A stretch of DNA of 64,000 nt, from the NCBI GenBank assembly GCA_003213235.1, contig QCNJ01000008.1, positions 1 to 64,000 of the forward strand. The letters are read 5' to 3'. This stretch comes from Prochlorococcus sp. AG-424-P18 (GTDB lineage Bacteria; Cyanobacteriota; Cyanobacteriia; PCC-6307; Cyanobiaceae). A program made the translations under genes and the position numbers. Shown one piece after another: positions 1 to 64,000 of the stretch; the stretch's first letter is position 1; the number at the start of each line of letters is the position of its first letter. The notes beneath the pieces were generated by a model that searched no databases, was not told the DNA's origin, and saw only the letters and a program-made list of their open reading frames with translations.

Positions 1-32
1 TCTAAATTTAAAGCAGAATAATTTCAATAAGG

Positions 33-416
33 TTAACATCTATCCGCTCTTAATTTTGCAGCGCCTTTTAAATAAGGGTGCTTTACTGCATAATTTGGTG
101 GCAATAAAACTTGAGCCATTATTCTTATACAAAAATCAACATCATTTGATACGTGCATTTGTTGACAGTCTAAAAAGGCAACTGAATCAAGTCCATTAAA
201 TTTTCTTGCAATTGAAGCGGGGAAACATGCATTTAAATCTTTTGTCGCTGTGAATGTAATGGAAAGTATGTTTGTTTTAATTAGATTGTTTCGTGAAATT
301 AATTCATCAATTAATTCCACTACGGCAACTTCTATTTCCATAACAGAATTCCCAGATGCTGTTGTAGCCCCACGAATAAATGTAATTTTATAATCATCTT
401 TCATTTTTTCATACAT
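33..416 (-). CDS. aroH: Chorismate mutase, AroH type
   Basis: Monofunctional AroH-type chorismate mutase, which converts chorismate to prephenate on the way to phenylalanine and tyrosine. The 127 residues match the family's usual size. Seen: the N-terminal RGATTASGNS stretch typical of AroH, a following EIEVAVVELIDELI helix, and a LNACFPA segment. It starts 6 bases after the stop of sppA on the same strand, so the two are probably co-transcribed. A second in-frame ATG at 404 (MKDDYK) is an equally reasonable start, because the RGATT motif follows it closely. Confidence 0.85.
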   Translation of the reverse strand: MYEKMKDDYKITFIRGATTASGNSVMEIEVAVVELIDELISRNNLIKTNILSITFTATKDLNACFPASIARKFNGLDSVAFLDCQQMHVSNDVDFCIRIMAQVLLPPNYAVKHPYLKGAAKLRADRC

Positions 417-422
417 ATCTAA

Positions 423-1232
423 TTAAGGCTTGTATAACCAAAGTACTCTATTAGATGAGTCAAACTCAAAAAAGATATTATTGATAATTTTCTCAATCAT
501 TCTACTTCCAGGAATTAGTCCAAGTATTTTTTTCTTCTTCTTACCGAATGTTAAGGGCTGAATTTTTGGATCAATATTAACCATTTCTGCAGCTAGCTCC
601 CTTGCAACAAATTCATCTCCAACCTTATCAACAAGACCAAGTTCGAGTGCTTGTGTACCAGTGAAAATTCTTCCATCAGCAAATTTTCTTACTTCCTCAA
701 CAGGCAAATTCCTTCCTTCAGCAACAGCTTCAGTAAATTGTTTATAGCTTTCATCTATAAGTCCTTGGAGTAGACCTCTACCTTCCTCACTTAGAGGTTT
801 ATCTGGAGAAAGTATGTCTTTAAATACACCGCTTTTAACAGTCTCAAATTTAATGCCGATTTTATCTAATAATTCAGATAAATTATTTCCTCTTATAATC
901 ACACCAATAGAACCTGTAATTGTGCCTGGATTAGCAACTATTTTGTCAGATGCAACACCAATGTAAACGCCTCCTGATGCTGAGATGTTCCCAAAACTGG
1001 CAATGACTTTACATCCTTTATCTTTTAGTCTTTTAATAGCAGAGTATATTTCTTGGCTATCTCCAACAGTACCCCCTGGGGAGTCAATTCTCACGATTAA
1101 AGCAGGAAATTCTCTATCCTCAATTTGTTTAAGAGCTTTAAGGACTGAAACTCTTGTTGAACTTGTAATAGGCTCATCAATTACTATACGAGCTATTCTT
1201 TTTTTTGACTTTCGTCTAAAAGGCCAAATCAT
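423..1232 (-). CDS. sppA: Signal peptide peptidase SppA (S49 family)
   Basis: Short-form S49 serine protease (269 aa) that degrades cleaved signal peptides; the family works with a Ser-Lys dyad. Seen: IDSPGG near residue 50, the nucleophile motif SASGG with Ser at about 86, the TGSIGV segment near 107, and SGVFKD near 134-139, which probably supplies the catalytic lysine. No clear N-terminal membrane anchor is present (the protein begins MIWPFRRKSKKR), so it may be peripheral. It lies directly upstream of aroH. Confidence 0.88.
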   Translation of the reverse strand: MIWPFRRKSKKRIARIVIDEPITSSTRVSVLKALKQIEDREFPALIVRIDSPGGTVGDSQEIYSAIKRLKDKGCKVIASFGNISASGGVYIGVASDKIVANPGTITGSIGVIIRGNNLSELLDKIGIKFETVKSGVFKDILSPDKPLSEEGRGLLQGLIDESYKQFTEAVAEGRNLPVEEVRKFADGRIFTGTQALELGLVDKVGDEFVARELAAEMVNIDPKIQPLTFGKKKKKILGLIPGSRMIEKIINNIFFEFDSSNRVLWLYKP

Positions 1233-1284
1233 TCTTTTAAGGTAAATTCATAAAACTACTTTAAAAAGATTATCAGCAGACCTA

Positions 1285-2226
1285 ATGAATTCAATCCTAA
1301 ATTGGTTTTTAATGATACTCCCTTTTGCACTCTGGGGGACTTCAATGGCAGCAATGACTCCTTTAGTATCTAGTGCTGGGCCAGAGTTTGTGGCTTCTTT
1401 AAGATTACTTCCTGCAGGGATTCTTGTTCTAATAACAACATATTTGTTTAAAAGAGATTTAAAAATTTATAAGTGCGATTTGAAGTGGTTTTTTATTTTT
1501 ACGATTGTTGATGCTACTTTTTTTCAATTGTTTTTAACTTATGGTATTGAAAAAACTGGAGCAGGTTTAGGTTCTGTATTAATTGATTCTCAACCACTTT
1601 TGGTAGCTATTTTAGCGAGGGCAATTTTTGGGAATTTAATTAATCCAATAGGATGGTTGGGACTACTTTTTGGCTTGGGAGGAATAGTGTTTTTGGGAGT
1701 TCCACAAGAATATTTAAGGAATTGGTGGTTGATGTCTGACAAGTCCATAAATGATGTTGCGTTTAACTTTGGAGAACTTTGGATGCTTGCAGCTTCTCTA
1801 GCTATGGCATTAGGAACAATTTTAATTAGATTCACTTGTACTAAAAGTGATCCAGTGGCAGTTACGGGTTGGCATATGGTTTTAGGGAGTTTGCCCTTAA
1901 TTATTAAGCACTGCTTACAATCAAATTTCACAATAATTCCAGATTGGTCAATATTTGATTGGGGACTTATGTCATTTGCAAGTATTTTTGGAGGAGCAAT
2001 AGCTTACGGATTATTTTTCTACTTTGCCAATAATAAAGAAATAACTGGATTTAGTACTCTTGCATTTTTAACACCTGTATTTGCTCTTCTCAGTGGAGGT
2101 GTTTGGTTAGATGAAAGACTCACTATAGTGCAGTGGATAGGAGTGGTGTTTGTTCTTATCTCCGTATTTTTTGTAAGCCAGAGAAAGAGTTTATGGGAAA
2201 ATAAATTTTCTGATACTACTATTTAA
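1285..2226 (+). CDS. EamA/DMT-superfamily transporter
   Basis: Integral membrane protein of 313 aa with about ten hydrophobic segments in two EamA-like halves. The second half starts around residue 165, and the end shows the common pattern GVWLDERLTIVQWIGVVFVL. This is the drug/metabolite transporter superfamily; the substrate cannot be read from the sequence. The next gene, a glycosyltransferase, begins 28 bases downstream on the same strand, so co-transcription is likely. Confidence 0.8.
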   Translation: MNSILNWFLMILPFALWGTSMAAMTPLVSSAGPEFVASLRLLPAGILVLITTYLFKRDLKIYKCDLKWFFIFTIVDATFFQLFLTYGIEKTGAGLGSVLIDSQPLLVAILARAIFGNLINPIGWLGLLFGLGGIVFLGVPQEYLRNWWLMSDKSINDVAFNFGELWMLAASLAMALGTILIRFTCTKSDPVAVTGWHMVLGSLPLIIKHCLQSNFTIIPDWSIFDWGLMSFASIFGGAIAYGLFFYFANNKEITGFSTLAFLTPVFALLSGGVWLDERLTIVQWIGVVFVLISVFFVSQRKSLWENKFSDTTI

Positions 2227-2254
2227 TTAGTTTCTTTTTGTAAAAAGTCTAATA

Positions 2255-3331
2255 ATGCGAATAGTATTGATTAGTACTCCAATTGGATTCTTAGGGAGTG
2301 GTAAAGGTGGTGGAGTTGAATTAACTATAAATTCTTTAGTTTCAGGTTTAATTTCTTTGGGACATTCTGTTGAGGTTGTAGCTCCAAAGAATTCTAAGTT
2401 ACATGAAAGTAATGTAAAAGCAAAATTACATTTTGTAGAAGGTGAAGATCAAATTAGTTGGCAGCATCAAAATTATAATTCTCCAGTGAGTATCCCAGAT
2501 AATTCTCTTTTGGCAGGAATGCTTGAAAAGGGATTAGATATTGCTAAAAATGCAGATGTCTTGTTGAACATGGCCTATGATTGGTTGCCTATATGGATGA
2601 CTCTAAATTTAGAGATACCCATTGCGCATATTATTAGTATGGGTTCTGAAAGTTCAGTAATTAGTAATTTAATATCTAAAGTATATGCTAAATATCCAAA
2701 TAATTTTGCTTTTCATTCGAAAATGCAGGCTAATGATTATCCATTCATAAAAAAACCAACAATAATTGGGAATGGGTTTAATTTAGATAATTATATTTTT
2801 CAAGATTCAGTGAAGGGACCATTGGCATGGGTTGGAAGAGTTGCTCCGGAGAAAGGTTTAGAGGATGCAGTATATGTGGCAAATCAACTTGGCGAAAAAT
2901 TAAAAGTTTGGGGATTTATAGAAGATGAGATGTATGCCTCAAAGATAGAAAAATTGTTCCCTCAAGGTGCTGTAGATTGGATGGGTTTTTTATCAACAGA
3001 CGAATTACAAAAAGAACTTGGTAAATGCAGAGGGTTGCTAAATACTCCGAAATGGAATGAGGCATATGGGAACGTTATTGTTGAAGCTTTAGCCTGCGGG
3101 GTGCCAGTTGTGGCTTATAAAAGGGGAGGACCTAGTGAAATTATTCAGCATGGTCAAACAGGTTATCTTGCTGATCCTGACGATAAAAAAAATATGCTTT
3201 CTTATGTCGAGATTATTGAAAAAATAAAGCGTCAGAAATGTAGAGAATGGGTAGAAAAAAATGCCTCCGCAGATATATTTGCTAACAAAGTTGTGAACTG
3301 GCTTAATAAGGTAATGCATGAATATAAATAA
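2255..3331 (+). CDS. Glycosyltransferase family 4 (GT-B fold)
   Basis: GT4-like sugar transferase of 358 aa. Seen: an N-terminal glycine-rich loop (GSGKGGGVE near residue 14), a WVGRVAPEKGLEDA segment opening the C-terminal domain near 190, and the donor-binding EX7E-type stretch EAYGNVIVEALACGVP near 268, followed by GGPSEII and GQTGYL. Expected to be cytoplasmic or membrane-associated, adding a sugar to a surface glycan or lipid. The acceptor is unknown. A membrane glycosyltransferase gene starts 7 bases downstream, suggesting joint work on the cell envelope. Confidence 0.8.
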   Translation: MRIVLISTPIGFLGSGKGGGVELTINSLVSGLISLGHSVEVVAPKNSKLHESNVKAKLHFVEGEDQISWQHQNYNSPVSIPDNSLLAGMLEKGLDIAKNADVLLNMAYDWLPIWMTLNLEIPIAHIISMGSESSVISNLISKVYAKYPNNFAFHSKMQANDYPFIKKPTIIGNGFNLDNYIFQDSVKGPLAWVGRVAPEKGLEDAVYVANQLGEKLKVWGFIEDEMYASKIEKLFPQGAVDWMGFLSTDELQKELGKCRGLLNTPKWNEAYGNVIVEALACGVPVVAYKRGGPSEIIQHGQTGYLADPDDKKNMLSYVEIIEKIKRQKCREWVEKNASADIFANKVVNWLNKVMHEYK

Positions 3332-3337
3332 TATTAA

Positions 3338-5143
3338 ATGATTCTTCTGAACTCAAAAAAAAGGCTTTTAAACGCAGTAATAATTTTAGTTTCTGGGATC
3401 ATTATTTTTATTTTTGGTTTAGGTAATACAGGACTGGTGGACGAAACGCCTCCTTTATTTGCCGCTGCAGCACGGGCAATGAGTGAATCTGGTGACTGGA
3501 TAACTCCAAAGGTCAATGGAATGTTCCGTTTTGATAAGCCTCCACTGATATACTGGCTAATGGGTTTTTTTTACTCATTACCGAAAAACGAGATTTGGGA
3601 TAGTTTCGGGACAATCTCAGCAAGACTTCCTTCAGCTTTGGGATCATTATTTTTAATGTTGATGATTGGAGATACTTTATTTTGTTGGCCACAAAAGGGT
3701 GATAAGCAATTACTAACTCCAATAGTTGCATCATTAGGCTTTGCTCTTTCTCCATTAATAATTATTTGGAGTAGAACTGCCGTTAGCGATGCTCTTTTAA
3801 CTGGAACCTTAGGGATTAGCTTGCTTTTGTTTTGGAGAAGAATGGCAAGTGAAAATGATGACCAATGCATTTCAGCTTGGGTATTTTTAGGTTTTGCAAT
3901 TTTAACTAAGGGACCTGTTGCATTTGTTTTGGCATTATTGACTATTACATCTTTCTTGTTTAGTCAGAAGAATTGGAAAATGTTGCTCTGTAAAATCAAC
4001 CCTAAGAAAGGTTTTTTAATAACAATACTTATAAGTGCTCCATGGTATATTTTAGAACTAATAAAAGAGGGAAAACCTTTTTGGGACAATTTTTTTGGTT
4101 ACCATAATTTTCAAAGATATACCTCGGTCGTAAATAATCATACCGAACCATTCTGGTTTTTTCTTTACATAATGATATTGGCTTCATTACCATTTACTCC
4201 TTTTTTGTATCACGGTATATTCAAGGCCTTTAAGGATTTTTTGAAAAGTTCAAAAGAAAGTTGCAATATCACTGATACCCTTTATACCTATTCTCTATGT
4301 TGGTTAACATCTGTTTTAATCTTCTTTAGTCTTTCTGCAACAAAACTACCAAGCTATTGGCTGCCAGCAATTCCAGCAGCGGCATTATTAATAAGTAATA
4401 GCTTTATAAGCTTAAAAAATATAAACAAAAGTTATTTATATTGCTGGATTTTTAATATTTTAATTTTGTTTGGCTTATCAATAGCATTCTATTTCTCAAA
4501 TATTTGGTTGAGTTCAATTAATGATCCCGAAATGCCTAATCTTGCATCCGAACTTATAAGCTCTGGGATTATTTTCAAAGCTAAATTGTTCTTCTCCTCG
4601 TTTACCCTTCTTGCAATAATTTTATTTTCTTTAAAATCTAGAAATATTCTTCTTTATCTCCAAATTTTACTTTTAATTGGACAATCTTATTTGATGTCGC
4701 CAATTAGAAAATTAGCAGATACTTCAAGGCAATTACCCATAAGGAATATTTCAAAATTAATTTTAGATATTCGCGAGGAAAGGGAAACTTTAGCAATGAT
4801 CGGGATAAGAAAACCTTCATTACATTATTATTCGAGACAAATAGTTTTTTATGAACCAAACACTGAAGAGGGATTAATTAATCTTTCAGAAAGGCTAAAT
4901 ACTGATAGGAGAGAGAATTATGAAGATCAACCCGATTATGAATACAAATCTCTATTGGTCGTGATAGATGAATATTCTACTCGCCGAAAGCAATGGTCAA
5001 AAATTAATCATCAAAAATTGGGCAAATTTGGAATTTATAATTTATGGCGAATTCAAAAAAGTGATTTAAATAATTATTCGAGATTTTTAGTTAAAAGTGG
5101 TTATAAATCTGACTGGAAAAATAGAAAAGTTGAAAAATTTTAA
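3338..5143 (+). CDS. ArnT/PMT-like membrane glycosyltransferase (GT-C)
   Basis: Large polytopic protein (601 aa) like the ArnT/protein-O-mannosyltransferase superfamily, which moves sugars from a polyprenyl-phosphate donor outside the cytoplasmic membrane. Seen: one N-terminal helix, then the acidic first-loop motif VDETPPLFAAAARAM and KPPLIYWL near residues 30-75, many further helices to about residue 450, and a soluble C-terminal tail. It follows a GT4 gene closely. Its end overlaps the convergent gene at 5140 by 4 bases. The acceptor molecule is not evident. Confidence 0.75.
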   Translation: MILLNSKKRLLNAVIILVSGIIIFIFGLGNTGLVDETPPLFAAAARAMSESGDWITPKVNGMFRFDKPPLIYWLMGFFYSLPKNEIWDSFGTISARLPSALGSLFLMLMIGDTLFCWPQKGDKQLLTPIVASLGFALSPLIIIWSRTAVSDALLTGTLGISLLLFWRRMASENDDQCISAWVFLGFAILTKGPVAFVLALLTITSFLFSQKNWKMLLCKINPKKGFLITILISAPWYILELIKEGKPFWDNFFGYHNFQRYTSVVNNHTEPFWFFLYIMILASLPFTPFLYHGIFKAFKDFLKSSKESCNITDTLYTYSLCWLTSVLIFFSLSATKLPSYWLPAIPAAALLISNSFISLKNINKSYLYCWIFNILILFGLSIAFYFSNIWLSSINDPEMPNLASELISSGIIFKAKLFFSSFTLLAIILFSLKSRNILLYLQILLLIGQSYLMSPIRKLADTSRQLPIRNISKLILDIREERETLAMIGIRKPSLHYYSRQIVFYEPNTEEGLINLSERLNTDRRENYEDQPDYEYKSLLVVIDEYSTRRKQWSKINHQKLGKFGIYNLWRIQKSDLNNYSRFLVKSGYKSDWKNRKVEKF

Positions 5144-5391
5144 CAAAGTCTTTTTTTAAGAAGAGCATTTTTTAAATCATCAATACTGCACTTGCTTGGG
5201 ATATCAATTTTATTTAAATCTTCCATTAATTCGAGATCGATGACAGAATCTTCGGCTAAAAAACTAAAAACTTCATTAATGCTTATTCCCATATCTTGAG
5301 CCATCTCTGAGATAAGCCTTAGAGTTTCCCTCCTAACCGAAATCCTTAGATCTAAAGGGATATATTCATTTTCAGGGTTTGCTGACTTCAT
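5140..5391 (-). CDS. Small protein, possible ribbon-helix-helix
   Basis: An 83-aa protein without a firm family match. The beginning, with alternating residues DLRISVRRETLRLISEMAQD and then MGISINEVF, has the strand-helix-helix rhythm of CopG/Arc-like DNA-binding proteins; that is a resemblance, not a proven call. The C-terminal part is acidic, then basic (LLKKRLC). It converges on the ArnT-like gene with a 4-base overlap. No toxin partner is adjacent, so a toxin-antitoxin role is unsupported. Confidence 0.55.
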   Translation of the reverse strand: MKSANPENEYIPLDLRISVRRETLRLISEMAQDMGISINEVFSFLAEDSVIDLELMEDLNKIDIPSKCSIDDLKNALLKKRLC

Positions 5392-5473
5392 AATCTAAAT
5401 CTTAAGACATTATTTAGTTATCAGGATATAATCTTTACAATATTCATTAATCATGCATTTAAAAAGCTTTCAT

Positions 5474-6355
5474 TCAAGTTGTTTGAATAAATAAATCCAT
5501 AAACATTTTTAATAGAGGAATTGTAATTATTGAAATTAAGGTTGTAGTAAAAAGAATTTTTGAAGCTATTTTTTGTTTCACTCCATAAGCCTCTGCCATT
5601 AATATTGTGGATATTGCCGTTGGGGTTGCTGCCTGAAGAATTATTGCGGATGATTGATAGAAGTTAAAATGTAAGAATTTGCAAAATAAAAAAATAATAA
5701 AGGGAAGAATAAATAACTTTAATAAAATTGAATATTTAATTTCTTTATTTAGATCCAAAATTCTCTCATTTTGATTTATGATTATCCCGAGTCTTGTACC
5801 CACAACTATAATTGCTAAAGCAATAACTATTCTTGCAGGAATCCACAGATAATTGCCTAATATTTCATCTATTTGAAAAAGATACGCAAGAAGTACACCA
5901 ATAATCCCTCTTGACGCAGGGCTATTTATTAATGCATTTAATAGTCCTTTGATGTTTAGGATGTTATTGCTGTTGGACTTTTCTTGAAGAAAAAAAGGTC
6001 CAAATATCCAAGCGAAAAGTGTTGTTCCCAAATCAAATCCAATAGTGAAATTTATAGTTGTTGAAGGTAGAAGAGCTAGCGCAATTGGTATTCCAAGAAA
6101 TGATGTATTACCTATTAGGCCTGCTAGCTGCAATGTGTAATTTGGAAGCCTCTTCTTAAATATTGGGATTATATTTATTAAAGTTATTAAAAATCCAATT
6201 ATAGAGAATGCTAAAAATGCACTTTTAATTAGGTTTATATCTATACCTTCTTTTAATAAAAGACCCATTACACTTAGTGGAATGCCAAATCTTATTAGAG
6301 GTCTTGCTATATATCTTGAAATCTTTGGATTCTTTTTTCCTAGAAGAAAACCCAA
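5474..6355 (-). CDS. AEC-family transporter (auxin efflux carrier type)
   Basis: Polytopic membrane protein with about ten hydrophobic segments. Typical AEC features are seen: GLIGNTSFLGIPIALALLP near residue 80 and a late AATPTAISTILMAEAYG segment. Substrates in this family are often organic anions. The listed TTG start cuts into the first membrane helix. The frame is open upstream and reads INTIYSLFINIIPFLILG from an ATT codon at 6403, which restores a normal first helix. No ATG, GTG or TTG occurs in that extension, so the true start may be the unusual ATT. Confidence 0.72.
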   Translation of the reverse strand: MGFLLGKKNPKISRYIARPLIRFGIPLSVMGLLLKEGIDINLIKSAFLAFSIIGFLITLINIIPIFKKRLPNYTLQLAGLIGNTSFLGIPIALALLPSTTINFTIGFDLGTTLFAWIFGPFFLQEKSNSNNILNIKGLLNALINSPASRGIIGVLLAYLFQIDEILGNYLWIPARIVIALAIIVVGTRLGIIINQNERILDLNKEIKYSILLKLFILPFIIFLFCKFLHFNFYQSSAIILQAATPTAISTILMAEAYGVKQKIASKILFTTTLISIITIPLLKMFMDLFIQTT

Positions 6356-6473
6356 GATTAAAAAAGGGATAATATTAATAAAAAGAGAGTAGATGGTATT
6401 AATTAAATATTTATTAAAGTAATATTAACTCGCCGTAGTGCAGTCAAAAAGTTTTTTCTAATTCATTTAGAAA

Positions 6474-6707
6474 TTAAATTATTTTCCAAATTGCTTTTTC
6501 AGGAATTAAAGGAGATTTATATAAATTTTCAGGCTCTCTAGTCAAAACTCTCCATGAAGGAACCCGACAAGTTACGTAAGCAGGACTTTCTATTAAAACT
6601 CCTGGTTTCTCATCAAAAGTACAAGTAAACCCCTCTTTCCAATATCCCCCATCGTTAAGGCTTCCTTTAAACCAAACCCAGCATTTTGAAGTTTTCAAGA
6701 TCAGCAA
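6474..6707 (-). CDS. Hypothetical protein, 77 aa
   Basis: No family recognised. The protein is rich in Trp and aromatic residues (WVWFKG, GGYWKEGFTC, PSWRVLTREPENLY) and has three cysteines, suggesting a small folded domain. The only starts are TTG codons (6707 or 6698), because no in-frame ATG exists. It stands alone between the AEC transporter and the SemiSWEET gene on the same strand. Confidence 0.5.
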   Translation of the reverse strand: MLILKTSKCWVWFKGSLNDGGYWKEGFTCTFDEKPGVLIESPAYVTCRVPSWRVLTREPENLYKSPLIPEKAIWKII

Positions 6708-6782
6708 ACTTTTGTTCTATTTTAATCAAGATTTAATTATTAAATATAAAGTTTATTACTTTTAAAAAAAATTTTACTCAAT

Positions 6783-7040
6783 TTAGTTTTTTGAAAAATA
6801 TATTTTAGAGATTAATATCAATAAATTTAAAATCATAGTGATTAAATTTGCTATCAATATTGGTGTAGATGAAATTTTATAACCGTAAATAATCCAAGAC
6901 AAAACACCGATAATAAACATTATTAATGTTGTCAAAGAAACATCATCTGCCTTTTTTGTTTTTAAAGTTTTTATTAATTGAGGTAGAAATGCTGCTGTTG
7001 TTAAAATCGCTGCAAAATATCCAAATATATCTACATTCAT
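6783..7040 (-). CDS. SemiSWEET-type sugar transporter (PQ-loop/MtN3)
   Basis: An 85-aa protein with three membrane helices forming one triple-helix bundle, as in bacterial SemiSWEETs that dimerise to move sugars. Seen: the PQ-loop motif AFLPQLIKTLKTKKADDVSL in the first helix and loop, then GVLSWIIYG in helix 2 and an Asn-containing third helix (IANLITMILNLLI). Length and layout are normal for the family. A peroxiredoxin-like gene ends 17 bases upstream on the same strand. Confidence 0.85.
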   Translation of the reverse strand: MNVDIFGYFAAILTTAAFLPQLIKTLKTKKADDVSLTTLIMFIIGVLSWIIYGYKISSTPILIANLITMILNLLILISKIYFSKN

Positions 7041-7056
7041 AAAAATATTTTAAAAA

Positions 7057-7785
7057 CTATTCTTTAATTAAATTAGTCAAAAATCCTAATGGATCCCTCA
7101 TATTTGATGAATATCCAAGCACATCGGTTGAAAAAAATTTATAAATAATTTGATTTTTATTATTCAATAGAAAAGAAGCCCCTCTTTGAGAAAGGTATTC
7201 TTCATTAAGAATATAATCACTCCAATTTTTAATTATTTCATTCATATTATTTAATCTAAATGTTGCTAATTCAAATGGTCTCAAATAACCATCCCCGAAA
7301 ACCTTTTTAAAAGAATTACCTGAAAATTTTAAAACATCAATTTTGTCAACTTCTGAATAAATTTGCTTTGCTTTACGGTCGCCAGTATAACCTCTAATAA
7401 CTTCTTTAATAGTTTTAAAGGAATTTATCCCTGATAACATCAAAAGCATATTGATCCAACCGCCTAAACCTATATTTAAGCCTCTAGAGACTTTAAGATC
7501 ATTATGGATTTGATTATCAGCAACAGCTATTAAACTTTCTTCAGGAAAGCCAGTAAATTTACAGAATTTTTGTTTTCCATTTTGGTTACCAATAGCAATG
7601 GCAAAAATATCTAAATTTTTATCTTGATGATTGTCGATAAAATTTTTTAAATTTATTGCATATTCAAAGCTATCAAAATCTCCTAATAAACCAAATAAAA
7701 CAATTAATTTGAACTTTTTCTGCCCATTAAATTTGTATTCATCAATGATTTTATTTAGATTGTTATCAGAAGTTTTACTATTCAT
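7057..7785 (-). CDS. Peroxiredoxin-like (AhpC/TSA superfamily) protein
   Basis: A 242-aa thioredoxin-fold protein of a type common in marine picocyanobacteria. Seen: an early strand (KLIVLFGLLGDFDSFEYA), a strand with IFAIAIGNQNG, a loop CKFTGFPEESLIAVADN, and a late GASFLLNNKNQIIYKF strand pair like the final strands of peroxiredoxins. There is no CXXC, and the usual catalytic position after the first strand has no cysteine. The only cysteine I see is the one in CKFTG, so peroxidase activity is doubtful. Confidence 0.6.
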   Translation of the reverse strand: MNSKTSDNNLNKIIDEYKFNGQKKFKLIVLFGLLGDFDSFEYAINLKNFIDNHQDKNLDIFAIAIGNQNGKQKFCKFTGFPEESLIAVADNQIHNDLKVSRGLNIGLGGWINMLLMLSGINSFKTIKEVIRGYTGDRKAKQIYSEVDKIDVLKFSGNSFKKVFGDGYLRPFELATFRLNNMNEIIKNWSDYILNEEYLSQRGASFLLNNKNQIIYKFFSTDVLGYSSNMRDPLGFLTNLIKE

Positions 7786-7924
7786 GCTTAAAGATTTTTG
7801 AGTAGATTATTTTTAAAAGCTTTTTCTTACCTTTATTAGTATAAAATTTAACTTGAAAAAGTCTTTTTTGGAGAAATTTTTCGTTTGTTTGTTTCTATTA
7901 TTTTAAAGAAAACAATTTAAATTT

Positions 7925-8449
7925 ATGACAGTAGGAATTTATTACGCAACTACAACTGGAAAAACTGAAGATGTCGCAGATCGTCTTCACAACTTTATTC
8001 CTTCAGCAGAATCACCAAAAGATGTATCAGATGTTGATGATCTTTCAGAATTTGAAAATCTTGAAGGTATTATTTGTGGCCTGCCAACTTGGAATACTGG
8101 AGCGGACGAGGAGAGATCTGGAACTTCGTGGGATTCAATATTAGAAGATATAGGCAAACTAAATTTATCAGGAAAAAAAGTAGCAATTTTTGGTTTAGGA
8201 GATTCTTCTACCTATACTGAAAATTATTGTGATGCAATGGAAGAACTTCATAGCTACTTCACAAAAGCAGGCGCTGAAATGGTCGGTTACGTAGATAAAT
8301 CTTCTTATACATTTGATGAATCTAAAAGTGTTATAGGGGAAAGCTTTTGTGGATTACCTCTTGATGAGGATAGTGAATCTGATTTGACCGATTCGCGTCT
8401 TGAGGCATGGGCTTCTCAGCTTAAAGGTGAAATCCCCTCTTTGGCTTAA
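7925..8449 (+). CDS. isiB: Flavodoxin, long-chain
   Basis: A 174-aa flavodoxin. It carries FMN and replaces ferredoxin as an electron carrier from photosystem I, notably under iron limitation. Seen: the phosphate-binding loop YATTTGKTEDVAD near residues 7-19, the GLPTWNTGADE loop near 57, and the GLGDSSTYTENYCDA segment near 100, which contacts the flavin. Length fits the long-chain class. It is divergent from the peroxiredoxin-like gene. An iron-binding transport protein is encoded about 4 kb away. Confidence 0.93.
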   Translation: MTVGIYYATTTGKTEDVADRLHNFIPSAESPKDVSDVDDLSEFENLEGIICGLPTWNTGADEERSGTSWDSILEDIGKLNLSGKKVAIFGLGDSSTYTENYCDAMEELHSYFTKAGAEMVGYVDKSSYTFDESKSVIGESFCGLPLDEDSESDLTDSRLEAWASQLKGEIPSLA

Positions 8450-8553
8450 ATTTTTGACAAAAAACCTAAAAAAATAGTCAATTTAATAAATTAAAACTTT
8501 CTATCCCAATTAGAGATGCCTTTTTGTATGATTGCTTGTAAATCTTAAAAATA

Positions 8554-9207
8554 ATGAAAAATTTAAAAGAACAGAGTTGCAAAGATATTTTTAAAAATGC
8601 TTATGAAAAAAGATATACATGGAATACTGATTTCAAAGGCTATAAAGGCAAGTGTACTTATTTATTTGAAGATAATTCTTATGAGGGTGAGTTCTTATTA
8701 GGTGAAGACTTTAAACCTGAGATTAAAAATATAGATGAAGAAAACATAAAGAAAAGTATTGCTTCTCAATTGTTTGAAGTGTGTATTCACAGGGTAAAAG
8801 GAGAATTTAATTCAGTTCATTCAGAAAATAATTTTAATTTACTTAAAAGTTCTGAAAATGGGGTTGAAATGAATGTTTCTGGGAGAAATGAAGGAGATAA
8901 GTATAGGGTTAAAGATGATTGTATTAATATGGTTTATAGAAAAATTCATGGAACAATTATTGAGATTTTTGTTGAGGAATTTTTTGATACTGGAGTTGGT
9001 TTTCTTAGTAAGAAATATACTAGTCAACAAATTAATCCAAAAACCCTAGAATCAAATTCTCAAAAAATTGAATACAAAGATGAATTTATAAATATAGGTA
9101 AAAAAGATTATTGGATTTTAAATTCGAGATCAATAAAATATTTAAACCAAAATCAAGAAGAAGAAATACAAAAGTTTGTTTTCGAGGATTTAAGTTTATT
9201 GAAATAA
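8554..9207 (+). CDS. DUF3386-like cyanobacterial protein
   Basis: A 217-aa soluble protein resembling the cyanobacterial DUF3386 family, whose function is unknown. Seen: the opening CKDIFKNAYEKRYTWNTDFKGYKG, matching the family's N-terminal 'AYENRYTW' pattern, the middle FEVCIHRVKGEF with the following NGVEMNVSGRNEGDKYRVKDD, and a late FFDTGVGFLSKKYTSQQ. No membrane segments or signal peptide. It follows flavodoxin on the same strand with a gap of about 100 bases. Confidence 0.7.
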   Translation: MKNLKEQSCKDIFKNAYEKRYTWNTDFKGYKGKCTYLFEDNSYEGEFLLGEDFKPEIKNIDEENIKKSIASQLFEVCIHRVKGEFNSVHSENNFNLLKSSENGVEMNVSGRNEGDKYRVKDDCINMVYRKIHGTIIEIFVEEFFDTGVGFLSKKYTSQQINPKTLESNSQKIEYKDEFINIGKKDYWILNSRSIKYLNQNQEEEIQKFVFEDLSLLK

Positions 9208-9212
9208 GTTTT

Positions 9213-9458
9213 TTATTCAACCAATCTAAATCCTTTATCAAGTAGTTTTTGATAAAGAAGTCTTGCTCTGAAGGCTAAAATTTGTTCTTCATTTTCATTA
9301 CTAATTACATGAAAATAATTATTGTCTAATTTGTTTTTGCTAAAACACACGTTTGCTTCACCTAATCTTAAAGTCCAGTTTTCTTCTTTAGCTAAGTGTT
9401 GATTAGGTCCTAGATCCCAAGGGCATTTTTCAGGATATTTTTCTCTTTTAGAGCCCAT
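9213..9458 (-). CDS. Hypothetical protein, 81 aa
   Basis: No family recognised. The protein is soluble, with a Pro/Trp-containing start (EKCPWDLGPN), a central LRLGEANVCFSKNK strand-like part and a C-terminal helix (AFRARLLYQKLLDKGFRLVE). It converges with the DUF3386-like gene, with 5 bases between the stops. The start is an ATG (MGSKREKYPEK). Confidence 0.6.
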   Translation of the reverse strand: MGSKREKYPEKCPWDLGPNQHLAKEENWTLRLGEANVCFSKNKLDNNYFHVISNENEEQILAFRARLLYQKLLDKGFRLVE

Positions 9459-9594
9459 ATTTTTAATATTATCTATCCAATATTAGTAAAAATTTAAAAG
9501 TATGGCTATAGATCTTTGTTCAAAGCTTTATCTGAAATGCAGTAAAGGTATTATTTACTTTTTACTTGCAATCAAGCAATAAAATGGGTCTTTA

Positions 9595-10194
9595 CTAAAA
9601 AAAATTGAAGATATTTTGGACTGGTTCATTAAACTTTTTAATTATTCTTGGCTCATTAAATCCGTTTGATATTAAGACTTTTCTTACATATTTAATTCTC
9701 TCTTCTTCAGTGGATGAAGTCCAAATGTTGGGAGCCTTATGCCAAAATGCTCTATTTGAAAAAGATATTATAAACTTGCCATCATTACTCAAAATTCTTA
9801 CGATTTCTCTAGATAAATTTTCTGGGTATTGTAAATATTGCCAAGCTGCGACCATTAAACAGAAATCAACACTTTCATTACCTAAAGGAATTTCTTGATT
9901 TAAATTGAAATTTTGTATCCAATAAGTATCAAAAATTTTATTTTTCTCAAGTTCTTGTTTGTTTAATCCATGCCCAATAACTTTTTTATATTTTTTCTCT
10001 TGAGGTAAGTAACTATCCCAGCTGGACATTAAATCTAGGACAGTTGAATTGTCTGAAATTTCTTTTTTATAAACATTTGATAGATATTGCCTGAAGTTCG
10101 CATCTAAATGATAAACAAATTTTGGGTCAGAATAAAATTCTTCATCATTGCTCTCATCAAGTTTTTTTCTTTGATAATTATTTAGAACTTCCAA
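9595..10194 (-). CDS. Class I SAM-dependent methyltransferase
   Basis: A 199-aa protein with a Methyltransf_11-like core. Motif I appears as STVLDLMSSWDSYLP near residue 47; it lacks the usual GXGXG, so cofactor binding may be atypical. Later come ESVDFCLMVAAWQYLQYPE (motif II region), REIVRILSNDGKFIISFS (motif III) and a short C-terminal domain. Substrate unknown. The LDLMSSW variant recurs in cyanobacterial methyltransferases of this kind, to my knowledge. It stands alone. Confidence 0.7.
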   Translation of the reverse strand: MEVLNNYQRKKLDESNDEEFYSDPKFVYHLDANFRQYLSNVYKKEISDNSTVLDLMSSWDSYLPQEKKYKKVIGHGLNKQELEKNKIFDTYWIQNFNLNQEIPLGNESVDFCLMVAAWQYLQYPENLSREIVRILSNDGKFIISFSNRAFWHKAPNIWTSSTEEERIKYVRKVLISNGFNEPRIIKKFNEPVQNIFNFF

Positions 10195-10350
10195 AACGAT
10201 TATTAAGTGATCTAATTCAAATTTAATAAATAGTTATTCATATTGTGATTCAGAAATATATTTTGCATTTAATTAATTAAAGATTTTTAAAAAAGCTAGA
10301 CATCTATTAAAAAAAAGTTAAATTAATAATTAATAATTTTGTAAAAATGA

Positions 10351-10518
10351 TTGAATTCAAAAGGAGCAAAAAAAAGTAGATCTAAAAATGCCCTTTTCAA
10401 TCCCTATAAAAACGGAATAAGTCAATACGATATGGCATATCTTTCATCAAAAAAAGTTTTAAAAAATAAAACTTTTAATCTACAAAATGATTTTCAAAAA
10501 GATAATTTAGCTGCATAA
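10351..10518 (+). CDS. Possible small protein, 55 aa, TTG start
   Basis: An open frame in an otherwise empty 327-base gap, from a TTG to a TAA two bases before the MIF-like gene. It is Lys/Asn-rich with a more protein-like middle (NPYKNGISQYDMAYLSSKKV). Closeness to the next gene and 55 sense codons in very A+T-rich DNA favour coding, but there is no ATG except at an internal codon and no family match. Treat as tentative. Confidence 0.35.
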   Translation: MNSKGAKKSRSKNALFNPYKNGISQYDMAYLSSKKVLKNKTFNLQNDFQKDNLAA

Positions 10519-10520
10519 AT

Positions 10521-10853
10521 ATGCCTTATATTAATGTTTCTACTTCAGCAAAAATAGAGGATAAGAAGAAATTACTTGAAGAAATTTCAATATTAGTCGC
10601 GTCTTTAACAAATAAATCAAAAAGATTTGTTATGGCTAAGTTAGATGATAATTTAGAAATGTATTTTGATGATGAAAGACCTTGTTGTTTTTTAGAAATT
10701 AAGTCGATAGGCTCTTTAAATCCTTCAGAGATGGCAAAGCAAATATCTAATTTTGTTTATGAAAAAATTGGAATTCCAATAGATAAAATTTATATTTCTT
10801 TCGAGGATGTGCCCGCTTCATTATGGGCTTGGAATGGAAGAACCTTTGGTTAA
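10521..10853 (+). CDS. MIF/phenylpyruvate tautomerase-like protein
   Basis: A 110-aa member of the macrophage migration inhibitory factor/tautomerase superfamily. Seen: the essential Pro directly after the initiator Met (MPYINVST), the pattern DERPCCFLEIKSIG near residue 53, and a conserved ending EDVPASLWAWNGRTFG. Length is typical (110-116 aa). Function in cyanobacteria is unknown. A DUF1824 gene follows 27 bases later on the same strand. Confidence 0.85.
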   Translation: MPYINVSTSAKIEDKKKLLEEISILVASLTNKSKRFVMAKLDDNLEMYFDDERPCCFLEIKSIGSLNPSEMAKQISNFVYEKIGIPIDKIYISFEDVPASLWAWNGRTFG

Positions 10854-10880
10854 TAATTTATTATTTTAGGTACTAATTTA

Positions 10881-11267
10881 ATGGAAATAAATAAATTAGC
10901 TGATTTAAACAGTCTTAGAACTGCTCCTCATTTAAGCAGTAGTCAAGAAAAAAAACTATTAATAGAATTAGAAACTAATATTTATAATGCCGATTGGATA
11001 ACAATAGGAATAATGGCAGCTTCTGATACCAAAGCTATTGAAGCACTGAAATCAATTTCTAATAAATATTCCTCAATAAAATTTGGTAATTTAGATTCGC
11101 TTCATGCTGATGGATATGTTTTTTTAAAAGGCAACCAAAAAACTGGTAATGTTTTTGTTAGATCTGAGAATGGTCTGGGAGAAGGAATTTTAATAACTTG
11201 CCAATATGATGAAGATGCAGAAGAATCTAATACTTTTGGACCTTTGCCATTAGATTTTTTTTCATGA
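10881..11267 (+). CDS. DUF1824 family protein
   Basis: A 128-aa soluble cyanobacterial protein. The end GILITCQYDEDAEESNTFGPLPLDFF and the segment ADWITIGIMAASDTKAIEAL match my memory of the DUF1824 family, whose function is unknown. It is co-directional with the MIF-like gene and glyQ. The start is ATG (MEINKLADL). Confidence 0.75.
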   Translation: MEINKLADLNSLRTAPHLSSSQEKKLLIELETNIYNADWITIGIMAASDTKAIEALKSISNKYSSIKFGNLDSLHADGYVFLKGNQKTGNVFVRSENGLGEGILITCQYDEDAEESNTFGPLPLDFFS

Positions 11268-11422
11268 TTAATTTCTAATTTATGTTTATATTGGATTAAG
11301 TTTTATGCTATCCAAATACCAGATAATGCTTCTCAGAAATTAGAGTTAAAAATATTTTTTGTTTTAAGTTTTGTTATTATGTTTAATGGCATTGATCTAA
11401 ATTCTAAACTTCTTAAAATTTG

Positions 11423-12289
11423 ATGTTTTTTCAGGATATAATTCAAAATTTAAATAATTTTTGGTCCAAAGAGGGTTGTTTAATTATGCAGCCATATGAT
11501 ACTGAAAAGGGTGCTGGTACAATGAGTCCTCATACTTTTTTGAGGGCAATTGGACCCGAACCTTGGTCTGTTGCATATGCTGAGCCATGTAGAAGACCCA
11601 CAGACGGAAGATTTGGTGATAACCCTAATCGTGCACAACATTATTTTCAATATCAAGTAATAATTAAGCCTTCCCCAGATGGGATCCAAGAAAAATATTT
11701 GAAATCTCTGGAATCTCTTGGAATAGAGGCTAAAAATCATGACATAAGATTTGTTGAAGATAATTGGGAGTCGCCAACTCTTGGAGCTTGGGGCGTAGGT
11801 TGGGAAGTATGGCTAGACGGAATGGAAGTTACTCAATTCACTTATTTTCAACAATGCGGGGGAGTTGATTGTCAACCAATACCAATTGAAATTACATACG
11901 GTTTAGAGAGAATTGCAATGTTTTTGCAGGATAAAGAAAGTATCTGGGACTTAAATTGGAATAAAGATCTGAAATACAGCGATATTTGGCTTGAATTTGA
12001 AAAAGGTCAATGTTCATATAATTTCTCTGAATCAAATCCTGAAAATCTCAGAAAATTATTTGAGATATATCAAGATGAAGCAAATTCATTAATTGAAAAG
12101 AAGCTAACTTACCCCGCGCTTGATTATGTTTTAAAGTGTAGTCATAGCTTTAATTTGCTTGATGCTAGAGGCGTAATATCAGTAACTGATCGTGCCCAGT
12201 ATATAGAAAAAATCAGAAAGTTAGCTAGAGAAGTCGCGTCTTCATGGATACTAGAGAGGGAACGCATGGGCTTTCCCTTAGTAAAGTAA
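11423..12289 (+). CDS. glyQ: Glycyl-tRNA synthetase alpha subunit
   Basis: Alpha subunit of the bacterial alpha2-beta2 glycyl-tRNA synthetase, a class II enzyme holding the amino-acid activation site. Seen: [19 protein letters not shown] at the start, [48 protein letters not shown], and the long conserved C-terminal half ending [15 protein letters not shown] chose the ATG at 11423 over the TTG one codon upstream. The beta subunit gene (glyS) is not adjacent, as is usual in cyanobacteria. Confidence 0.95.
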
Positions 12290-12421
12290 GATTTATATCT
12301 CGAAAGTATCAGAATGTTATTTCCTAAGGTAAAGAAATATACATGACAAAGTGATTTTTTATTTTTGGATTATTTCTACCAAATTTTTGTTGTAAGGTAA
12401 CAAAAATAACAATTTTAATAA

Positions 12422-13450
12422 ATGAAATTAAAGAATTATTTAAAAAAGCTATTTTTTACTTCAGTGACATTATCGCTACTTCTAAATAATCAACCTGTAA
12501 ATTCTGCAGAGAAAGAGGTTAGGTTATTTTCTGGTAGACATTACAATACAGATAAAGAGGTTTATCAAAAATTTCAAGAACAAACTGGCATCAAAGTTAG
12601 ATATATAGAAACAGATGGAAAAGCTATAATTGAGCGCTTAAAAAGAGAGGGTAAAAATTCTCAGGCTGATTTAGTAATTCTTGTTGATGCAGCAAGAATT
12701 GAAAATGCATCAAAGGCAAATTTATTTCAAAAAATTAATTCAAATATTCTAGAAAATAGTGTTCCAAATAATTTAAGAGATCCTAGAAATAAATGGTTTG
12801 GCCTTACTAGGCGATTAAGGGTAATCATCACAAATCCGGATATTGTGGATATTACAAAAATCAAAAATTTTGAGGATCTAACCAATCCTTCTTTTAAAGG
12901 AAAAGTATGTCTAAGAAATAGAAAAAGTCCTTATAATCAATCTTTGGTTTCTAATCAAATAGCAAAGAAAGGCGTTGGCCAAACAAAAATTTGGCTTAAG
13001 GGTTTGATATCAAATGTCTCCACTCCCTATTTTTCTGGAGATTCTTCATTAATAAGAGCTGTAGGGCAGGGAACGTGCGGTATTGGAATCGTTAATCATT
13101 ATTATGTCGCAAGGATGCTTGATGGAGTTAAAGGCCCAAGAGATGCTTCTTTAGCAGAAAAAATAAAATTAATAATACCCAATCCTGCGCATGTAAATAT
13201 AACTGCTGGGGGCGTATATAAATATGCAGAAAACAAGACTGAGGCTATTAAACTTCTTGAATATTTAGCTTCTAGTGAAGGTAGTCAAGGTTTAGCTAAT
13301 AAAACTTATGAGCACCCTTTAAAGGAATCAAGTCAAAATAGAATTGTTAGTAAATTTGGAGATTTCACTTCAGATAATGTGACTATAAAAGAAATTGGCA
13401 AATTCAATAGTAAGGCAATAGAAATAATGAAAGAAACTGGTTGGAATTAA
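12422..13450 (+). CDS. futA: Iron(III) ABC transporter substrate-binding protein (IdiA/FutA)
   Basis: Periplasmic (or thylakoid-lumen) iron(III)-binding protein of 342 aa. Seen: a signal peptide at residues 1-29 (hydrophobic TLSLLLNNQPVNSA), then VRLFSGRHYNTDKEVYQKF carrying the His/Tyr pair expected of the iron site, GLTRRLRVI near 130, YNQSLVSNQ, and GIVNHYYVARML near 225 with the paired iron-ligand tyrosines. No permease or ATPase gene is beside it. Iron-responsive regulation is plausible from the family but no operator was identified. Confidence 0.92.
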   Translation: MKLKNYLKKLFFTSVTLSLLLNNQPVNSAEKEVRLFSGRHYNTDKEVYQKFQEQTGIKVRYIETDGKAIIERLKREGKNSQADLVILVDAARIENASKANLFQKINSNILENSVPNNLRDPRNKWFGLTRRLRVIITNPDIVDITKIKNFEDLTNPSFKGKVCLRNRKSPYNQSLVSNQIAKKGVGQTKIWLKGLISNVSTPYFSGDSSLIRAVGQGTCGIGIVNHYYVARMLDGVKGPRDASLAEKIKLIIPNPAHVNITAGGVYKYAENKTEAIKLLEYLASSEGSQGLANKTYEHPLKESSQNRIVSKFGDFTSDNVTIKEIGKFNSKAIEIMKETGWN

Positions 13451-13504
13451 CAAAAATCTAAATATATTTTTAGTATAAATTTTTTAATTTATATTTTAAA
13501 TATG

Positions 13505-13589
13505 GGAGAGGTGGCTGAGTGGTCGAAAGCGAACGACTCGAAATCGTTTAATAGGTAACTATTCGTGGGTTCGAATCCCACCCTCTCCG
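13505..13589 (+). tRNA. tRNA-Ser (anticodon CGA)
   Basis: Folds as a class II tRNA: a 7-bp acceptor (GGAGAGG with CCTCTCC, discriminator G), a D arm beginning TGGCTGAGTGG, an anticodon stem AACGA/TCGTT around loop CTCGAAA giving anticodon CGA for codon UCG, a long variable arm, and a T arm GTGGG-TTCGAAT-CCCAC. CCA is not encoded. Its 3' end is repeated at 14326, marking this gene as a likely integration site. Confidence 0.96.
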
Positions 13590-13616
13590 GGTTTTTTTAG
13601 TGTCTGACAGTGTCAG
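13580..13616 (+). repeat. att-like direct repeat, left copy (tRNA-Ser 3' end)
   Basis: The last ten bases of the tRNA gene plus about 27 bases beyond it (ACCCTCTCCGG, T-rich linker, TAG, GTCTGACAGTGTCAGA) recur imperfectly at 14326-14362 in the same orientation. A repeated tRNA 3' end is the classic footprint of tyrosine-recombinase integration. Inference: this is the left attachment junction. Confidence 0.7.
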
Positions 13617-13689
13617 AGACATTCTGTTATTGTCAAAATCTTTGTAATTAACTGCTATAACAATAATTATTGTATTTTCTTCTTAAAAA

Positions 13690-13773
13690 TAGTGTCTCAT
13701 AATGTCAGGTGAATTCAGACAATGTCAAACCTTTTTTCTCTAAAAGTGTTGGGGGAAATGTTGGGGGAATTTT
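13690..13773 (+). repeat. Inner repeats of the tRNA-Ser element, left side
   Basis: Two motifs are present. One is AGTGTCTCA followed by a TGTC and GTGAATTCA (13690-13715), imperfectly repeated at 14289-14313. The other is a tandem pair of TGTTGGGGGAA units from 13748, repeated at 14232; a third such unit follows near 13784. G-runs like these are striking in DNA this A+T-rich. They could be arm-type binding sites for a recombinase, or ends of the inserted element. Confidence 0.6.
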
Positions 13774-13855
13774 GAAAGTGTTGGGGGAATGGGTTCGACT
13801 TTAAATAGTTAGATATTTTTAATTTTCAAAAGAAAATTTAACTATAAATTCAAAT

Positions 13856-14182
13856 TTAAAAATCACAATTTTTGTATGCATCATCCTGTTTTCTCATTTC
13901 AGATAATCCATCATTAAATGCTTCAGTTACTACATATGACAATCTTTCATTATCACTAAAATTATCTAAATAGTTTTTCTTAAATTCTTTGACATCATTA
14001 TAAGAAATTAAACTATTGGAAAATAACTCACATAAAGTTGCTGAAGTTCCAATACTTGCTCCATAAAGAAAAAACTCAGAGGAATCTTTTGGATTAATAT
14101 TTGTAAAATAATCTGCTTTTAACTTATTTGATAAACTTGCACTAAAAATAAAAAAAATAAATATTACTAATTTTTTATACAT
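13856..14182 (-). CDS. Small secreted protein in the tRNA-Ser element
   Basis: A 108-aa protein with a signal peptide (LVIFIFFIFSASLSNKLKA, cleavage near residue 24), then a compact domain: LYGASIGTSATLCELFSNSLIS, DVKEFKKNYLDNFSDNE, AFNDGLSEM and a terminal KNCDF. The two cysteines could form a disulfide outside the cytoplasm. No family name is known to me. It is the only intact gene between the two tRNA-derived repeats, so it is probably the cargo or remnant of the inserted element. Confidence 0.65.
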   Translation of the reverse strand: MYKKLVIFIFFIFSASLSNKLKADYFTNINPKDSSEFFLYGASIGTSATLCELFSNSLISYNDVKEFKKNYLDNFSDNERLSYVVTEAFNDGLSEMRKQDDAYKNCDF

Positions 14183-14231
14183 AATTATTCAATTCACTTC
14201 TAAAAGAATATCATTTTTGAGAAATATATAA

Positions 14232-14313
14232 TGTTGGGGGAAATGTTGGGGGAATTTGAACGTTTTGCAAATATATCAGTGTCAGCAAGTGTCTCAGAGT
14301 GTCTAGTGAATTC
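14232..14313 (+). repeat. Inner repeats of the tRNA-Ser element, right side
   Basis: Holds the second tandem pair of TGTTGGGGGAA units and the second AGTGTCTCA...GTGAATTCA motif. The motifs keep the same orientation as the left set but the set order is mirrored, so the outer and inner repeats are nested around the secreted-protein gene. The stretch is also open in one frame (14231-14386), but that frame runs straight through the repeats and is not convincing as a gene. Confidence 0.6.
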
Positions 14314-14325
14314 ATCTCAACTAAC

Positions 14326-14362
14326 ACCCTCTCCGGATTATTTTAAGCGTCTGACAGTTCAG
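14326..14362 (+). repeat. att-like direct repeat, right copy
   Basis: Begins with the exact ACCCTCTCCGG of the tRNA-Ser 3' end, followed by an A/T-rich linker and GTCTGACAGT-TCAGA, matching the left copy with few differences. The distance between copies is about 0.75 kb. This is the expected far junction of a small integrated element. Confidence 0.7.
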
Positions 14363-14467
14363 ATTAATTATCTAAAATTATTATAAGTAAATTTAAAGTG
14401 GGTTTCCCTGCTATTATTTACTAAAGAGTTAAATATAAAAATATAAGATTTATTTCACATATTTGAT

Positions 14468-15062
14468 ATGGATTATTACAACTCAAGAAAAACTGCCAAA
14501 GTTTATCATGGAATAATGTTGCATCATTTTCTAGGAGGTAAAAGTAGTTTTAATTCTCAAGGAGCAATAGATGCACATCAATTTAGAGAAATAATAAATT
14601 TTGTTGGAAAAGAAATATATTAGATCCTCTGGAGTTTATTGAAAAATATGAAAATAATTCATTACAAAATTCTGATGTCTGCATAACATTTGATGATTCT
14701 TTATTATCTCATATGAGGTGGCATATCCTGTCTTGAAGGAATTAGGTATAAAAGCTTTCTTCTTTGTTTATAGTTCTGTATTTGATGGAAATTATAACTT
14801 CTTTGAAACTGTGAGATATTTTGCCTCAAATTATTTTGTTGATTTCTATGATTTTTGTAAAAACTTTTTTGATGCATTTAATGAATATAAAAATCTTAAT
14901 TATCAATTTTTTTTGATAGATCATAAATCTTACATGGATGAGCTTCTTCGTAAACATTCATTTTATAATAAAGTTGATGTTGAATAGAGGACTTTAAGAG
15001 ATAAGGTTTTAACAAAAAATGAATATGAAAAAATAATATTTTTAATGAATTTTTTAAATTAA
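14468..15062 (+). pseudogene. Polysaccharide deacetylase (NodB-like) pseudogene
   Basis: The reading is split over three frames. It starts at an ATG with TAKVYHGIMLHHFLGG and QGAIDAHQFREIINFVGKEI, stops at 14621, and continues one frame over as LDPLEFIEKYENN and DVCITFDDSLLSH, where TFDD is the catalytic metal-binding motif of this family. It then shifts again to EVAYPVLKELGIKAFFFVYS. A further stop sits at 14985, followed by RDKVLTKNEYEKIIF. The C-terminal part is missing. At least two single-base losses plus a nonsense codon make it inactive. Intact relatives modify surface polysaccharides. Confidence 0.75.
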
Positions 15063-15239
15063 GTTTATATTTACTTAATTCTTTGACCATACTTTTTTAT
15101 AGGAAATCTCATGAGATATAATCAAAATAATATTTTGGAAATTTGAATATGATTTTAGATCTCAATGCTTCTGCTTAATGCATGCTTAAATAGAAATTTA
15201 TTCTTATTTTATTTTTACGGATAGTTTTAATCATAAAAA

Positions 15240-17168
15240 ATGAGCTCATTATTAAATAAAAATATAACTCAAAATCATAGGCAAGATATTGATGGGCTTA
15301 GAGCCATAGCAGTAATAGCTGTAATAATAAATCATTTCCATCATCAAATTTTGCCAGGAGGTTTTTTAGGAGTTGACATATTTTTTGTTATCTCTGGATT
15401 TGTAATAACAGCATCTTTATATAAAAGAAGAAATAAAGAGATAAATTTAAGGAGTTTTTTGTCATCTTTTTATAAACGAAGATTGCAACGACTTTTGCCC
15501 ATCTTACTTTTATTCATTTTTTTTACTTCAATAGCTGTATATGCTTTAATTCCTTCTCCAGTTTTAACTATTAGAGCTGGTATGTCATCGATTTTTGGGT
15601 TATCTAACCTTTATTTTATAAAAAGATCACTTGATTATTTTGATACTTCTGCATTACTAAATCCATTTACCCACACATGGTCACTTGCGGTTGAAGAACA
15701 ATTTTATTTACTTTATCCACTTATTACATGGTTTACTGGATTCAGTAGAAATTTAAACAAAGGCAAAAATATTTTAATTAAGGTTCTTTTATTTCTTACT
15801 ACCGTTTCATGGCTTTTATATTGTTTTTTGAATTTTTCTAATCAATCTTTAGCTTATTTTTTATTGCCTTCGAGATTTTGGGAAATTTCAGTTGGCTGTT
15901 TAATTTTTCTGCTTTTTAACAACAAAATTATAGAAAGGTTCAATTTATTTAATTTTAATCAAAGTTTTGTTTTATTAATTGTAGTTTTAGTTATGTTTAT
16001 CCCAAATAATTACACTACAGTAACTACTACTCTAGTTGTTTTTTTAACTTCAATAATAATTTTAGGGAATAAAAATTCAGATAAAGAAAATATTCTTACA
16101 AATCCAAAAATTGTATATTTCGGTAAAATTTCTTATTCTTTGTATCTCTGGCATTGGCCAATAATTTGGCTAACAAGAATTACATTAGGGATTAGTATAC
16201 TTTCAATTATTTTCTCTTCTTTTTTAATTTTAGTTTTTTCTGTAATAAGTTATCATTTTGTAGAAAATAGATTAAGAAGATCTAAAATTGAAAAATTATT
16301 TGTAAAAGCCTCAATAAGTTCTTCATTATTATTCATAGGCTTGATAATATTTAATAAATTTTTGGCAAAAAGAATTTATAATTTTGTTAATTCTGATTTC
16401 CCTATAAATGCCAAATTAGTTAATGATAATTGTAGACAATATGATTTTAGAAAAAAAAGAAATGATTTATCCAAAAATACAATTTATATTTTTGGCGACT
16501 CACATGCTGCTGCATATGAATGTGGAATTAAAAAAAATCTTGAATATTCGACATTAAAAAAAATTACAACAGCATATGGATGTGCATACCTACCAATGAA
16601 AGATGCAAGTCGCATAAATAGATTTAATATTTTTTCTAGATCTACATTTAGATGTTCAGATTATATAAATAAAGTTAATAATATTGTTGATTCGGAAATA
16701 ACTAATAACGATATTGTTTTCTTAGGAATTGATTGGACAGATAGCGGAGGAAAAAAAAATATAGAAAATTTAGATCTAGAAATTTATGATTTAGCTAGAA
16801 GAGTTACAGATAAAAATGCTTATTTTGTTTTAATGGGAGATGTCCCTGATGTGGGAGAGCCTTTTATATGTAAAAAAGCCTGGTATAGAATACCAGGAAG
16901 AAATTGCCAAATTCCAATTTCTTCTATCAAAAACAAACAAATTTTACTTGATAAAATTGGTTACAATTTAACCAAAAAATTTAAAAATGCAAAATATTTA
17001 ATACTTCGGGAAGCATTATGTGGAGAAAATAATTATTGCGGTTCTTATATTAATGATGATTATATATGGATGGATCAAGGACATATCACTGATTATGCTG
17101 CCGAAAAATATACTTATAAAAAATTCAAAAAAATATTAGAGGATATATATGGTAAAAATAACTATTAG
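15240..17168 (+). CDS. OafA/YrhL-type acyltransferase with SGNH domain
   Basis: A 642-aa membrane O-acyltransferase. The N-terminal acyltransferase-3 domain (about residues 12-370) has roughly ten helices and the motifs DGLRAIAVIAVIINHFHH, GGFLGVDIFFVISGF and THTWSLAVEEQFYLLYP. The C-terminal periplasmic SGNH-hydrolase-like domain shows IFGDSHAAA (block I Ser), FLGIDWTDSGG and a late DQGHITDYAAEKY (Asp/His region). The family O-acetylates surface polysaccharides. It lies next to a dead deacetylase gene in an accessory region, which suggests strain-specific surface decoration. Confidence 0.9.
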   Translation: MSSLLNKNITQNHRQDIDGLRAIAVIAVIINHFHHQILPGGFLGVDIFFVISGFVITASLYKRRNKEINLRSFLSSFYKRRLQRLLPILLLFIFFTSIAVYALIPSPVLTIRAGMSSIFGLSNLYFIKRSLDYFDTSALLNPFTHTWSLAVEEQFYLLYPLITWFTGFSRNLNKGKNILIKVLLFLTTVSWLLYCFLNFSNQSLAYFLLPSRFWEISVGCLIFLLFNNKIIERFNLFNFNQSFVLLIVVLVMFIPNNYTTVTTTLVVFLTSIIILGNKNSDKENILTNPKIVYFGKISYSLYLWHWPIIWLTRITLGISILSIIFSSFLILVFSVISYHFVENRLRRSKIEKLFVKASISSSLLFIGLIIFNKFLAKRIYNFVNSDFPINAKLVNDNCRQYDFRKKRNDLSKNTIYIFGDSHAAAYECGIKKNLEYSTLKKITTAYGCAYLPMKDASRINRFNIFSRSTFRCSDYINKVNNIVDSEITNNDIVFLGIDWTDSGGKKNIENLDLEIYDLARRVTDKNAYFVLMGDVPDVGEPFICKKAWYRIPGRNCQIPISSIKNKQILLDKIGYNLTKKFKNAKYLILREALCGENNYCGSYINDDYIWMDQGHITDYAAEKYTYKKFKKILEDIYGKNNY

Positions 17169-17373
17169 ATTCATCCGCCAATTTAAAAGTTTTTAAACTT
17201 TATTAAAGTACTTGATATAAGACTTTAAAATTTTAATTTTTTTAAGAAGTTTATGTAGAAATGATTAGAAAAATTTTTCAACAAAATTTACTTTTATTAT
17301 TATTAAGTTAAAAGCCATAGTTTCTAAGTAGTATTATTAAGTGTATGATTTTTTATGTGCAAGAATCTTTTAA

Positions 17374-19197
17374 ATGAGATTTTTATTTTATATTTTTATA
17401 GTTAGTCAATTAATAAATATCGTTGGTGCTTTCGCAGATAAATTTACAAAAGACTCTTCTAAAATAAATCCAATTAAATGGGAAAAAATACAAGAATATA
17501 ATTCAAATAAGTTGAAAAAGATCATATGGAAATCTTACAAAAACGATAAAAGTTATTTTCAAAATAGAATAAAAGAAAGTTCTGTAATTAAAAAACTTAA
17601 AAAGTTTAGAGAGGAAATTAAAAATAATCCTAGACAAAAACCAATTATGTCTATTCTTGAAATAGAACCTTATATGCCACTCAACACATTTCTGAATTAT
17701 GGAGATTTTCAAACTTCAGTTAGATGGAAATCATCATTTGATGGCGGTTTATCTGGAGGAACTGGGCAACAAAATCCTTCATTTGTTTTTGATTATGGAA
17801 TTTCAGATTCTTCCCAAATTAGCATTTATTTTTCTGAAGCTGATGATAAATTATATAACCCGATTAATGGCCAAATAGTAAATTACCATTGGCAAAACTA
17901 TGCTTTTTCATATAAGAAAAAATTAATAGATCAGGATGCTTTTGATTTTGGATTGTCATTAGTATCTACTCTTGAATATTGGAAGCATAGTAGTGGATCT
18001 GAAACTTCAAAAAGCATATATAATCAAAAAGATAGTTTATTCGGGAAGGATAATTTTGATAATTTAGTTGGAGCTTTATCTTTACCTATATCAAAGAATT
18101 TAAATAATAAAATTACTGCTTTAGTTGTTCCTGGGATAACATTTTTGCCTGAAAAGTTAGGTTCAAAAGGAATTGATAAAAATGCGTATGGTAATAATTT
18201 CTATATTGGAAGTGGTCTTGTTTTAGATATAGCAGAAGATCTTAACTTTCTTTTCGCATACACAATCCCTCTAGGTCCAGGTAATAATTATTTCAACAGT
18301 GATTTAAAATATTCTAGAAAGTCTTTATATAGTGTTGGTTTAGGATGGGATGTTAACCCCAAGATTGGCATTGAAGGGAAAATTACAAACTCTTATGGAG
18401 CATCCCCCTCTACTGGATTGCTTACTATCCCCTCAGATAATCGCCCACTTTATTCCGCCAATATTACATATAGACCTAATGGAGAAGATACATACCTTTC
18501 TCCTTTAAATGAAAGAGATAAATCTATAAGTAATGGCGGAATTACTGTAAGTAATGCCTTAATACCCAGAGCGGGAACTTCCCAAATTAATTTTCAATAC
18601 GATAACAAAGGAAATTTATTTGGATTTTACGGTTATTCATTATCAAATATATTCCAAGTAGAGCTTCTTAATATCGGCAGTTTTAATGGGTTAAACTTTA
18701 GCGGATATAAGAATTCAAACTTATATTCAACTTACTTAGATGAAAATAATTTTAATTTCAGGTTAGGAGGAAAATTATTATTATTTAGTCCACAAAAAAA
18801 TGATCTTTGTTGGATTGCAATAAGATCATCATTTGGAAGAAACAATTATACTAACCAAGGCTATTTATTCTCAGAATTAATAAATACTTTTAGAATTAAT
18901 AATTGGTTAACTTTAAATGTTAGTCCAAAATACTTTTTTAGTGGTGTTGAAAGTTTTGGAGGCATAGGCTTTTCAAGTTACATAAACTTATTAGATAATT
19001 TATTGCTTATTTCAGAAATAAATACTTCAATTAAAGACGATTCGGATTTTAATTCTACTCTTGCATTAAGATATTCTTTTTCTCCTGAAAAATCATTAGA
19101 TTTATATTATTCTAATGCGGCAGGAGTTCAAGATATTGGACAACTTCTTAGAGATAAAGAATATAGATTAGGAATTAAGTTGAATTTTTTATATTAA
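17374..19197 (+). CDS. Outer-membrane beta-barrel protein
   Basis: A 607-aa protein with a signal peptide (FLFYIFIVSQLINIVGAFA), a charged helical segment to about residue 105, then alternating amphipathic strands to the end. The C-terminus LGIKLNFLY ends in an aromatic residue, as barrel proteins recognised by BamA do. Repeated strand-like patterns (SVGLGWDVNPKIGIEGKI, LTLNVSPKYFFSG) support a barrel of 20 or more strands. No named porin family was recognised. It follows the acyltransferase gene after about 200 bases in which I see no gene. Confidence 0.7.
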   Translation: MRFLFYIFIVSQLINIVGAFADKFTKDSSKINPIKWEKIQEYNSNKLKKIIWKSYKNDKSYFQNRIKESSVIKKLKKFREEIKNNPRQKPIMSILEIEPYMPLNTFLNYGDFQTSVRWKSSFDGGLSGGTGQQNPSFVFDYGISDSSQISIYFSEADDKLYNPINGQIVNYHWQNYAFSYKKKLIDQDAFDFGLSLVSTLEYWKHSSGSETSKSIYNQKDSLFGKDNFDNLVGALSLPISKNLNNKITALVVPGITFLPEKLGSKGIDKNAYGNNFYIGSGLVLDIAEDLNFLFAYTIPLGPGNNYFNSDLKYSRKSLYSVGLGWDVNPKIGIEGKITNSYGASPSTGLLTIPSDNRPLYSANITYRPNGEDTYLSPLNERDKSISNGGITVSNALIPRAGTSQINFQYDNKGNLFGFYGYSLSNIFQVELLNIGSFNGLNFSGYKNSNLYSTYLDENNFNFRLGGKLLLFSPQKNDLCWIAIRSSFGRNNYTNQGYLFSELINTFRINNWLTLNVSPKYFFSGVESFGGIGFSSYINLLDNLLLISEINTSIKDDSDFNSTLALRYSFSPEKSLDLYYSNAAGVQDIGQLLRDKEYRLGIKLNFLY

Positions 19198-19206
19198 AGA
19201 AAAAAA

Positions 19207-19458
19207 TTAATTTTCCCAAAAGGGATCTGTAGTTAAAGAAACTTTTAATAAACATTCATTATCACTTTTAATATCACTTATACAAGGCCTTATTGTCTCA
19301 CCGTTAACATCTATTTCGCAAGCACCGCAACTACCTGTTAAACAACCAGTCGGAATTTCTAAGCCTACTTTTTCTGCATTAGAGAACCAATCATCTCCTT
19401 CTGAAGCATATGACTCATTATTATTTGGCCAAATAATTTTAATTTTTGAGTTCTTCAA
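19207..19458 (-). CDS. [2Fe-2S] ferredoxin, short plant-type-like
   Basis: An 83-aa iron-sulfur electron carrier. Ligand cysteines lie in PTGCLTGSCGACEIDVNG (C-X4-C-X2-C near residues 38-47), with a fourth in ETIRPCIS. It is shorter than photosynthetic ferredoxins and the fourth cysteine is close to the others, as in small adrenodoxin/bacterial forms. Its start overlaps the cobQ stop by 4 bases, so translation is probably coupled. A redox role tied to cobalamin synthesis is possible but unproven. Confidence 0.85.
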   Translation of the reverse strand: MKNSKIKIIWPNNNESYASEGDDWFSNAEKVGLEIPTGCLTGSCGACEIDVNGETIRPCISDIKSDNECLLKVSLTTDPFWEN

Positions 19459-20984
19459 TTTAATAATGTTGAGAGATTTAAATGTTTGTTAAATTCATTT
19501 GCAAGATTTTCAATTATTGATTCTCGCTTAACTTTATAAAAGCTTGTTCTTTTCTTTAATGCGGGCAATTTTTTTCTCTTCCTTATCAAATTTATATATT
19601 GATCTCTCCAAATATCATTTTCAAATATTCCATGTATATATGTTCCTGCAATAGTTCCACCTTTATTATTTTCTTTGTACCAACCTAGATTTAAGTCTTT
19701 AAAAATAGGGTTAATATTTAATGAGTTTTGAGTATTATCTAATTCGGTCTGGCCATTGTGAATTTCAAAACCACTAATTCGGGATTGGCATGGCCATAAA
19801 GATTCGGAATTGATTTGACGGGTTAATTTTTTCTCAAAGAAAGTTGTTTTTAATGGCAGTAATCCAATCCCTTTGGTTTTTTGTTCAGAATGAATTTTGG
19901 GACCCTCTTTAGAATAAGGATCTTCGAGGGTTGTTCCTAACATTTGTAAGCCTCCACAAATCCCAACTATGTTCCCATTACTATTTGAATATTCTCTTAT
20001 ATCCTGTGATAAACCTGAATTTTCAAGAAATATTTGATCTTTAATAGTTTGTTTACTCCCAGGAAGAATAATAAAGTCATATTTATTCAAGTTTTGCGAT
20101 TTTCTAATCCATTCAATTAATATTGATCCTTCATTTTCTAATGGATCAAAATCTGAAAAGTTACTTATAGATGGCAATTTTACAATTCCAACTTTGATCT
20201 CAGGATTTGAGAAATGTGATTTTCTTTCTATTAAATCTAAAGAATCTTCTGGGGGGAATGAATCATTTAACCAAGGAATAATTCCAATAACAGGGATTTT
20301 AGTTTTACTTTCTATCCATTTTTTCCCTTCTTCAAATAATGAGAGGTCCCCTCTAAATCTATTTATAATAATTCCTTTAATAAGTTTTTGTTCTTCTGGC
20401 TTCATTAGCTCAAGAGTTCCTATTATTTGTGCAAATACTCCTCCCCTTTCAATATCCGTAACCAAAATGCAATTTGCATTTAAATACTTAGCAACTCTTA
20501 AATTTGTGAGATCTCTATGAATTAAATTCATTTCTACTGGACTCCCAGCTCCTTCGATAATTAAACGGCAATTTGGGTTTTTTTTATAAATAGAACTTAG
20601 ACTTTTTTTAATGACTTCCCAACCAGGAATAAACCAATCTTGGTAGTAATTTTTAGCAGTTGTTATTCCTATACTTTTGCCAAGATGAATCACCTCACTA
20701 ATGGAATTGCCTTGTGGTTTTAATAGAATTGGGTTCATCTCTGCAGAAGGAGTTATACCACAAGCAAAAGCTTGCAGTGCTTGTGAATATGCCATCTCTC
20801 CACCTTCCCAGTCAACCCATGCGTTATTACTCATGTTTTGCCCTTTAAAAGGGATTGGCTCCTCTCCTAAATTTTTAAGAATTCTGCAAATAGCAGTAAC
20901 CGTTAGTGATTTTCCTGCTCCACTGGAAGTTCCCAGTATCATTATTGGTTTCTTTATTGTATGTAATTTCTCCGGCAACTTCAT
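19455..20984 (-). CDS. cobQ: Cobyric acid synthase
   Basis: A 509-aa enzyme that amidates side chains of adenosylcobyrinic a,c-diamide using glutamine and ATP in vitamin B12 synthesis. Seen: an N-terminal ATP-binding domain with LGTSSGAGKSLTVTAICR near residue 17 and GQNMSNNAWV, LIIEGAGSPVEMNL, and a C-terminal class I amidotransferase domain with nucleophile Cys in NIVGICGGLQMLG near 345 and catalytic His in AGTYIHGIFEND. Length is normal. Confidence 0.96.
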   Translation of the reverse strand: MKLPEKLHTIKKPIMILGTSSGAGKSLTVTAICRILKNLGEEPIPFKGQNMSNNAWVDWEGGEMAYSQALQAFACGITPSAEMNPILLKPQGNSISEVIHLGKSIGITTAKNYYQDWFIPGWEVIKKSLSSIYKKNPNCRLIIEGAGSPVEMNLIHRDLTNLRVAKYLNANCILVTDIERGGVFAQIIGTLELMKPEEQKLIKGIIINRFRGDLSLFEEGKKWIESKTKIPVIGIIPWLNDSFPPEDSLDLIERKSHFSNPEIKVGIVKLPSISNFSDFDPLENEGSILIEWIRKSQNLNKYDFIILPGSKQTIKDQIFLENSGLSQDIREYSNSNGNIVGICGGLQMLGTTLEDPYSKEGPKIHSEQKTKGIGLLPLKTTFFEKKLTRQINSESLWPCQSRISGFEIHNGQTELDNTQNSLNINPIFKDLNLGWYKENNKGGTIAGTYIHGIFENDIWRDQYINLIRKRKKLPALKKRTSFYKVKRESIIENLANEFNKHLNLSTLLN

Positions 20985-21050
20985 TCGTAATTTTTATTAA
21001 TTTTGAAATTTATTAATTATTAAACTGAATTATAATTTGTTAAAAAATTT

Positions 21051-21662
21051 GTGTTAATTCTAGCCTCTGCTTCTCAATCTAGAAAGAAATTACTTGAAAA
21101 TTGTCAAATTGAATTTATTCAAATATCAAGTAACTTTGATGAAACTACTATTCAAGAAAAGAATATATTTAATTTGGCTTTGGAGTTATCTTTTCAAAAG
21201 GCCAATAGTTTATCTGAAAATATTCAGAACATATCATTTCCTAAAGAATCTAATTATGGTTCTTTAGAAATACTTGGGTGCGATTCAATTTTTGAATTTA
21301 AAGGAGAAGCTTATGGAAAGCCATATAGTAAAGAGGAGGCATTTATTAGATGGAAAAAAATGTCTGGAGAATTTGGATTTTTACATACTGGTCATACTCT
21401 AATATTTGGGGATTTTGATTCAACTTCCAAAATTTTTAAAATCACTGAAATAATAAAAAAAACAGTAAGTTCAACAGTTTATTTTTCTAATTTGGAAGAT
21501 TGGGAAATCAAGAGTTATGTAGATACAAATGAACCTCTATATTGCGCTGGAGGATTTGCCTTGGAAGGTATAGGCGGTAAATATATAGAAAAAATAGATG
21601 GTTGTTTCAGTAATGTAATGGGTTTAAGTTTGCCATGGCTCAGAGAAAATTTATATAGATAA
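21051..21662 (+). CDS. maf: Maf-family nucleotide pyrophosphatase
   Basis: A 203-aa Maf/YhdE-type house-cleaning enzyme that hydrolyses non-canonical or damaged nucleoside triphosphates. Seen: [19 protein letters not shown] at the start (substrate-binding S-X-S-R-X-X-L-L), [17 protein letters not shown] near residue 77, and a late [21 protein letters not shown] plus NVMGLSLP. The start is GTG at 21051; the SASQSR motif lies immediately after, so no earlier start is needed. Confidence 0.92.
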
Positions 21663-21673
21663 TAAAATTGAGC

Positions 21674-21705
21674 AAAAAAAAACCCTATCGATAGATAGGG
21701 CTTTT
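21674..21705. terminator. Bidirectional terminator between maf and psbC
   Basis: A 7-bp perfect stem CCCTATC/GATAGGG with loop GATA. On the minus strand it is followed by about nine U residues, a strong terminator for the psbD-psbC transcript; on the plus strand it is followed by CTTTTA, a weaker one for maf. Confidence 0.85.
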
Positions 21706-21718
21706 ATTGAAGAAGAAA

Positions 21719-23101
21719 TTAATCTAAATCAGGCATTTCTAGAGCCGGTTCACTCTTTCTGTCGATTCCTTTTTCGAAACCAGCAGCGGCTGCTCTAGCA
21801 CGACCAGCATGCCAAAGGTGACCAATGAATGTAAACCATCCTAGGAAGAATTGAGCTGCAGCTAACCATTGTCTTAGGTTAACAAAATTAACAGCATTAG
21901 GCTCTGTAATAATTCCACCAACAGAGTTAATGGAAGCGTTAGGAGCATGAGTCATATATTCAGCAGCTCTTCTTACCTGCCAAGGCTGAATATCATTTTG
22001 AATTTTTTCAAGGCTCAATCCGTTAGGACCCCTTAAAGGTTCTAACCATGGACCTCTGAAATCCCAAAATCTCATTGTTTCACCACCAAATATAATTTCA
22101 CCAGTAGGAGATCTCATGAGATACTTACCTAGACCTGTTGGACCCATTGTTGAACCGACGTTAGCTCCAATTCTTTGATCTCTCACAAGGAAAGTAAAGC
22201 TTTGAGCCTGTGAAGCTTCAGCATTAGTTGGACCATAAAATTCTGAAGGGTAAGCAGTATTGTTAAACCAGATGAATGTTGAGGCAATAAAACTTGCTAC
22301 GCAAATTCCGCCAAGAGCATAGCTTAATAAACCTTCACCATTCCAGATGAATGCTCTTCTTGCCCACCCAAAAGGTTTGGTAAAGATATGGAATATTCCT
22401 CCAATAATTGCAGTAATACCCACATAAACATGTCCACCAACAATATCTTCAATGGAGTTGACACCGATTATGGAACCAGCTCCTCCCCATGGAGATCTGA
22501 ATAGATAACCAAGAATAACTCTTGGGTCTAAAGTTGGATTTACAAGTCTAACTTCACCACCACCTGGTGCCCATGTGTCATATGCACCGCCAATAAAACA
22601 CCAGTTAACTGACCATGCTAATGCACCTACACCTAAAACAATCAAATGATATCCGAGGATATTTGTCATTTGATTTTTATCTCTCCAATCGGTTGAGAAA
22701 AATGGAAAATCTTCCTCTAGTTTTTCCGGACCTGCTAATGAATGGTAAATACCACCAAAACCAAGTACAGCGGAAGCTATTAAGTGAACCACACCTGCTT
22801 GGAAGAAAGGCATGATATCAGTAACTTCACCACCAGGGCCTATTCCATAACCAAACATTGCGACGTGTGGCATACAGATTAAACCTTGCTCCCACATTGG
22901 TTTATCAAAAGTAAAATGATTAACCTCAAAGAGCATCATTGCTCCCGCCCAAAAGACTATTAGTCCAGAGTGAGCAATGTGAGCTCCTAATAAACGTCCA
23001 GATAAATTGATTAATCTAGCGTTACCTACATACCAGGCATAACCAGTTTCTTCAATACTTTGGTTTGGAGCTCTTAATAAATTATTAAAGGGCGTTTCCA
23101 C
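21719..23101 (-). CDS. psbC: Photosystem II CP43 protein
   Basis: Core chlorophyll-binding antenna protein of photosystem II (460 aa from the chosen start). Six membrane helices carry chlorophyll-binding histidines; seen are the start [25 protein letters not shown], and the large lumenal loop with [20 protein letters not shown] chose the GTG at 23101, the conserved psbC start, which lies inside psbD and has an AGGAGG box about nine bases upstream. The gene overlaps the psbD end by 17 bases, the classic arrangement. Confidence 0.97.
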
Positions 23102-24161
23102 GTGGAAGAACCTCCTCAGGGAATACAAAGTTTTCGTGTGGTTGATCCACAGAAGACATCCATGCTCGCATACCTTCGTTCAAAAGTATATTTTTTGTAT
23201 AGAAAGTTTCAAATTCTGGATCTTCTGCTGCACGGATTTCTTGGCTTACGAAATCATAAGCTCTTAAGTTTAGTGCTAAACCTACAATACCAATTGAAGA
23301 TGTCCACATACCCATAACAGGTACAAATAGCATCAAGAAATGTAAGAAACGCTTGTTTGAGAAAGCAATACCGAAGATTTGACTCCAGAATCTATTCGCT
23401 GTAATCATTGAATAGGTTTCTTCTTCTTGAGTTGGGTCAAAAGCTCTAAATGTTGAACTTTGAACCTTACCATCTGTATAAATACTTGTATCTTCATATA
23501 AAGTATTTTGTACTGTAGCTCCATGGATAGCGCAAAGTAGAGCCCCACCAAGAATTCCAGCAACACCCATCATGTGGAATGGATTTAAAGTTATATTGTG
23601 AAAACCTTGAATGAACAGAATGTAACGGAAGATTGCTGCAACTCCGAATGAAGGAGCAAAAAACCAACTATGCTGTCCTAAAGGATAAATAAGGAAAATA
23701 CTTGTGAATACTGCAATTACTGCTGAGAATGCTAAAGCATTGTATGGTCTGATTCCAACAAGGCCAGCAATTTCAAATTGACGAAGCATAAAGCCAATTA
23801 GGCCAAATACTCCATGTAATGCAACGAAGTTCCAAAGTCCACCAAGCTGTAGCCATCTTACGAAACTACCTTGGGCTTCAGGACCCCATAAAAATAGAAG
23901 ACTGTGTCCCATGGCATCACCAGGGGTACTTACAGCTGCTGTTAAAAAGTTACAACCTTCAAGGTATGAGCTTGCAACTCCGTGTGTGTACCAAGAGGTA
24001 ACAAATGTTGTTCCAACAAACCAACCACCTATTGCTAAATATGCACAAGGAAGTAGAAGTAGTCCGGACCAACCAATAAATACAAAGCGGTCGCGCTTCA
24101 ACCAATCATCGAGGACATCAAACCATCCTCTTTGTGGGGCGCTACCAACTGCGATCGTCAT
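23085..24161 (-). CDS. psbD: Photosystem II D2 protein
   Basis: D2 reaction-centre subunit (358 aa, slightly longer than the usual 352), which with D1 binds P680, the pheophytins, the plastoquinone QA and the non-haem iron. Five membrane helices. Seen: [20 protein letters not shown] at the N-terminus, the [11 protein letters not shown] segment, [15 protein letters not shown], and [17 protein letters not shown] with helix IV His. First gene of the psbD-psbC operon, read away from ycf4. Confidence 0.98.
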
Positions 24162-24343
24162 GAGAAATCGTTTTTAGCTTCGGGATACGCAGTGACTGTA
24201 ACAAAGATTGAGAGTAATGTGGGGAAATATTTGTATATCTGAAATGCCTTGTAAAGCTTTCCTGACTTTTTTATTAAAAATTAGGTAAGAATACTCCCTT
24301 AGTTTGTTAAATTATCTGAATTAGGCTCTAAAAAAAGATAAAA

Positions 24344-24901
24344 ATGAATTCAGACCTCACGTCTTTCGATAAAATCGAACAAAAAATTAGTGGATCAAGA
24401 AAAATCTCCAATTATATCATCGGTGGGATGTTAACGATTGGGGGTATTGGGTTCCTTTTAGCCTCTTTATCAAGTTACACAGGGAGGGATCTATTACCTC
24501 TTGGGAATCCATCAAGTTTATTATTTATCCCTCAAGGAATAATAATGGGAGCATACGGAGTAATAGCTAATTTATTGAATTTTTATTTATGGTATTTGGT
24601 TTACATAAACTTTGGTTCAGGTAGTAATTATTTTGATAAATCCTCTAAATCTGTAGAAATAAAAAGAAAGGGATTATTTAAAGATATTGAAGTTAAATTG
24701 AATTTTGATGAAATTAAATCCGTTAAGCTGGATATAAGTGAGGGATTTAATCCTAGAAGAAGAATTGCTTTAGTATTAAAAGGTAGAAAAAAACCTCTCC
24801 CTCTAAGCGGGGCAGGTGAACTTAAACCTCTTCTTCAAGTTGAAGAAGAGGGAGCCCGTCTGGCTAAATTTTTGAACGTTAATTTGGAGGGTCTAAAATA
24901 A
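24344..24901 (+). CDS. ycf4: Photosystem I assembly protein Ycf4
   Basis: A 185-aa thylakoid membrane protein that helps assemble photosystem I. Two hydrophobic segments near the N-terminus (NYIIGGMLTIGGIGFLLASL and LLFIPQGIIMGAYGVIANLL), then a soluble domain containing GFNPRRRIALVLKGRKKPLPL and PLLQVEEEGARLAKFLNV. It is divergent from psbD, sharing about 180 bases of upstream DNA. A cyclophilin gene begins at or just after its stop codon. Confidence 0.93.
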   Translation: MNSDLTSFDKIEQKISGSRKISNYIIGGMLTIGGIGFLLASLSSYTGRDLLPLGNPSSLLFIPQGIIMGAYGVIANLLNFYLWYLVYINFGSGSNYFDKSSKSVEIKRKGLFKDIEVKLNFDEIKSVKLDISEGFNPRRRIALVLKGRKKPLPLSGAGELKPLLQVEEEGARLAKFLNVNLEGLK

Positions 24902-24942
24902 AAAAAAAATATTTTTTTAAAATATTATCTTGCATACAGGTT

Positions 24943-25557
24943 TTGTTCTTGATACAAGCTTGTAATTTAAAAAATGAGATTGATTCAAATTATTACTGCC
25001 AAAAACTTAAATTAAGTTGTATCAAAGAGAATAAAATAGCACTTTTTAAAACTTCAAAAGGTGATTTTGAGGTTAAATTATTTGGAGAGGATAACCCTGT
25101 AACAGTATCTAACTTTATTGAAAACATTAATAATAGTATTTATGAAGATCAAAAATTTTATAAAATAATAAATTATTCTCAACTAAAATTTGTCCACGGG
25201 GGTGTTAATTGGGAAAATTCATTTTTTATTGAACGAAATCAAACATTAAATAAGGGAACGCCTTCAATACCCTTAGAAATAAAGTTCCAAAAAGAAATTA
25301 AACCAAGATACAAGTATTTAATAAAAACTCCTTCAGAAGCTGAGAATTTAGCTAATACTTTTGAGAGTGGTTCAATCGCCATGGTTAAGAGTGGTAAGAA
25401 CAACTCTTCATCTACTGAATTTTTTTTTGTGACTAATAAAATTCCAGAACTAGATGGAAGATATTCAATTTTTGGAAAAATAATTAATGGATTAGATGTA
25501 CTTAAAAAAATTGAGAAAGAAGACTTTATTAAGGAGGTAAAAATATTAAATTTCTAA
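24943..25557 (+). CDS. Cyclophilin-type peptidyl-prolyl isomerase, probable lipoprotein
   Basis: Cyclophilin-domain protein with [31 protein letters not shown] and [20 protein letters not shown] followed by [20 protein letters not shown]. The listed TTG start leaves only MFLIQAC before the domain. Upstream the frame stays open and reads [20 protein letters not shown] then Cys: a complete lipoprotein signal peptide with a lipobox. The only start-like codon that includes it is ATA at 24898, seven bases after a GGAGG and overlapping the ycf4 stop. The mature protein would be a membrane-anchored folding helper. Confidence 0.8.
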
Positions 25558-26070
25558 AGAATATTTGTTGATTTTCAACATTTCTGTATTAACTCCTGAG
25601 GAGCGTTTAAGTGCAACCTTACCAGTTCTTGCTATTTCAAGGATGCCATATGGCTCGAGCAATTTCTCTAGAGCAACTAATTTCCCAGGATCTCCAACTA
25701 CCTCAAGAGTTAAAGCTATATCTGATACATCAACAACTTTTGCACGGAAAATCTGCACTATATCTAAGATATTACTCCGGGTGTCTTCTTTCGATGAAAC
25801 TTTTAGCAACATCAATTCCCTCTCAACAGCAGCGAGATTAGTGAAATCTACAACTCCCAGAACATTAAATAACTTATTTAGTTGCTTAGTCATTTGTTGA
25901 AGAGTTTCATCATCACCTTCAACAACCATGGTTAACCTTGAAATACCTTTGGATTCTGCAGGGCCTACTGCAAGGCTATCAATGTTGAAGCCCCTTCTCG
26001 CAAATAAGCCTGAAATTCTACTCAAAGCCCCAGATTCGTCTTCTACAAGAACTGACAATGTATGTTTCAT
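25546..26070 (-). CDS. ilvH: Acetolactate synthase small (regulatory) subunit
   Basis: A 174-aa regulatory subunit of acetolactate synthase, first enzyme of branched-chain amino-acid synthesis; it binds valine through an ACT domain. Seen: the ACT start [33 protein letters not shown], a central [13 protein letters not shown], and the C-terminal domain ending [18 protein letters not shown]. It converges with the cyclophilin gene, overlapping by 12 bases, and sits 2 bases after the hydrolase gene on the same strand. Confidence 0.95.
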
Positions 26071-26072
26071 AT

Positions 26073-27035
26073 TTAAAAAGTTTTTAAATCTCTAATCCAT
26101 TCATAAGAGATTCGATTGAATACCGAAGGATCTTCATCATGGATACAATGCCCTGAATTGGATACTATTTTTAATTTTACCCATCTATGAAAATTTGCAA
26201 TCTTTTTACCAAGAAACAAAGGTATGAAATTATCTTTTTCTCCCCAAATCAATAAAAAAGGAACTTTTTTTGTGGCACTAAGTTTTCTTAAAAGGTAAGA
26301 AGCTTTAAATTTTTCATCTCTTGAAGACATCCCAATACACATTGCTCTTAATGATCTAGCTGATGTTCTTCTTAAAACTGGTTTTGTCACCAAATCTATT
26401 AGTTCGCGATCAATATTATTTTTTTTGAAATATGCAGAATTTAGACCCAGTTTTATTCCCCCTAATTTTGTAATTAAAAATAAAATAATCTCCAAAGGGA
26501 AAAATATAAAAAATATCGTAATGAAACCATCTTGAAATTTTTTAAATAATGATTTTTTTGGTATTAACTTTTTATTTTCTTGAATTGGATCTGGCAGAGG
26601 CGATGCAATAACTGTTGCAATCTGATCCTCAAAAGAAACAGCACATGTTAGAGCCACTAATGATCCAAGGGAATTGCCAATAAGAATTACTTTCCTAGAA
26701 TTCTTTGGTCTTATCACCTGTTTAATAAAGTCTTTCACTTGATTACACCAAATTTCGTTATTTAATTTTCCAATTTGTATTATCCCAGGTTGATCCGATT
26801 CTCCAAACCCTATTAAATCTAAAGAATATGAGGCAAAATTCCTTTGTGAGAAATATTCTAAATTGTTCCTCCAATGTTTTCGACTGGCGCCAAATCCATG
26901 GATAAAGATAATTGGGATTTCATTGTTTTCTCCTGAAACACTCCAACAAACTTTAAAACCATTCCAATTCCAGTAATTAGAAAAATTAACATTTTCTTTT
27001 TTAAATTTATTATTCATATTTTCAAAAATTTTCAA
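26073..27035 (-). CDS. Alpha/beta-fold hydrolase
   Basis: A 320-aa alpha/beta hydrolase. Seen: oxyanion-region [19 protein letters not shown] near residue 38, [12 protein letters not shown], nucleophile elbow [12 protein letters not shown] with Ser near 122, acid [12 protein letters not shown], and catalytic His in [11 protein letters not shown] near 296. A basic hydrophobic insert ([20 protein letters not shown]) could bind membrane. Substrate unknown. It is two bases from ilvH and probably co-transcribed with it. Confidence 0.82.
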
Positions 27036-27110
27036 GATATTTGCATTATCTACTTTTTTAACAAATAAATGTATATTGAATGTAAATTATAGTAATCATT
27101 AAATTTTACT

Positions 27111-27209
27111 ATGGCAAAAGAAATTTTTAGTATTGCGGCAGTTTTTTGGATATTAATACCAATAGGATTGGTTGGTGGTGCTTTATTATTAAAGTTTCAA
27201 GGAGATTGA
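27111..27209 (+). CDS. petM: Cytochrome b6f complex subunit PetM
   Basis: A 32-aa single-helix subunit of cytochrome b6f. The sequence [19 protein letters not shown], then a glycine-rich helix end and FQGD, is the PetM signature in cyanobacteria. The length matches exactly. It is too short for usual gene calling. Encoded divergently from the hydrolase and just upstream of ycf39. Confidence 0.93.
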
Positions 27210-27267
27210 TTCTCACGAACACCTCACAAATTGAGTTATGGTCTACAGGTTAAGTAAATCTTAAAAT

Positions 27268-28230
27268 ATGAAGATTCTTTTAGTAGGAGCAACAGGGACA
27301 CTTGGGAGGCAAATAGCTAAGCAAGCTATAGAAGTTGGACATGAGGTTAGATGCTTCGTCAGAAATCCTAGAAAAGCTTCTTTTCTTCAAGAGTGGGGTT
27401 GTGAATTAACAAAAGGCAACTTGTTGAATTCTTCTGATATTGAATATGCATTGCAAGATATTGAAGTTGTTATTGATGCTTCTACTAGTAAACCGGATGA
27501 TCCTAAAAGTATTTATGAGACAGATTGGGATGGAAAAGTCAATTTGTTCAATGCTTGTGAATCTTTAAACGTAAAAAGAGTAATATTCCTCTCAATTCTT
27601 TTAACAGAAAAATTTAGAAATGTTCCATTAATGGACATTAAATATTGTACTGAAAAACTCATTGAGAAATCTGATCTAGAATATACAATCTTCAAATGTG
27701 CAGCTTTTATGCAAGGGATTATAGGTCAATTCGCCATTCCAATTTTAGATAGTCAAGCGGTATGGATGAGTGGAACTCCAACTAAAATCGCATACATGAA
27801 TACACAAGACATGGCAAAAGTTATTGTCTCCGCAGTTAATAATCCAAAAACCCATAGAACATCATTACCATTGGTTGGTCCCAAAGCATGGGATTCAAAC
27901 GAAGTCATATCTTTATGTGAAAAATTTAGTGAAAAAAAGGCGAAAATTTTCAGAGTTTCCCCCTTCCTTATTAATGTTACTCAAAAAGTAGTTTCCTTTT
28001 TTCAAGATTCTCTTAATGTTGCTGAGCGATTGGCTTTTGCTGAAGTAACTAGTAGTGGTGAATCATTAGATGCTGACATGAGCAAAACTTACGAAATAAT
28101 GGAACTTAAAAAAGAAGATATGACGACCCTAGAGAGTTATATAAAAGAGTACTACCAACAAATACTTAAAAGACTAAGGGAAATGGAAGCAGATCTTAAT
28201 ATTGAAGAAAAAAAGAGATTACCTTTTTAA
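27268..28230 (+). CDS. ycf39: NAD(P)-binding protein Ycf39 (atypical SDR)
   Basis: A 320-aa atypical short-chain dehydrogenase/reductase with an N-terminal Rossmann motif ILLVGATGTLGRQIAKQA, RCFVRNPRKASFL, VVIDASTSKPDD and NVKRVIFLSIL. In cyanobacteria Ycf39 (with Hlips) assists photosystem II assembly and chlorophyll delivery to D1. This matches its setting 3 kb from psbD-psbC and in a genome segment with hli genes. The C-terminus ends with a long charged helix. Confidence 0.9.
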   Translation: MKILLVGATGTLGRQIAKQAIEVGHEVRCFVRNPRKASFLQEWGCELTKGNLLNSSDIEYALQDIEVVIDASTSKPDDPKSIYETDWDGKVNLFNACESLNVKRVIFLSILLTEKFRNVPLMDIKYCTEKLIEKSDLEYTIFKCAAFMQGIIGQFAIPILDSQAVWMSGTPTKIAYMNTQDMAKVIVSAVNNPKTHRTSLPLVGPKAWDSNEVISLCEKFSEKKAKIFRVSPFLINVTQKVVSFFQDSLNVAERLAFAEVTSSGESLDADMSKTYEIMELKKEDMTTLESYIKEYYQQILKRLREMEADLNIEEKKRLPF

Positions 28231-28284
28231 TATTGCAATCCTAGATTTATATAGTATATTTGTACTATATAAATACTATTAATC

Positions 28285-28497
28285 ATGTCTGTTTCAAAAT
28301 CTAAAAATCTTGAACGAAAACTAGATAATTTTGCAAAAGAAGCAAAAAATGAATTGAATAATGTTTGCGGATCTTCATTATGGGAAAGTCTTGGATTTGT
28401 GTTTTTTGATCAATTAGAAAATTCTGAAAAAATTGCTAAAGCAAATTTTTACTATGGTCAACTTCAAATAATTAATGAAATTAAATTTTCAATTTGA
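28285..28497 (+). CDS. Hypothetical protein, 70 aa
   Basis: No family recognised. It is probably helical, with a basic N-terminal helix (KSKNLERKLDNFAKEAKNEL), NNVCGSSLWESLGFVFFDQL, and a final IAKANFYYGQLQIINEIKF. No signal or membrane segment. It lies between ycf39 and infA, all on the plus strand. Confidence 0.6.
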   Translation: MSVSKSKNLERKLDNFAKEAKNELNNVCGSSLWESLGFVFFDQLENSEKIAKANFYYGQLQIINEIKFSI

Positions 28498-28589
28498 ATC
28501 GAATTTCATATTTTTACGGATGTAATTTTTTTTAAATCAATTTTGGCCAATCTTTTTCTGATAATATGTACTTAGTAAAAGATTAATTA

Positions 28590-28856
28590 ATGATTGAAAC
28601 TTCAGGTGTAATAGAAAAAGAGCAGGGGAATGGATTTTATTTGGTTACCTTAGAACAACCTGAAGGACATCAATGTTTATGTAGAGCTGCAGGTAAATTG
28701 ACTAAATTTAGAATTAAATTATTAGCTGGAGACAAAGTGTTAGTTGAGATTAGTCCTTATGATCTTTCTAGAGGGAGGATAACTTATCGAGAAAGGAATG
28801 CAGGCGGTGCTAGACCAACAACTAATAAAAATAATCCCAAGAGAAATAATAAGTAA
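28590..28856 (+). CDS. infA: Translation initiation factor IF-1
   Basis: An 88-aa IF-1, an OB-fold protein binding the ribosomal A site during initiation. Seen: IETSGVIEKEQGNGFYLVTL, RAAGKLTKFRIKLLAGDKV, and SPYDLSRGRITYRER, the IF-1 signature. It has a basic Asn/Lys-rich tail of about 15 residues beyond the core domain, as in some cyanobacteria. The usual partner genes of a ribosomal operon are not here. Confidence 0.88.
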   Translation: MIETSGVIEKEQGNGFYLVTLEQPEGHQCLCRAAGKLTKFRIKLLAGDKVLVEISPYDLSRGRITYRERNAGGARPTTNKNNPKRNNK

Positions 28857-28864
28857 AAGATAGT

Positions 28865-30241
28865 TTAGATAATATTTTTTATAGCTTCTTTAAACTCACT
28901 TCTTTGTTTAACACCTTGCCATTGTTTTTTTAATAATTTTTCTTTAAAAAGTTGAACTGTAGGTGTGCCGTTAATACCAGCTTGTTTTGCAATATCTTGA
29001 TCTTTATCAATATCTATTTCAACGCCAAGCACTGCACCATCAAGTTCTCTAATTATTCTTTTTAACTGAGGTTTTAAAACATGACATGGACCGCAGCTTG
29101 GGGAACTAAAAATTACTAAGATAGGTTTTTTGCTCTCGTGATAAAGTTTCCTCAATGCATAACTGCCTTTTTGCCATTCAGAATTTGAATCGAAAGTATC
29201 TTCATTAACTTCTTTTTCATTGAAATCTGATGAATTAAGTTTTTTTTCTGGTTCGGGTGTTTCCCTGACTATAGTTTTTGCTAAGTTTTTCTCAGCTAAC
29301 CATCTTTCGGAAGCTAATGCTGCCATGCATCCAGTCCCTGCAGCAGTAACTCCTTGTCTCCACTCAGAATCAACAACATCACCTGCTGCGAAGATACCTT
29401 CAATAGATGTTTCTGGCCTTCCTGATTTGCAAGCAATATATCCTTTATTATCTAAATCAATTTTGTTGCCTAAGAACTTCGTATTTGGTGTGTGCCCAAT
29501 CGCGTAAAAAAGACCTTTTATGTTGATTTCCCCTTTCCCTTCTTGAGAGTGAATAGTTTCTATTCTCTCAAGCCATTCAGAACCATCCGCTTTATCAACT
29601 TTTGTGTTCCAATGAATTTCTATCTTTGGGTTATCTTTTACTCTATCAACCATTGCTGCGCTAGCCCTTAATTTTTCTGATCGAACAATTAAATGCACTT
29701 TGCTTCCATACTTTGTGAGATATGCTGCTTCTTCACATGCAGAGTCTCCCCCTCCAATAACAGCTAATTCTTCATCTCTAAATTGTGGGGTGGCTCCATC
29801 ACATATTGCACAAGCACTTATTCCTTTACTCCAGAATTTATCTTCATTTATCACGCCTAATCTATTTGCACTTGCTCCAGTTGCAATAATAATTGAGTTT
29901 GATTGTATAGTCCCTTCTAAAGTTTTTAATTCAAAGGGATGTGAATCGGTATTAATTGAGACTACATCACTTTCGTATAAATTAGTGCCCCATCTTTCTG
30001 CTTGAGCCTTCATTAGATCCATCAATTCAGGACCTAGTACTCCATCTGGGAAGCCTGGATAATTTTCAACAAATGTTGTAGTCATTAATTGCCCACCAGG
30101 AATTCCACCAGAATTAAATCCTGTTACGAGCAATGGTTGAAGATTTGCTCTTGCTGCATAAATTGCAGCCGTATAACCTGCAGGACCTGAACCAATAATC
30201 ACGACATTTTCTACATTTAAATTTTTTTCTTTATTTTCCAT
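28865..30241 (-). CDS. NADPH-dependent thioredoxin reductase with C-terminal thioredoxin (NTRC)
   Basis: A 458-aa fusion protein. Residues 10-325 are a TrxB-type flavoprotein with FAD motif VVIGSGPAGYTAAIYAARA, redox CXXC in SACAICDGA, NADPH motif VIGGGDSACEEA and TSIEGIFAAGDV. Residues 350-458 are a thioredoxin domain with active site SPSCGPCHVLKP. NTRC reduces 2-Cys peroxiredoxin and other targets with NADPH in cyanobacteria and chloroplasts. Convergent with infA, 9 bases apart. Confidence 0.93.
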   Translation of the reverse strand: MENKEKNLNVENVVIIGSGPAGYTAAIYAARANLQPLLVTGFNSGGIPGGQLMTTTFVENYPGFPDGVLGPELMDLMKAQAERWGTNLYESDVVSINTDSHPFELKTLEGTIQSNSIIIATGASANRLGVINEDKFWSKGISACAICDGATPQFRDEELAVIGGGDSACEEAAYLTKYGSKVHLIVRSEKLRASAAMVDRVKDNPKIEIHWNTKVDKADGSEWLERIETIHSQEGKGEINIKGLFYAIGHTPNTKFLGNKIDLDNKGYIACKSGRPETSIEGIFAAGDVVDSEWRQGVTAAGTGCMAALASERWLAEKNLAKTIVRETPEPEKKLNSSDFNEKEVNEDTFDSNSEWQKGSYALRKLYHESKKPILVIFSSPSCGPCHVLKPQLKRIIRELDGAVLGVEIDIDKDQDIAKQAGINGTPTVQLFKEKLLKKQWQGVKQRSEFKEAIKNII

Positions 30242-30321
30242 TTATTTGTAAATTTCACTACTCATAATAATAAATAAACCCAAACAATGTAGGGGGGATT
30301 ATACTCTTTCTATTTGTAGTG

Positions 30322-30546
30322 TTAATCGTTGACTTTTTGATCTAATAATTTCTTTAATTCTTTTGGGAAATTCAAAACAGAATCTTTTAAATTTTCGTTC
30401 TTTTCTCCAATATGTAATATCCACTCTCTAAATTCTTCAGCGATTGCATAACTATCTTCGTACTTTTCTAGAGTGTCCATTGCAGATATTCTGTTGGTTG
30501 CCCAACAGGTCGCAATGTCGATCCTTTTTCTAATGAAATTGTCCAT
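30322..30546 (-). CDS. Hypothetical protein, 74 aa
   Basis: No family recognised. A soluble, mostly helical protein beginning MDNFIRKRIDIATCWATNR, with a charged middle (EKYEDSYAIAEEFREWILH) and a Lys-rich end. The start is ATG. It lies 80 bases upstream of NTRC on the same strand. The intervening sequence contains a G-run (TAGGGGGGATT) that I cannot explain. Confidence 0.6.
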   Translation of the reverse strand: MDNFIRKRIDIATCWATNRISAMDTLEKYEDSYAIAEEFREWILHIGEKNENLKDSVLNFPKELKKLLDQKVND

Positions 30547-30700
30547 AGAAGCTTAAAAGTTGTATATAGATAAACACATCAAACAGTAAAAGTATTGTCT
30601 AATAAGTTACAACTTCGTACTTCAAAACAATAATTTAATCTTTAATTTATATTTGAGGGGATTTTTGCGCAAATTATAAAGGAAGTATAAAGAATAAGAG

Positions 30701-31279
30701 CTAAACTGCCTCGCTGTGATTTGCAAGGAGTCTTTCAACTTCCTCAAAACCCTCTTTAGCTGAGTTTATTGCAAGTTCCTTGCTAACTTTTTCTTCTGAT
30801 ATTAATTTTGCGGATATTTTCTTTAAAAGAGTTTCTTTCTTTTCTCTTAGTGAACTAACAATTTCTTCTTCAATGATAGATTTTATTGCTTTAGAAATTA
30901 TTTTTTTGTCATTTGCTTCCTCAAATGTGCCCTGGACTAATTCTTGAATAAATAATCGATGTACCTCACTACTTCTTAGAAAGCTTTCTGTGGCATTAAT
31001 AATTCCTTCAACAAGAGCTTCATCAGGTTCAGAATCATTTTCTGCCAGCTTAAATTCCCAATCTAAATGTCTTCTTTGCCAACCTGCAGAGTGGAGACTT
31101 GGCATAACAGTCTGTGAATAAGTATCAACTGACATTTCATAAATTCTTTCTGCTAATTTCTCGCACCAGTCTTTACCATGCTTTTCTAGATTTTTCTGCA
31201 TAGTTTGTCTTGGAACAGCATGACCACCATGATGACTGTGACATACTCCATCAGGACATTCGATTGCTTTTATACTCAT
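30701..31279 (-). CDS. Hypothetical protein with Cys/His-rich N-terminus
   Basis: A 192-aa soluble protein. The N-terminus CPDGVCHSHHGGHAVPRQ has two cysteines and four histidines within 15 residues, suggesting metal binding. The rest is helical: WCEKLAERIYEMSVDTYSQT, AGWQRRHLDWEF, and a charged coiled-coil-like tail (EEEIVSSLREKKETLLKKI). No named family. It is divergently transcribed from the pnt transhydrogenase operon with about 125 bases between, so they may share regulation. Confidence 0.65.
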   Translation of the reverse strand: MSIKAIECPDGVCHSHHGGHAVPRQTMQKNLEKHGKDWCEKLAERIYEMSVDTYSQTVMPSLHSAGWQRRHLDWEFKLAENDSEPDEALVEGIINATESFLRSSEVHRLFIQELVQGTFEEANDKKIISKAIKSIIEEEIVSSLREKKETLLKKISAKLISEEKVSKELAINSAKEGFEEVERLLANHSEAV

Positions 31280-31406
31280 TGGATTATTTAGTGCCTATAT
31301 ATTCTAGATAGCTATTTTTTGTAGAAAAGAAAATATATTTTTAACAAAAATCCAAGACTTTTGACTTTCTTCAATTTATATTTAGTATGTTAAAAAAATA
31401 AATAAA

Positions 31407-32537
31407 TTGACAAAGATACTTATTCCTTCTGAAACAAGCTCTGGTGAAAGGAGAGTTTCAGCTACACCAGAAGCGGTAAAGAAATTAAAAAGTCTTGGAT
31501 GTGATGTTTACATTGAAAGTTCAGCAGGAAAATTATCAGGATTTAGTGACTTATCATATGAAGAATCGGGCGGAACAATAATAAACAACGTAGATCAAAA
31601 AATTTGGGGTGAAGCTGACTTAATATTTTGTGTTCATACTCCATCAGAGGATAATTTAATTAAATTAAAGAAAGGAGCTGTTCTACTTGGTCTTCTTAAC
31701 CCATATGGTAACAAGGAGCTTCTTAGGATAATAAATAGTAATAAGATTTCAGCTTTATCACTAGAGTTGCTTCCGAGGATTAGTAGAGCTCAATCTTCTG
31801 ATGTTCTATCTTCACAGGCCAATATTGCTGGATATAAAGCAGTTCTTTTAGCTGCAAGTGAGTTAGATAGATATTTCCCAATGCTTATGACTGCAGCAGG
31901 GACAGTCCAACCTGCCAAAGTAGTGGTTCTTGGCGGAGGCGTTGCAGGATTACAGGCTGTTGCGACAGCAAAAAGACTTGGCGCAATAGTATTTGTATCT
32001 GATATTAGACCTGCTGTCAAAGAACAAGTTGAGTCCTTAGGAGCAAGATTTATAGAACTCCCTGAAGTGGACGAAAAGCCAAGAGAGGCAGGAGGTTATG
32101 CAAAAGCTGTAACACCTGAATTCCTTTCAAAACAGAAGGCAACTTTAACTAAATATTTATCTGAAGCTGATGTTGCTATATGTACTGCGCAAGTTCTAGG
32201 TAAAAAGGCTCCTGTTTTAATAGACTCTCCCATGATTGAAAAAATGAGGGCTGGCGCAGTAGTGATTGATTTGGCAGTTTCTCAGGGAGGTAATTGTGAA
32301 GGAACAAAATCAAATGAAACTATTATAAAAAATGGAGTAAAACTTATAGGAGCGGGTGAATTACCCTCTTCAGTTCCTTATGATGCAAGTTCACTTTATG
32401 CTAAGAACTTAACATCTTTGATTACACCATTTATAAAAGATGGTGTAATTAAATTAGATAAAGAGGATGAACTCATTTCTGGATGTTTATTAAGCGATGA
32501 GGGAGTTGTTCTTCAACATAAAGTTTTTGAAAATTGA
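31407..32537 (+). CDS. pntAA: NAD(P) transhydrogenase subunit alpha, part 1
   Basis: A 376-aa soluble NAD(H)-binding domain I of proton-translocating transhydrogenase. Seen: IPSETSSGERRVSATPEAVK at the N-terminus, RAQSSDVLSSQANIAGYKAV near residue 132, nucleotide-binding VVVLGGGVAGLQAVATAKRL near 173, and VVIDLAVSQGGNCEGT. The start is taken at TTG 31407 in a TTGACAAAGATACTT context; no ATG precedes the conserved region. It heads a three-gene operon of split subunits, normal for cyanobacteria. Confidence 0.95.
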   Translation: MTKILIPSETSSGERRVSATPEAVKKLKSLGCDVYIESSAGKLSGFSDLSYEESGGTIINNVDQKIWGEADLIFCVHTPSEDNLIKLKKGAVLLGLLNPYGNKELLRIINSNKISALSLELLPRISRAQSSDVLSSQANIAGYKAVLLAASELDRYFPMLMTAAGTVQPAKVVVLGGGVAGLQAVATAKRLGAIVFVSDIRPAVKEQVESLGARFIELPEVDEKPREAGGYAKAVTPEFLSKQKATLTKYLSEADVAICTAQVLGKKAPVLIDSPMIEKMRAGAVVIDLAVSQGGNCEGTKSNETIIKNGVKLIGAGELPSSVPYDASSLYAKNLTSLITPFIKDGVIKLDKEDELISGCLLSDEGVVLQHKVFEN

Positions 32538-32549
32538 GGTTTTAAAATT

Positions 32550-32843
32550 ATGTCTTTTATAAGTCTTCTTTGGGTTCTTTTACTGGGTAGTTTATTAGGT
32601 CTCGAGTTAATTGGAAAAGTTCCTCCAACTCTCCACACACCTTTAATGAGTGGAGCAAATGCAATTTCAGGAATAACAATGCTTGCCGCCTTGACTTTAA
32701 TTGTAAAAGCAGAAGGTAACGTACCACTTTTAATCATTGGTTCAGTTTCTCTTGGATTTGCTCTTTTCAACGTTGTAGGTGGTTTCTTTGTAACTGATCG
32801 AATGCTCGCGATGTTTAGTCGTAAACCATCAAATAAGAAGTAA
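32550..32843 (+). CDS. pntAB: NAD(P) transhydrogenase subunit alpha, part 2
   Basis: A 97-aa membrane subunit with three helices. Conserved segments LIGKVPPTLHTPLMSGANAI, SGITMLAALTLIV and GFALFNVVGGFFVTDRML form part of the proton channel domain. Twelve bases after pntAA and 8 before pntB. Confidence 0.95.
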   Translation: MSFISLLWVLLLGSLLGLELIGKVPPTLHTPLMSGANAISGITMLAALTLIVKAEGNVPLLIIGSVSLGFALFNVVGGFFVTDRMLAMFSRKPSNKK

Positions 32844-32851
32844 TTTTTAAC

Positions 32852-34291
32852 ATGAATCTACCTGTAATCATTAAATTCGTTATTGACCTTCTAGCAGTAC
32901 TTTTACTGGCTTTGGGAATAAAAGGATTGTCAAAAGTAAAATCAGCAAGGGATGCCAATAGATTAGCTGCATTTGCAATGTCGCTATCAGTAGTAGGATT
33001 ACTTTCTTATTATTTGGGCACTTCTGGAATTGCTATTCAGTCTTGGATTTGGATAATAATTGGATCAATCTTAGGTAGTTTATTCGGAGCAATTCTTGCA
33101 AAAAAAGTACCTATGACCTCCATGCCTGAAACAGTGGCACTGTTCAATGGTTGTGGAGGAATGTCATCACTTTTAGTGGCCTTAGGAGTAGCTATTTTCC
33201 CTATATCTGGTGGCCAAGAAAATTTTGATTTTTTTAAGTCACTGATTAACGAAGTTTCAATATCTGTTTCTATATTTGTTGGCGCCATAACTTTCACAGG
33301 TTCAATTGTGGCGATGGCAAAGTTACAGGGTTGGTTATCAACTCCAGGATGGACTCAGAGCAAAGTTAGACATTTTGTAAATATTGTTTTTGCAGTTGCT
33401 TCTTTGATAGCCTTTTTTGATTTGATAAACGGCAATACAAGTTCTATTTGGCTTTTAGTTATAGTTTCTTCTTTATTGGGTATTGGAGTTACTTTACCAA
33501 TTGGAGGAGCTGATATGCCAGTCGTTATATCTTTATTAAATAGCTATTCAGGGATTGCAGCAGCATCAGCAGGTTTCGTTGTAGATAGTCAGCTTTTGAT
33601 AGTAGCAGGGGCAATGGTTGGAGCAGCAGGCTTAATACTTACTCAAGTAATGTGCAAGGGTATGAATAGATCATTGGTCTCAGTTCTTTTTGGAGGATCT
33701 TTATCTGCACAAAGTACAGCCTCTCCTGGTTCAGGAGAATATACAAATATAACATCTTGCAGTGTTGAAGAATGTGCATTGACTTTAGAGGCGGCCAACA
33801 AGGTAATCATTGTTCCTGGTTATGGTCTAGCGGTAGCTCAAGCTCAACATACTTTAAGAGAAGTGACAAAAAAACTAGAGCAAAACGGTATTGAAGTTGT
33901 TTACGCAATTCATCCTGTAGCAGGTAGGATGCCTGGACATATGAATGTACTTTTAGCGGAAGCAGATGTTCCTTACGAACAACTGAAAGAGATGGACGTT
34001 GTAAATCCTGATTTTCCAGCAACGGATGTTGTTTTAGTTTTAGGAGCAAATGATGTGGTTAATCCTCAAGCTAAAAATGATAGCTCTTCTCCTTTATATG
34101 GCATGCCAGTTCTTGATGTGCAGGAAGCAAGAACGGTATTTGTAATTAAACGTGGTATGAGTGCAGGGTACTCCGGAATAAAAAATGATTTATTTGATCT
34201 TCCAAATACCTCAATGGTCTTTGGTGATGCTAAAAAGGTACTTAATGATTTGATTGGAGAATTAAAGGATCTTGGAGTTGGGGAGAAATAA
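32852..34291 (+). CDS. pntB: NAD(P) transhydrogenase subunit beta
   Basis: A 479-aa subunit with nine or so membrane helices (residues 1-270) followed by the NADP(H)-binding domain III. Seen: KKVPMTSMPETVALFNGCGG, GADMPVVISLLNSYSGIAAA, VIIVPGYGLAVAQAQHTLRE, HPVAGRMPGHMNVLLAEADV and VIKRGMSAGYSG. With the alpha subunits it couples hydride transfer from NADH to NADP+ to proton movement. Its last 20 bases are shared with the next gene. Confidence 0.96.
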   Translation: MNLPVIIKFVIDLLAVLLLALGIKGLSKVKSARDANRLAAFAMSLSVVGLLSYYLGTSGIAIQSWIWIIIGSILGSLFGAILAKKVPMTSMPETVALFNGCGGMSSLLVALGVAIFPISGGQENFDFFKSLINEVSISVSIFVGAITFTGSIVAMAKLQGWLSTPGWTQSKVRHFVNIVFAVASLIAFFDLINGNTSSIWLLVIVSSLLGIGVTLPIGGADMPVVISLLNSYSGIAAASAGFVVDSQLLIVAGAMVGAAGLILTQVMCKGMNRSLVSVLFGGSLSAQSTASPGSGEYTNITSCSVEECALTLEAANKVIIVPGYGLAVAQAQHTLREVTKKLEQNGIEVVYAIHPVAGRMPGHMNVLLAEADVPYEQLKEMDVVNPDFPATDVVLVLGANDVVNPQAKNDSSSPLYGMPVLDVQEARTVFVIKRGMSAGYSGIKNDLFDLPNTSMVFGDAKKVLNDLIGELKDLGVGEK

Positions 34292-35357
34292 TAGTACATC
34301 TTTTAGTTTTTCAGATTACTTAAAAAATAAGCCATTTCGAGAAGTCTTACCTTGGATAGGTGGCGACTTACAAACTTTGAGAGATACTTTTGTTATTGAT
34401 TTTGGTAAATCAAAAAAAAACAAAAAAATATTCTTTCCGATTAATAAAATTCTCTCTAAAAAATTTGAATGTGATTATCTTTTAGGTTTTTTAGAATTAC
34501 CTGAAAACTTAAACTCACTTAGGGGTTTTGTAATCGTTACACATGGTTTAGGGGGCTCAACTAAACGGTTTGGTTTAAGAAGAATATCTAGGAAATTAGC
34601 AAATAATGGTTTTGGAGTTCTTAAATTAAATCTAAGGGGATCTGGATCAGCGAGATATTTAGCTAAAGGAAATTATTGTGCTAGATGCTCCAGTGATGTT
34701 ATTTCAGCAATTAATTATTTTAAAAAATTTATTAATTTAGAGTTTAAAGATCTCATTAAGGTGAATAATCTTCCAATTTACGGAGTTGGATTATCTTTAG
34801 GCGGAACAATTCTTTTAAACGCCTGCTTAGATTACGATGAAAACAAAGGAGAAAAACTTTTAGATGGCCTAGCCTGTGTAAGTAGCCCTTTAGATTTATC
34901 ATCATGCAGTCTCTGTATTGAAAAATCTAGAAATTATATCTACCAAAAATGGTTACTTCATCGCTTAAAAAATCAGTTATGGGATGGATTTAATGATGAA
35001 GGCAAAATTCTCAATAATGAGAAATTAAGAAAAAAAATTAGAAATTTAAAAAGTATAAGGGAATTTGATCAGAAATTTACAGCTCCAAGTTGGGGATTTG
35101 ATTCTTTAGAAGATTATTATGTTAAAGCTTCTCCAATCTTTAGAATCCAAAACTCAATAAAAAAATTACCTCAAATGCTTTTTATTCATGCCAAGGATGA
35201 TCCCTGGGTTCCATATAAGGATACTTTGAATTTAAGAAAAGAATCTATTGATAAGTGCACTATTTTTGTAACTGAAAAAGGAGGTCATAATGGTTTTCAT
35301 TCAATTAATGGCTGCTGGTCAGACGAAGTCGTAAAGAACTGGTTTATGAGTATCTAG
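34272..35357 (+). CDS. YheT-type alpha/beta hydrolase
   Basis: A 361-aa member of the YheT/UPF0017 hydrolase group. Seen: GGDLQTLRDTF near residue 30, IVTHGLGGSTKRFGLRRIS near 92, NLRGSGSARY, nucleophile motif YGVGLSLGGTIL with Ser near 174, acid HAKDDPWVPY, and His in EKGGHNGFHS near 342. Membrane-lipid or small-ester hydrolysis is typical but unproven. The start is probably the TTG at 34272 or 34278, inside pntB, implying translational coupling; no ATG is available. Confidence 0.85.
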   Translation: MELGRNNSTSFSFSDYLKNKPFREVLPWIGGDLQTLRDTFVIDFGKSKKNKKIFFPINKILSKKFECDYLLGFLELPENLNSLRGFVIVTHGLGGSTKRFGLRRISRKLANNGFGVLKLNLRGSGSARYLAKGNYCARCSSDVISAINYFKKFINLEFKDLIKVNNLPIYGVGLSLGGTILLNACLDYDENKGEKLLDGLACVSSPLDLSSCSLCIEKSRNYIYQKWLLHRLKNQLWDGFNDEGKILNNEKLRKKIRNLKSIREFDQKFTAPSWGFDSLEDYYVKASPIFRIQNSIKKLPQMLFIHAKDDPWVPYKDTLNLRKESIDKCTIFVTEKGGHNGFHSINGCWSDEVVKNWFMSI

Positions 35358-35694
35358 GACTATTTAAAAATGGTGTTTTTTTAAAAATCCATTTTTCTAT
35401 TGGCTTACCGTTAATAATATGTGAGGTAAAAATTTCAGAAATTTTTTCTGGAGAAACTTTCTCATACCAAATACCTTCAGGCCAAATAAGAAGAATTGGG
35501 CCGTTATTACATACCCTTAAACAGTCAGCTTTTGATCTCAATATATGAACGTTTTTTGTAAAGGGATCATTCTCAAATTTTTTTAAAGTCTTTTTCAGAC
35601 ACTCCCATGTTTTTTGACCTTCATTGCCTTTAAAGCATTTCTGTTTTGTGGGAGTTGCGCATAGTAGAAGGTGTTTAGAAACCTCTTTTCCCAT
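35344..35694 (-). CDS. Thioredoxin-like [2Fe-2S] ferredoxin
   Basis: A 116-aa protein of the thioredoxin-fold ferredoxin type. Seen: a first strand SKHLLLCATPTKQKCF with two cysteines, KTWECLKKTLKKF, ADCLRVCNNGPILLIWPEG with two more ligand cysteines, then WYEKVSPEKISEIF. I prefer the ATG at 35694 (MGKEVSKHLLL); a GTG at 35751 would add 19 residues without strand character. Its end overlaps the YheT-like gene by 14 bases on the opposite strand. Confidence 0.82.
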   Translation of the reverse strand: MGKEVSKHLLLCATPTKQKCFKGNEGQKTWECLKKTLKKFENDPFTKNVHILRSKADCLRVCNNGPILLIWPEGIWYEKVSPEKISEIFTSHIINGKPIEKWIFKKTPFLNSPRYS

Positions 35695-35751
35695 TTTAAA
35701 AAAATTTTTCCTATGTGCTTTTAAATTAATTCTAAGGGATGAAAGAAGCAC

Positions 35752-36086
35752 CTGTTAAAAAAAATTTTTTCAATAATTAAAGCAAATTCTCATATTTTTA
35801 TTATTAATATTTGATCTGAAATTAGTTGCAATTAGCTTCTTTTTTATGGATATGTGGAGTTTATGCTGAGATTTTGTAGATGCTCTGGAATCTTCTCATC
35901 CTGAATTTGAAAGTGTTTTTTATCCTATTAAATTCTATACTGAATTAATAATTTCCTGTATTAGTTCTATACAGAAACTTATAATAATTGGTCTTTTTCT
36001 GATATTTTTCTTTGACATTACTTGTCTTTATTGATTTTTGTTTATAAAAATGTAGTTATCGGTACAAATTTTAGAACTTTAATATT
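35752..36086. other. Gene-free gap before the ureido cluster
   Basis: About 335 bases with no convincing open frame on either strand. It holds an imperfect palindrome CTGTATTAGTTCTATACAG near 35960 and, close to the next start, a sequence fitting the NtcA consensus GTA-N8-TAC (36052-36065). It probably carries the promoter of the cluster that follows. Confidence 0.5.
36052..36065 (+). promoter_or_regulatory. NtcA-like box (weak)
   Basis: GTAGTTATCGGTAC matches the GTA-N8-TAC core bound by the nitrogen regulator NtcA. It sits 21 bases before the TTG start of a gene cluster concerned with carbamoyl and amide nitrogen, which fits. However, the following TAATAT is only 14 bases away rather than the canonical 22, and this short core should occur many times by chance in 64 kb. 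Confidence 0.3.
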
Positions 36087-37199
36087 TTGGGATCACAAAG
36101 ATTAAAAACATTACATAAGGATAATTTATTTTCTTTTTCAAGAATAGGACCTGATATTTACGGCTCCACTCATCCTCAGAATTTATTATCTGAAATAAAG
36201 GAAAGAGCAGAATTTCTATATGAGTTATTGGACAGGCATGTAATTTCCATAGACCCCTTCAGTAAAGACTGTCTTCTTCAACTTTTCAGGCTGGCGGCAA
36301 AATTCGAAAGTAACCCAAATAGATATATTTCCCATAACAGTCCCCTCAAGGGAAAGATACTCATAAATGCCTTCTATGAACCAAGCACCAGAACAAGACT
36401 ATCGTTTGACAGCGCATGGCATAGGCTAGGTGGCGATTCAATAAATATCACCGATAAAAGTTCCACTGGAATTGCCAAGGGAGAAACCCATTTGGATATT
36501 GCTCATATGTTTAATAATTACGGTGACTGTGTTGTCCTCAGAGAAAGTGATAATGAGGCGATCTTTGAAATGACAAAATCATTGAGAATCCCAATAATAA
36601 ATGCCGGTAATGGAATCGATGAACACCCCACTCAGGCGATGTCTGACCTTTATACGATTTTTAAATGGAGACCTCATTTGGTTAACAAATTAATTGATGA
36701 TAGTGAAAAAATAACCATTGGTATCATCGGAGTTCCATCACGGATGAGAACAGTCAGATCTCTTCTGAAATTATTCTGTAAGTTTCCATATTTCATAAAA
36801 AAAATTATTGTAATTTACGATGACAAATCAATTGATCAGAACGATCTATTTGATGAAGGCCAGTTGGAACAAATTATTAAATCTGGTCTAAAGATTGAGC
36901 TGGAGACGGATATGCAAAAAGTATTGCCTTCTCTAGACGTTACATATATAAATGCAATTGCATGGGTGGGAGAAAATTATGAGGTTCATGGAAGTGCATT
37001 TAAATTGCACAGTGAGTTGCCATTTAAAAAAAATTCCATAATTTTGCATCCACTTGCTCGTGGCCCTGAATTGTCAACATCACTGGATCAAACCTCAAAA
37101 AATTGGTATTTTGCTCAGTCAAGAGGAGCAGTATTTGTAAGAATGGCATTACTTACCTGTCTGATGGATAGAACAACAAGAGTAATGGATGTCGTTTAA
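36087..37199 (+). CDS. Aspartate-carbamoyltransferase-like enzyme, acceptor unknown
   Basis: A 370-aa carbamoyltransferase homologue. Carbamoyl-phosphate residues are intact: YEPSTRTRLSF (100-104), SSTGIAKGET with Lys131, LRESD with Arg152, and INAGNGIDEHPTQAMSDLYT with His180. Arg221 in SRMRTVRSL matches the aspartate alpha-carboxylate contact. But the loop that in E. coli PyrB carries Arg229/Gln231 (RVQKER) reads INAIAWVGENYE here, and the closing loop is HPLARGPEL rather than HPLPR. There is also an N-terminal extension of about 50 residues. So it probably carbamoylates an amine other than aspartate. TTG start; first gene of a four-gene cluster. Confidence 0.8.
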   Translation: MGSQRLKTLHKDNLFSFSRIGPDIYGSTHPQNLLSEIKERAEFLYELLDRHVISIDPFSKDCLLQLFRLAAKFESNPNRYISHNSPLKGKILINAFYEPSTRTRLSFDSAWHRLGGDSINITDKSSTGIAKGETHLDIAHMFNNYGDCVVLRESDNEAIFEMTKSLRIPIINAGNGIDEHPTQAMSDLYTIFKWRPHLVNKLIDDSEKITIGIIGVPSRMRTVRSLLKLFCKFPYFIKKIIVIYDDKSIDQNDLFDEGQLEQIIKSGLKIELETDMQKVLPSLDVTYINAIAWVGENYEVHGSAFKLHSELPFKKNSIILHPLARGPELSTSLDQTSKNWYFAQSRGAVFVRMALLTCLMDRTTRVMDVV

Positions 37200-37203
37200 C
37201 TAG

Positions 37204-39216
37204 ATGTGTGGAATAGGGGGGGTTTTTAATAAATCAAAAAATAAATCTGTTGAACCTCAGATTCTAGTAAATATGGCTGCTATTCAAAGCCATCGTGGGC
37301 CGGACGGCTTTGGATATAAATTATCAGATGATGGTTCTGTAGGATTCTGTCATACGAGACTATCAATAATAGATTTAAATGAAAATCGAGCTAGACAGCC
37401 TTTTGTTGGAGGTGCCGAAAATCATATTTTGATGGCACATAATGGTGAATTTTATGACTTTCAAAGAATCAGGGCTGATCTTGTTGCTCAGGGCGTAAGC
37501 TTTTCTTCAAAAAGTGATTCGGAAATATTGCTTAGACTTTATGAGAAATATGGCATTGATAAGTCATTATCTTATCTGAGAGGAGAATTTGCCTTTTCGT
37601 TGTTTGATGCAGATCAGGATTGTCTTTATCTTGTAAGAGATCGATTTGGGATTAAACCTCAATACTGGATTGAGACCGATGATTCCTTAATATTTGGCTC
37701 TGAATTAAAAGTACTGTTTGCCCATCCATCAGTTGAAAGAAAATTTACAGGTGAAGGACTGGTTCATCAATTGATGCAGGTTATGGTCCCCGGCTCTACG
37801 GCATTTGCAGGTGTTAAACAAGTTAAGCCTGGATATATTCTTAAGGTCAAAAGATTAAATAATAAATTTCAGATAACAGAGGAAAAGTTCTGGGATATAA
37901 ATTTCCCAAAGAAAAACACTTATGAAAGAGAAAAAAGTGAAGAATATTTTATTGAAAATATTAGAAAAGAATTGTTGAGAGCTGTGGAATTAAGAATGGT
38001 CGCTGATGTTCCGGTCGGCTGTTATTTATCCGGTGGAATTGATAGTTGCTCAATTCTGGGATTGGCTTCTGCCATAAGTCAAAAATCAGTAAAGGCATTC
38101 ACGATTGGTTTCAGTGATGAAAGATATGATGAAACTTCGATTGCAAAAGAGATGGCTGTCGCCACAAATGCAGACCATGAGATTTTAAAAATAAATGGGG
38201 ATGATCTGTATAGGAATTTTGAAAAGGTTCTATGGTTTACTGAAAGATCTATATATAACACCCTTGCAATTGCCAAATACCTTATGAGTAAAAGAGTGAA
38301 TGAGCTCGATTATAAGGTCGTTATGACAGGAGAGGGTTCAGATGAATTGTTTGGAGGCTATCCCGCGTTCAGAAAAGATATGTATACCTATGGGGTAGGA
38401 ATTTCTAATTCAGAATCTGAGAATTTTAAAGAAAATCTAGAAAATTCAAATAATATTTTCAAGGGCGCGATGCTAGCTAATGAAGAGATAAGTAATCAAT
38501 CTTTCAAGGAATTCTTAGGATTTACGCCAAGTTGTCTTCAACCTTGGCTTGCATGTGAAACTTATGCAAAAAGTCTAGTCTCAAGTAAATATAAAGAGTT
38601 AACGGAAGATTATGATCCTGGAGCGGCAATTTTTGGAGAACTTGATCTTGAACAGTTAGAAGATAGATACGCAATTGATCAGGCTCAGTACGTTTGGATG
38701 AAGACTATGCTTGAGGGCCAAATTCTCACATGGGGAGGAGATAGAGTGGACATGTCAAATTCAATGGAGGCCAGACCTGCATTTTTAGATCATCACCTAG
38801 CAGAAGCTGCTGTTGCTGTTCCCCCTGAATTAAGGATTAAAGACAATGTCGAGAAGTATGTTTTAAGAGAAGCCATGTCAGGATTACTGCCTGAATCATT
38901 ATATAAACGTGAAAAATTTCCTTTTATGGCTCCCCCTTCCCATGCAGATAAAGATAATTTAAGTTCTATGCAGGAAATTGTGGATGAGTTTTTAAGTCCT
39001 GAGAGGATAAGAGAATTTGGAATCTTGGATGAAACAGAAGTAAATAATTTGCTGAATAAATTTTTTAGTTCAGAGCTTGATGCCTCAGAAAAAGTACAAT
39101 TGGATGCAATAATCAATCATCTTTTAAGTGTTCAGATTTTATATAAGATTTTTATAATTGATAATATCCCAGATAAGGCTCAAAAGATGGCTGATAATTT
39201 GGGTTGGAAAGTTTGA
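37204..39216 (+). CDS. asnB: Glutamine-hydrolysing asparagine synthase-like amidotransferase
   Basis: A 670-aa protein with an N-terminal class II glutaminase domain (MCGIGGVF with nucleophile Cys2, HRGPDGFG, AHNGEFYDF) and a C-terminal ATP pyrophosphatase domain (PVGCYLSGGIDSCSILGL PP-loop near residue 270, VVMTGEGSDELFGGYP near 375, DRVDMSNSMEARPAFLDH). It adenylates a carboxylate and amidates it with glutamine nitrogen. It is longer than E. coli AsnB (554 aa). Starting 4 bases after a carbamoyltransferase-like gene, it may act on a ureido acid instead of aspartate; that is inference. Confidence 0.88.
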   Translation: MCGIGGVFNKSKNKSVEPQILVNMAAIQSHRGPDGFGYKLSDDGSVGFCHTRLSIIDLNENRARQPFVGGAENHILMAHNGEFYDFQRIRADLVAQGVSFSSKSDSEILLRLYEKYGIDKSLSYLRGEFAFSLFDADQDCLYLVRDRFGIKPQYWIETDDSLIFGSELKVLFAHPSVERKFTGEGLVHQLMQVMVPGSTAFAGVKQVKPGYILKVKRLNNKFQITEEKFWDINFPKKNTYEREKSEEYFIENIRKELLRAVELRMVADVPVGCYLSGGIDSCSILGLASAISQKSVKAFTIGFSDERYDETSIAKEMAVATNADHEILKINGDDLYRNFEKVLWFTERSIYNTLAIAKYLMSKRVNELDYKVVMTGEGSDELFGGYPAFRKDMYTYGVGISNSESENFKENLENSNNIFKGAMLANEEISNQSFKEFLGFTPSCLQPWLACETYAKSLVSSKYKELTEDYDPGAAIFGELDLEQLEDRYAIDQAQYVWMKTMLEGQILTWGGDRVDMSNSMEARPAFLDHHLAEAAVAVPPELRIKDNVEKYVLREAMSGLLPESLYKREKFPFMAPPSHADKDNLSSMQEIVDEFLSPERIREFGILDETEVNNLLNKFFSSELDASEKVQLDAIINHLLSVQILYKIFIIDNIPDKAQKMADNLGWKV

Positions 39217-39310
39217 ATTCTTTCCTTAAATTAATTTCTTAAAAGGTGTAAATCAATACAGGTTTTATTTGAAAAATAAGAGATCTTAAATAGGTTCAAG
39301 TAATGGACGT

Positions 39311-40588
39311 ATGAGCTATAGCGCTGGGTTAAATATCCTAGAGCCACAGGTAATAAATAGGGAGAGAATCCAAGAATTGATAAATTCTTTTTCTTCAATC
39401 GGAGCTTCTGAGAATGGCTCTGTTTCAAGAAGAGGTTTTTCTGATGAAGATATATATGCAAGAAATTTTTTTATAAAAACCCTTAAAGACTTAGGTTTAA
39501 AAATAAGAATAGATACTGCAGGAAATATTATTGCAAGATTAGATGGTCATGATAATAATTTACCTCCAATTGTTACTGGATCTCATCTCGACACTGTTCC
39601 AAAGGGAGGTAAATATGACGGAACTTTAGGAGTAATTGCAGGAATTGAAATTGCTTTTTACCTGCAGGAAAATGACATTAAATTAAATAGACCATTTGAA
39701 ATAATCGTCTTTGCTGATGAAGAATCGACAATGATTGGTTGTAAAGGCTTTACAGGTAATTTATCTGTAGACGAAGAAGATTTTATTACCAGTAATTCTT
39801 GCTCAATAATTCATAATCTTTCTCGGATTGGTGGAAATTGGCTTGAGATTAAAAGTGCGGCAAGAAGTAAAAATGATATATTCGCTTTTCTTGAATTACA
39901 TGTTGAACAGGGAAAGGTTCTAGAAGATGGTGGTTTGGATATCGGAATTGTTAATGGAATAGTAGGTCAAAAAAGAATAACGGTTAAGGTTACAGGCCAG
40001 GCAAATCATGCAGGAACTACACCGATGTCAAATAGAAATGACGCACTTTTGGCCGCCTCTAAAATTATTGTTGGTATTGAACAGATTGCTAAAACTACTT
40101 CTGAAAGTGCAGTCGCAACAGTTGGTAAATTGAAATTACATCCCAATGCGGCAAATGTTATTCCAGGAGAGGCAGTATTCACTATAGATATGAGAGATTT
40201 GGATGAAGATGTAATTGGGAAAATGAGTTTAAGAATTGAGAATCTATGTTCAGAAATTCAAGAAGTTACTGGATGCGTAGTACAGATAGAACCTCAATTT
40301 GAAGTGTTTCCCACTAAGTCATGCCCTAAATTAGTGAGATCTTCATTTCATGAATCTGAAAAGTTGGGATTTAAAACTGGAATCTTACCAAGCAAAGCCA
40401 GTCATGACTCACAAGAAATAGGTAAGATTTGTCCTATGGTTATGATCTTTGTCCCAAGTAGGAATGGTCTGAGTCATTCCTATAAGGAATATACTTCTCT
40501 TGATGAATGCGCTAATGGTATTGAGGTTTTATTGAATACAATATTTTCCATTGATAAGAATTTTTTAGACAAGCCTCTAATGACATAA
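39311..40588 (+). CDS. Zn-dependent hydrolase, hydantoinase/carbamoylase family
   Basis: A 425-aa M20-like amidohydrolase related to allantoate amidohydrolase, beta-ureidopropionase and N-carbamoyl-L-amino-acid hydrolase. Metal ligands are visible: His92 in GSHLDTVPKGG, Asp103 in KYDGTLG, Glu137/138 in FADEEST, His in ELHVEQGKVLE, and His in a late LSHSYKEYT. GQANHAGTTPMSNRNDAL is the dimerisation-domain signature. The family hydrolyses a ureido or amide bond, releasing ammonia and CO2. One base separates it from the DUF1028 gene. Confidence 0.88.
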   Translation: MSYSAGLNILEPQVINRERIQELINSFSSIGASENGSVSRRGFSDEDIYARNFFIKTLKDLGLKIRIDTAGNIIARLDGHDNNLPPIVTGSHLDTVPKGGKYDGTLGVIAGIEIAFYLQENDIKLNRPFEIIVFADEESTMIGCKGFTGNLSVDEEDFITSNSCSIIHNLSRIGGNWLEIKSAARSKNDIFAFLELHVEQGKVLEDGGLDIGIVNGIVGQKRITVKVTGQANHAGTTPMSNRNDALLAASKIIVGIEQIAKTTSESAVATVGKLKLHPNAANVIPGEAVFTIDMRDLDEDVIGKMSLRIENLCSEIQEVTGCVVQIEPQFEVFPTKSCPKLVRSSFHESEKLGFKTGILPSKASHDSQEIGKICPMVMIFVPSRNGLSHSYKEYTSLDECANGIEVLLNTIFSIDKNFLDKPLMT

Positions 40589-41275
40589 ATGACATTTTCA
40601 ATTATTGGTTTTGATCCTTTAAAAAATAGATTTGGTGTTGCAGTTTCTTCTTGTCATATAGCTGTTGGCTCAACAGTTTCATTTGTTAGATCACAGGTTG
40701 GAGCTGTTGCAACTCAAGGGCAAACTAATCCGTATTTAGGATTAAGAAGTCTTGAGTCACTCCAATCCTGCTCTGATTCCAAAGTTGTTTTGGAAGACTT
40801 AATTAAAGAAGATTTTGGTAGGGAAAAAAGACAGGTTCACTTAATTGATAAGTATGGGAGAAGCGCATGCTGGACAGGTCAAGAATGTTTTCAGGCAAGC
40901 GGACATATAAGTGGAGAAAACTTTTCTGTAGCTGGCAATTTTCTAGAGAATATTGAAGTTCTTGAGGTGATGGCTGATGTTTTTAAACAAAGTGATCCAA
41001 ATATCAAATTAGGGAAAAGACTACTTGATGCTCTTAATGCAGGAGAAAATATAGGTGGAGATAGACGAAGCCCCCGTTCAACCTCGAGCGCCTTAAAGGT
41101 AAGCGGAGAACTAGACTTTCCCCTTTTAGACCTTAGAGTTGATTATCATGATTCTTCTTTAGATGAACTAATTAGAATTTATAGACATAGTCAAAGTGAG
41201 TGGGCCCAGGAATGGAGAGATTCAATGAATGACTTGCCTGAAATGAATATGAAACGAGAATTTAGAGTGGCATAA
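40589..41275 (+). CDS. DUF1028 family protein (Ntn-hydrolase-like)
   Basis: A 228-aa protein with the DUF1028 opening MTFSIIGFDPLKNRFGVAVS, then VGAVATQGQTNPYLGLRSLE, WTGQECFQASGHISGENFSV and AGENIGGDRRSPRSTSSALK. The family is thought to have an Ntn-hydrolase-like fold with a residue near the N-terminus as nucleophile; its substrate is unknown. Its ATG directly follows the carbamoylase stop codon, so the two are almost certainly translated together, which argues for a role on the same ureido or amide compound. Confidence 0.85.
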   Translation: MTFSIIGFDPLKNRFGVAVSSCHIAVGSTVSFVRSQVGAVATQGQTNPYLGLRSLESLQSCSDSKVVLEDLIKEDFGREKRQVHLIDKYGRSACWTGQECFQASGHISGENFSVAGNFLENIEVLEVMADVFKQSDPNIKLGKRLLDALNAGENIGGDRRSPRSTSSALKVSGELDFPLLDLRVDYHDSSLDELIRIYRHSQSEWAQEWRDSMNDLPEMNMKREFRVA

Positions 41276-41354
41276 AGTTTAAAGACTTTGCTTGTAAGTT
41301 CAGCATCCAATAGTCGTAAGAAATGGTTAGTTAGGTGACTTTTAATATTCCCTT

Positions 41355-42584
41355 TTATCCAATACTTACGTATTTTTTCCCTTTTTTAATTTCTTGCTTA
41401 ACAAAAAGTCTGGCCCAATTGTCTACTTCAAGAATATCCTCCAATTCGGGACTCAAATTCAAATTCTCCATATGTGATTCACAAGCTTTACTTATAAATG
41501 TGGGAATTTCTTGAAAAGAAATTTTTTCTTTAAGGAATTGTTCAACAGCCATTTCATTAGCAGCATTTAAGACTGCAGGCATAGTCCCAGAAGATTTTCC
41601 TGCGGCATAGGCAAGTCCCATGCATGGATATTTAAACTCGTCTGGCTCTTTAAAAGTTAATTTTCCAATTTCACTTAGGTTTAATCTTTTCCAATTTGTT
41701 TTAAATCTCTCAGGCCAACTCATCGCATATAAAATAGGTAGTTTCATATCTGGCCAACCTAATTGAGCTAATACTGAAGAATCATCCATCTCAATCATTG
41801 AATGAATAATACTTTGAGGGTGGATAACTATTTCGATATTTTCGTAGGAGGTCCCAAATAAATAATGAGCTTCTATAACTTCTAATCCTTTATTCATAAG
41901 AGTTGCAGAATCTACAGTTATTTTTTTCCCCATATCCCAATTAGGATGCGATGTAGCATCTTCCACTGTGACATGTTTTAAATCCTCAACGGCCCAATCT
42001 CTGAAAGCACCACCAGAAGCTGTTAAATGTATGGCTTTTAAACCTTTAGGTATCTCACCTGTTGAAAAATCTGCATTTTCATAATTGGGTAATCCTTGTA
42101 AACATTGAAAGATGGCAGAGTGTTCTGAATCAGCAGGTAAAAGCCTACTATTATTTTTCTTTAATGCAGGAATAACAATTGGCCCTGCCGCAATTAAAGT
42201 TTCTTTGTTAGCAAGTGCAATGTTTTTCCCCGCATTAATTGCTGACATTGTTGGAATTAAGCCTGCACAGCCAACTATCCCTGTAACCACAGTATCTGCC
42301 TTATCCCATGCTGCAACTGCGTTAATCCCCTCCTTTCCACTCAAAACCAATGGAGCAATATCTAAATCTAAGTTATTAATATTATCTTTTAAATCTTCTA
42401 TAAGATTTTCATCCTCAATCGCAACTACTTCTGGTTTATGTGTTTTAACTTGTTCGGTTAATAAATTAATATTTCTCCCTGCCGAAAGAGCTACGGCTTT
42501 AAACTTATCAGGCTGCTCACTTGCTATTTCGAGAGTTTGAGTCCCAATTGAACCAGTAGAACCGAGAACAGTAATGTATTTCAA
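41355..42584 (-). CDS. dxr: 1-deoxy-D-xylulose 5-phosphate reductoisomerase
   Basis: A 409-aa enzyme of the methylerythritol phosphate isoprenoid pathway, converting DXP to MEP with NADPH. Seen: nucleotide motif [45 protein letters not shown] with metal ligands, [32 protein letters not shown], and a C-terminal helical domain. Length is normal. Supplies precursors for carotenoids and phytol. Confidence 0.96.
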
Positions 42585-42666
42585 TTTTCTCTGATATTTC
42601 TAATATCTTCCCATTTAAAGGTGTATTTAAAAAACAAAAATTTCAAATTGGTTTTTTTCTTAAAAT

Positions 42667-44136
42667 TTAGACCCTTATCCATGTTGTTATTTCCTTTGAT
42701 TGATCAATAAGTTCAATACCTTTTTCATTTAACAAATTCCTAATTTCATCGGCCTTCTTATAATTCTTTTCTTTTTTTGCTTTCAATCTTTCATTAATAA
42801 GTATTGATATTTCTTCTTCTTTTATTTTACTTTCTTTTACTAAAACCTCTTTTTTAAGACCAAGTACCTCAGTCAACTTTTCAAGAGTTTTAAAATTCTC
42901 AAGTAGAAAGAATTTTTCATTTAGGTCTATTTTAAAACCTTCGACCCTTTGAAATTGGTTTAAAAAGTTTTTTAATGGTTTTGCTAAATCGTAAATAATT
43001 GCAATAGCACCTGCAGTATTAAGGTCATTTCCAAGAGCCTCAGAAAATTTAAGCTTTTTTTGAGATAATTCAAAGCTTATTTTCTCTTTATATTCGTCTT
43101 CGATAGATTCATTCTTATCAATAGATTTAAAAGCATCTTTTGTGACCTCCAAAAAAGAAAGGGCTACATTAATGTTTTTCCAAGCTTCTGAAGCACTCCT
43201 TAAAGCTTCTTCAGTAAAATCAAGTGGTTTTCTATAATTCACAGTCATAACAAAATATCGCAAAGTCATAGGGCTTGTACCTGACTTAATTAGTTCTCTG
43301 ATAGTTTTAAAATTTTTAAGGGATTTACTCATCTTTTGTCCATTTACATTGACCATCCCATTGTGTAACCAATAGTTCGCTAGCTTTTTGCCATTGGCTG
43401 CTTCTGATTGGGCGATTTCATTCTCATGATGTGGAAAAATCAAATCAGAACCACCTAAATGGATATCAATAGTATCTCCTAATTCATCTTTAACCATCGC
43501 TGAACATTCAATATGCCATCCTGGCCTACCTTTACCCCATGGCGAATCAAAAAATGGTTCATCATCTTTGGCTCTTTTCCATAGCGCAAAATCTTGCGGA
43601 TTAAGTTTTTTACTATTTTCTTCATTAACCATTCTTCCTTGCTGATTGATATTTTGTTCTTGTAAATTTTGATTACTTAGCTTCCCATAATTTTTATTTT
43701 TGAAAACAGAATAATAAACATCTCCATCCCTAGAGTATGCATAACCTTTGTCCTCAAGGATTGTTATGAAGGAGCAGATATTGCATATATGATTCGTTGC
43801 TCTTGGCATGCTATCCGGACGCATTATCCCTAAAGAATCCATATCTTTATGAAATTCAATGATATTTTTTTCAGATACTTCCTTCATTGAACTGCTTTCT
43901 TCTTTCGCTCTTTTTAAAATCTTGTCATCAATATCTGTAAAATTTTGAACATACTTCACTTTGAAATCACTGTAAATTAAAAATCTTCTCAATACATCCC
44001 AAACGATGTAACTTCTGGCATGACCAAGATGACATAAATCATAAACAGTTACCCCACAACAATAAATTTTTACTACATCATCAATAGGCTTAAAAACCTC
44101 AACTTTTTTGCTTAAAGTATTAAAAAGTTTGATCAT
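42667..44136 (-). CDS. cysS: Cysteinyl-tRNA synthetase
   Basis: A 489-aa class I synthetase. Seen: zinc and HIGH region YCCGVTVYDLCHLGHARSYI, DIDDKILKRA, PWGKGRPGWHIECSAM with zinc ligands, FPHHENEIAQSEA, and KMSKSLKN near residue 267. The C-terminal anticodon-binding part is charged (INERLKAKKEKNYKKADEIR). It lies between polA and dxr on the same strand. Confidence 0.96.
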   Translation of the reverse strand: MIKLFNTLSKKVEVFKPIDDVVKIYCCGVTVYDLCHLGHARSYIVWDVLRRFLIYSDFKVKYVQNFTDIDDKILKRAKEESSSMKEVSEKNIIEFHKDMDSLGIMRPDSMPRATNHICNICSFITILEDKGYAYSRDGDVYYSVFKNKNYGKLSNQNLQEQNINQQGRMVNEENSKKLNPQDFALWKRAKDDEPFFDSPWGKGRPGWHIECSAMVKDELGDTIDIHLGGSDLIFPHHENEIAQSEAANGKKLANYWLHNGMVNVNGQKMSKSLKNFKTIRELIKSGTSPMTLRYFVMTVNYRKPLDFTEEALRSASEAWKNINVALSFLEVTKDAFKSIDKNESIEDEYKEKISFELSQKKLKFSEALGNDLNTAGAIAIIYDLAKPLKNFLNQFQRVEGFKIDLNEKFFLLENFKTLEKLTEVLGLKKEVLVKESKIKEEEISILINERLKAKKEKNYKKADEIRNLLNEKGIELIDQSKEITTWIRV

Positions 44137-44160
44137 CTTAAAATAAGTATTTCATAAGAT

Positions 44161-47091
44161 TTATTTTGTCTCCATCCAATTGTCGCCAATTCCAATATCA
44201 ACTAAAAGAGGCACATTTAATTTTACACAATCTTCCATAGTCTTCTTTACTAATTTCGTCGTAATTTCCAAAGAATCTGGTTCAACTTCAAACAATAATT
44301 CATCATGTACTTGTAAAAGCATTTTTGCTGGAACATTCATTTCTATGAATTTTTTATTTAGTTGAACCATTGCAATTTTAATAATATCTGCACTTGAACC
44401 CTGAATTGGGGCATTGGCTGCGGCTCTTAGTGACTGTGCTTCCATGCCAGCTCTTCTAGCGGATTGCAAGTCAATTTCGTAAGGATCTTTTCCTATTAGT
44501 CTTCCAAGTCCATTTTTATCAAACTTAAATTCTCTTTTTCGACCAAAAATTGTTTTTACATAACCTTTTGATAAAGCAAGCCTTTCTTGAAGTTCAAGAA
44601 ATTTGAAAATTTTTGAATATCTTTCTTTGTATTTTATTAGGAATTCTTTTGCTTCTGGAGTACTTACTCCTGTAGAACGTGCAAACTTTTTTATCCCCAT
44701 ACCATAGATAACTCCGAAATTTATTGTTTTCCCAACTCTCCTCTCATCAGAAGAAATTTCTTCTTTCTCAAAAATTAATCTTGCAGTCAAAGAATGAATA
44801 TCATCATTTTTATGAAATGCATTTATTAGTATTTCTTCATTCGCTAAGTGAGCGAGTATTCTTAATTCGATCTGAGAATAATCAGCTGATAAAAGTTTCC
44901 AATTTTTTTCAGGCAAGAATGCTTTTCTGATTCTCCTACTAAATTCAGTCCTAACCGGGATATTTTGAAGATTAGGATTGCTACTACTTAGTCTCCCAGT
45001 CGCTGTAGCAGCTTGATTAAAGTTTGTATGAACTCTTCCTGTTTTATCGTTAATAAGATTTGGAAGAGCATCAATATAGGTGCTAAGTAATTTGCTAAGA
45101 GTTCTATGTTTTATTAAATGTTGGATTATTTCATGTTCGTCGACTAATCTTTCAAGAACTACTGCATCTGTACTCCATCCTGTTTTTGTTTTACGTGATT
45201 TTTTCTTATCCAAATTTAATTTTTCAAACAAGATCTCACCAAGTTGTTTTGGTGAAGATAGATTGAAACTCTCCTCTGCTAACTCATAAACTTTACTTTC
45301 TATATCTTCTAAGGTACTTTTTAATTCTTTTGAGAGTTTATCCAAATAAGGGATGTCGATGGTTATGCCATTCATTTCCATTTGGGACAAAACCGGCTCT
45401 AAGGGCAGCTCGATTTCTTCGAACAATTTGATTAATTCATCTTTTTCCTTTAAAAAACTTTCTTTAAAAATTTTGACAATCTTAAAAGTTAGAAAAACAT
45501 CATAACCGCAGTAAATACTTGCTTCATCAATATCAACAAATGAAAAGTCTTTATTCTTCCCAACTGTGTCCTTAAATGAAGGAGGCTTAAATCCAAATAA
45601 TCTAAAACTAATTTCACTTAACCCATGTTTCTCCTGATTATTAAGAAGGTAGTCTGCTAACAAGGTGTCAAAGGTTACGCCATTAAGATCAAGTCCATGA
45701 TTAAAAAAAATTTGCCTATCAAATTTTGAATTTTGGAGTGCCTTTTCTTTTTTTGGATCTTCTATCCAATTTCTTAGCTTTGAGAAAACATCTTCTATTG
45801 ATAATTGATTGGAGGCCTCCTTTTTTGTTTGATGACCAAGAGGTATATAAAATAAATCATCATTTTCTTCTCCAAGACATAACCCTATCCCAACAAGTTC
45901 TGCATCGATTGGATTTAAACTATTAGTCTCTGTATCTAAAGAAACTATTTGATTAGTCTTGTCTAATCTTTTAATTAATTTATCAAGTAATTCGAAATCG
46001 TTTACAACAGTTACTTTGATTTTAGGGATTTTATTTTCACTATTTTCTAATTCACTTTTACTAGAGACCTTTGGATCTTTCTCCTCCTCTTTAGACACGT
46101 TATTTTTGTCAAAACCACCTTTACTAAAAGTTGAATTGAAAATATCAATTTGTCTAAGTAGTGTTGATAGTTCTAATTTTTTCAGTGAGTCTGAAAGTAG
46201 TTCTTGATTTATATTTTTTAATTCATAACCGTTACTTAAAATTAAAGGCACCTCAGTATTTATTTTTGCTAGATCCCTGGAAAGAAAAGCATTATGTTTA
46301 TCGTTTCTTAGCTTTTCTATAACCGAACCTTTGATGAATCCTTTATATTTCTTATCGTTGTTCTTCTGAATCTTGTCCAAAGCCTGATAGATTCCATCAA
46401 GCGTGTCATTCTCTTTTAGTAGATTAATTGCAGTTTTTGGACCTACCCCTTTAATTCCTGGAATATTATCAGAACTATCACCAGTTAGGGCTTTAAGATC
46501 AACTACTCTTTCTGGCGCAACACCTAATTTTTCTTTTACTCCATTTTCATTCATAAGAGTTGGATTTCCACTTTTCGCATATGGACCACCACCCATATAA
46601 AGTACATAAATATCTTTTTGATCATCTACTAATTGAAATAAGTCCCGATCCCCAGAAAGAATATTCACGCACCATCCTTTAGAAGAAGCATCATTTGCAA
46701 TTGTGCCTAGGAGATCATCTGCTTCATATCCTGGAGATTTAAAAATTGGTAAATTAAGGCTTTCTTCTAAGATGATTTCTAGTTGTTCAATATCCTGAAA
46801 AAAAACATCTGGTGCCACATCTCTATTGGCCTTATAATTTGGATCTAATTCATGTCTGAAAGTTGGTTTTTCGGTATCAAACGTAATACAAACACCCTCA
46901 GGACTAATGTTTTTGCAATTATCCAGAAGACTTTTTAGGAATCCATAAGTGACACTTGTTGGAAATCCCTCTTTGGTAGTTAAGCCTCCATCAATCCCTT
47001 TGCTAAATGCATAGAAACTTCTAAAAGCAAGTGAGTGGCCATCGACTAAAAGTAAAATTGGTTTTTTAGAGTTTTCAGATTTTAAACTCAT
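44161..47091 (-). CDS. polA: DNA polymerase I
   Basis: A 976-aa three-domain polymerase. The 5' nuclease occupies about residues 10-300 (LLLVDGHSLAFRSFYAFSKG, GYEADDLLGTIA, ALTGDSSDNIPGIKGVG). A 3'-5' exonuclease begins near 390 with SLDTETNSLNP, so motif I (DXE) is kept, as is LNSKFDRQ-like QNSKFDRQIFFNH. The polymerase core shows SADYSQIELRILAHL, VGKTINFGVIYGMG and LLQVHDELLFEVEPD. It is used for gap filling and repair. Its start overlaps the upstream adaptor gene's stop by 4 bases. Confidence 0.97.
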   Translation of the reverse strand: MSLKSENSKKPILLLVDGHSLAFRSFYAFSKGIDGGLTTKEGFPTSVTYGFLKSLLDNCKNISPEGVCITFDTEKPTFRHELDPNYKANRDVAPDVFFQDIEQLEIILEESLNLPIFKSPGYEADDLLGTIANDASSKGWCVNILSGDRDLFQLVDDQKDIYVLYMGGGPYAKSGNPTLMNENGVKEKLGVAPERVVDLKALTGDSSDNIPGIKGVGPKTAINLLKENDTLDGIYQALDKIQKNNDKKYKGFIKGSVIEKLRNDKHNAFLSRDLAKINTEVPLILSNGYELKNINQELLSDSLKKLELSTLLRQIDIFNSTFSKGGFDKNNVSKEEEKDPKVSSKSELENSENKIPKIKVTVVNDFELLDKLIKRLDKTNQIVSLDTETNSLNPIDAELVGIGLCLGEENDDLFYIPLGHQTKKEASNQLSIEDVFSKLRNWIEDPKKEKALQNSKFDRQIFFNHGLDLNGVTFDTLLADYLLNNQEKHGLSEISFRLFGFKPPSFKDTVGKNKDFSFVDIDEASIYCGYDVFLTFKIVKIFKESFLKEKDELIKLFEEIELPLEPVLSQMEMNGITIDIPYLDKLSKELKSTLEDIESKVYELAEESFNLSSPKQLGEILFEKLNLDKKKSRKTKTGWSTDAVVLERLVDEHEIIQHLIKHRTLSKLLSTYIDALPNLINDKTGRVHTNFNQAATATGRLSSSNPNLQNIPVRTEFSRRIRKAFLPEKNWKLLSADYSQIELRILAHLANEEILINAFHKNDDIHSLTARLIFEKEEISSDERRVGKTINFGVIYGMGIKKFARSTGVSTPEAKEFLIKYKERYSKIFKFLELQERLALSKGYVKTIFGRKREFKFDKNGLGRLIGKDPYEIDLQSARRAGMEAQSLRAAANAPIQGSSADIIKIAMVQLNKKFIEMNVPAKMLLQVHDELLFEVEPDSLEITTKLVKKTMEDCVKLNVPLLVDIGIGDNWMETK

Positions 47092-48149
47092 TTTCTCTTC
47101 TTAGCCCAAGGTGGAATATCAATAAAGATTTGCTCTCCAGGTTCTAATCCATCAATTACTGAAGTTTTATTTCCACTACTAATACCAATCTCGATTTTTT
47201 CAAATTTGGGAGAATTGTTTTTATTAACTTTCAAAATTCCTTTTTCACCTTTTTCAGTGACTATAGAAACTGTTGGTACTAAGATTTTTTCTTCATTACC
47301 TTCGACTCTAAATTCAAGATCTGCAGTCATTCCAATTTTAATTTCTTCAGAAATATCTTTAAAATTTAAAGTTACTTCGAATGAGGTTACATTATTATCT
47401 TTTGCAGCTCTTGTAGCTATTTTTTTAACTATGGCACTATATTTTTTTGAGGGATAAGCCTCAATTCTTACTGAGGCTTCTTGACCTATTTTTATTCTGC
47501 CAATGTCACTCTCAGGAACTTTAGCAACAATTTCTAGGCCCTCTGATAGTTCAAAAATAAAGTTTTTGGTTTTAGGGTCTGAACTTAAGTTTGTACTTGG
47601 TGTGACATAAGATCCTATCTCAGCATATTTTGCAGTTATCTTTCCTCCATAAGGAGCTTTAATTAGATAGAAACTTTTTTCAGCTTTTGCATCATTAAGT
47701 TTTGCGCTACTAATGTTGTAGTTATTTTTATAACTTTCATAGTCTTCTTTACTTACAGCACCTTCTTGATATAAATATTCCCTTCTTAAAAATTCAGATT
47801 TTTGTTTTTCTACATTTAATTCAAGTTCTTCAATTTTATAGATAAAGTCTTCATCATCAAGAGAAGCTAAAACCTGATCTTTTTTTACAAGATCGCCTTC
47901 ATCTACTTTGATTTCTTTTATTACGCCTTGCTTCCGAGGCCCAATATTGCTTGTCCTTATTGCTTTTACCTCACCACTAGTATTAATTGAATCTGAGAGG
48001 ATTCCTTTTTCAACTTGAACTACAAAATCAGAAATATCTTTTGACTTATTTTTCTTGAAGGAATTGCTTATAAAAACGAAAAATATAGCTAGAGAAAGCA
48101 ATATAATTCCACTTCTTAGATTTATATTTTTTTTTATTAAATCAAACAT
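47088..48149 (-). CDS. HlyD/MacA-type efflux periplasmic adaptor
   Basis: A 353-aa membrane-fusion protein with one N-terminal membrane anchor (GIILLSLAIFFVFISNSF), a lipoyl-like half (IRTSNIGPRKQGVIKEIKVD, GDLVKKDQVLASLDD), a coiled-coil hairpin near residues 105-160, the second lipoyl half (IKAPYGGKITAKYAEIGSYV) and beta-barrel domains ending with DGLEPGEQIFID. Such adaptors link an inner-membrane pump to an outer-membrane channel. No ABC or RND pump gene is adjacent; polA follows with a 4-base overlap. Confidence 0.85.
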   Translation of the reverse strand: MFDLIKKNINLRSGIILLSLAIFFVFISNSFKKNKSKDISDFVVQVEKGILSDSINTSGEVKAIRTSNIGPRKQGVIKEIKVDEGDLVKKDQVLASLDDEDFIYKIEELELNVEKQKSEFLRREYLYQEGAVSKEDYESYKNNYNISSAKLNDAKAEKSFYLIKAPYGGKITAKYAEIGSYVTPSTNLSSDPKTKNFIFELSEGLEIVAKVPESDIGRIKIGQEASVRIEAYPSKKYSAIVKKIATRAAKDNNVTSFEVTLNFKDISEEIKIGMTADLEFRVEGNEEKILVPTVSIVTEKGEKGILKVNKNNSPKFEKIEIGISSGNKTSVIDGLEPGEQIFIDIPPWAKKRK

Positions 48150-48293
48150 TTCTTTTTAAAAGCAGAAGTAGAGAATATTTAGGAACTAAATAAATAATCA
48201 AAACGATTATAATTAACTTATCCAAGATTGGTTAAGTAAATACTATATTACTAGAAGATGTTTTCTTGATAATTTTTCCATAAGTTTTTTCAA

Positions 48294-49385
48294 ATGTTAA
48301 AAGCAGGTATTATTGGATTACCAAATGTTGGAAAATCAACTCTATTTAATGCACTTGTAGAAAATGCTAAGGCCCAAGCGGCTAATTTTCCCTTTTGTAC
48401 TATAGAACCTAATAAAGGCATAGTTTCAGTACCAGATCAAAGGTTGCAAGAGTTAGGTAATTTAAGTTCTAGCCAAAATATTATCCCAACAAAAATTGAA
48501 TTTGTAGATATCGCAGGACTAGTAAAAGGAGCTAGTAAAGGCGAAGGTTTGGGAAATAAATTTTTATCAAATATTAGGGAGGTTGATGCAATAGTTCATG
48601 TTGTAAGGTGCTTTGAAGATAGTGATGTAATTCATGTTTCTGGAAAGGTAGATCCCCTAGATGACATTGAGATAATTAATCTGGAATTGAATTTAGCTGA
48701 TTTATCTCAACTCCAAAAAAGAAGAGAAAGAATTAAAAAACAGGTTAGAACTAGTAAAGAGGCAGCTAAAGAAGATACCTTACTAGAAAAAATTGAAGAA
48801 GAGCTAGAGAAAGGCCTTTCAGTTAGATCAATATCTTTGAATGAAGAAGAAAATTTAATAATTAAGCAATTAGGCTTCCTTACTGCTAAACCAATTATTT
48901 ACGCAACTAATTTGAATGAAAATGATTTAGCTGAAGGTAATGATTTTTCAGCAACAGTGCAGAGTTTTGCAAGCAATGAAAATACAGAATGTATAAAAAT
49001 ATCAGCGCAAGTCGAATCTGAATTAATAGAGTTAGAACCAGAAGATAAAAAAGACTACCTTATTGGCTTAGGAGTAGAAGAAGGGGGATTAAGTTCATTA
49101 ATTAGATCAACATATAAATTATTGGGATTAAAAACTTATTTCACTACCGGAGAAAAGGAGACAAAAGCTTGGACAATAAAAGATGGGATGACTGCGCCAC
49201 AGGCAGCAGGAGTAATTCATACTGATTTTGAAAAAGGATTTATAAGAGCTCAGACTATTTCGTATCAAAATTTAATTGATTCAGGTTCAATTGCCAATGC
49301 AAAAACTAAAGGTCTTTTAAGAAGTGAAGGTAAGGAATATATTGTTAACGAAGGTGATGTAATGGAATTCTTATTTAACGTTTAG
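48294..49385 (+). CDS. ychF: Ribosome-associated ATPase YchF/Obg-like
   Basis: A 363-aa Obg-family P-loop NTPase that prefers ATP and binds ribosomes. Seen: G1 motif GIIGLPNVGKSTLFNAL, G3 VDIAGLVKGASKGEGLGNKF, the NEND region replacing NKXD (ATNLNENDLAEG), a helical hairpin insert near residues 130-170, and the C-terminal TGS-like domain ending GDVMEFLFNV. Length matches E. coli YchF. Confidence 0.96.
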   Translation: MLKAGIIGLPNVGKSTLFNALVENAKAQAANFPFCTIEPNKGIVSVPDQRLQELGNLSSSQNIIPTKIEFVDIAGLVKGASKGEGLGNKFLSNIREVDAIVHVVRCFEDSDVIHVSGKVDPLDDIEIINLELNLADLSQLQKRRERIKKQVRTSKEAAKEDTLLEKIEEELEKGLSVRSISLNEEENLIIKQLGFLTAKPIIYATNLNENDLAEGNDFSATVQSFASNENTECIKISAQVESELIELEPEDKKDYLIGLGVEEGGLSSLIRSTYKLLGLKTYFTTGEKETKAWTIKDGMTAPQAAGVIHTDFEKGFIRAQTISYQNLIDSGSIANAKTKGLLRSEGKEYIVNEGDVMEFLFNV

Positions 49386-49393
49386 TAAGTCTC

Positions 49394-49552
49394 TTAAGGC
49401 TTACTATTTTGCTTTTTGAATTTAAATTCAAAAAATGAAATTAATAAAATTAAGATACAACCTAAGCAACTTCCTATTAACCCAAAAACAATGGTTGTAA
49501 AGCCATCATCATAGCCATATTGTAGTTGTGGTAAGTGAGGGGGTATTGGCAT
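49394..49552 (-). CDS. Small single-helix membrane protein, 52 aa
   Basis: MPIPPHLPQLQYGYDDG, then one hydrophobic helix (FTTIVFGLIGSCLGCILILL) and a basic tail rich in Lys and Phe. The ATG shares its A with the TAA stop of the gene before it (TAATG), so the two are translationally coupled. Function unknown; the size and helix resemble small thylakoid subunits, but no named one fits. It converges on ychF. Confidence 0.6.
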   Translation of the reverse strand: MPIPPHLPQLQYGYDDGFTTIVFGLIGSCLGCILILLISFFEFKFKKQNSKP

Positions 49553-49713
49553 TATTTTTCAACAGAATTTTCAATATCTTCCAGTAAATGTTTAGTTGAT
49601 CTACTAAAACCATTAGTTTTTAAATAGTTTTGAGCCTCTCTAAATTTTTCAGCTACTCTTTTTGCATAAGGAGTATTCATGGAATTTTGAGTCATGTTGA
49701 AAATGCGACTCAT
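49552..49713 (-). CDS. Small helical protein, 53 aa
   Basis: Soluble basic protein: TPYAKRVAEKFREAQNYLKT, then NGFSRSTKHLLEDIENSVEK. Likely two helices. The start at 49713 is ATG; a second ATG at 49695 (MTQNSMNTPY) is also possible. It overlaps the next small gene by one base in a TAATG junction. No known family. Confidence 0.6.
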   Translation of the reverse strand: MSRIFNMTQNSMNTPYAKRVAEKFREAQNYLKTNGFSRSTKHLLEDIENSVEK

Positions 49714-49856
49714 TTTATAATCTGATTTAGGTAACCCCTTGATAAGTATTCAAAAATACAAGAATATAAAAATAGGATTTTTTACTTACTAAGAAATTTA
49801 TTGTTAAAAGTTCTTGATCCTCCAAATAAAGTTTTTTCAAATTAGAAAAATTCACA

Positions 49857-50141
49857 ATGACAAATATATTATTTATTCTTTTTTTTGTACTTTTATTTTT
49901 ATTACTTTTTTATTCAAAACGAAATAGAGGGTTATCCCAAAAAACAACAATTAGTCCAACTTATGTCCCTTTCTTAAAAGAACAAGAATTTAATCCTGAC
50001 ATAAGTACTGATAATTGGGATTTACACAAACTTAGATTAGATCAATTTAAAAGATCACAATATAAGGGATTAACTTTCTTCGTAAGCTCACAAAATAAAA
50101 TTTACTATCTTTCTGAAGAAGGGGATAAGGTTTATTGCTAA
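49857..50141 (+). CDS. Membrane-anchored hypothetical protein, 94 aa
   Basis: One strongly hydrophobic N-terminal segment (ILFILFFVLLFLLLFYSK) followed by a cytoplasmic or lumenal domain with STDNWDLHKLRLDQFKRSQY and KGLTFFVSSQNKIYYLSEEG. No recognised family. Begins a run of three plus-strand membrane-protein genes. Confidence 0.6.
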   Translation: MTNILFILFFVLLFLLLFYSKRNRGLSQKTTISPTYVPFLKEQEFNPDISTDNWDLHKLRLDQFKRSQYKGLTFFVSSQNKIYYLSEEGDKVYC

Positions 50142-50194
50142 CAGGTGAAATTAATTTTATAAATAAGAAAAGCCGATAGAAATTAATAATATTA

Positions 50195-50446
50195 ATGAAG
50201 TATTTTTTTTTATTATCAGAAAAGTTCTATAAGTTTATCGAATGGGAGTGGAATACTTTAAAAAATCTAAGAAGAACAAAAAGAAAGAATTTTTTTCTAA
50301 GAGGATCATTTGCGTTATTTAGTTTATTCTCTATTCTTTTTGTAATATTTTCTCCTCCTATCGCTTTTGGATTGTTATTTGGAGAGGGATTGAAATTTAG
50401 TACTTTTTTTATTTGGATATGGATTTTAAATTTGAAGTTTTTTTGA
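50195..50446 (+). CDS. Membrane hypothetical protein, 83 aa
   Basis: An amphipathic aromatic start (FLLSEKFYKFIEWEWNTLKN), a basic stretch (RRTKRKNFFLRGS), then two hydrophobic segments (LFSLFSILFVIFSPPIAFGL and FSTFFIWIWILNL). No family recognised. Same strand and close to the neighbouring small membrane genes. Confidence 0.55.
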   Translation: MKYFFLLSEKFYKFIEWEWNTLKNLRRTKRKNFFLRGSFALFSLFSILFVIFSPPIAFGLLFGEGLKFSTFFIWIWILNLKFF

Positions 50447-50504
50447 AAATGTATAATTTATTTCCCGAGATTATTAAAAATTAAGAATATAAAAAATTTA
50501 TTTT

Positions 50505-50720
50505 ATGCCAAAAATATTCAAACAAAATAAGTTCGCTTTGTTGGGAGCAAATATATTCATAATTTTACTTTGGGTAACTATATCTTCCTTTTTGATGAAT
50601 TTATTTCAAAGTGAAAATGCCCCATTTTATATGTATAAAATTTCTTTTTTAATCAGATTCCTTCCTCCTATTTGGGTTACATGGTACCTTTGGATAAAAA
50701 GAGGTGGATTAAAAAGATAA
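50505..50720 (+). CDS. Membrane hypothetical protein, 71 aa
   Basis: Two predicted helices: FALLGANIFIILLWVTISSF and FLIRFLPPIWVTWYLWIKRG, joined by a short loop with FQSENAPFYMY. Positive charges at both ends suggest both termini on the cytoplasmic side. No family recognised. Confidence 0.6.
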   Translation: MPKIFKQNKFALLGANIFIILLWVTISSFLMNLFQSENAPFYMYKISFLIRFLPPIWVTWYLWIKRGGLKR

Positions 50721-50814
50721 ATTACAAGAGCATTTTTACGGATTTACTATAAAAACAAATCAGTTAAGATCTGAAAGCTTACTTGAAATTTTCATGTAAG
50801 AATTAGGTAATTGA

Positions 50815-50852
50815 GAGATTGTTTCTAGCTAAGAAACAATCTCTTTTTTTTC
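50815..50852 (+). terminator. Strong rho-independent terminator
   Basis: Perfect 12-bp stem GAGATTGTTTCT / AGAAACAATCTC with loop AGCTA, followed by eight Ts. The nearest plus-strand stop is about 95 bases upstream, so the transcript either has a long tail or there is a separate small RNA between 50721 and here. Confidence 0.9.
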
Positions 50853-50930
50853 TACAAATATTTTTTCTCATAAAAAAGTGCTTGTCAGTATCCCTATTGA
50901 CAAACACTCATGACGATCATTTTTTAAAAA

Positions 50931-51110
50931 TTAAACAGGCAACCTATTATCAATTTCTACAACTCCAGAATCCATAAGACGGCCGATCTTAATAACTAAA
51001 GCCATATCTAACCTTGAAAATTCAGATTGATGGTTAGTTATCCAATCAAGTTCAGAAAGAGTTATAACTCCCAAAGTATTTACTTTAAGAAAAAGTAAGC
51101 CTAAATTCAT
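50931..51110 (-). CDS. Small protein next to hli genes, 59 aa
   Basis: A 59-aa soluble protein, MNLGLLFLKVNTLGVITLSE, LDWITNHQSEFSRLDMALVI and KIGRLMDSGVVEIDNRLPV. It reads like a small winged or helical domain; no family name known. It starts 1 base after an hli stop on the same strand and is probably part of the hli operon, so it may respond to light stress. Confidence 0.65.
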   Translation of the reverse strand: MNLGLLFLKVNTLGVITLSELDWITNHQSEFSRLDMALVIKIGRLMDSGVVEIDNRLPV

Positions 51111-51111
51111 T

Positions 51112-51240
51112 TTAAAAAATTCCTGGGATTATCCATCCGAATAAGCCATAATTTACAACTAATGCAAATAAGCCCATCATTGCCATTCTTCCATTAGTTC
51201 TCTCGGCATTTTGCCAATAAGTTGTTTTTGAGTTTTCCAT
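51112..51240 (-). CDS. hli: High-light-inducible protein, 42 aa
   Basis: Single-helix chlorophyll-binding-like protein of the Hlip family, which protects photosystems and stores or delivers chlorophyll. Seen: the family motif AERTNGRMAMMGLFALVVNY and the terminal IIPGIF. The Glu and Asn of E-X-X-N-G-R are the expected pigment ligands. Member of a minus-strand hli operon. Confidence 0.88.
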   Translation of the reverse strand: MENSKTTYWQNAERTNGRMAMMGLFALVVNYGLFGWIIPGIF

Positions 51241-51274
51241 TTTTCTGATTTGTAGAAATGTTAATTAGTAGGTT

Positions 51275-51535
51275 TTAAACGAAACCAGGAATTATTTGAC
51301 CTGTTGTTAGGTATGCTCCAACAGCAGCAATTAATCCAAGCATTGCGAATCTGCCGTTAAGAGTTTCAGCAACAACTTTTTCTTTTTCGATTGTTTTGAC
51401 TTTTGTGTTTGTGTTTTTCATTTGATTAGAAGATGAATAGTTTAAATTTTCGTTTTGAAATTGCTTGGTTAAATAAGCAACAAGGATGGCTGTAAAAAAT
51501 ACAATTACGGCTAAAAAACCTGAAAGAGGACTCAT
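51275..51535 (-). CDS. hli: Two-helix high-light-inducible protein variant
   Basis: An 86-aa Hlip. The C-terminal part has the normal motif AETLNGRFAMLGLIAAVGAY plus TTGQIIPGF. The N-terminus adds a second hydrophobic helix (SGFLAVIVFFTAILVAYL) and a Lys/Asn-rich linker. The ATG at 51535 overlaps the stop of the preceding hli gene in a TAATG junction, supporting this long form over an internal ATG (MKNTNTK) that would give an ordinary one-helix Hlip. Confidence 0.8.
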   Translation of the reverse strand: MSPLSGFLAVIVFFTAILVAYLTKQFQNENLNYSSSNQMKNTNTKVKTIEKEKVVAETLNGRFAMLGLIAAVGAYLTTGQIIPGFV

Positions 51536-51741
51536 TAAAAAATGCCAGGAATAATTTGTCCAGTTGAAACGTAAGCACCTACTAATGCAACAAGGCCAAT
51601 CATTGCCCAACGACCATTAACTTTTTCTGCATTTTGTGGGTAGCTGTCGTATGAAACAGACTCATCTATGTAAGGACGTGTTTCAGTAGGGAACATGTTC
51701 TGCCTGCCGCCTGATTCAGTAGTAACGTTTGAATTAGCCAT
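51535..51741 (-). CDS. hli: High-light-inducible protein, 68 aa
   Basis: Hlip with a 35-residue hydrophilic N-terminal extension (TESGGRQNMFPTETRPYIDE) and the core AEKVNGRWAMIGLVALVGAY followed by STGQIIPGIF. First gene of the minus-strand hli operon; the downstream hli gene is coupled to it by a one-base overlap. Confidence 0.9.
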   Translation of the reverse strand: MANSNVTTESGGRQNMFPTETRPYIDESVSYDSYPQNAEKVNGRWAMIGLVALVGAYVSTGQIIPGIF

Positions 51742-52038
51742 TAAAATTGTGTAATTGTTAATTATTGTAACACTACTATTAACGAATGTAAAGTATTAGG
51801 TAAAAATTAAGTTATTTTCAAGATATTTTCTACATAAATGTACCATAACCGTGACATATACTTCTAAATGTTGTTTTTTAGGCTTGTCAAGCTTTACAGA
51901 TTGGCTGGCACTCTATTAAGAGTTCAATTTGTTGTTTAATTGTTTTTATTCTTAGAAAGATATCAATTTGGTAGAAAAAACTACATCATTCTGAAATTTA
52001 AATAGTTATTTTTCAAATATGATATATTTCACTTTATT
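51742..52038. promoter_or_regulatory. Divergent intergenic region between hli genes
   Basis: About 297 bases separating an hli operon on the minus strand from a single hli gene on the plus strand. No open frame of note. It must hold the promoters of both units; I do not recognise a defined operator. A GGCTTGTCAAGCTT near 51890 is a short palindromic patch. Confidence 0.5.
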
Positions 52039-52167
52039 ATGGAATTCGCAAAAAAAATCATGACCGAGAAAGCTGAAAAGCTTAATGGTAAAGCTGCAAT
52101 GCTTGGAATGTTTGCTCTTGTAGGAGCTTATTATTTTACTGGTCAAATTCTTCCAGGTATTTTTTAG
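52039..52167 (+). CDS. hli: High-light-inducible protein, 42 aa
   Basis: Compact Hlip: basic start MEFAKKIMTEKAEKLNGKAA, then MLGMFALVGAYYFTGQILPG. The usual Arg after Asn-Gly is Lys here. Transcribed away from the other three hli genes and followed by its own terminator. Confidence 0.88.
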   Translation: MEFAKKIMTEKAEKLNGKAAMLGMFALVGAYYFTGQILPGIF

Positions 52168-52192
52168 TAAAAATCCTTTTTAAATTTTTTTT

Positions 52193-52216
52193 AGGGCTTT
52201 ATCAAGCCCTTTTTTC
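52193..52216 (+). terminator. Terminator of the plus-strand hli gene
   Basis: Seven-base stem AGGGCTT / AAGCCCT with loop TATC and a following T-run, 25 bases after the hli stop. Confidence 0.85.
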
Positions 52217-52238
52217 TGGATGATTAATTATTCCCTTT

Positions 52239-52976
52239 TTAATTATCTAATAATTCAAATAATCTGCTTATTAGAAGCTTTCTTTTTAAAAAAGTTTTAT
52301 CAATATATTTTTTATTCTCTTCTTTTAAAATTTCCTGACCATTTGAGCCTAATCCTTTAAGGACAAACTCTTTATCTTCTTTAATCCAGTCATTTATCAT
52401 TCTTCCCGTCGTCTCTATGTGGAATTGTAATCCGTAAGCAAAATTACCAATCCTAAAAAATTGTTCCTTACAACGCGCACTACTTGCAATGAGTACTGCT
52501 TGGTCAGGTAATAAAATCCTATCTCCATGCCAATGCAGTACATGAAAAGGGTCTTCAAACACTGCTTTAAAGTCTTTATTTGAATTATTAATAAAAATTT
52601 GAGACCATCCAATTTCTGGTAATGCTTTTGGAGGCGATCCATATTTAAGAATTTCTACATCTCCTCCAGCAGCACTCGCAAGCAACTGAGCCCCTAAGCA
52701 AACACCGATTATAGGTCTTTCATTTTCTAATTCTTTTTTTATAAAATCTCTTTCTAACTTGAGCCAGGGATATCTTTCGCTACCAATATCTTTAACTCCC
52801 ATTGGTCCACCCATAATTAAAATCAAGTCACCTTTTTTTGTTTGCGGCAGAGCATTTTTATTATATAAACGAATAATTTCGATTTTCAAATCTCTTTCTT
52901 TCGCAAATTGTTCAAAAAGACCTGGCCCCTCTATTTCTAAATGCTGCAAAACTAATACGCGTCTTATCCCTTTCAT
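52239..52976 (-). CDS. Class I glutamine amidotransferase-like protein
   Basis: A 245-aa stand-alone GATase1 domain of the GuaA-like type. Seen: VLVLQHLEIEGPGLFEQFA, GDLILIMGGPMGV, nucleophile elbow IIGVCLGAQLLASAAGG with Cys near residue 93, and the His-X-Glu pair in YGLQFHIETTG. No synthetase domain is attached, so the acceptor is unknown; gamma-glutamyl hydrolase activity on small amines is an alternative. It overlaps the upstream secreted-protein gene by 4 bases. Confidence 0.85.
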   Translation of the reverse strand: MKGIRRVLVLQHLEIEGPGLFEQFAKERDLKIEIIRLYNKNALPQTKKGDLILIMGGPMGVKDIGSERYPWLKLERDFIKKELENERPIIGVCLGAQLLASAAGGDVEILKYGSPPKALPEIGWSQIFINNSNKDFKAVFEDPFHVLHWHGDRILLPDQAVLIASSARCKEQFFRIGNFAYGLQFHIETTGRMINDWIKEDKEFVLKGLGSNGQEILKEENKKYIDKTFLKRKLLISRLFELLDN

Positions 52977-53269
52977 TCACTTTCTATTATTTCAGCTGAT
53001 TCAGAACAGACATTAACGCTAAACCACTTCATTGCCCACCAAGTATCTTCTTGGTAGGTACCTGCTGCAATACTTACAAAACAATCATTTTCATACCAAC
53101 TTCGATAACTAGGAGTTACTCCCGTTCCTTTTAATCTATTTTCTAAGCCTTTTCCATATTTTTGAATTACAAGATTTATAGCTTCATTCTCAATTTCTCT
53201 TTGCCTTTCATCAGCAAAACCTCTTAGTGGAATAAAAAAAAGAATTGATGCAATAAGTAAACGTATCAT
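52973..53269 (-). CDS. Small secreted protein, 98 aa
   Basis: Signal peptide (LLIASILFFIPLRGFA, cleavage before DERQRE), then helical RQREIENEAINLVIQKYGKG and a domain with two cysteines (YENDCFVSIAAGTY and SVNVCSESAEII), which could form a disulfide. No known family. Its stop overlaps the amidotransferase start in an ATGA junction, so the two are co-translated despite having different compartments. Confidence 0.6.
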   Translation of the reverse strand: MIRLLIASILFFIPLRGFADERQREIENEAINLVIQKYGKGLENRLKGTGVTPSYRSWYENDCFVSIAAGTYQEDTWWAMKWFSVNVCSESAEIIESE

Positions 53270-53391
53270 TGAGTCTTTTTTTTTATTTGTAGCTAATTTT
53301 ATATTGATTATTTATTTTTGACACCGAATTCTATATCTTAGGAAACTCTTAAGCTTTTATAAACATAATGGCTTTTTCTTAATCAGATCAC

Positions 53392-53661
53392 TTATCCGTA
53401 ATTATGAGATACTTCTGTCCATCCTTTTTGGTGCAGTTCGTGCCACTTTTCCCAGGCTAAATCTATGTTGAGTTTTTCAGAGGATTTGTACCCTCCAGGT
53501 TCTCCAAGGTGATTTGTGTAGAAAAGATGAGTATGAATTTTTAAATTAGGTTTAGGAGGATTTTTGCATTCTTCGAAAAAGATAATTCTGCTGCCTTCAG
53601 GATTTAGTAAACATCCGTTGGGTTTGTTCGTGCTACAACCAAATGAGTAATTAGTCTCCAT
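53392..53661 (-). CDS. Hypothetical protein, 89 aa (possibly DUF1651-like)
   Basis: Cys-containing N-terminal half (FGCSTNKPNGCLLNPEGSRI, FFEECKNPPKP) and a C-terminal LDLAWEKW-type pattern, here IDLAWEKWHELHQKGWTEV. That 'alpha helix then GW' ending resembles small picocyanobacterial DUF1651 proteins; I am not certain of the assignment. Stands alone. Confidence 0.55.
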   Translation of the reverse strand: METNYSFGCSTNKPNGCLLNPEGSRIIFFEECKNPPKPNLKIHTHLFYTNHLGEPGGYKSSEKLNIDLAWEKWHELHQKGWTEVSHNYG

Positions 53662-53810
53662 ACTTTACCTTTAATCGGCTGGTTGATTATTGATACATTT
53701 GTACTATAAATTATATCCTCCTTGTTTTGTTGTCAATCCTTTTAAGGTTAAGTACTTATTTACTAATAATTATTTTGTTTTTTAATAAATAAGATAATTT
53801 CTTTAAGCTT

Positions 53811-53993
53811 ATGAATTACAGGGAAGATCTAGAAATCAAACTACAAAAAGTAACACTTGCAATGCAGGAAGTTGTAGATGATATTCATAAAACTGATCCT
53901 GAGAAGCAAAGAATAATCTCCCAACTTATTGAATTTAAAGAAGCAATTATTTCAAAGGGAATTGAACTTAACATTGAATTAGAGGCAGCCTAG
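53811..53993 (+). CDS. Small helical protein, 60 aa
   Basis: A fully helical, charged protein: MNYREDLEIKLQKVTLAMQE, VVDDIHKTDPEKQRIISQLI, EFKEAIISKGIELNIELEAA. Possibly a coiled-coil hairpin. No family recognised. Acidic overall. Confidence 0.6.
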   Translation: MNYREDLEIKLQKVTLAMQEVVDDIHKTDPEKQRIISQLIEFKEAIISKGIELNIELEAA

Positions 53994-54066
53994 AAATATT
54001 GAATATCTCATGAATGTTTAATAACTTCTAGAATAAAGTTATTAACAAAGAAGGGTTATTTATCAA

Positions 54067-54228
54067 ATGCAGCCTGGTACTTTTGAATTATTGATCCTAG
54101 TATTTATATTTTTAGGTCTTCAAGCCTGGTGGATTATCCCACTAGTTATTAAGAATAATAAATTAAACAATAGAGGTAAGGATTTAAGAGAGGAAATTAA
54201 GCAATTAGAAAAGTTATACAAAAAATAA
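54067..54228 (+). CDS. Small single-helix membrane protein, 53 aa
   Basis: N-terminal hydrophobic segment (FELLILVFIFLGLQAWWIIP) followed by a charged cytoplasmic helix (GKDLREEIKQLEKLYKK). ATG start with a compact frame that fills the gap before the cupin gene. No family recognised. Confidence 0.6.
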   Translation: MQPGTFELLILVFIFLGLQAWWIIPLVIKNNKLNNRGKDLREEIKQLEKLYKK

Positions 54229-54281
54229 ATTAGTTTATTATTTTTGCAAACTACCTATTATTAGTAAAACTCAAATATCTA

Positions 54282-54704
54282 ATGAAATTAAAAAAATTTA
54301 TACCATTTTGCTTCCTTTTTATTGGGACTTTAGCTTTACCACAACCTTCTCTTGCTGAAGAAAAGATTGAAGTTATACCTATTATTCAAAGTTCAAAAGG
54401 GCTAAGTGGTAAAAATTTTAATTATCTCGAGGGTAAACCTGAATTAAGACTTTTAAAAGTAAAAATTCCAGTTGGCTTGAAAACTCCAATTCATACTCAT
54501 CCTTCCCCAATGTTGATTCATGTCACAAGAGGAAGATTAAAGCATGTGAGGGGTGAAGAAATTAATTTCTTTAAAGCAGGTGATGCATTTATAGAGAGTA
54601 ATAATGGAGGCCCCCACTATGTGAAAAATGTTGGAAAGAAGCCGGCCATACTTCATGTGGGAGTTGTATCAGTAGTTGGAATGCCTACGGCCATAAATAA
54701 ATAA
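54282..54704 (+). CDS. Periplasmic cupin-domain protein
   Basis: A 140-aa protein with a signal peptide (FIPFCFLFIGTLALPQPSLA) and a single cupin barrel: LKTPIHTHPSPMLIHVTRGR carries the metal-ligand histidines of motif 1, FKAGDAFIESNNGGPHYVKN supplies motif 2. Probably a metal-binding extracytoplasmic protein; the reaction cannot be deduced. Confidence 0.82.
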   Translation: MKLKKFIPFCFLFIGTLALPQPSLAEEKIEVIPIIQSSKGLSGKNFNYLEGKPELRLLKVKIPVGLKTPIHTHPSPMLIHVTRGRLKHVRGEEINFFKAGDAFIESNNGGPHYVKNVGKKPAILHVGVVSVVGMPTAINK

Positions 54705-54746
54705 GATTTTTCTCAAAGTTTTTCTATCAGTATGAGGATTAAACTT

Positions 54747-56453
54747 TTATGAAGAACAGCTGTAGTGAGATACTCCTCCATAGTTAAAATACTGGCTTGG
54801 CTTTAGTCGATTATATTTTTGATCTATTTCAGGGGGTTGTTCTATATATGGGTTGCTAAAGACATCCTGTAACTCTTTTATTTTTTTGTAATTTCCCTTT
54901 TCAGCTTCTTCATATGCGGGAACGACCATCCATTCGCGCCAAGTGTAGACTGGATTAAGGGATTTCATTGATGCCGATTTTGCTTTGATATTTCCCTCTT
55001 TCTTCAAGACTGATTGCCATTTTTCAAGCCATACTTCCCACCTATTATTGAGCTCTTCATCAATTGGTAAATAAAAACTGTCTTTTAAAGAATCTAAGTT
55101 ATCAGGTATTTCAGAGAGTTTACGGAACAAAATTGTGTAGTCTGCTTTTGAAATGACCATTAGATTAAAAAATTCATTTATTAGAGTTTCGTTGTAGTGT
55201 TCTAAACCAAGCTTGTTTGCCCACATTTTCATCAATTCCTTATTCATTAATTCAGAAAAGTCTTTTTCGATTTGATCTAACTTTTCTTGATCTTGTTTGC
55301 TTTCTGAAAGTAACGGACTTAGAGATGAACAGAATGTTTTAAAGTTGATTGCCGCTGCAGAAGGCTGGTTAAAAAATGAGAAATGTTCACCTCCACCAGT
55401 CCATGGCTGAAACTTAGGATCAAATAATTCACAGAATCCAAAGGGGCCATAATCCAAGGTATAACCTCCAGCAGCACAATTATCACTATTGAAATTACCC
55501 TGGCAATAACCAACTCTCATCCAGTTGGCTATAAGTGATATAAGTCTTGATCTGTATAGAGAAGCCAGTTTTATTACTTGCCTTTCAATTGAAATCTCAT
55601 ATTCAATTTCATCTTTATAATTTCTATCAATTAGATGTTGAACTATCATCTTTAGTTCATTGAGGGCCTCGTCATGTGCATTATTACGAACTCGTCTTGC
55701 AAAAAGTTCAATCTGGCCTACACGTAAAAAAGATGGAGCGACTCTCGTAGTAATTGCCGCTTGATTATCAATCATGATATCAGGTTCAAAATATCTGGAC
55801 CCTTTGGAATACCACGGTCTTCTAACTATTTCTGAACGTGAGACATAAAGTGTTAAAGATCTTGAGGTACAGATTCCCAAGGAATCCATTAATTCCTGTG
55901 CGAGAAATTCTCGTACGCTAGACCTTAAGACAGCTCTACCATCTGCTCCACGACAGTAGGGAGTTGGCCCTCCTCCTTTAAGTTGCATTTCCATTCTTTT
56001 CCCATTAAATAAACCTTCAAAAACAGAAATTGCTCTGCCATCGCCATAACCATTGCCAGTGCCAAAGGGACATTGCTGGGTATATTCAGTCCCGTAAATT
56101 GATAATGCATAACCTGTTGCCCAACCAACTGAACTCATTGGATAATTAGCAACAGAAATATCACCTGAGAAAAAACGACAAAAATTCTTGTCTTTAGTAA
56201 GTTCTGAACTTAGCCTTAGTTCTTTAAAAAGTTTGTTGCTATGGGAAATATATTCTGGATCTGGAATAGCAGTTGGAACAACTGGTACGTAATGACCCGA
56301 ATATACTGAACGCGGTTTATGATCGTTTCCATCTTTTGTTGATTGAGGATCTGCTTTGAGAGAATCCATAAAAGAATAGTCAGATAGTTGAGAAAATTCA
56401 GAAAAATTTTCTGTAAGCTTTCCTTTTAATGAATCAGATTTGGTTGACATCAA
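54747..56453 (-). CDS. selO: Protein adenylyltransferase SelO (YdiU/UPF0061)
   Basis: A 568-aa pseudokinase-fold enzyme that transfers AMP from ATP to protein hydroxyls in redox homeostasis. Seen: GTGNGYGDGRAISVFEGLFN and MQLKGGGPTPYCRGADGRAV, VLRSSVREFLAQE, the catalytic-base region YCQGNFNSDNCAAGGYTLDY followed by GPFGFCELFDP, and the C-terminal NPVYTWREW. Bacterial SelO usually ends with a CXXC-like or Cys motif; here the end is YSCSS. Confidence 0.9.
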   Translation of the reverse strand: MMSTKSDSLKGKLTENFSEFSQLSDYSFMDSLKADPQSTKDGNDHKPRSVYSGHYVPVVPTAIPDPEYISHSNKLFKELRLSSELTKDKNFCRFFSGDISVANYPMSSVGWATGYALSIYGTEYTQQCPFGTGNGYGDGRAISVFEGLFNGKRMEMQLKGGGPTPYCRGADGRAVLRSSVREFLAQELMDSLGICTSRSLTLYVSRSEIVRRPWYSKGSRYFEPDIMIDNQAAITTRVAPSFLRVGQIELFARRVRNNAHDEALNELKMIVQHLIDRNYKDEIEYEISIERQVIKLASLYRSRLISLIANWMRVGYCQGNFNSDNCAAGGYTLDYGPFGFCELFDPKFQPWTGGGEHFSFFNQPSAAAINFKTFCSSLSPLLSESKQDQEKLDQIEKDFSELMNKELMKMWANKLGLEHYNETLINEFFNLMVISKADYTILFRKLSEIPDNLDSLKDSFYLPIDEELNNRWEVWLEKWQSVLKKEGNIKAKSASMKSLNPVYTWREWMVVPAYEEAEKGNYKKIKELQDVFSNPYIEQPPEIDQKYNRLKPSQYFNYGGVSHYSCSS

Positions 56454-56630
56454 ATTTGTTATCTATTCTTGTAGGTGTTCTAATTTCTTTAATTAAACAC
56501 CTAAATGTATCTTATATAGATTCTATTAGGGATGTTTTTTGCCGATAAGTTTGATTATAAAAAATAATGAAAGGGTTGATTTTTTTTCAGAATTCGTTTC
56601 TCTAAAGATATATCATTTTTGCTACTACTC

Positions 56631-56744
56631 ATGGTTATGCCCCAATCCACTTTGGAAAGCTTATTATTTTTTTTGATACTTTCTCTCGTTGCAACTTACA
56701 TTGTTAATTTAAAGTATTCTTCAAAATTAAAAATACAGAAGTAG
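56631..56744 (+). CDS. Possible small membrane protein, 37 aa
   Basis: An ATG-started frame MVMPQSTLESLLFFLILSLV followed by ATYIVNLKYSSKLKIQK: one helix and a basic tail. It is the only frame of interest in the 320-base gap between selO and the gene at 56774. Short hydrophobic frames arise by chance in A+T-rich DNA, so this is tentative. Confidence 0.4.
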   Translation: MVMPQSTLESLLFFLILSLVATYIVNLKYSSKLKIQK

Positions 56745-56773
56745 TTTTAATTTATCTTTTGTCTTAATTAGAT

Positions 56774-56971
56774 TTATTTCCTTGGATCACTCCAAGTTTC
56801 TTTGTATAACCAGCTCAAAAAAGTAAGAGTAAGTATATTCCCAAATGCATAACTTATTCCTAATAATGGGTCATAAATATTGGCAATAATCGTCGACATT
56901 ATAAAGATTATTAACCCTGAAACAACCAAATCCTGAATAGGCAAATGGCTAAAATTTACCGAATTAATCAT
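56774..56971 (-). CDS. Two-helix membrane protein, 65 aa
   Basis: Hydrophobic segments DLVVSGLIIFIMSTIIANIY and GISYAFGNILTLTFLSWLY, with a short end KETWSDPRK. No family recognised. ATG start. Confidence 0.6.
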   Translation of the reverse strand: MINSVNFSHLPIQDLVVSGLIIFIMSTIIANIYDPLLGISYAFGNILTLTFLSWLYKETWSDPRK

Positions 56972-57053
56972 TTGATAATTGTTTTTAATAGTTTAAATTA
57001 ATTATAAAACCAACAAGTACCTTATTTATTTATAAGGCAATATCATCTAAGAT

Positions 57054-57284
57054 ATGAATAATTTTAGGATTGCTAAAATAATTGTAGTTTTTTCATCATT
57101 AACGTATTTGAGTGTTTCTTTTTTAAGAAATTATAATTCTCAAGAAAATATAGAAAAAAGATGTATCCTTAAATTTGAAAAAGATTTTACAAATAATTTG
57201 GAAACATCTCATGAAGAATGGAATCAAATTTTAGATTTAGCTGATAACAATTATTTAAAATGTATGGGAATACCTCATTTTTAA
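57054..57284 (+). CDS. Hypothetical protein with N-terminal helix, 76 aa
   Basis: An N-terminal hydrophobic segment (IAKIIVVFSSLTYLSVSFL) acting as anchor or signal, then a soluble charged domain with two cysteines (EKRCILKFEKDF and NNYLKCMGIPHF). It ends 2 bases before a DUF2839 gene, so the two are likely co-transcribed. Confidence 0.6.
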   Translation: MNNFRIAKIIVVFSSLTYLSVSFLRNYNSQENIEKRCILKFEKDFTNNLETSHEEWNQILDLADNNYLKCMGIPHF

Positions 57285-57286
57285 TT

Positions 57287-57502
57287 ATGGGAGAGGCAAA
57301 GAGAAGAAAAAATTTAGGTATTCCGCCTAGAAAAAAAATTGAAGATATAAAATTGCCTCAACTTGATAAAAAAGCCATACAACAAAAAGTAAGGTCTACT
57401 TTGTATAAATATCCAATTATCCCTTTTCTTTTTTATGGAGCTGCAATATTGATCCTAATCGGAGGTTTATTTTATGTTTTTAAATCCTTCAATATAGCTT
57501 AA
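57287..57502 (+). CDS. DUF2839 family membrane protein (copy 1)
   Basis: A 71-aa protein with the family signature MGEAKRRKNLGIPPRKK, a basic linker, and one membrane helix near the end (FLFYGAAILILIGGLFYVF). I placed the start at this ATG because the signature begins there. A second, related gene lies at 59711. Function unknown; restricted to cyanobacteria and plastids as far as I recall. Confidence 0.75.
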   Translation: MGEAKRRKNLGIPPRKKIEDIKLPQLDKKAIQQKVRSTLYKYPIIPFLFYGAAILILIGGLFYVFKSFNIA

Positions 57503-57680
57503 TTCAAAGGATTATTAATTTTGATATTTATGATTTTTTGGCATCATCAATAAAAAAACTTGAAGGATAATAAATGAGCAATTTTTATTGTGAAAATAAT
57601 CAAAGAAATAATATATAAAATTTATTTACGATTGACACCATCTTTAGGTGCTGTAATTTTAGATTAAATTAAAACTATTT

Positions 57681-57815
57681 ATGAAAAAAATAAATAAAAA
57701 ATATGCTGAAATAATGCGTCAAGCTGATAATGCAGTTGGAAGAAAAGAAGTAGTTAGTTTATTAAAAAAAGCTGCAATAATTATGTCTAAATCTGAGGAA
57801 AACTTAGCTGCTTAA
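57681..57815 (+). CDS. Small basic protein, 44 aa
   Basis: Helical: MKKINKKYAEIMRQADNAVG, then RKEVVSLLKKAAIIMSKSEE and NLAA. It resembles short picocyanobacterial proteins of the 'KYAEIMR.AD...GRKE' type in my memory, without a named family. It converges on the small gene at 57825. Confidence 0.55.
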   Translation: MKKINKKYAEIMRQADNAVGRKEVVSLLKKAAIIMSKSEENLAA

Positions 57816-57824
57816 GTTAGAAAA

Positions 57825-57956
57825 CTATTTTATTAGGATAAATAAAACACCATAAAGAATGATTGATGAGGATGCAGCCATAATGATAAATGGTAGTATC
57901 ATGCCTGAGTTTAACCATCTTAAAAGTCTAATTTTTTTGTTAATTACTCTTGGCAT
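57825..57956 (-). CDS. Small single-helix membrane protein, 43 aa
   Basis: Basic start MPRVINKKIRLLRWLNSG, then a hydrophobic helix (MILPFIIMAASSSIILYGVL). ATG start, nine bases from the convergent gene. No family recognised. Confidence 0.5.
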   Translation of the reverse strand: MPRVINKKIRLLRWLNSGMILPFIIMAASSSIILYGVLFILIK

Positions 57957-58180
57957 TTTTTCTGAATCCCTTTATTGCAACCTAACTAGTAAATAAATGG
58001 TGTAAATGATTAATTAATCTTTTTAAATATCATTCTTTGGCTATTTTGGAATTTAATTTTTTAAAGAAAATTATTTTAATTTCGTACGAATTTTTATTTT
58101 GAAAGAAATTTTTAGGTAATTAATACCTTGTATTCTTCAAATTTATTATGCAAGATTTAGAAACATTAGATTTCTAAATA

Positions 58181-58456
58181 ATGATTGAAAATTTAAAAGA
58201 TAGCCCTGAAGAATTTAAAGAATATGATTCGGAACTGTTACTTAAAATTCTAAATAAGACATCACTGGAGAATGAAAAAGGTGATGATAAAGAACTCTTT
58301 GTTGATGAAAATTGTAAAATTAATTCAAAAAATATGAGTAATATAATTCCTTCAGATAATTCAAATTTGAAAAGAATATTATCGAATATTTTCCCAAATA
58401 AAAAAATAGTGATTCAGGATAATAATGATGGGTCGCAAACAATTTTCTTATCCTAA
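58181..58456 (+). CDS. Hypothetical acidic protein, 91 aa
   Basis: Soluble and rich in Asp, Glu, Asn and Lys, beginning MIENLKDSPEEFKEYDSELL and ending NKKIVIQDNNDGSQTIFLS. No family recognised. ATG start at 58181; the 225 bases upstream hold no other gene. Confidence 0.55.
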   Translation: MIENLKDSPEEFKEYDSELLLKILNKTSLENEKGDDKELFVDENCKINSKNMSNIIPSDNSNLKRILSNIFPNKKIVIQDNNDGSQTIFLS

Positions 58457-58567
58457 TTTAGGAAATATTAAAAACTTATTTATACTATCTATTCAATATT
58501 TATTTTTTTGAGAAAAATTTAGTAAAAATTACTCTCGCGGAATTTTTTTAAAGATGTTAATGTTCAA

Positions 58568-58622
58568 TAACGTTCATCCAAGTTTATATCTCTGGACGCA
58601 TGAAATGGGAGTAGGGAACGGG
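58568..58622 (+). promoter_or_regulatory. Glutamine riboswitch (Downstream-peptide/glnA type)
   Basis: The sequence contains the conserved parts of this riboswitch in order: CGTTCATCC (58571), a spacer, TCTCTGGACG, a small hairpin CAT-GAA-ATG, then GGGAGTAGGGAACG ending near 58620. CGTTC and GAACG pair as the closing stem; ATCC and GGAC can pair inside. Established knowledge: this RNA class binds L-glutamine and in marine cyanobacteria usually precedes short peptide genes. Here a 56-codon frame starts 25 bases later. Confidence 0.82.
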
Positions 58623-58645
58623 ATTCTCATTAACTGCAAAAGACC

Positions 58646-58816
58646 ATGAATAACCTCTTACAAATAAGAGAAAAAATCAAAAGAGCCAATAGGGTATATG
58701 AAGCCCAACTTTTGGCTACTAAAAATGGAGAAGTTACTCCATACAGAAGATCCGTCTTTGAAGAAAGAATCAGGAAAACACAAAAAGAAATGAAATTGAA
58801 AGACTCAAAAAATTAA
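58646..58816 (+). CDS. Riboswitch-controlled small protein, 56 aa
   Basis: Basic, helical protein: MNNLLQIREKIKRANRVYEA, LLATKNGEVTPYRRSVFEER, and a Lys-rich end. It starts just after a glutamine-riboswitch-like RNA and is followed by a terminator, making a self-contained unit. By analogy with GifB (IF17), the glutamine-synthetase inhibitor under a glutamine riboswitch in Synechocystis, it could regulate nitrogen assimilation. I see no clear sequence match to IF7/IF17. Confidence 0.7.
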   Translation: MNNLLQIREKIKRANRVYEAQLLATKNGEVTPYRRSVFEERIRKTQKEMKLKDSKN

Positions 58817-58840
58817 ATTCTTTTTTGAAACTGATCAATT

Positions 58841-58870
58841 AAGAGGGGGTTTTAGCTCTCTCTTTTTTTA
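58841..58870 (+). terminator. Terminator after the riboswitch peptide gene
   Basis: Stem AGAGGG / CTCTCT (one G-U pair) followed by a run of seven Ts, 25 bases after the stop codon. Confidence 0.7.
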
Positions 58871-59008
58871 TTTTTATAAAAACAAAGTAATCATTAATTT
58901 ATTTTTTCGATTATCGATTATTAAAAACAACATAATTTTGATGCTTTTACTATTGATTTAATTTATCTAAATGGCAAATTTAATTCAGTAATTAAGAGTT
59001 AAACAAAT

Positions 59009-59299
59009 ATGTTTAAAGAGAAAAATAAACAAATTAAAACCTCACCCAATAAATCAAATTTAGATAAAGTTTTATGGTTTATAGAAAATTATTTGCCCCA
59101 AAAGAAAGATCAAGGTGTTCAAAAAAAATTGTATATGGATAATCTAGAAGCAGAGACTATTAATATATTTTCTAAATTAGCCTCTTCACGTTCTAAAACA
59201 TTATTACCAACTACAAAAAATACTACAATCTCTTTTACCTTTGGTAATTGGGCCTTGCCTTATCTGAAATTGCTGAAGAAAATAGGAATAGCTAAGTAA
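59009..59299 (+). CDS. Hypothetical basic protein, 96 aa
   Basis: Soluble: a Lys/Asn-rich start, then LDKVLWFIENYLPQKKDQG, ETINIFSKLASSRSKTLLP, and a final TFGNWALPYLKLLKKIGIAK. No family recognised. ATG start. About 190 bases without a gene precede it. Confidence 0.55.
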   Translation: MFKEKNKQIKTSPNKSNLDKVLWFIENYLPQKKDQGVQKKLYMDNLEAETINIFSKLASSRSKTLLPTTKNTTISFTFGNWALPYLKLLKKIGIAK

Positions 59300-59378
59300 G
59301 AAAATTGTAATCCGGTAGAACTAGATTTATCCCGCAAATAAAAATAAATAAAGATTAAAAAGTCTCAAAAAGTTCTTT

Positions 59379-59600
59379 TTGAAATTTAAGGAGGAATACT
59401 TACTTTACATAAAAAATACAATTGCTAAGTTTAAAATAAGAGATCTATTGATTATGTTTCTAAATTATCTGCCCAGTGAAATGGTTGAAGTTGTTGGTTT
59501 GACAATGATTTTTTCATTTCTAGTTGGAACTATATTAATTTTGTTATTTACATCAGATCAGGCAAACACAAAGAATCTATATTTAAAGAAGGCTAAATAA
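59379..59600 (+). CDS. Small membrane protein, start uncertain
   Basis: The frame from TTG 59379 encodes 73 aa with basic amphipathic parts and a single strong helix (VVGLTMIFSFLVGTILILLF). An AAGGAGG sits just inside this start, at a distance that would suit a later initiation, but the first in-frame ATG is at 59454 (MFLNYLPSEMVEVVG, 48 aa). The shorter form is a real alternative. Confidence 0.5.
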   Translation: MKFKEEYLLYIKNTIAKFKIRDLLIMFLNYLPSEMVEVVGLTMIFSFLVGTILILLFTSDQANTKNLYLKKAK

Positions 59601-59710
59601 ATTTTAAATAATTTATTTTTCTATAAAGGACCTCTGTTCTTAATAAAGTTTACTCGCAGGTGTAGAACATAATTTTTAATATTGATAAATAAATAAATAA
59701 ATTTAAGATT

Positions 59711-59911
59711 ATGGGCGAAGCTAAAAGAAGAGAAGAATTAGGATTACCACCTAGACCAAAAAAAAATGAATTAAATAAATCTGATAGATACCTTTCATGG
59801 CTTCCAATTACTAAATCAAGAATTAAGAAATACCCTTATATGGGTGTAGCAACAATGGCACTAGGAGCGATAATTTTCTTAGTAAGTGGGGGAGCAAATA
59901 GGATTAATTAA
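59711..59911 (+). CDS. DUF2839 family membrane protein (copy 2)
   Basis: A 66-aa protein with signature MGEAKRREELGLPPRPKKNE and one C-terminal helix (GVATMALGAIIFLVSGG). Closer to the typical family sequence than the copy at 57287, which has a longer basic linker. Confidence 0.8.
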   Translation: MGEAKRREELGLPPRPKKNELNKSDRYLSWLPITKSRIKKYPYMGVATMALGAIIFLVSGGANRIN

Positions 59912-59943
59912 TTAATTAAATTTTGGCTTGGCTTAGAATATAT

Positions 59944-60204
59944 CTAAGATTTTTTTTGTAATAGTTTAACGCCAGATATTATTGAGATTATTGAAGTTAT
60001 ACCTAGAAAAATCGAGTAAAAAGGTTGCAAATTAATAATGCCAAAATTACCTGTATGCCATTTTATTAACCAAAAAGCATCTATTCCTAGTGGCTGAAGA
60101 ATACTATAAATAGTTCCAGATAAAATAGTAATTAGTAATGGGATTGCTGAAATTGCGGTTATTTTTCTGTGAATTTTTCTTTGATTTGCTTTTAATTTTT
60201 CCAT
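59944..60204 (-). CDS. Two- or three-helix membrane protein (PepSY-TM-like)
   Basis: An 86-aa protein: basic start with HRKITAISAIPLLITILSGT, a middle FWLIKWHTGNFGIINLQPFY, and a final helix FLGITSIISIISGVKLL. The HRK then helix and WLIKWHTG pattern recalls PepSY-associated membrane proteins with haem or metal-ligand histidines. It is the last gene of a minus-strand cluster and begins 1 base after the DUF3721 gene ends. Confidence 0.6.
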   Translation of the reverse strand: MEKLKANQRKIHRKITAISAIPLLITILSGTIYSILQPLGIDAFWLIKWHTGNFGIINLQPFYSIFLGITSIISIISGVKLLQKKS

Positions 60205-60426
60205 CTATTTCCTCAAATAGATATGTAATTCTTTTTCGTTTTTGCACGGCATCCATTTATCTTGATTCTTATGTATTCCTTCGCAACCAAGTTCTAAAGA
60301 TCTATTTTCGGCCTCCTCTTCAGAAAGAAATGTACCCCTCATATGTGCATGCGAATAACTATTGAAATTTAGAGATAAGGAAAATAAAAAAATAAAAAAT
60401 TTAAAATTTCTGAGAAAAATATGCAT
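60205..60426 (-). CDS. Secreted DUF3721-domain protein
   Basis: A 73-aa protein with a signal peptide (FFIFLFSLSLNFNSYSHA) and a DUF3721-like domain: HMRGTFLSEEEAENRSLELG, CEGIHKNQDKWMPCKNEKEL, HIYL. Two cysteines and several histidines suggest metal or redox chemistry outside the cytoplasm. Sits between the PepSY-like and DUF411 genes. Confidence 0.75.
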   Translation of the reverse strand: MHIFLRNFKFFIFLFSLSLNFNSYSHAHMRGTFLSEEEAENRSLELGCEGIHKNQDKWMPCKNEKELHIYLRK

Positions 60427-60447
60427 TATTTCAAATAAGTATTTGTA

Positions 60448-60966
60448 TTAAGGAGAGATTTTATCAAATATTTTTGTTTTGCCAGTTTTACTAAATGAAA
60501 CTACTTTGTAGTTCTCATAATCATGAGAGTGCGATTGGTGAGAATGTATTTCCATCCCTGGAGAGCCAATTGGCATGCCCGGAACTGCTATCCCATTAAT
60601 ATTTGGTTTTTCTATAAAAAGTTTGTTGATTGATTCAATCGGGACATGTCCTTCAATCGTATAGTTAGCTATTTGAGCAGAGTGACATGATCTCAGATTA
60701 TTGGGAATTTGATATTGGTTTTTAATTGCTGAAACATCTTCAACTATATTATCAACAACTTGTAATCCATTATCTCTTAAATGATTGATCCATTTTTTGC
60801 AACAACCACATGATGCTGATCTGTAAGAAACAACTTTTGGGATATCTATATTTTCTAACGTTTCTGCACTAATCCTATGAACGTTATTTGTATTTGTAAA
60901 AAGCATTCCAGAAGCAATTAGATAATTTAAAAATCTGGTTTTTATAAGTACTTTATTAATTGCCAT
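60448..60966 (-). CDS. DUF411-domain metal-binding protein
   Basis: A 172-aa exported protein with a hydrophobic N-terminus, then the DUF411 pattern: SYRSASCGCCKKWINHLRDN with CXCC, NNLRSCHSAQIANYTIEGHV and NGIAVPGMPIGSPGMEI, plus a His-rich C-terminus (HSHQSHSHDY). DUF411 proteins are often found near copper-resistance genes, and the Cys/His content supports copper binding. It shares the strand and spacing of a small-gene cluster. Confidence 0.85.
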   Translation of the reverse strand: MAINKVLIKTRFLNYLIASGMLFTNTNNVHRISAETLENIDIPKVVSYRSASCGCCKKWINHLRDNGLQVVDNIVEDVSAIKNQYQIPNNLRSCHSAQIANYTIEGHVPIESINKLFIEKPNINGIAVPGMPIGSPGMEIHSHQSHSHDYENYKVVSFSKTGKTKIFDKISP

Positions 60967-61027
60967 ACAAATTAAGACGATTAAATTCTATTTTTTAATT
61001 AACAATAAATGAAAATTTGTAAAAGTG

Positions 61028-61480
61028 CTATTTAATCAAAAGCAGGACACTCATAATTGCCATTAAAAGATTTTCGATAAAACTAATAATTCCCAAAGGA
61101 GTTTTTGCATATCCACCGATACATGCACAATTTAATTTTAACTTATCCAAATAAACAGCCTTAAATACTGAAATCATTCCAGAAATCCCTAAAATTAGGG
61201 CAATAAAAATAATTAAAGAGGGTGGAGAAGATTTAAGAAAACTTATTCCAATTAATAATTCGCAAAAAGGATAAATATATATCCAACCATTAAATTTAGA
61301 AGATATTAAATCATATTTCTTATAACTTGTTCCAAAAGCTTCAATATCCATAAGCTTGAGCATTGCTAAAAGACAAATTGATATCCCCATAAAAATTTGG
61401 AAACTTTTAAGCAATGAAATGGTTATCAGAAATGAAGTACCAAAGACTGCAATTAAGGGGGTAAATGACTTAATCTTCAT
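61028..61480 (-). CDS. MauE/DoxX-like redox membrane protein
   Basis: A 150-aa protein with four helices; the loop sequence NCACIGGYAKTPLG near residue 117 carries the cysteine pair of MauE/DoxX-type redox-associated membrane proteins. Other segments: FQIFMGISICLLAMLKLMDI and FCELLIGISFL. It may move electrons to an extracytoplasmic partner such as the nearby DUF411 protein. Stop of the upstream gene is 3 bases away. Confidence 0.75.
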   Translation of the reverse strand: MKIKSFTPLIAVFGTSFLITISLLKSFQIFMGISICLLAMLKLMDIEAFGTSYKKYDLISSKFNGWIYIYPFCELLIGISFLKSSPPSLIIFIALILGISGMISVFKAVYLDKLKLNCACIGGYAKTPLGIISFIENLLMAIMSVLLLIK

Positions 61481-61482
61481 TT

Positions 61483-61713
61483 TTAACTTTTAAGGATAGA
61501 ATCACAAATACTGGATGGATTTGCTTGTTTAACTATTTTCAGTCTTTTGATAAGTTTGTCTCGATCTATTTGATGTTTTAAATATTTAATACATAAATTT
61601 TTTTCCTGATATACCTTTGCTATTGGAGCAATCTTTATAGCAATAGAAAAAGTACCAATAACTAAAAGAATATTTGTAGCTAGTCGAATATTTGGTCTAA
61701 AATTTGATCTCAT
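61483..61713 (-). CDS. Membrane-anchored small protein, 76 aa
   Basis: One N-terminal helix (LATNILLVIGTFSIAIKIAP) then a basic domain with two cysteines (KNLCIKYLKHQ and NPSSICDSILKS). The ATG overlaps the stop of the upstream gene by 4 bases (ATGA). Likely part of the same metal/redox operon. Confidence 0.65.
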   Translation of the reverse strand: MRSNFRPNIRLATNILLVIGTFSIAIKIAPIAKVYQEKNLCIKYLKHQIDRDKLIKRLKIVKQANPSSICDSILKS

Positions 61714-61826
61714 TCGTATTCTTTATTTCTGTCAATAACTTCCCTTAAATATATATCTTTTAGCTCGTCATTGTATCCATTTTCTTTTGCAAATTTCTCT
61801 AATTCCTTCAACTCTTTTTCTGTCAT
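61710..61826 (-). CDS. Small acidic protein, 38 aa
   Basis: Helical: MTEKELKELEKFAKENGYND and ELKDIYLREVIDRNKEYE. Its ATG shares a base with the stop of the gene upstream (TAATG) and its stop overlaps the next start (ATGA), strongly implying real translation in an operon. No family recognised. Confidence 0.6.
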   Translation of the reverse strand: MTEKELKELEKFAKENGYNDELKDIYLREVIDRNKEYE

Positions 61827-61969
61827 TAAGCAGATTTGGAAATATTGTTTTTCATATCTTCAATTTGGTTGATTAATTCATCTAACCATTCTGTATTATT
61901 TTCGGATCTTTTCTGAAAATAAGTAATTTTAGGTTGATTGATTTCTAGTGTCTCATAATCTCCACTCAT
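61826..61969 (-). CDS. Small protein, 47 aa, first gene of operon
   Basis: MSGDYETLEINQPKITYFQK, then RSENNTEWLDELINQIEDMK and NNISKSA. Soluble, probably one long helix at the end. It begins a run of overlapping minus-strand genes leading to the MauE/DoxX-like and DUF411 genes. No family recognised. Confidence 0.6.
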   Translation of the reverse strand: MSGDYETLEINQPKITYFQKRSENNTEWLDELINQIEDMKNNISKSA

Positions 61970-62113
61970 AAATTAACCTTAAATTTATACTCTGCATAAT
62001 TTATCTAGAGAAATAATGCTCATCAATAGGCTCTAATACTTATTTGAGATTTTCATGGGTAACAAGTCACTTTTTTAATAGTATAAATATCAAGGAATTT
62101 ATCTTTAAGAAAT

Positions 62114-62218
62114 ATGGCAACTAATGAAGAACTAGAAAAAAGAATTGAGACTTTAGAAAAAGAAGTAAAACATCTAAAAGCTGTTCTGCAATATCAAATG
62201 AGAAATAAGAAAAAGTGA
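62114..62218 (+). CDS. Short coiled-coil protein, 34 aa
   Basis: MATNEELEKRIETLEKEVKH then LKAVLQYQMRNKKK: a single heptad-repeat helix with hydrophobic a/d positions. A clean ATG frame with clear coiled-coil periodicity, which chance frames seldom show. No family name. Confidence 0.55.
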   Translation: MATNEELEKRIETLEKEVKHLKAVLQYQMRNKKK

Positions 62219-62398
62219 TTCTTATTGCATAGCAATTCCTTTTGGTCAGATAAGCATTTTCTTTTGGTTGTTTTAGGTACCTAATGAAAAAAAGCTCAAT
62301 ATTAAAAATTAGTACTTAATTAATCACTTTTTGAAAAAATAACTTTAATCATTGATATTTAGAACATATTTGTTTTTATATATATATAACTACTTGAT

Positions 62399-62515
62399 AT
62401 GATTAACTCAATAGCTATTACATTGTTATTTTTAGGCTCTTTAGTCGCTTACAAAAGACTCAAAAGAAAGAAACGGCGATTTCACGCACCACCTACAAAT
62501 CAGCTTCCTAGTTGA
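62399..62515 (+). CDS. Small membrane protein, 38 aa
   Basis: One helix (SIAITLLFLGSLVAYKRL), a strongly basic patch (KRKKRRF) and a Pro-containing tail. It converges on the small gene at 62519, 3 bases away. No family recognised. Confidence 0.5.
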   Translation: MINSIAITLLFLGSLVAYKRLKRKKRRFHAPPTNQLPS

Positions 62516-62518
62516 AGA

Positions 62519-62632
62519 TTAAATTCCGTCTTCGTCTTCTCCAAATGGATTGTATCTAATATCCCAAATGAGAACTACTGCTATAGATAAAAGCAATAGC
62601 CCAAAAATAACTTGAGGAGGAGGAAATAACAT
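62519..62632 (-). CDS. Small single-helix protein, 37 aa
   Basis: MLFPPPQVIFGLLLLSIAVV, then LIWDIRYNPFGEDEDGI: one helix and an acidic tail. Size and layout are like small thylakoid subunits, but I cannot name it. The preceding GGAGGAGG-type run lies inside the coding start as its complement, so no separate ribosome site is claimed. Confidence 0.55.
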   Translation of the reverse strand: MLFPPPQVIFGLLLLSIAVVLIWDIRYNPFGEDEDGI

Positions 62633-62665
62633 CAAGGAACTACAACAATTTTCAATAAGCTTTGC

Positions 62666-62833
62666 TTATGAAAATTTTAATGGGTAATCGATATTGTTTG
62701 GCTCTAAATGTTTTACATAACATGCTGTTGTGCAATCCACTCCCTCACTATTGATGCTACAAGAAGTTATACATTCGAAAAAACTTTCCAAAGCAACTGA
62801 ATCTTTAATATTTGAATAAATGTCTTTTTTCAT
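62666..62833 (-). CDS. Cys-rich small protein, 55 aa
   Basis: MKKDIYSNIKDSVALESFFE, then CITSCSINSEGVDCTTACYV and KHLEPNN. Four cysteines arranged C-X3-C and C-X3-C suggest a metal site or two disulfides, in the style of small Cys-pair proteins. I chose the ATG at 62833; an upstream TTG would add 11 residues. Confidence 0.6.
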   Translation of the reverse strand: MKKDIYSNIKDSVALESFFECITSCSINSEGVDCTTACYVKHLEPNNIDYPLKFS

Positions 62834-62916
62834 GTTCAATCTTCCATTTTGAAGCTTATCTAGCAATTAATTTTTAATAATGTCAAATTTTAGGTAAAGT
62901 ACCTATTCACCATTTT

Positions 62917-63165
62917 TTAAAAAAAACTATTAAATCTATAAGTTTTTTTCCACCCTTCCTCTAAAAGTTCTTTATATTCGTTTCTCGCTTCTTCGATAGA
63001 TTCAACCTTGGAGCCTTTCATAATTGGCTTACTCGATCGCCTAAAAACGCAACCATAAGATATTTAAATGGCATTAATCATTGAGGAGTTCTTAGAACTA
63101 TCTTCAAAAGGTTCAAATACTTTAATCCTCGATCTGGCTTTGTTGATTAAAGTAAATTTTTCCAT
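62917..63165 (-). pseudogene. Small gene interrupted by an in-frame stop
   Basis: Starting at ATG 63165 the frame reads MEKFTLINKARSRIKVFEPF and EDSSKNSSMINAI, hits TAA at 63064-63066, then stays open in the same frame: ISYGCVFRRSSKPIMKGSKV, ESIEEARNEYKELLEEGWKK, TYRF. Both halves look like one protein of about 80 aa ending in the 'EAR..Y..L...GW' pattern of small picocyanobacterial proteins. Either a nonsense mutation or, less likely, readthrough. An ATG at 63021 could still give a 34-aa fragment. Confidence 0.5.
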
Positions 63166-63190
63166 AAAAAAAGGGCGTTAGCTTCGCCCC
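63166..63190 (-). terminator. Minus-strand terminator directly before a gene start
   Basis: On the minus strand GGGCG-AAGCTAA-CGCCC folds as a hairpin and is followed by seven Ts and at once by the ATG at 63165. This ends any minus-strand RNA coming from the repeat region upstream, or acts as an attenuator of the following gene. Confidence 0.75.
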
Positions 63191-63208
63191 AATCAAAAAG
63201 CGGGATAA

Positions 63209-63337
63209 TCCCCATCACCCAGGCTTTTTAAAATCTTAGCACTACATATGGTGTTTGTAAGTATTTAAAATTACCTATTGATGGGGTTGTTAGTTTCTGT
63301 TTAATTTGTCATTATAGGAGTCCCCATCACCTAGGCT
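63209..63337. repeat. Two 17-base repeats with alternative pairing
   Basis: TCCCCATCACCCAGGCT at 63209 and TCCCCATCACCTAGGCT at 63321 differ at one base. Between them TGATGGGG (63279-63286) is the exact complement of the CCCCATCA in either copy, so two exclusive stems are possible. The second copy runs into GGCTC-GTAA-GAGTC and nine Ts, which would terminate plus-strand RNA. It looks like a structured RNA locus; no known class recognised. Confidence 0.55.
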
Positions 63338-63458
63338 CGTAAGAGTCTTTTTTTTTGCTATTTTTCTTTTTAGGCTTAAGCCAATTTGATTTGTGTTTAA
63401 AGACTTTTTATTTAATTTTTAAATTCGATAATTAATAATTAAAAAAATAATATTATTC

Positions 63459-63770
63459 ATGCAAACTTACATCGTTCACTGGCAATTTCCAGATCAAGAA
63501 AGTCATATGCAAGGGGCCGAAGCTTTTGCGGGTTTTGTTGAAGGAGGATGCGAAGGTGATGAATTTGATGGGTTTAAAGTTCTTAATCGAGTAGTTAATC
63601 CTGAGGGAGCTAATGGTTGGGCAATAGTTGAATCTTCAAACCATCAGAACATTTGGAAATGGAGTAGTATCTGGGTCGATAATTTTGGCGTGGAAATTGA
63701 AGTTACACCAGTTTTAACGGATAAAGAATTTCTTTCCGTCCATAAAGAAATTGCAGCAGCCTCTAACTAA
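63459..63770 (+). CDS. DUF3303-like protein
   Basis: A 103-aa protein with the DUF3303-type pattern: MQTYIVHWQFPDQESHMQGA, GGCEGDEFDGFKVLNRVVNP and a late FGVEIEVTPVLTDKEFL. Probably a ferredoxin-like alpha/beta barrel dimer; the function of the family is unknown. ATG start. Confidence 0.8.
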   Translation: MQTYIVHWQFPDQESHMQGAEAFAGFVEGGCEGDEFDGFKVLNRVVNPEGANGWAIVESSNHQNIWKWSSIWVDNFGVEIEVTPVLTDKEFLSVHKEIAAASN

Positions 63771-63827
63771 TAGTTAATTTTTTTGTTTGACTTTTGATTT
63801 AATATATAAGAGTCGTAGATATTCTTT

Positions 63828-63995
63828 ATGGGAAAATTTTCTTCTGAAGAAATTGAAAGTCAATACAATTTAATAAAAATGCTTTTAGCTGAACCTGAAA
63901 AGTATAGAGATGCCATTAATGCAATTAAGAAAGATATTGGATATATGCCTTTAGAGCTTAAAAAAAAACTTGAAGAAGAAAATATTATCTTATGA
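63828..63995 (+). CDS. Small helical protein, 55 aa
   Basis: Charged helices: MGKFSSEEIESQYNLIKMLL, AEPEKYRDAINAIKKDIGYM, PLELKKKLEEENIIL. Its stop overlaps an ATG at 63992 (ATGA), where another plus-strand gene probably begins and runs out of the window. No family recognised. Confidence 0.6.
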   Translation: MGKFSSEEIESQYNLIKMLLAEPEKYRDAINAIKKDIGYMPLELKKKLEEENIIL

Positions 63996-64000
63996 ATGAA

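Follow-up and report, generated by a model that had tools for sequence, protein, structure and literature searches.

The NAGGN (N-acetylglutaminylglutamine amide) type of solute combines a blocked amino group with an amidated carboxyl group and is made by an AsnB-type enzyme. A solute of similar design, N-carbamoyl-glutamine 1-amide (CGA), has been described in Ectothiorhodospira marismortui (also called E. mobilis; PMC1224877; PMC3857566). Passages of the second paper describe CGA as a minor solute found in one organism so far; betaine was dominant in E. marismortui, and none of the Raman signals was attributed to CGA, a compound absent from the spectral library used there (PMC3857566). Unlike this one-organism statement, part of another article speaks of CGA in other purple sulfur bacteria, and names N-carbamoyl-glutamine amide as one of three candidate solutes of Ectothiorhodosinus mongolicus, which is said to be without betaine and ectoine synthesis (PMC7824335). 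Genes for CGA synthesis were not found in print in the portions of the open-licence literature that were searched.

Here we describe a conserved cassette of four genes, located in a stretch of Prochlorococcus DNA of 64,000 nucleotides (hereafter the window). Judging from sequence comparison, from which its substrates, reaction order, product and role are deduced, this cassette probably makes and recycles CGA, a predicted osmolyte. The features of the locus are listed below.

Table 1. Features of the cassette locus, in window coordinates.
Feature	Position	Strand	Basis or remark
Flanking ferredoxin-like gene	35344..35751	-	Weak PF01257 match, 21.7 bits, under the cut-off of 24.8; left insertion border lies in its 5' end
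Inserted block with the cassette	35677..41339	.	In empty-site relatives, position 35676 directly adjoins 41340
ATCL, carbamoyltransferase resembling aspartate carbamoyltransferase (ATCase); proposed L-glutamine N-alpha-carbamoyltransferase	36087..37199	+	ORF, Pfam, alignment, tree, fold match
ASN, glutamine-dependent amidotransferase of the asparagine synthase family; proposed maker of N-carbamoyl-glutamine 1-amide	37204..39216	+	
M20 hydrolase of the hydantoinase/carbamoylase family; proposed to remove the carbamoyl group	39311..40588	+	
DUF1028 protein; proposed 1-amide hydrolase	40589..41275	+	Place held by an isochorismatase-type hydrolase (ISO) in gammaproteobacteria
Flanking gene at the right border, presumably dxr	41355..42584	-	

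The ATCL protein has 370 residues and a TTG start in the ORF list, a start codon also present in all six relatives inspected. It matched PF02729 with 138.4 bits and PF00185 with 39.7 bits. The nearest solved structures, both by sequence and by fold, are ATCases, in the fold comparison Plasmodium ATCase (5iln, Z 34.4) and E. coli ATCase with PALA (1d09, Z 32.8, rmsd 2.3, 301 aligned residues), which bears out the homology to ATCase claimed in the preliminary description of this locus.

Alignment with E. coli PyrB (ATCL residues in brackets) showed that S52/T53/R54/T55 (S100/T101/R102/T103), K84 (K131), R105 (R152), H134 (H180) and Q137 (Q183), which we take to be the carbamoyl-phosphate ligands in PyrB numbering, are all kept, as are R167/T168 (R221/T222), P266/L267 (P322/L323), R269 (R325) and R296 (R352). 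The changed positions are R229-V230-Q231, which became A290-I291-A292, V270 (G326) and the Ser80 column (Gly128); Arg229 and Gln231 of PyrB are the ligands of the aspartate beta-carboxylate. Among 25 aligned ATCL orthologues, the window's copy included, the carbamoyl-phosphate site and the alpha-carboxylate arginine (Arg221) are invariant, and so are N289, I291, A292, W293 and the closing loop HPLARG, while position 290 is occupied by A, S or T, and Arg229 and Gln231 are both gone in every copy. The retained ligands, the lost aspartate side-chain site and the HPLARG loop, which had been noticed in the single protein, are shared by all 25 orthologues. This invariance shows that the change to the A-I-A loop is fixed and does not reflect decay. 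The gene is under purifying selection, with pairwise dN/dS values of 0.07-0.14 in 10/10 Prochlorococcus comparisons.

An N-terminal extension of about 50 residues had also been described. The extension is real, and is conserved within the family from G26 onward in the 25-orthologue alignment, but it is nearer 43 residues long, as PyrB residue 1 aligns with residue 42-44 or so in the structure comparison. The structure model has pLDDT values below 50 at residues 1-21 and low values also at 99-101; over residues 291-300, in the acceptor-loop stretch, the mean is 55. Family-invariant basic residues of ATCL, such as R167, K193, K314 and R346, are possible compensators for the lost Arg229 and Gln231, in a model whose loop has low pLDDT. 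The residue changes would exclude aspartate more clearly than they would select glutamine.

Three PF02729 genes were found in this Prochlorococcus genome (89% complete): ATCL, L153 on contig C18, which is a canonical PyrB (R-L-Q motif, 278.6 bits versus the TIGR00670 cut-off of 236.95), and L152 on contig C3, which is an ornithine carbamoyltransferase (OTCase; SMG motif, 383 bits versus the TIGR00658 cut-off of 280.85). One could regard ATCL as a redundant or degenerating ATCase that serves pyrimidine synthesis, as it has the ATCase fold, with Z 32.8 to 1d09, and matches TIGR00670 with E = 6.8e-56. However, its 189.6 bits lie under the cut-off that the genome's own PyrB exceeds, both aspartate ligands are lost in 25/25 orthologues, the dN/dS values are low and the cassette is fixed, so that this explanation appears extremely improbable. 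The objection to a distinct function that would have followed from the absence of any other pyrB likewise fails, since the canonical gene is present.

The other known branches of the family were also considered. ATCL has neither the DxxxSMG nor the HCLP motif, both of which occur in the OTCases of these genomes, and it scores 25.2 bits with TIGR03316 (knotted carbamoyltransferase YgeW) and 66.9 bits with TIGR04384 (putrescine carbamoyltransferase, PTCase), each against a cut-off of 500. The tree with ATCases, OTCases and YgeW that had been proposed for this protein placed ATCL with the ATCases, the OTCase and YgeW branches being long. Cut-offs, motifs and tree position rule out ATCL as an OTCase, YgeW or PTCase.

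Six gammaproteobacterial genomes gave weaker matches (E 1e-47 to 4.5e-66), and G778 gave a weaker second one; none of these was counted as an ATCL orthologue. Five of these seven sequences (L137-L140 and L142) were taken into the tree, and L141 and L144 were left out. L142 fell outside the ATCL branch and L137-L140 inside it, meaning that the ATCL set without the latter is not strictly one clade. L137, L138, L139 and L140 are gammaproteobacterial ATCase-like paralogues, matched over some 330-340 residues, with altered carbamoyl-phosphate motifs, and three of them have another residue in place of the catalytic-site histidine. Perhaps they are not enzymes, or they have acquired a new role.

The gene that follows ATCL, ASN, is the only PF00733 gene found in this genome (again with reference to its 89% completeness), and its product begins with MCGI, as in glutamine-dependent amidotransferases. 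Its score with TIGR01536 (asparagine synthase; 432.4 bits, cut-off 267.1) is not discriminating, as NAGGN and XrtA amidotransferases pass this cut-off too. With TIGR03104 (NAGGN amidotransferase, cut-off 570.1), ASN of the window reached 305.5 bits and that of the cassette in the gammaproteobacterial genome G853 reached 300.7 bits, whereas the true NAGGN amidotransferase of the same G853 genome reached 985.2 bits. ASN was therefore rejected as a NAGGN amidotransferase: it scores under the cut-off, belongs to another clade, and in G853 and its relatives a separate NAGGN gene is present.

The M20 protein has an N-carbamoyl-L-amino acid hydrolase as its nearest solved relative (3n5f, E = 2.4e-75). 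It passes the cut-offs of TIGR01879 (hydantoinase/carbamoylase family, 380.6 versus 204 bits) and of NF006771 (named allantoate amidohydrolase, 430.3 versus 399 bits), and lies under that of ErtE (N-carbamyl-L-glutamate amidohydrolase, 385.1 versus 520 bits). The neighbouring carbamoylase and amidotransferase would fit an alpha-amino acid as the acceptor of ATCL. Together with the replaced site residues in all 25 orthologues, these neighbours lend support to the earlier suggestion that the acceptor is an alpha-amino compound without a beta-carboxylate.

We propose the following pathway. In the first step, ATCL would use carbamoyl phosphate to carbamoylate L-glutamine at its alpha-amino group; the loss of Arg229 and Gln231 would make room for a neutral side chain, and G326 together with the A-I-A loop would leave no charged partner for a beta-carboxylate. 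Since the retained Arg221 would hold a free alpha-carboxylate, carbamoylation would precede amidation. In the second step, the AsnB-type ASN would activate the alpha-carboxylate with ATP and amidate it with glutamine nitrogen to yield CGA, a step that may be likened to NAGGN synthesis. For turnover, DUF1028 in cyanobacteria, or ISO in gammaproteobacteria, would remove the 1-amide, and M20 would remove the carbamoyl group, giving glutamine. The sodium/solute symporter (SSF) of many carriers may re-import the solute. The parts of the cassette fit the predicted chemistry of CGA: a carbamoyltransferase that lacks the beta-carboxylate site, together with an amidotransferase, a carbamoylase and an amidase-type hydrolase.

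The same parts could be arranged differently. N-acetyl groups protect the amino group in arginine and lysine synthesis, and the presence of a carbamoyltransferase and a carbamoylase in one conserved cassette might likewise mean that the carbamoyl is a protecting group: an amino acid, glutamine or another, would be carbamoylated, amidated and decarbamoylated by M20, and a free amino acid amide would be the intermediate. This arrangement leaves the amidase (ISO or DUF1028) unexplained, the conserved neighbours, as far as they were annotated, revealed no additional enzyme gene of note, and we consider it very improbable.

A scan of named genomes found an ATCL orthologue at at least 64% identity in 43 of 47 loci. 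ASN follows ATCL in 41 of these 43 cyanobacterial loci and M20 is present in 37, followed by DUF1028 in 34 of the 37; elsewhere the contig ends. The order SSF symporter, ATCL, ASN, M20, DUF1028 was seen in 7/7 Synechococcus-type regions. Carriers include Prochlorococcus MIT 9314 (L036) and Synechococcus MU1642 (L066). Within the genus, 20 of 151 genomes carry ATCL (18 with the whole gene at at least 95% identity and two with pieces at contig ends), and two of the 151 gave no match at all. Among cyanobacterial genomes in general, ATCL was found at E <= 1e-55 in 17/386, all within the window's own family. A plasmid search returned 145 records, all below 60% identity, and the annotated ones among the best 15 of the 145 were pyrB. 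The Synechococcus-type genome G513 has two ATCL copies (L146 and G513:C1:2535830-2536897), with an ASN gene near each. A Prochlorococcus-like cassette (L043, 96% identity) lies on a contig of a Trichodesmium MAG (JAKQYF010000253.1), probably as a contamination.

Relatives of this Prochlorococcus show a clean empty site where the cassette has been inserted. In 5/5 empty-site loci compared, the two positions that border the inserted block lie next to each other, give or take a few bases. Of 12 cassette-free Prochlorococcus genomes examined, nine have the ferredoxin-like gene directly beside dxr, an arrangement not seen in the other three (G137, G041 and G022). G128 and G060 carry the cassette at this site, and G120 and G141 carry it elsewhere and have an empty junction here. 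The block common to carriers with different flanks measures about 5.35 kb at minimum, and in some of them up to about 7.2 kb. The four cassette genes are passed on or moved together. In two loci (L047 and L056), a tRNA-Thr gene lies some 600 bases upstream. The ferredoxin-like gene encodes 135 residues in the window and aligns with its empty-site relatives only up to window position 35676, and its N-terminus may come from the inserted DNA.

In gammaproteobacteria, a draw of 369 genomes gave 29 with a match at E <= 1e-45, and ATCL was present at E <= 6.3e-92 in 22/368 (model A1). An even draw across Pseudomonadota gave only 1/397 genomes at E <= 1e-60 (model A2), a low count that weakens the reach of the gene set. 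The centre of both draws, G527, was excluded from the counts of 22 and 1; it is titled Gammaproteobacteria and bears a Synechococcus-like copy, probably a contaminant. On L068 (NYVG01000026.1), a contig whose record is titled Gammaproteobacteria, lies a Synechococcus-like cassette with 66% identity to the window protein, probably a binning contaminant.

Of the 22 gammaproteobacterial regions 21 were analysed, with G843, which is split over contigs, left out. ASN, M20 and ISO were each found in 20 regions and the SSF symporter in 17, and the two regions without ASN or M20 run off short contigs. ISO occurs in 20/21 gammaproteobacterial and 0/7 cyanobacterial loci, whereas DUF1028 occurs in 0/21 and 7/7, respectively. 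As one replaces the other between the two kinds of cassette, this distribution suggests that ISO and DUF1028 do one job. The nearest relatives of ISO are cysteine and biuret hydrolases, which cleave amides. A small protein, membrane-anchored as judged by eye, precedes M20 (L130, 13442-13942, and L134, 546-1058); members of its cluster occur in 10 of 33 loci compared.

Against CGA synthesis, it may be said that degradative enzymes adjoin, which makes a catabolic reading possible. An N-carbamoyl amide would then be taken up and cut by DUF1028 or ISO together with M20, and ATCL acting in reverse would harvest carbamoyl phosphate. PTCase and OTCase can run catabolically, and the M20 and amidase-type genes, as well as the symporter of 17/21 gammaproteobacterial and 7/7 Synechococcus-type loci, are what such a unit would contain. 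However, it fails to explain the ATP-consuming ASN that adjoins ATCL in 20/21 gammaproteobacterial and 41/43 cyanobacterial loci, and neither the window nor four mapped Prochlorococcus loci nor ten Ectothiorhodospira-type loci yielded an SSF gene. The lack of a symporter gene in the latter ten also counts against the CGA pathway. We therefore regard a catabolic unit as very unlikely and retain CGA synthesis with turnover as the preferred reading.

These ten loci link the cassette to the organisms from which CGA was described. In the GTDB genus of G853, ATCL is present in 10/10 genomes in the order M20-ISO-ATCL-ASN, with ATCL of G907 split in two frames. This group matches Ectothiorhodospira and Ectothiorhodosinus, and we infer the identity of its members from the following features. 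G853 has a local GC content of 0.685 and shares 93.8% identity over 17 kb with G904, and the consulted part of a published description gives 68.2% GC for E. marismortui DSM 4180 (FOUO00000000) and 92.6% ANI to E. mobilis. G853 thus matches E. marismortui DSM 4180 in GC content and relatedness, and G904 would fit E. mobilis. G637 has a local GC content of 0.552 and one HiPIP, and the values given in the published text available for Ectothiorhodosinus mongolicus are 55.6% and one HiPIP, which would fit an assignment to that species; GTDB places G637 in the same genus as G853, and published genus boundaries, in the part consulted, keep Ectothiorhodosinus apart. A HiPIP of G906 is identical in 71/71 positions to PDB 1hpi, which we take to be the HiPIP of E. 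vacuolata. Genes pufL/M were found in 2/25 gammaproteobacterial genomes with matches, G853 being one of the two. The cassette is present in all ten of the genomes that match the CGA producer and its relatives, a wider spread than the one-organism statement of PMC3857566 would suggest.

Each of these ten genomes contains three PF02729 genes (four matches in G907, owing to the split ATCL). Judged by motif, the best-scoring gene is an OTCase in 10/10, and the second, with HPGP, is an ATCase in 7/7 loci returned from the ten genomes; in G853, both pass the NCBIfam cut-offs. ArgF and PyrB would then be the only other enzymes of the ATCL fold in these genomes, as checked with NCBIfam in G853. A separate NAGGN amidotransferase, from another clade than ASN, was found in 6/6 genomes examined (G853, G904, G900, G905, G906 and G637), with 964-993 bits against the cut-off of 570.1.

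This link also bears on the choice of acceptor. Under the same pathway logic, asparagine, alanine, glycine or a peptide N-terminus could be carbamoylated and another N-carbamoyl amide formed, as the lost Arg229 and Gln231 and the A-I-A-W loop would exclude aspartate and do not identify glutamine, and M20 enzymes as a family accept many different N-carbamoyl-L-amino acids. On the other hand, the glutamine compound is the sole N-carbamoyl amino acid amide that we found reported from cassette carriers, and G853 has no spare carbamoyltransferase of this fold left to make it. Another acceptor is thus unlikely, and glutamine is preferred. We would go further and suggest, with about even confidence, that the cassette represents the genes for CGA, which a salt-loving purple bacterium has been known to contain since 1991, that these have spread to marine Synechococcus and Prochlorococcus, and that DUF1028 proteins act as amidases on N-carbamoyl-amino acid amides.

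The open-licence literature searched yielded no record of CGA in any cyanobacterium, and the word 'carbamoyl' does not occur in the consulted portions of papers on picocyanobacterial salinity and ecology and on Prochlorococcus metabolites. CGA contains four nitrogens, and one would not expect a nitrogen-rich osmolyte in Prochlorococcus. High-light Prochlorococcus is said, in a passage of PMC3686209, to rely on nitrogen-free osmolytes; therefore CGA may serve there to store nitrogen or as a solute under certain conditions, or the cassette may make a different product. If the proposal is true, part of the ocean's abundant picocyanobacteria would contain an uncharged nitrogen-rich solute, with a possible flux of organic nitrogen to their neighbours; for Synechococcus and Prochlorococcus, we found neither an osmolyte nor a nitrogen store with four nitrogens of the CGA kind reported earlier. 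The ATCase/OTCase family would gain a member with a new predicted acceptor, and the cassette suggests a role for the DUF1028 family. Two enzymes and one metabolite would suffice for a direct test of the CGA assignment.

Compared with known systems, ATCL shares with PyrB the fold, the carbamoyl-phosphate ligands, the alpha-carboxylate arginine and the HPL motif, but differs from it in lacking Arg229 and Gln231, in its A-I-A-W-V-G loop, in HPLARG, in the N-terminal extension, in its own tree branch and in its operon. With OTCase and YgeW it has in common the fold and STRTR, and its loop N-x-x-x-W-V-G, devoid of the ATCase residues, aligns with D-x-x-x-S-M-G of OTCase; however, it contains neither HCLP nor SMG, and the tree groups it with the ATCases. 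The M20 protein belongs to the same family as the N-carbamoyl-L-amino acid hydrolases, including ErtE, but adjoins a carbamoyltransferase and an amidotransferase. Finally, the proposed CGA route resembles NAGGN biosynthesis in leading to a glutamine-derived solute with a blocked amino group and an amidated carboxyl, made with an AsnB-type enzyme, and would differ from it in that a carbamoyl group replaces the acetyl group and the dipeptide, and in that the amidotransferase comes from another clade.
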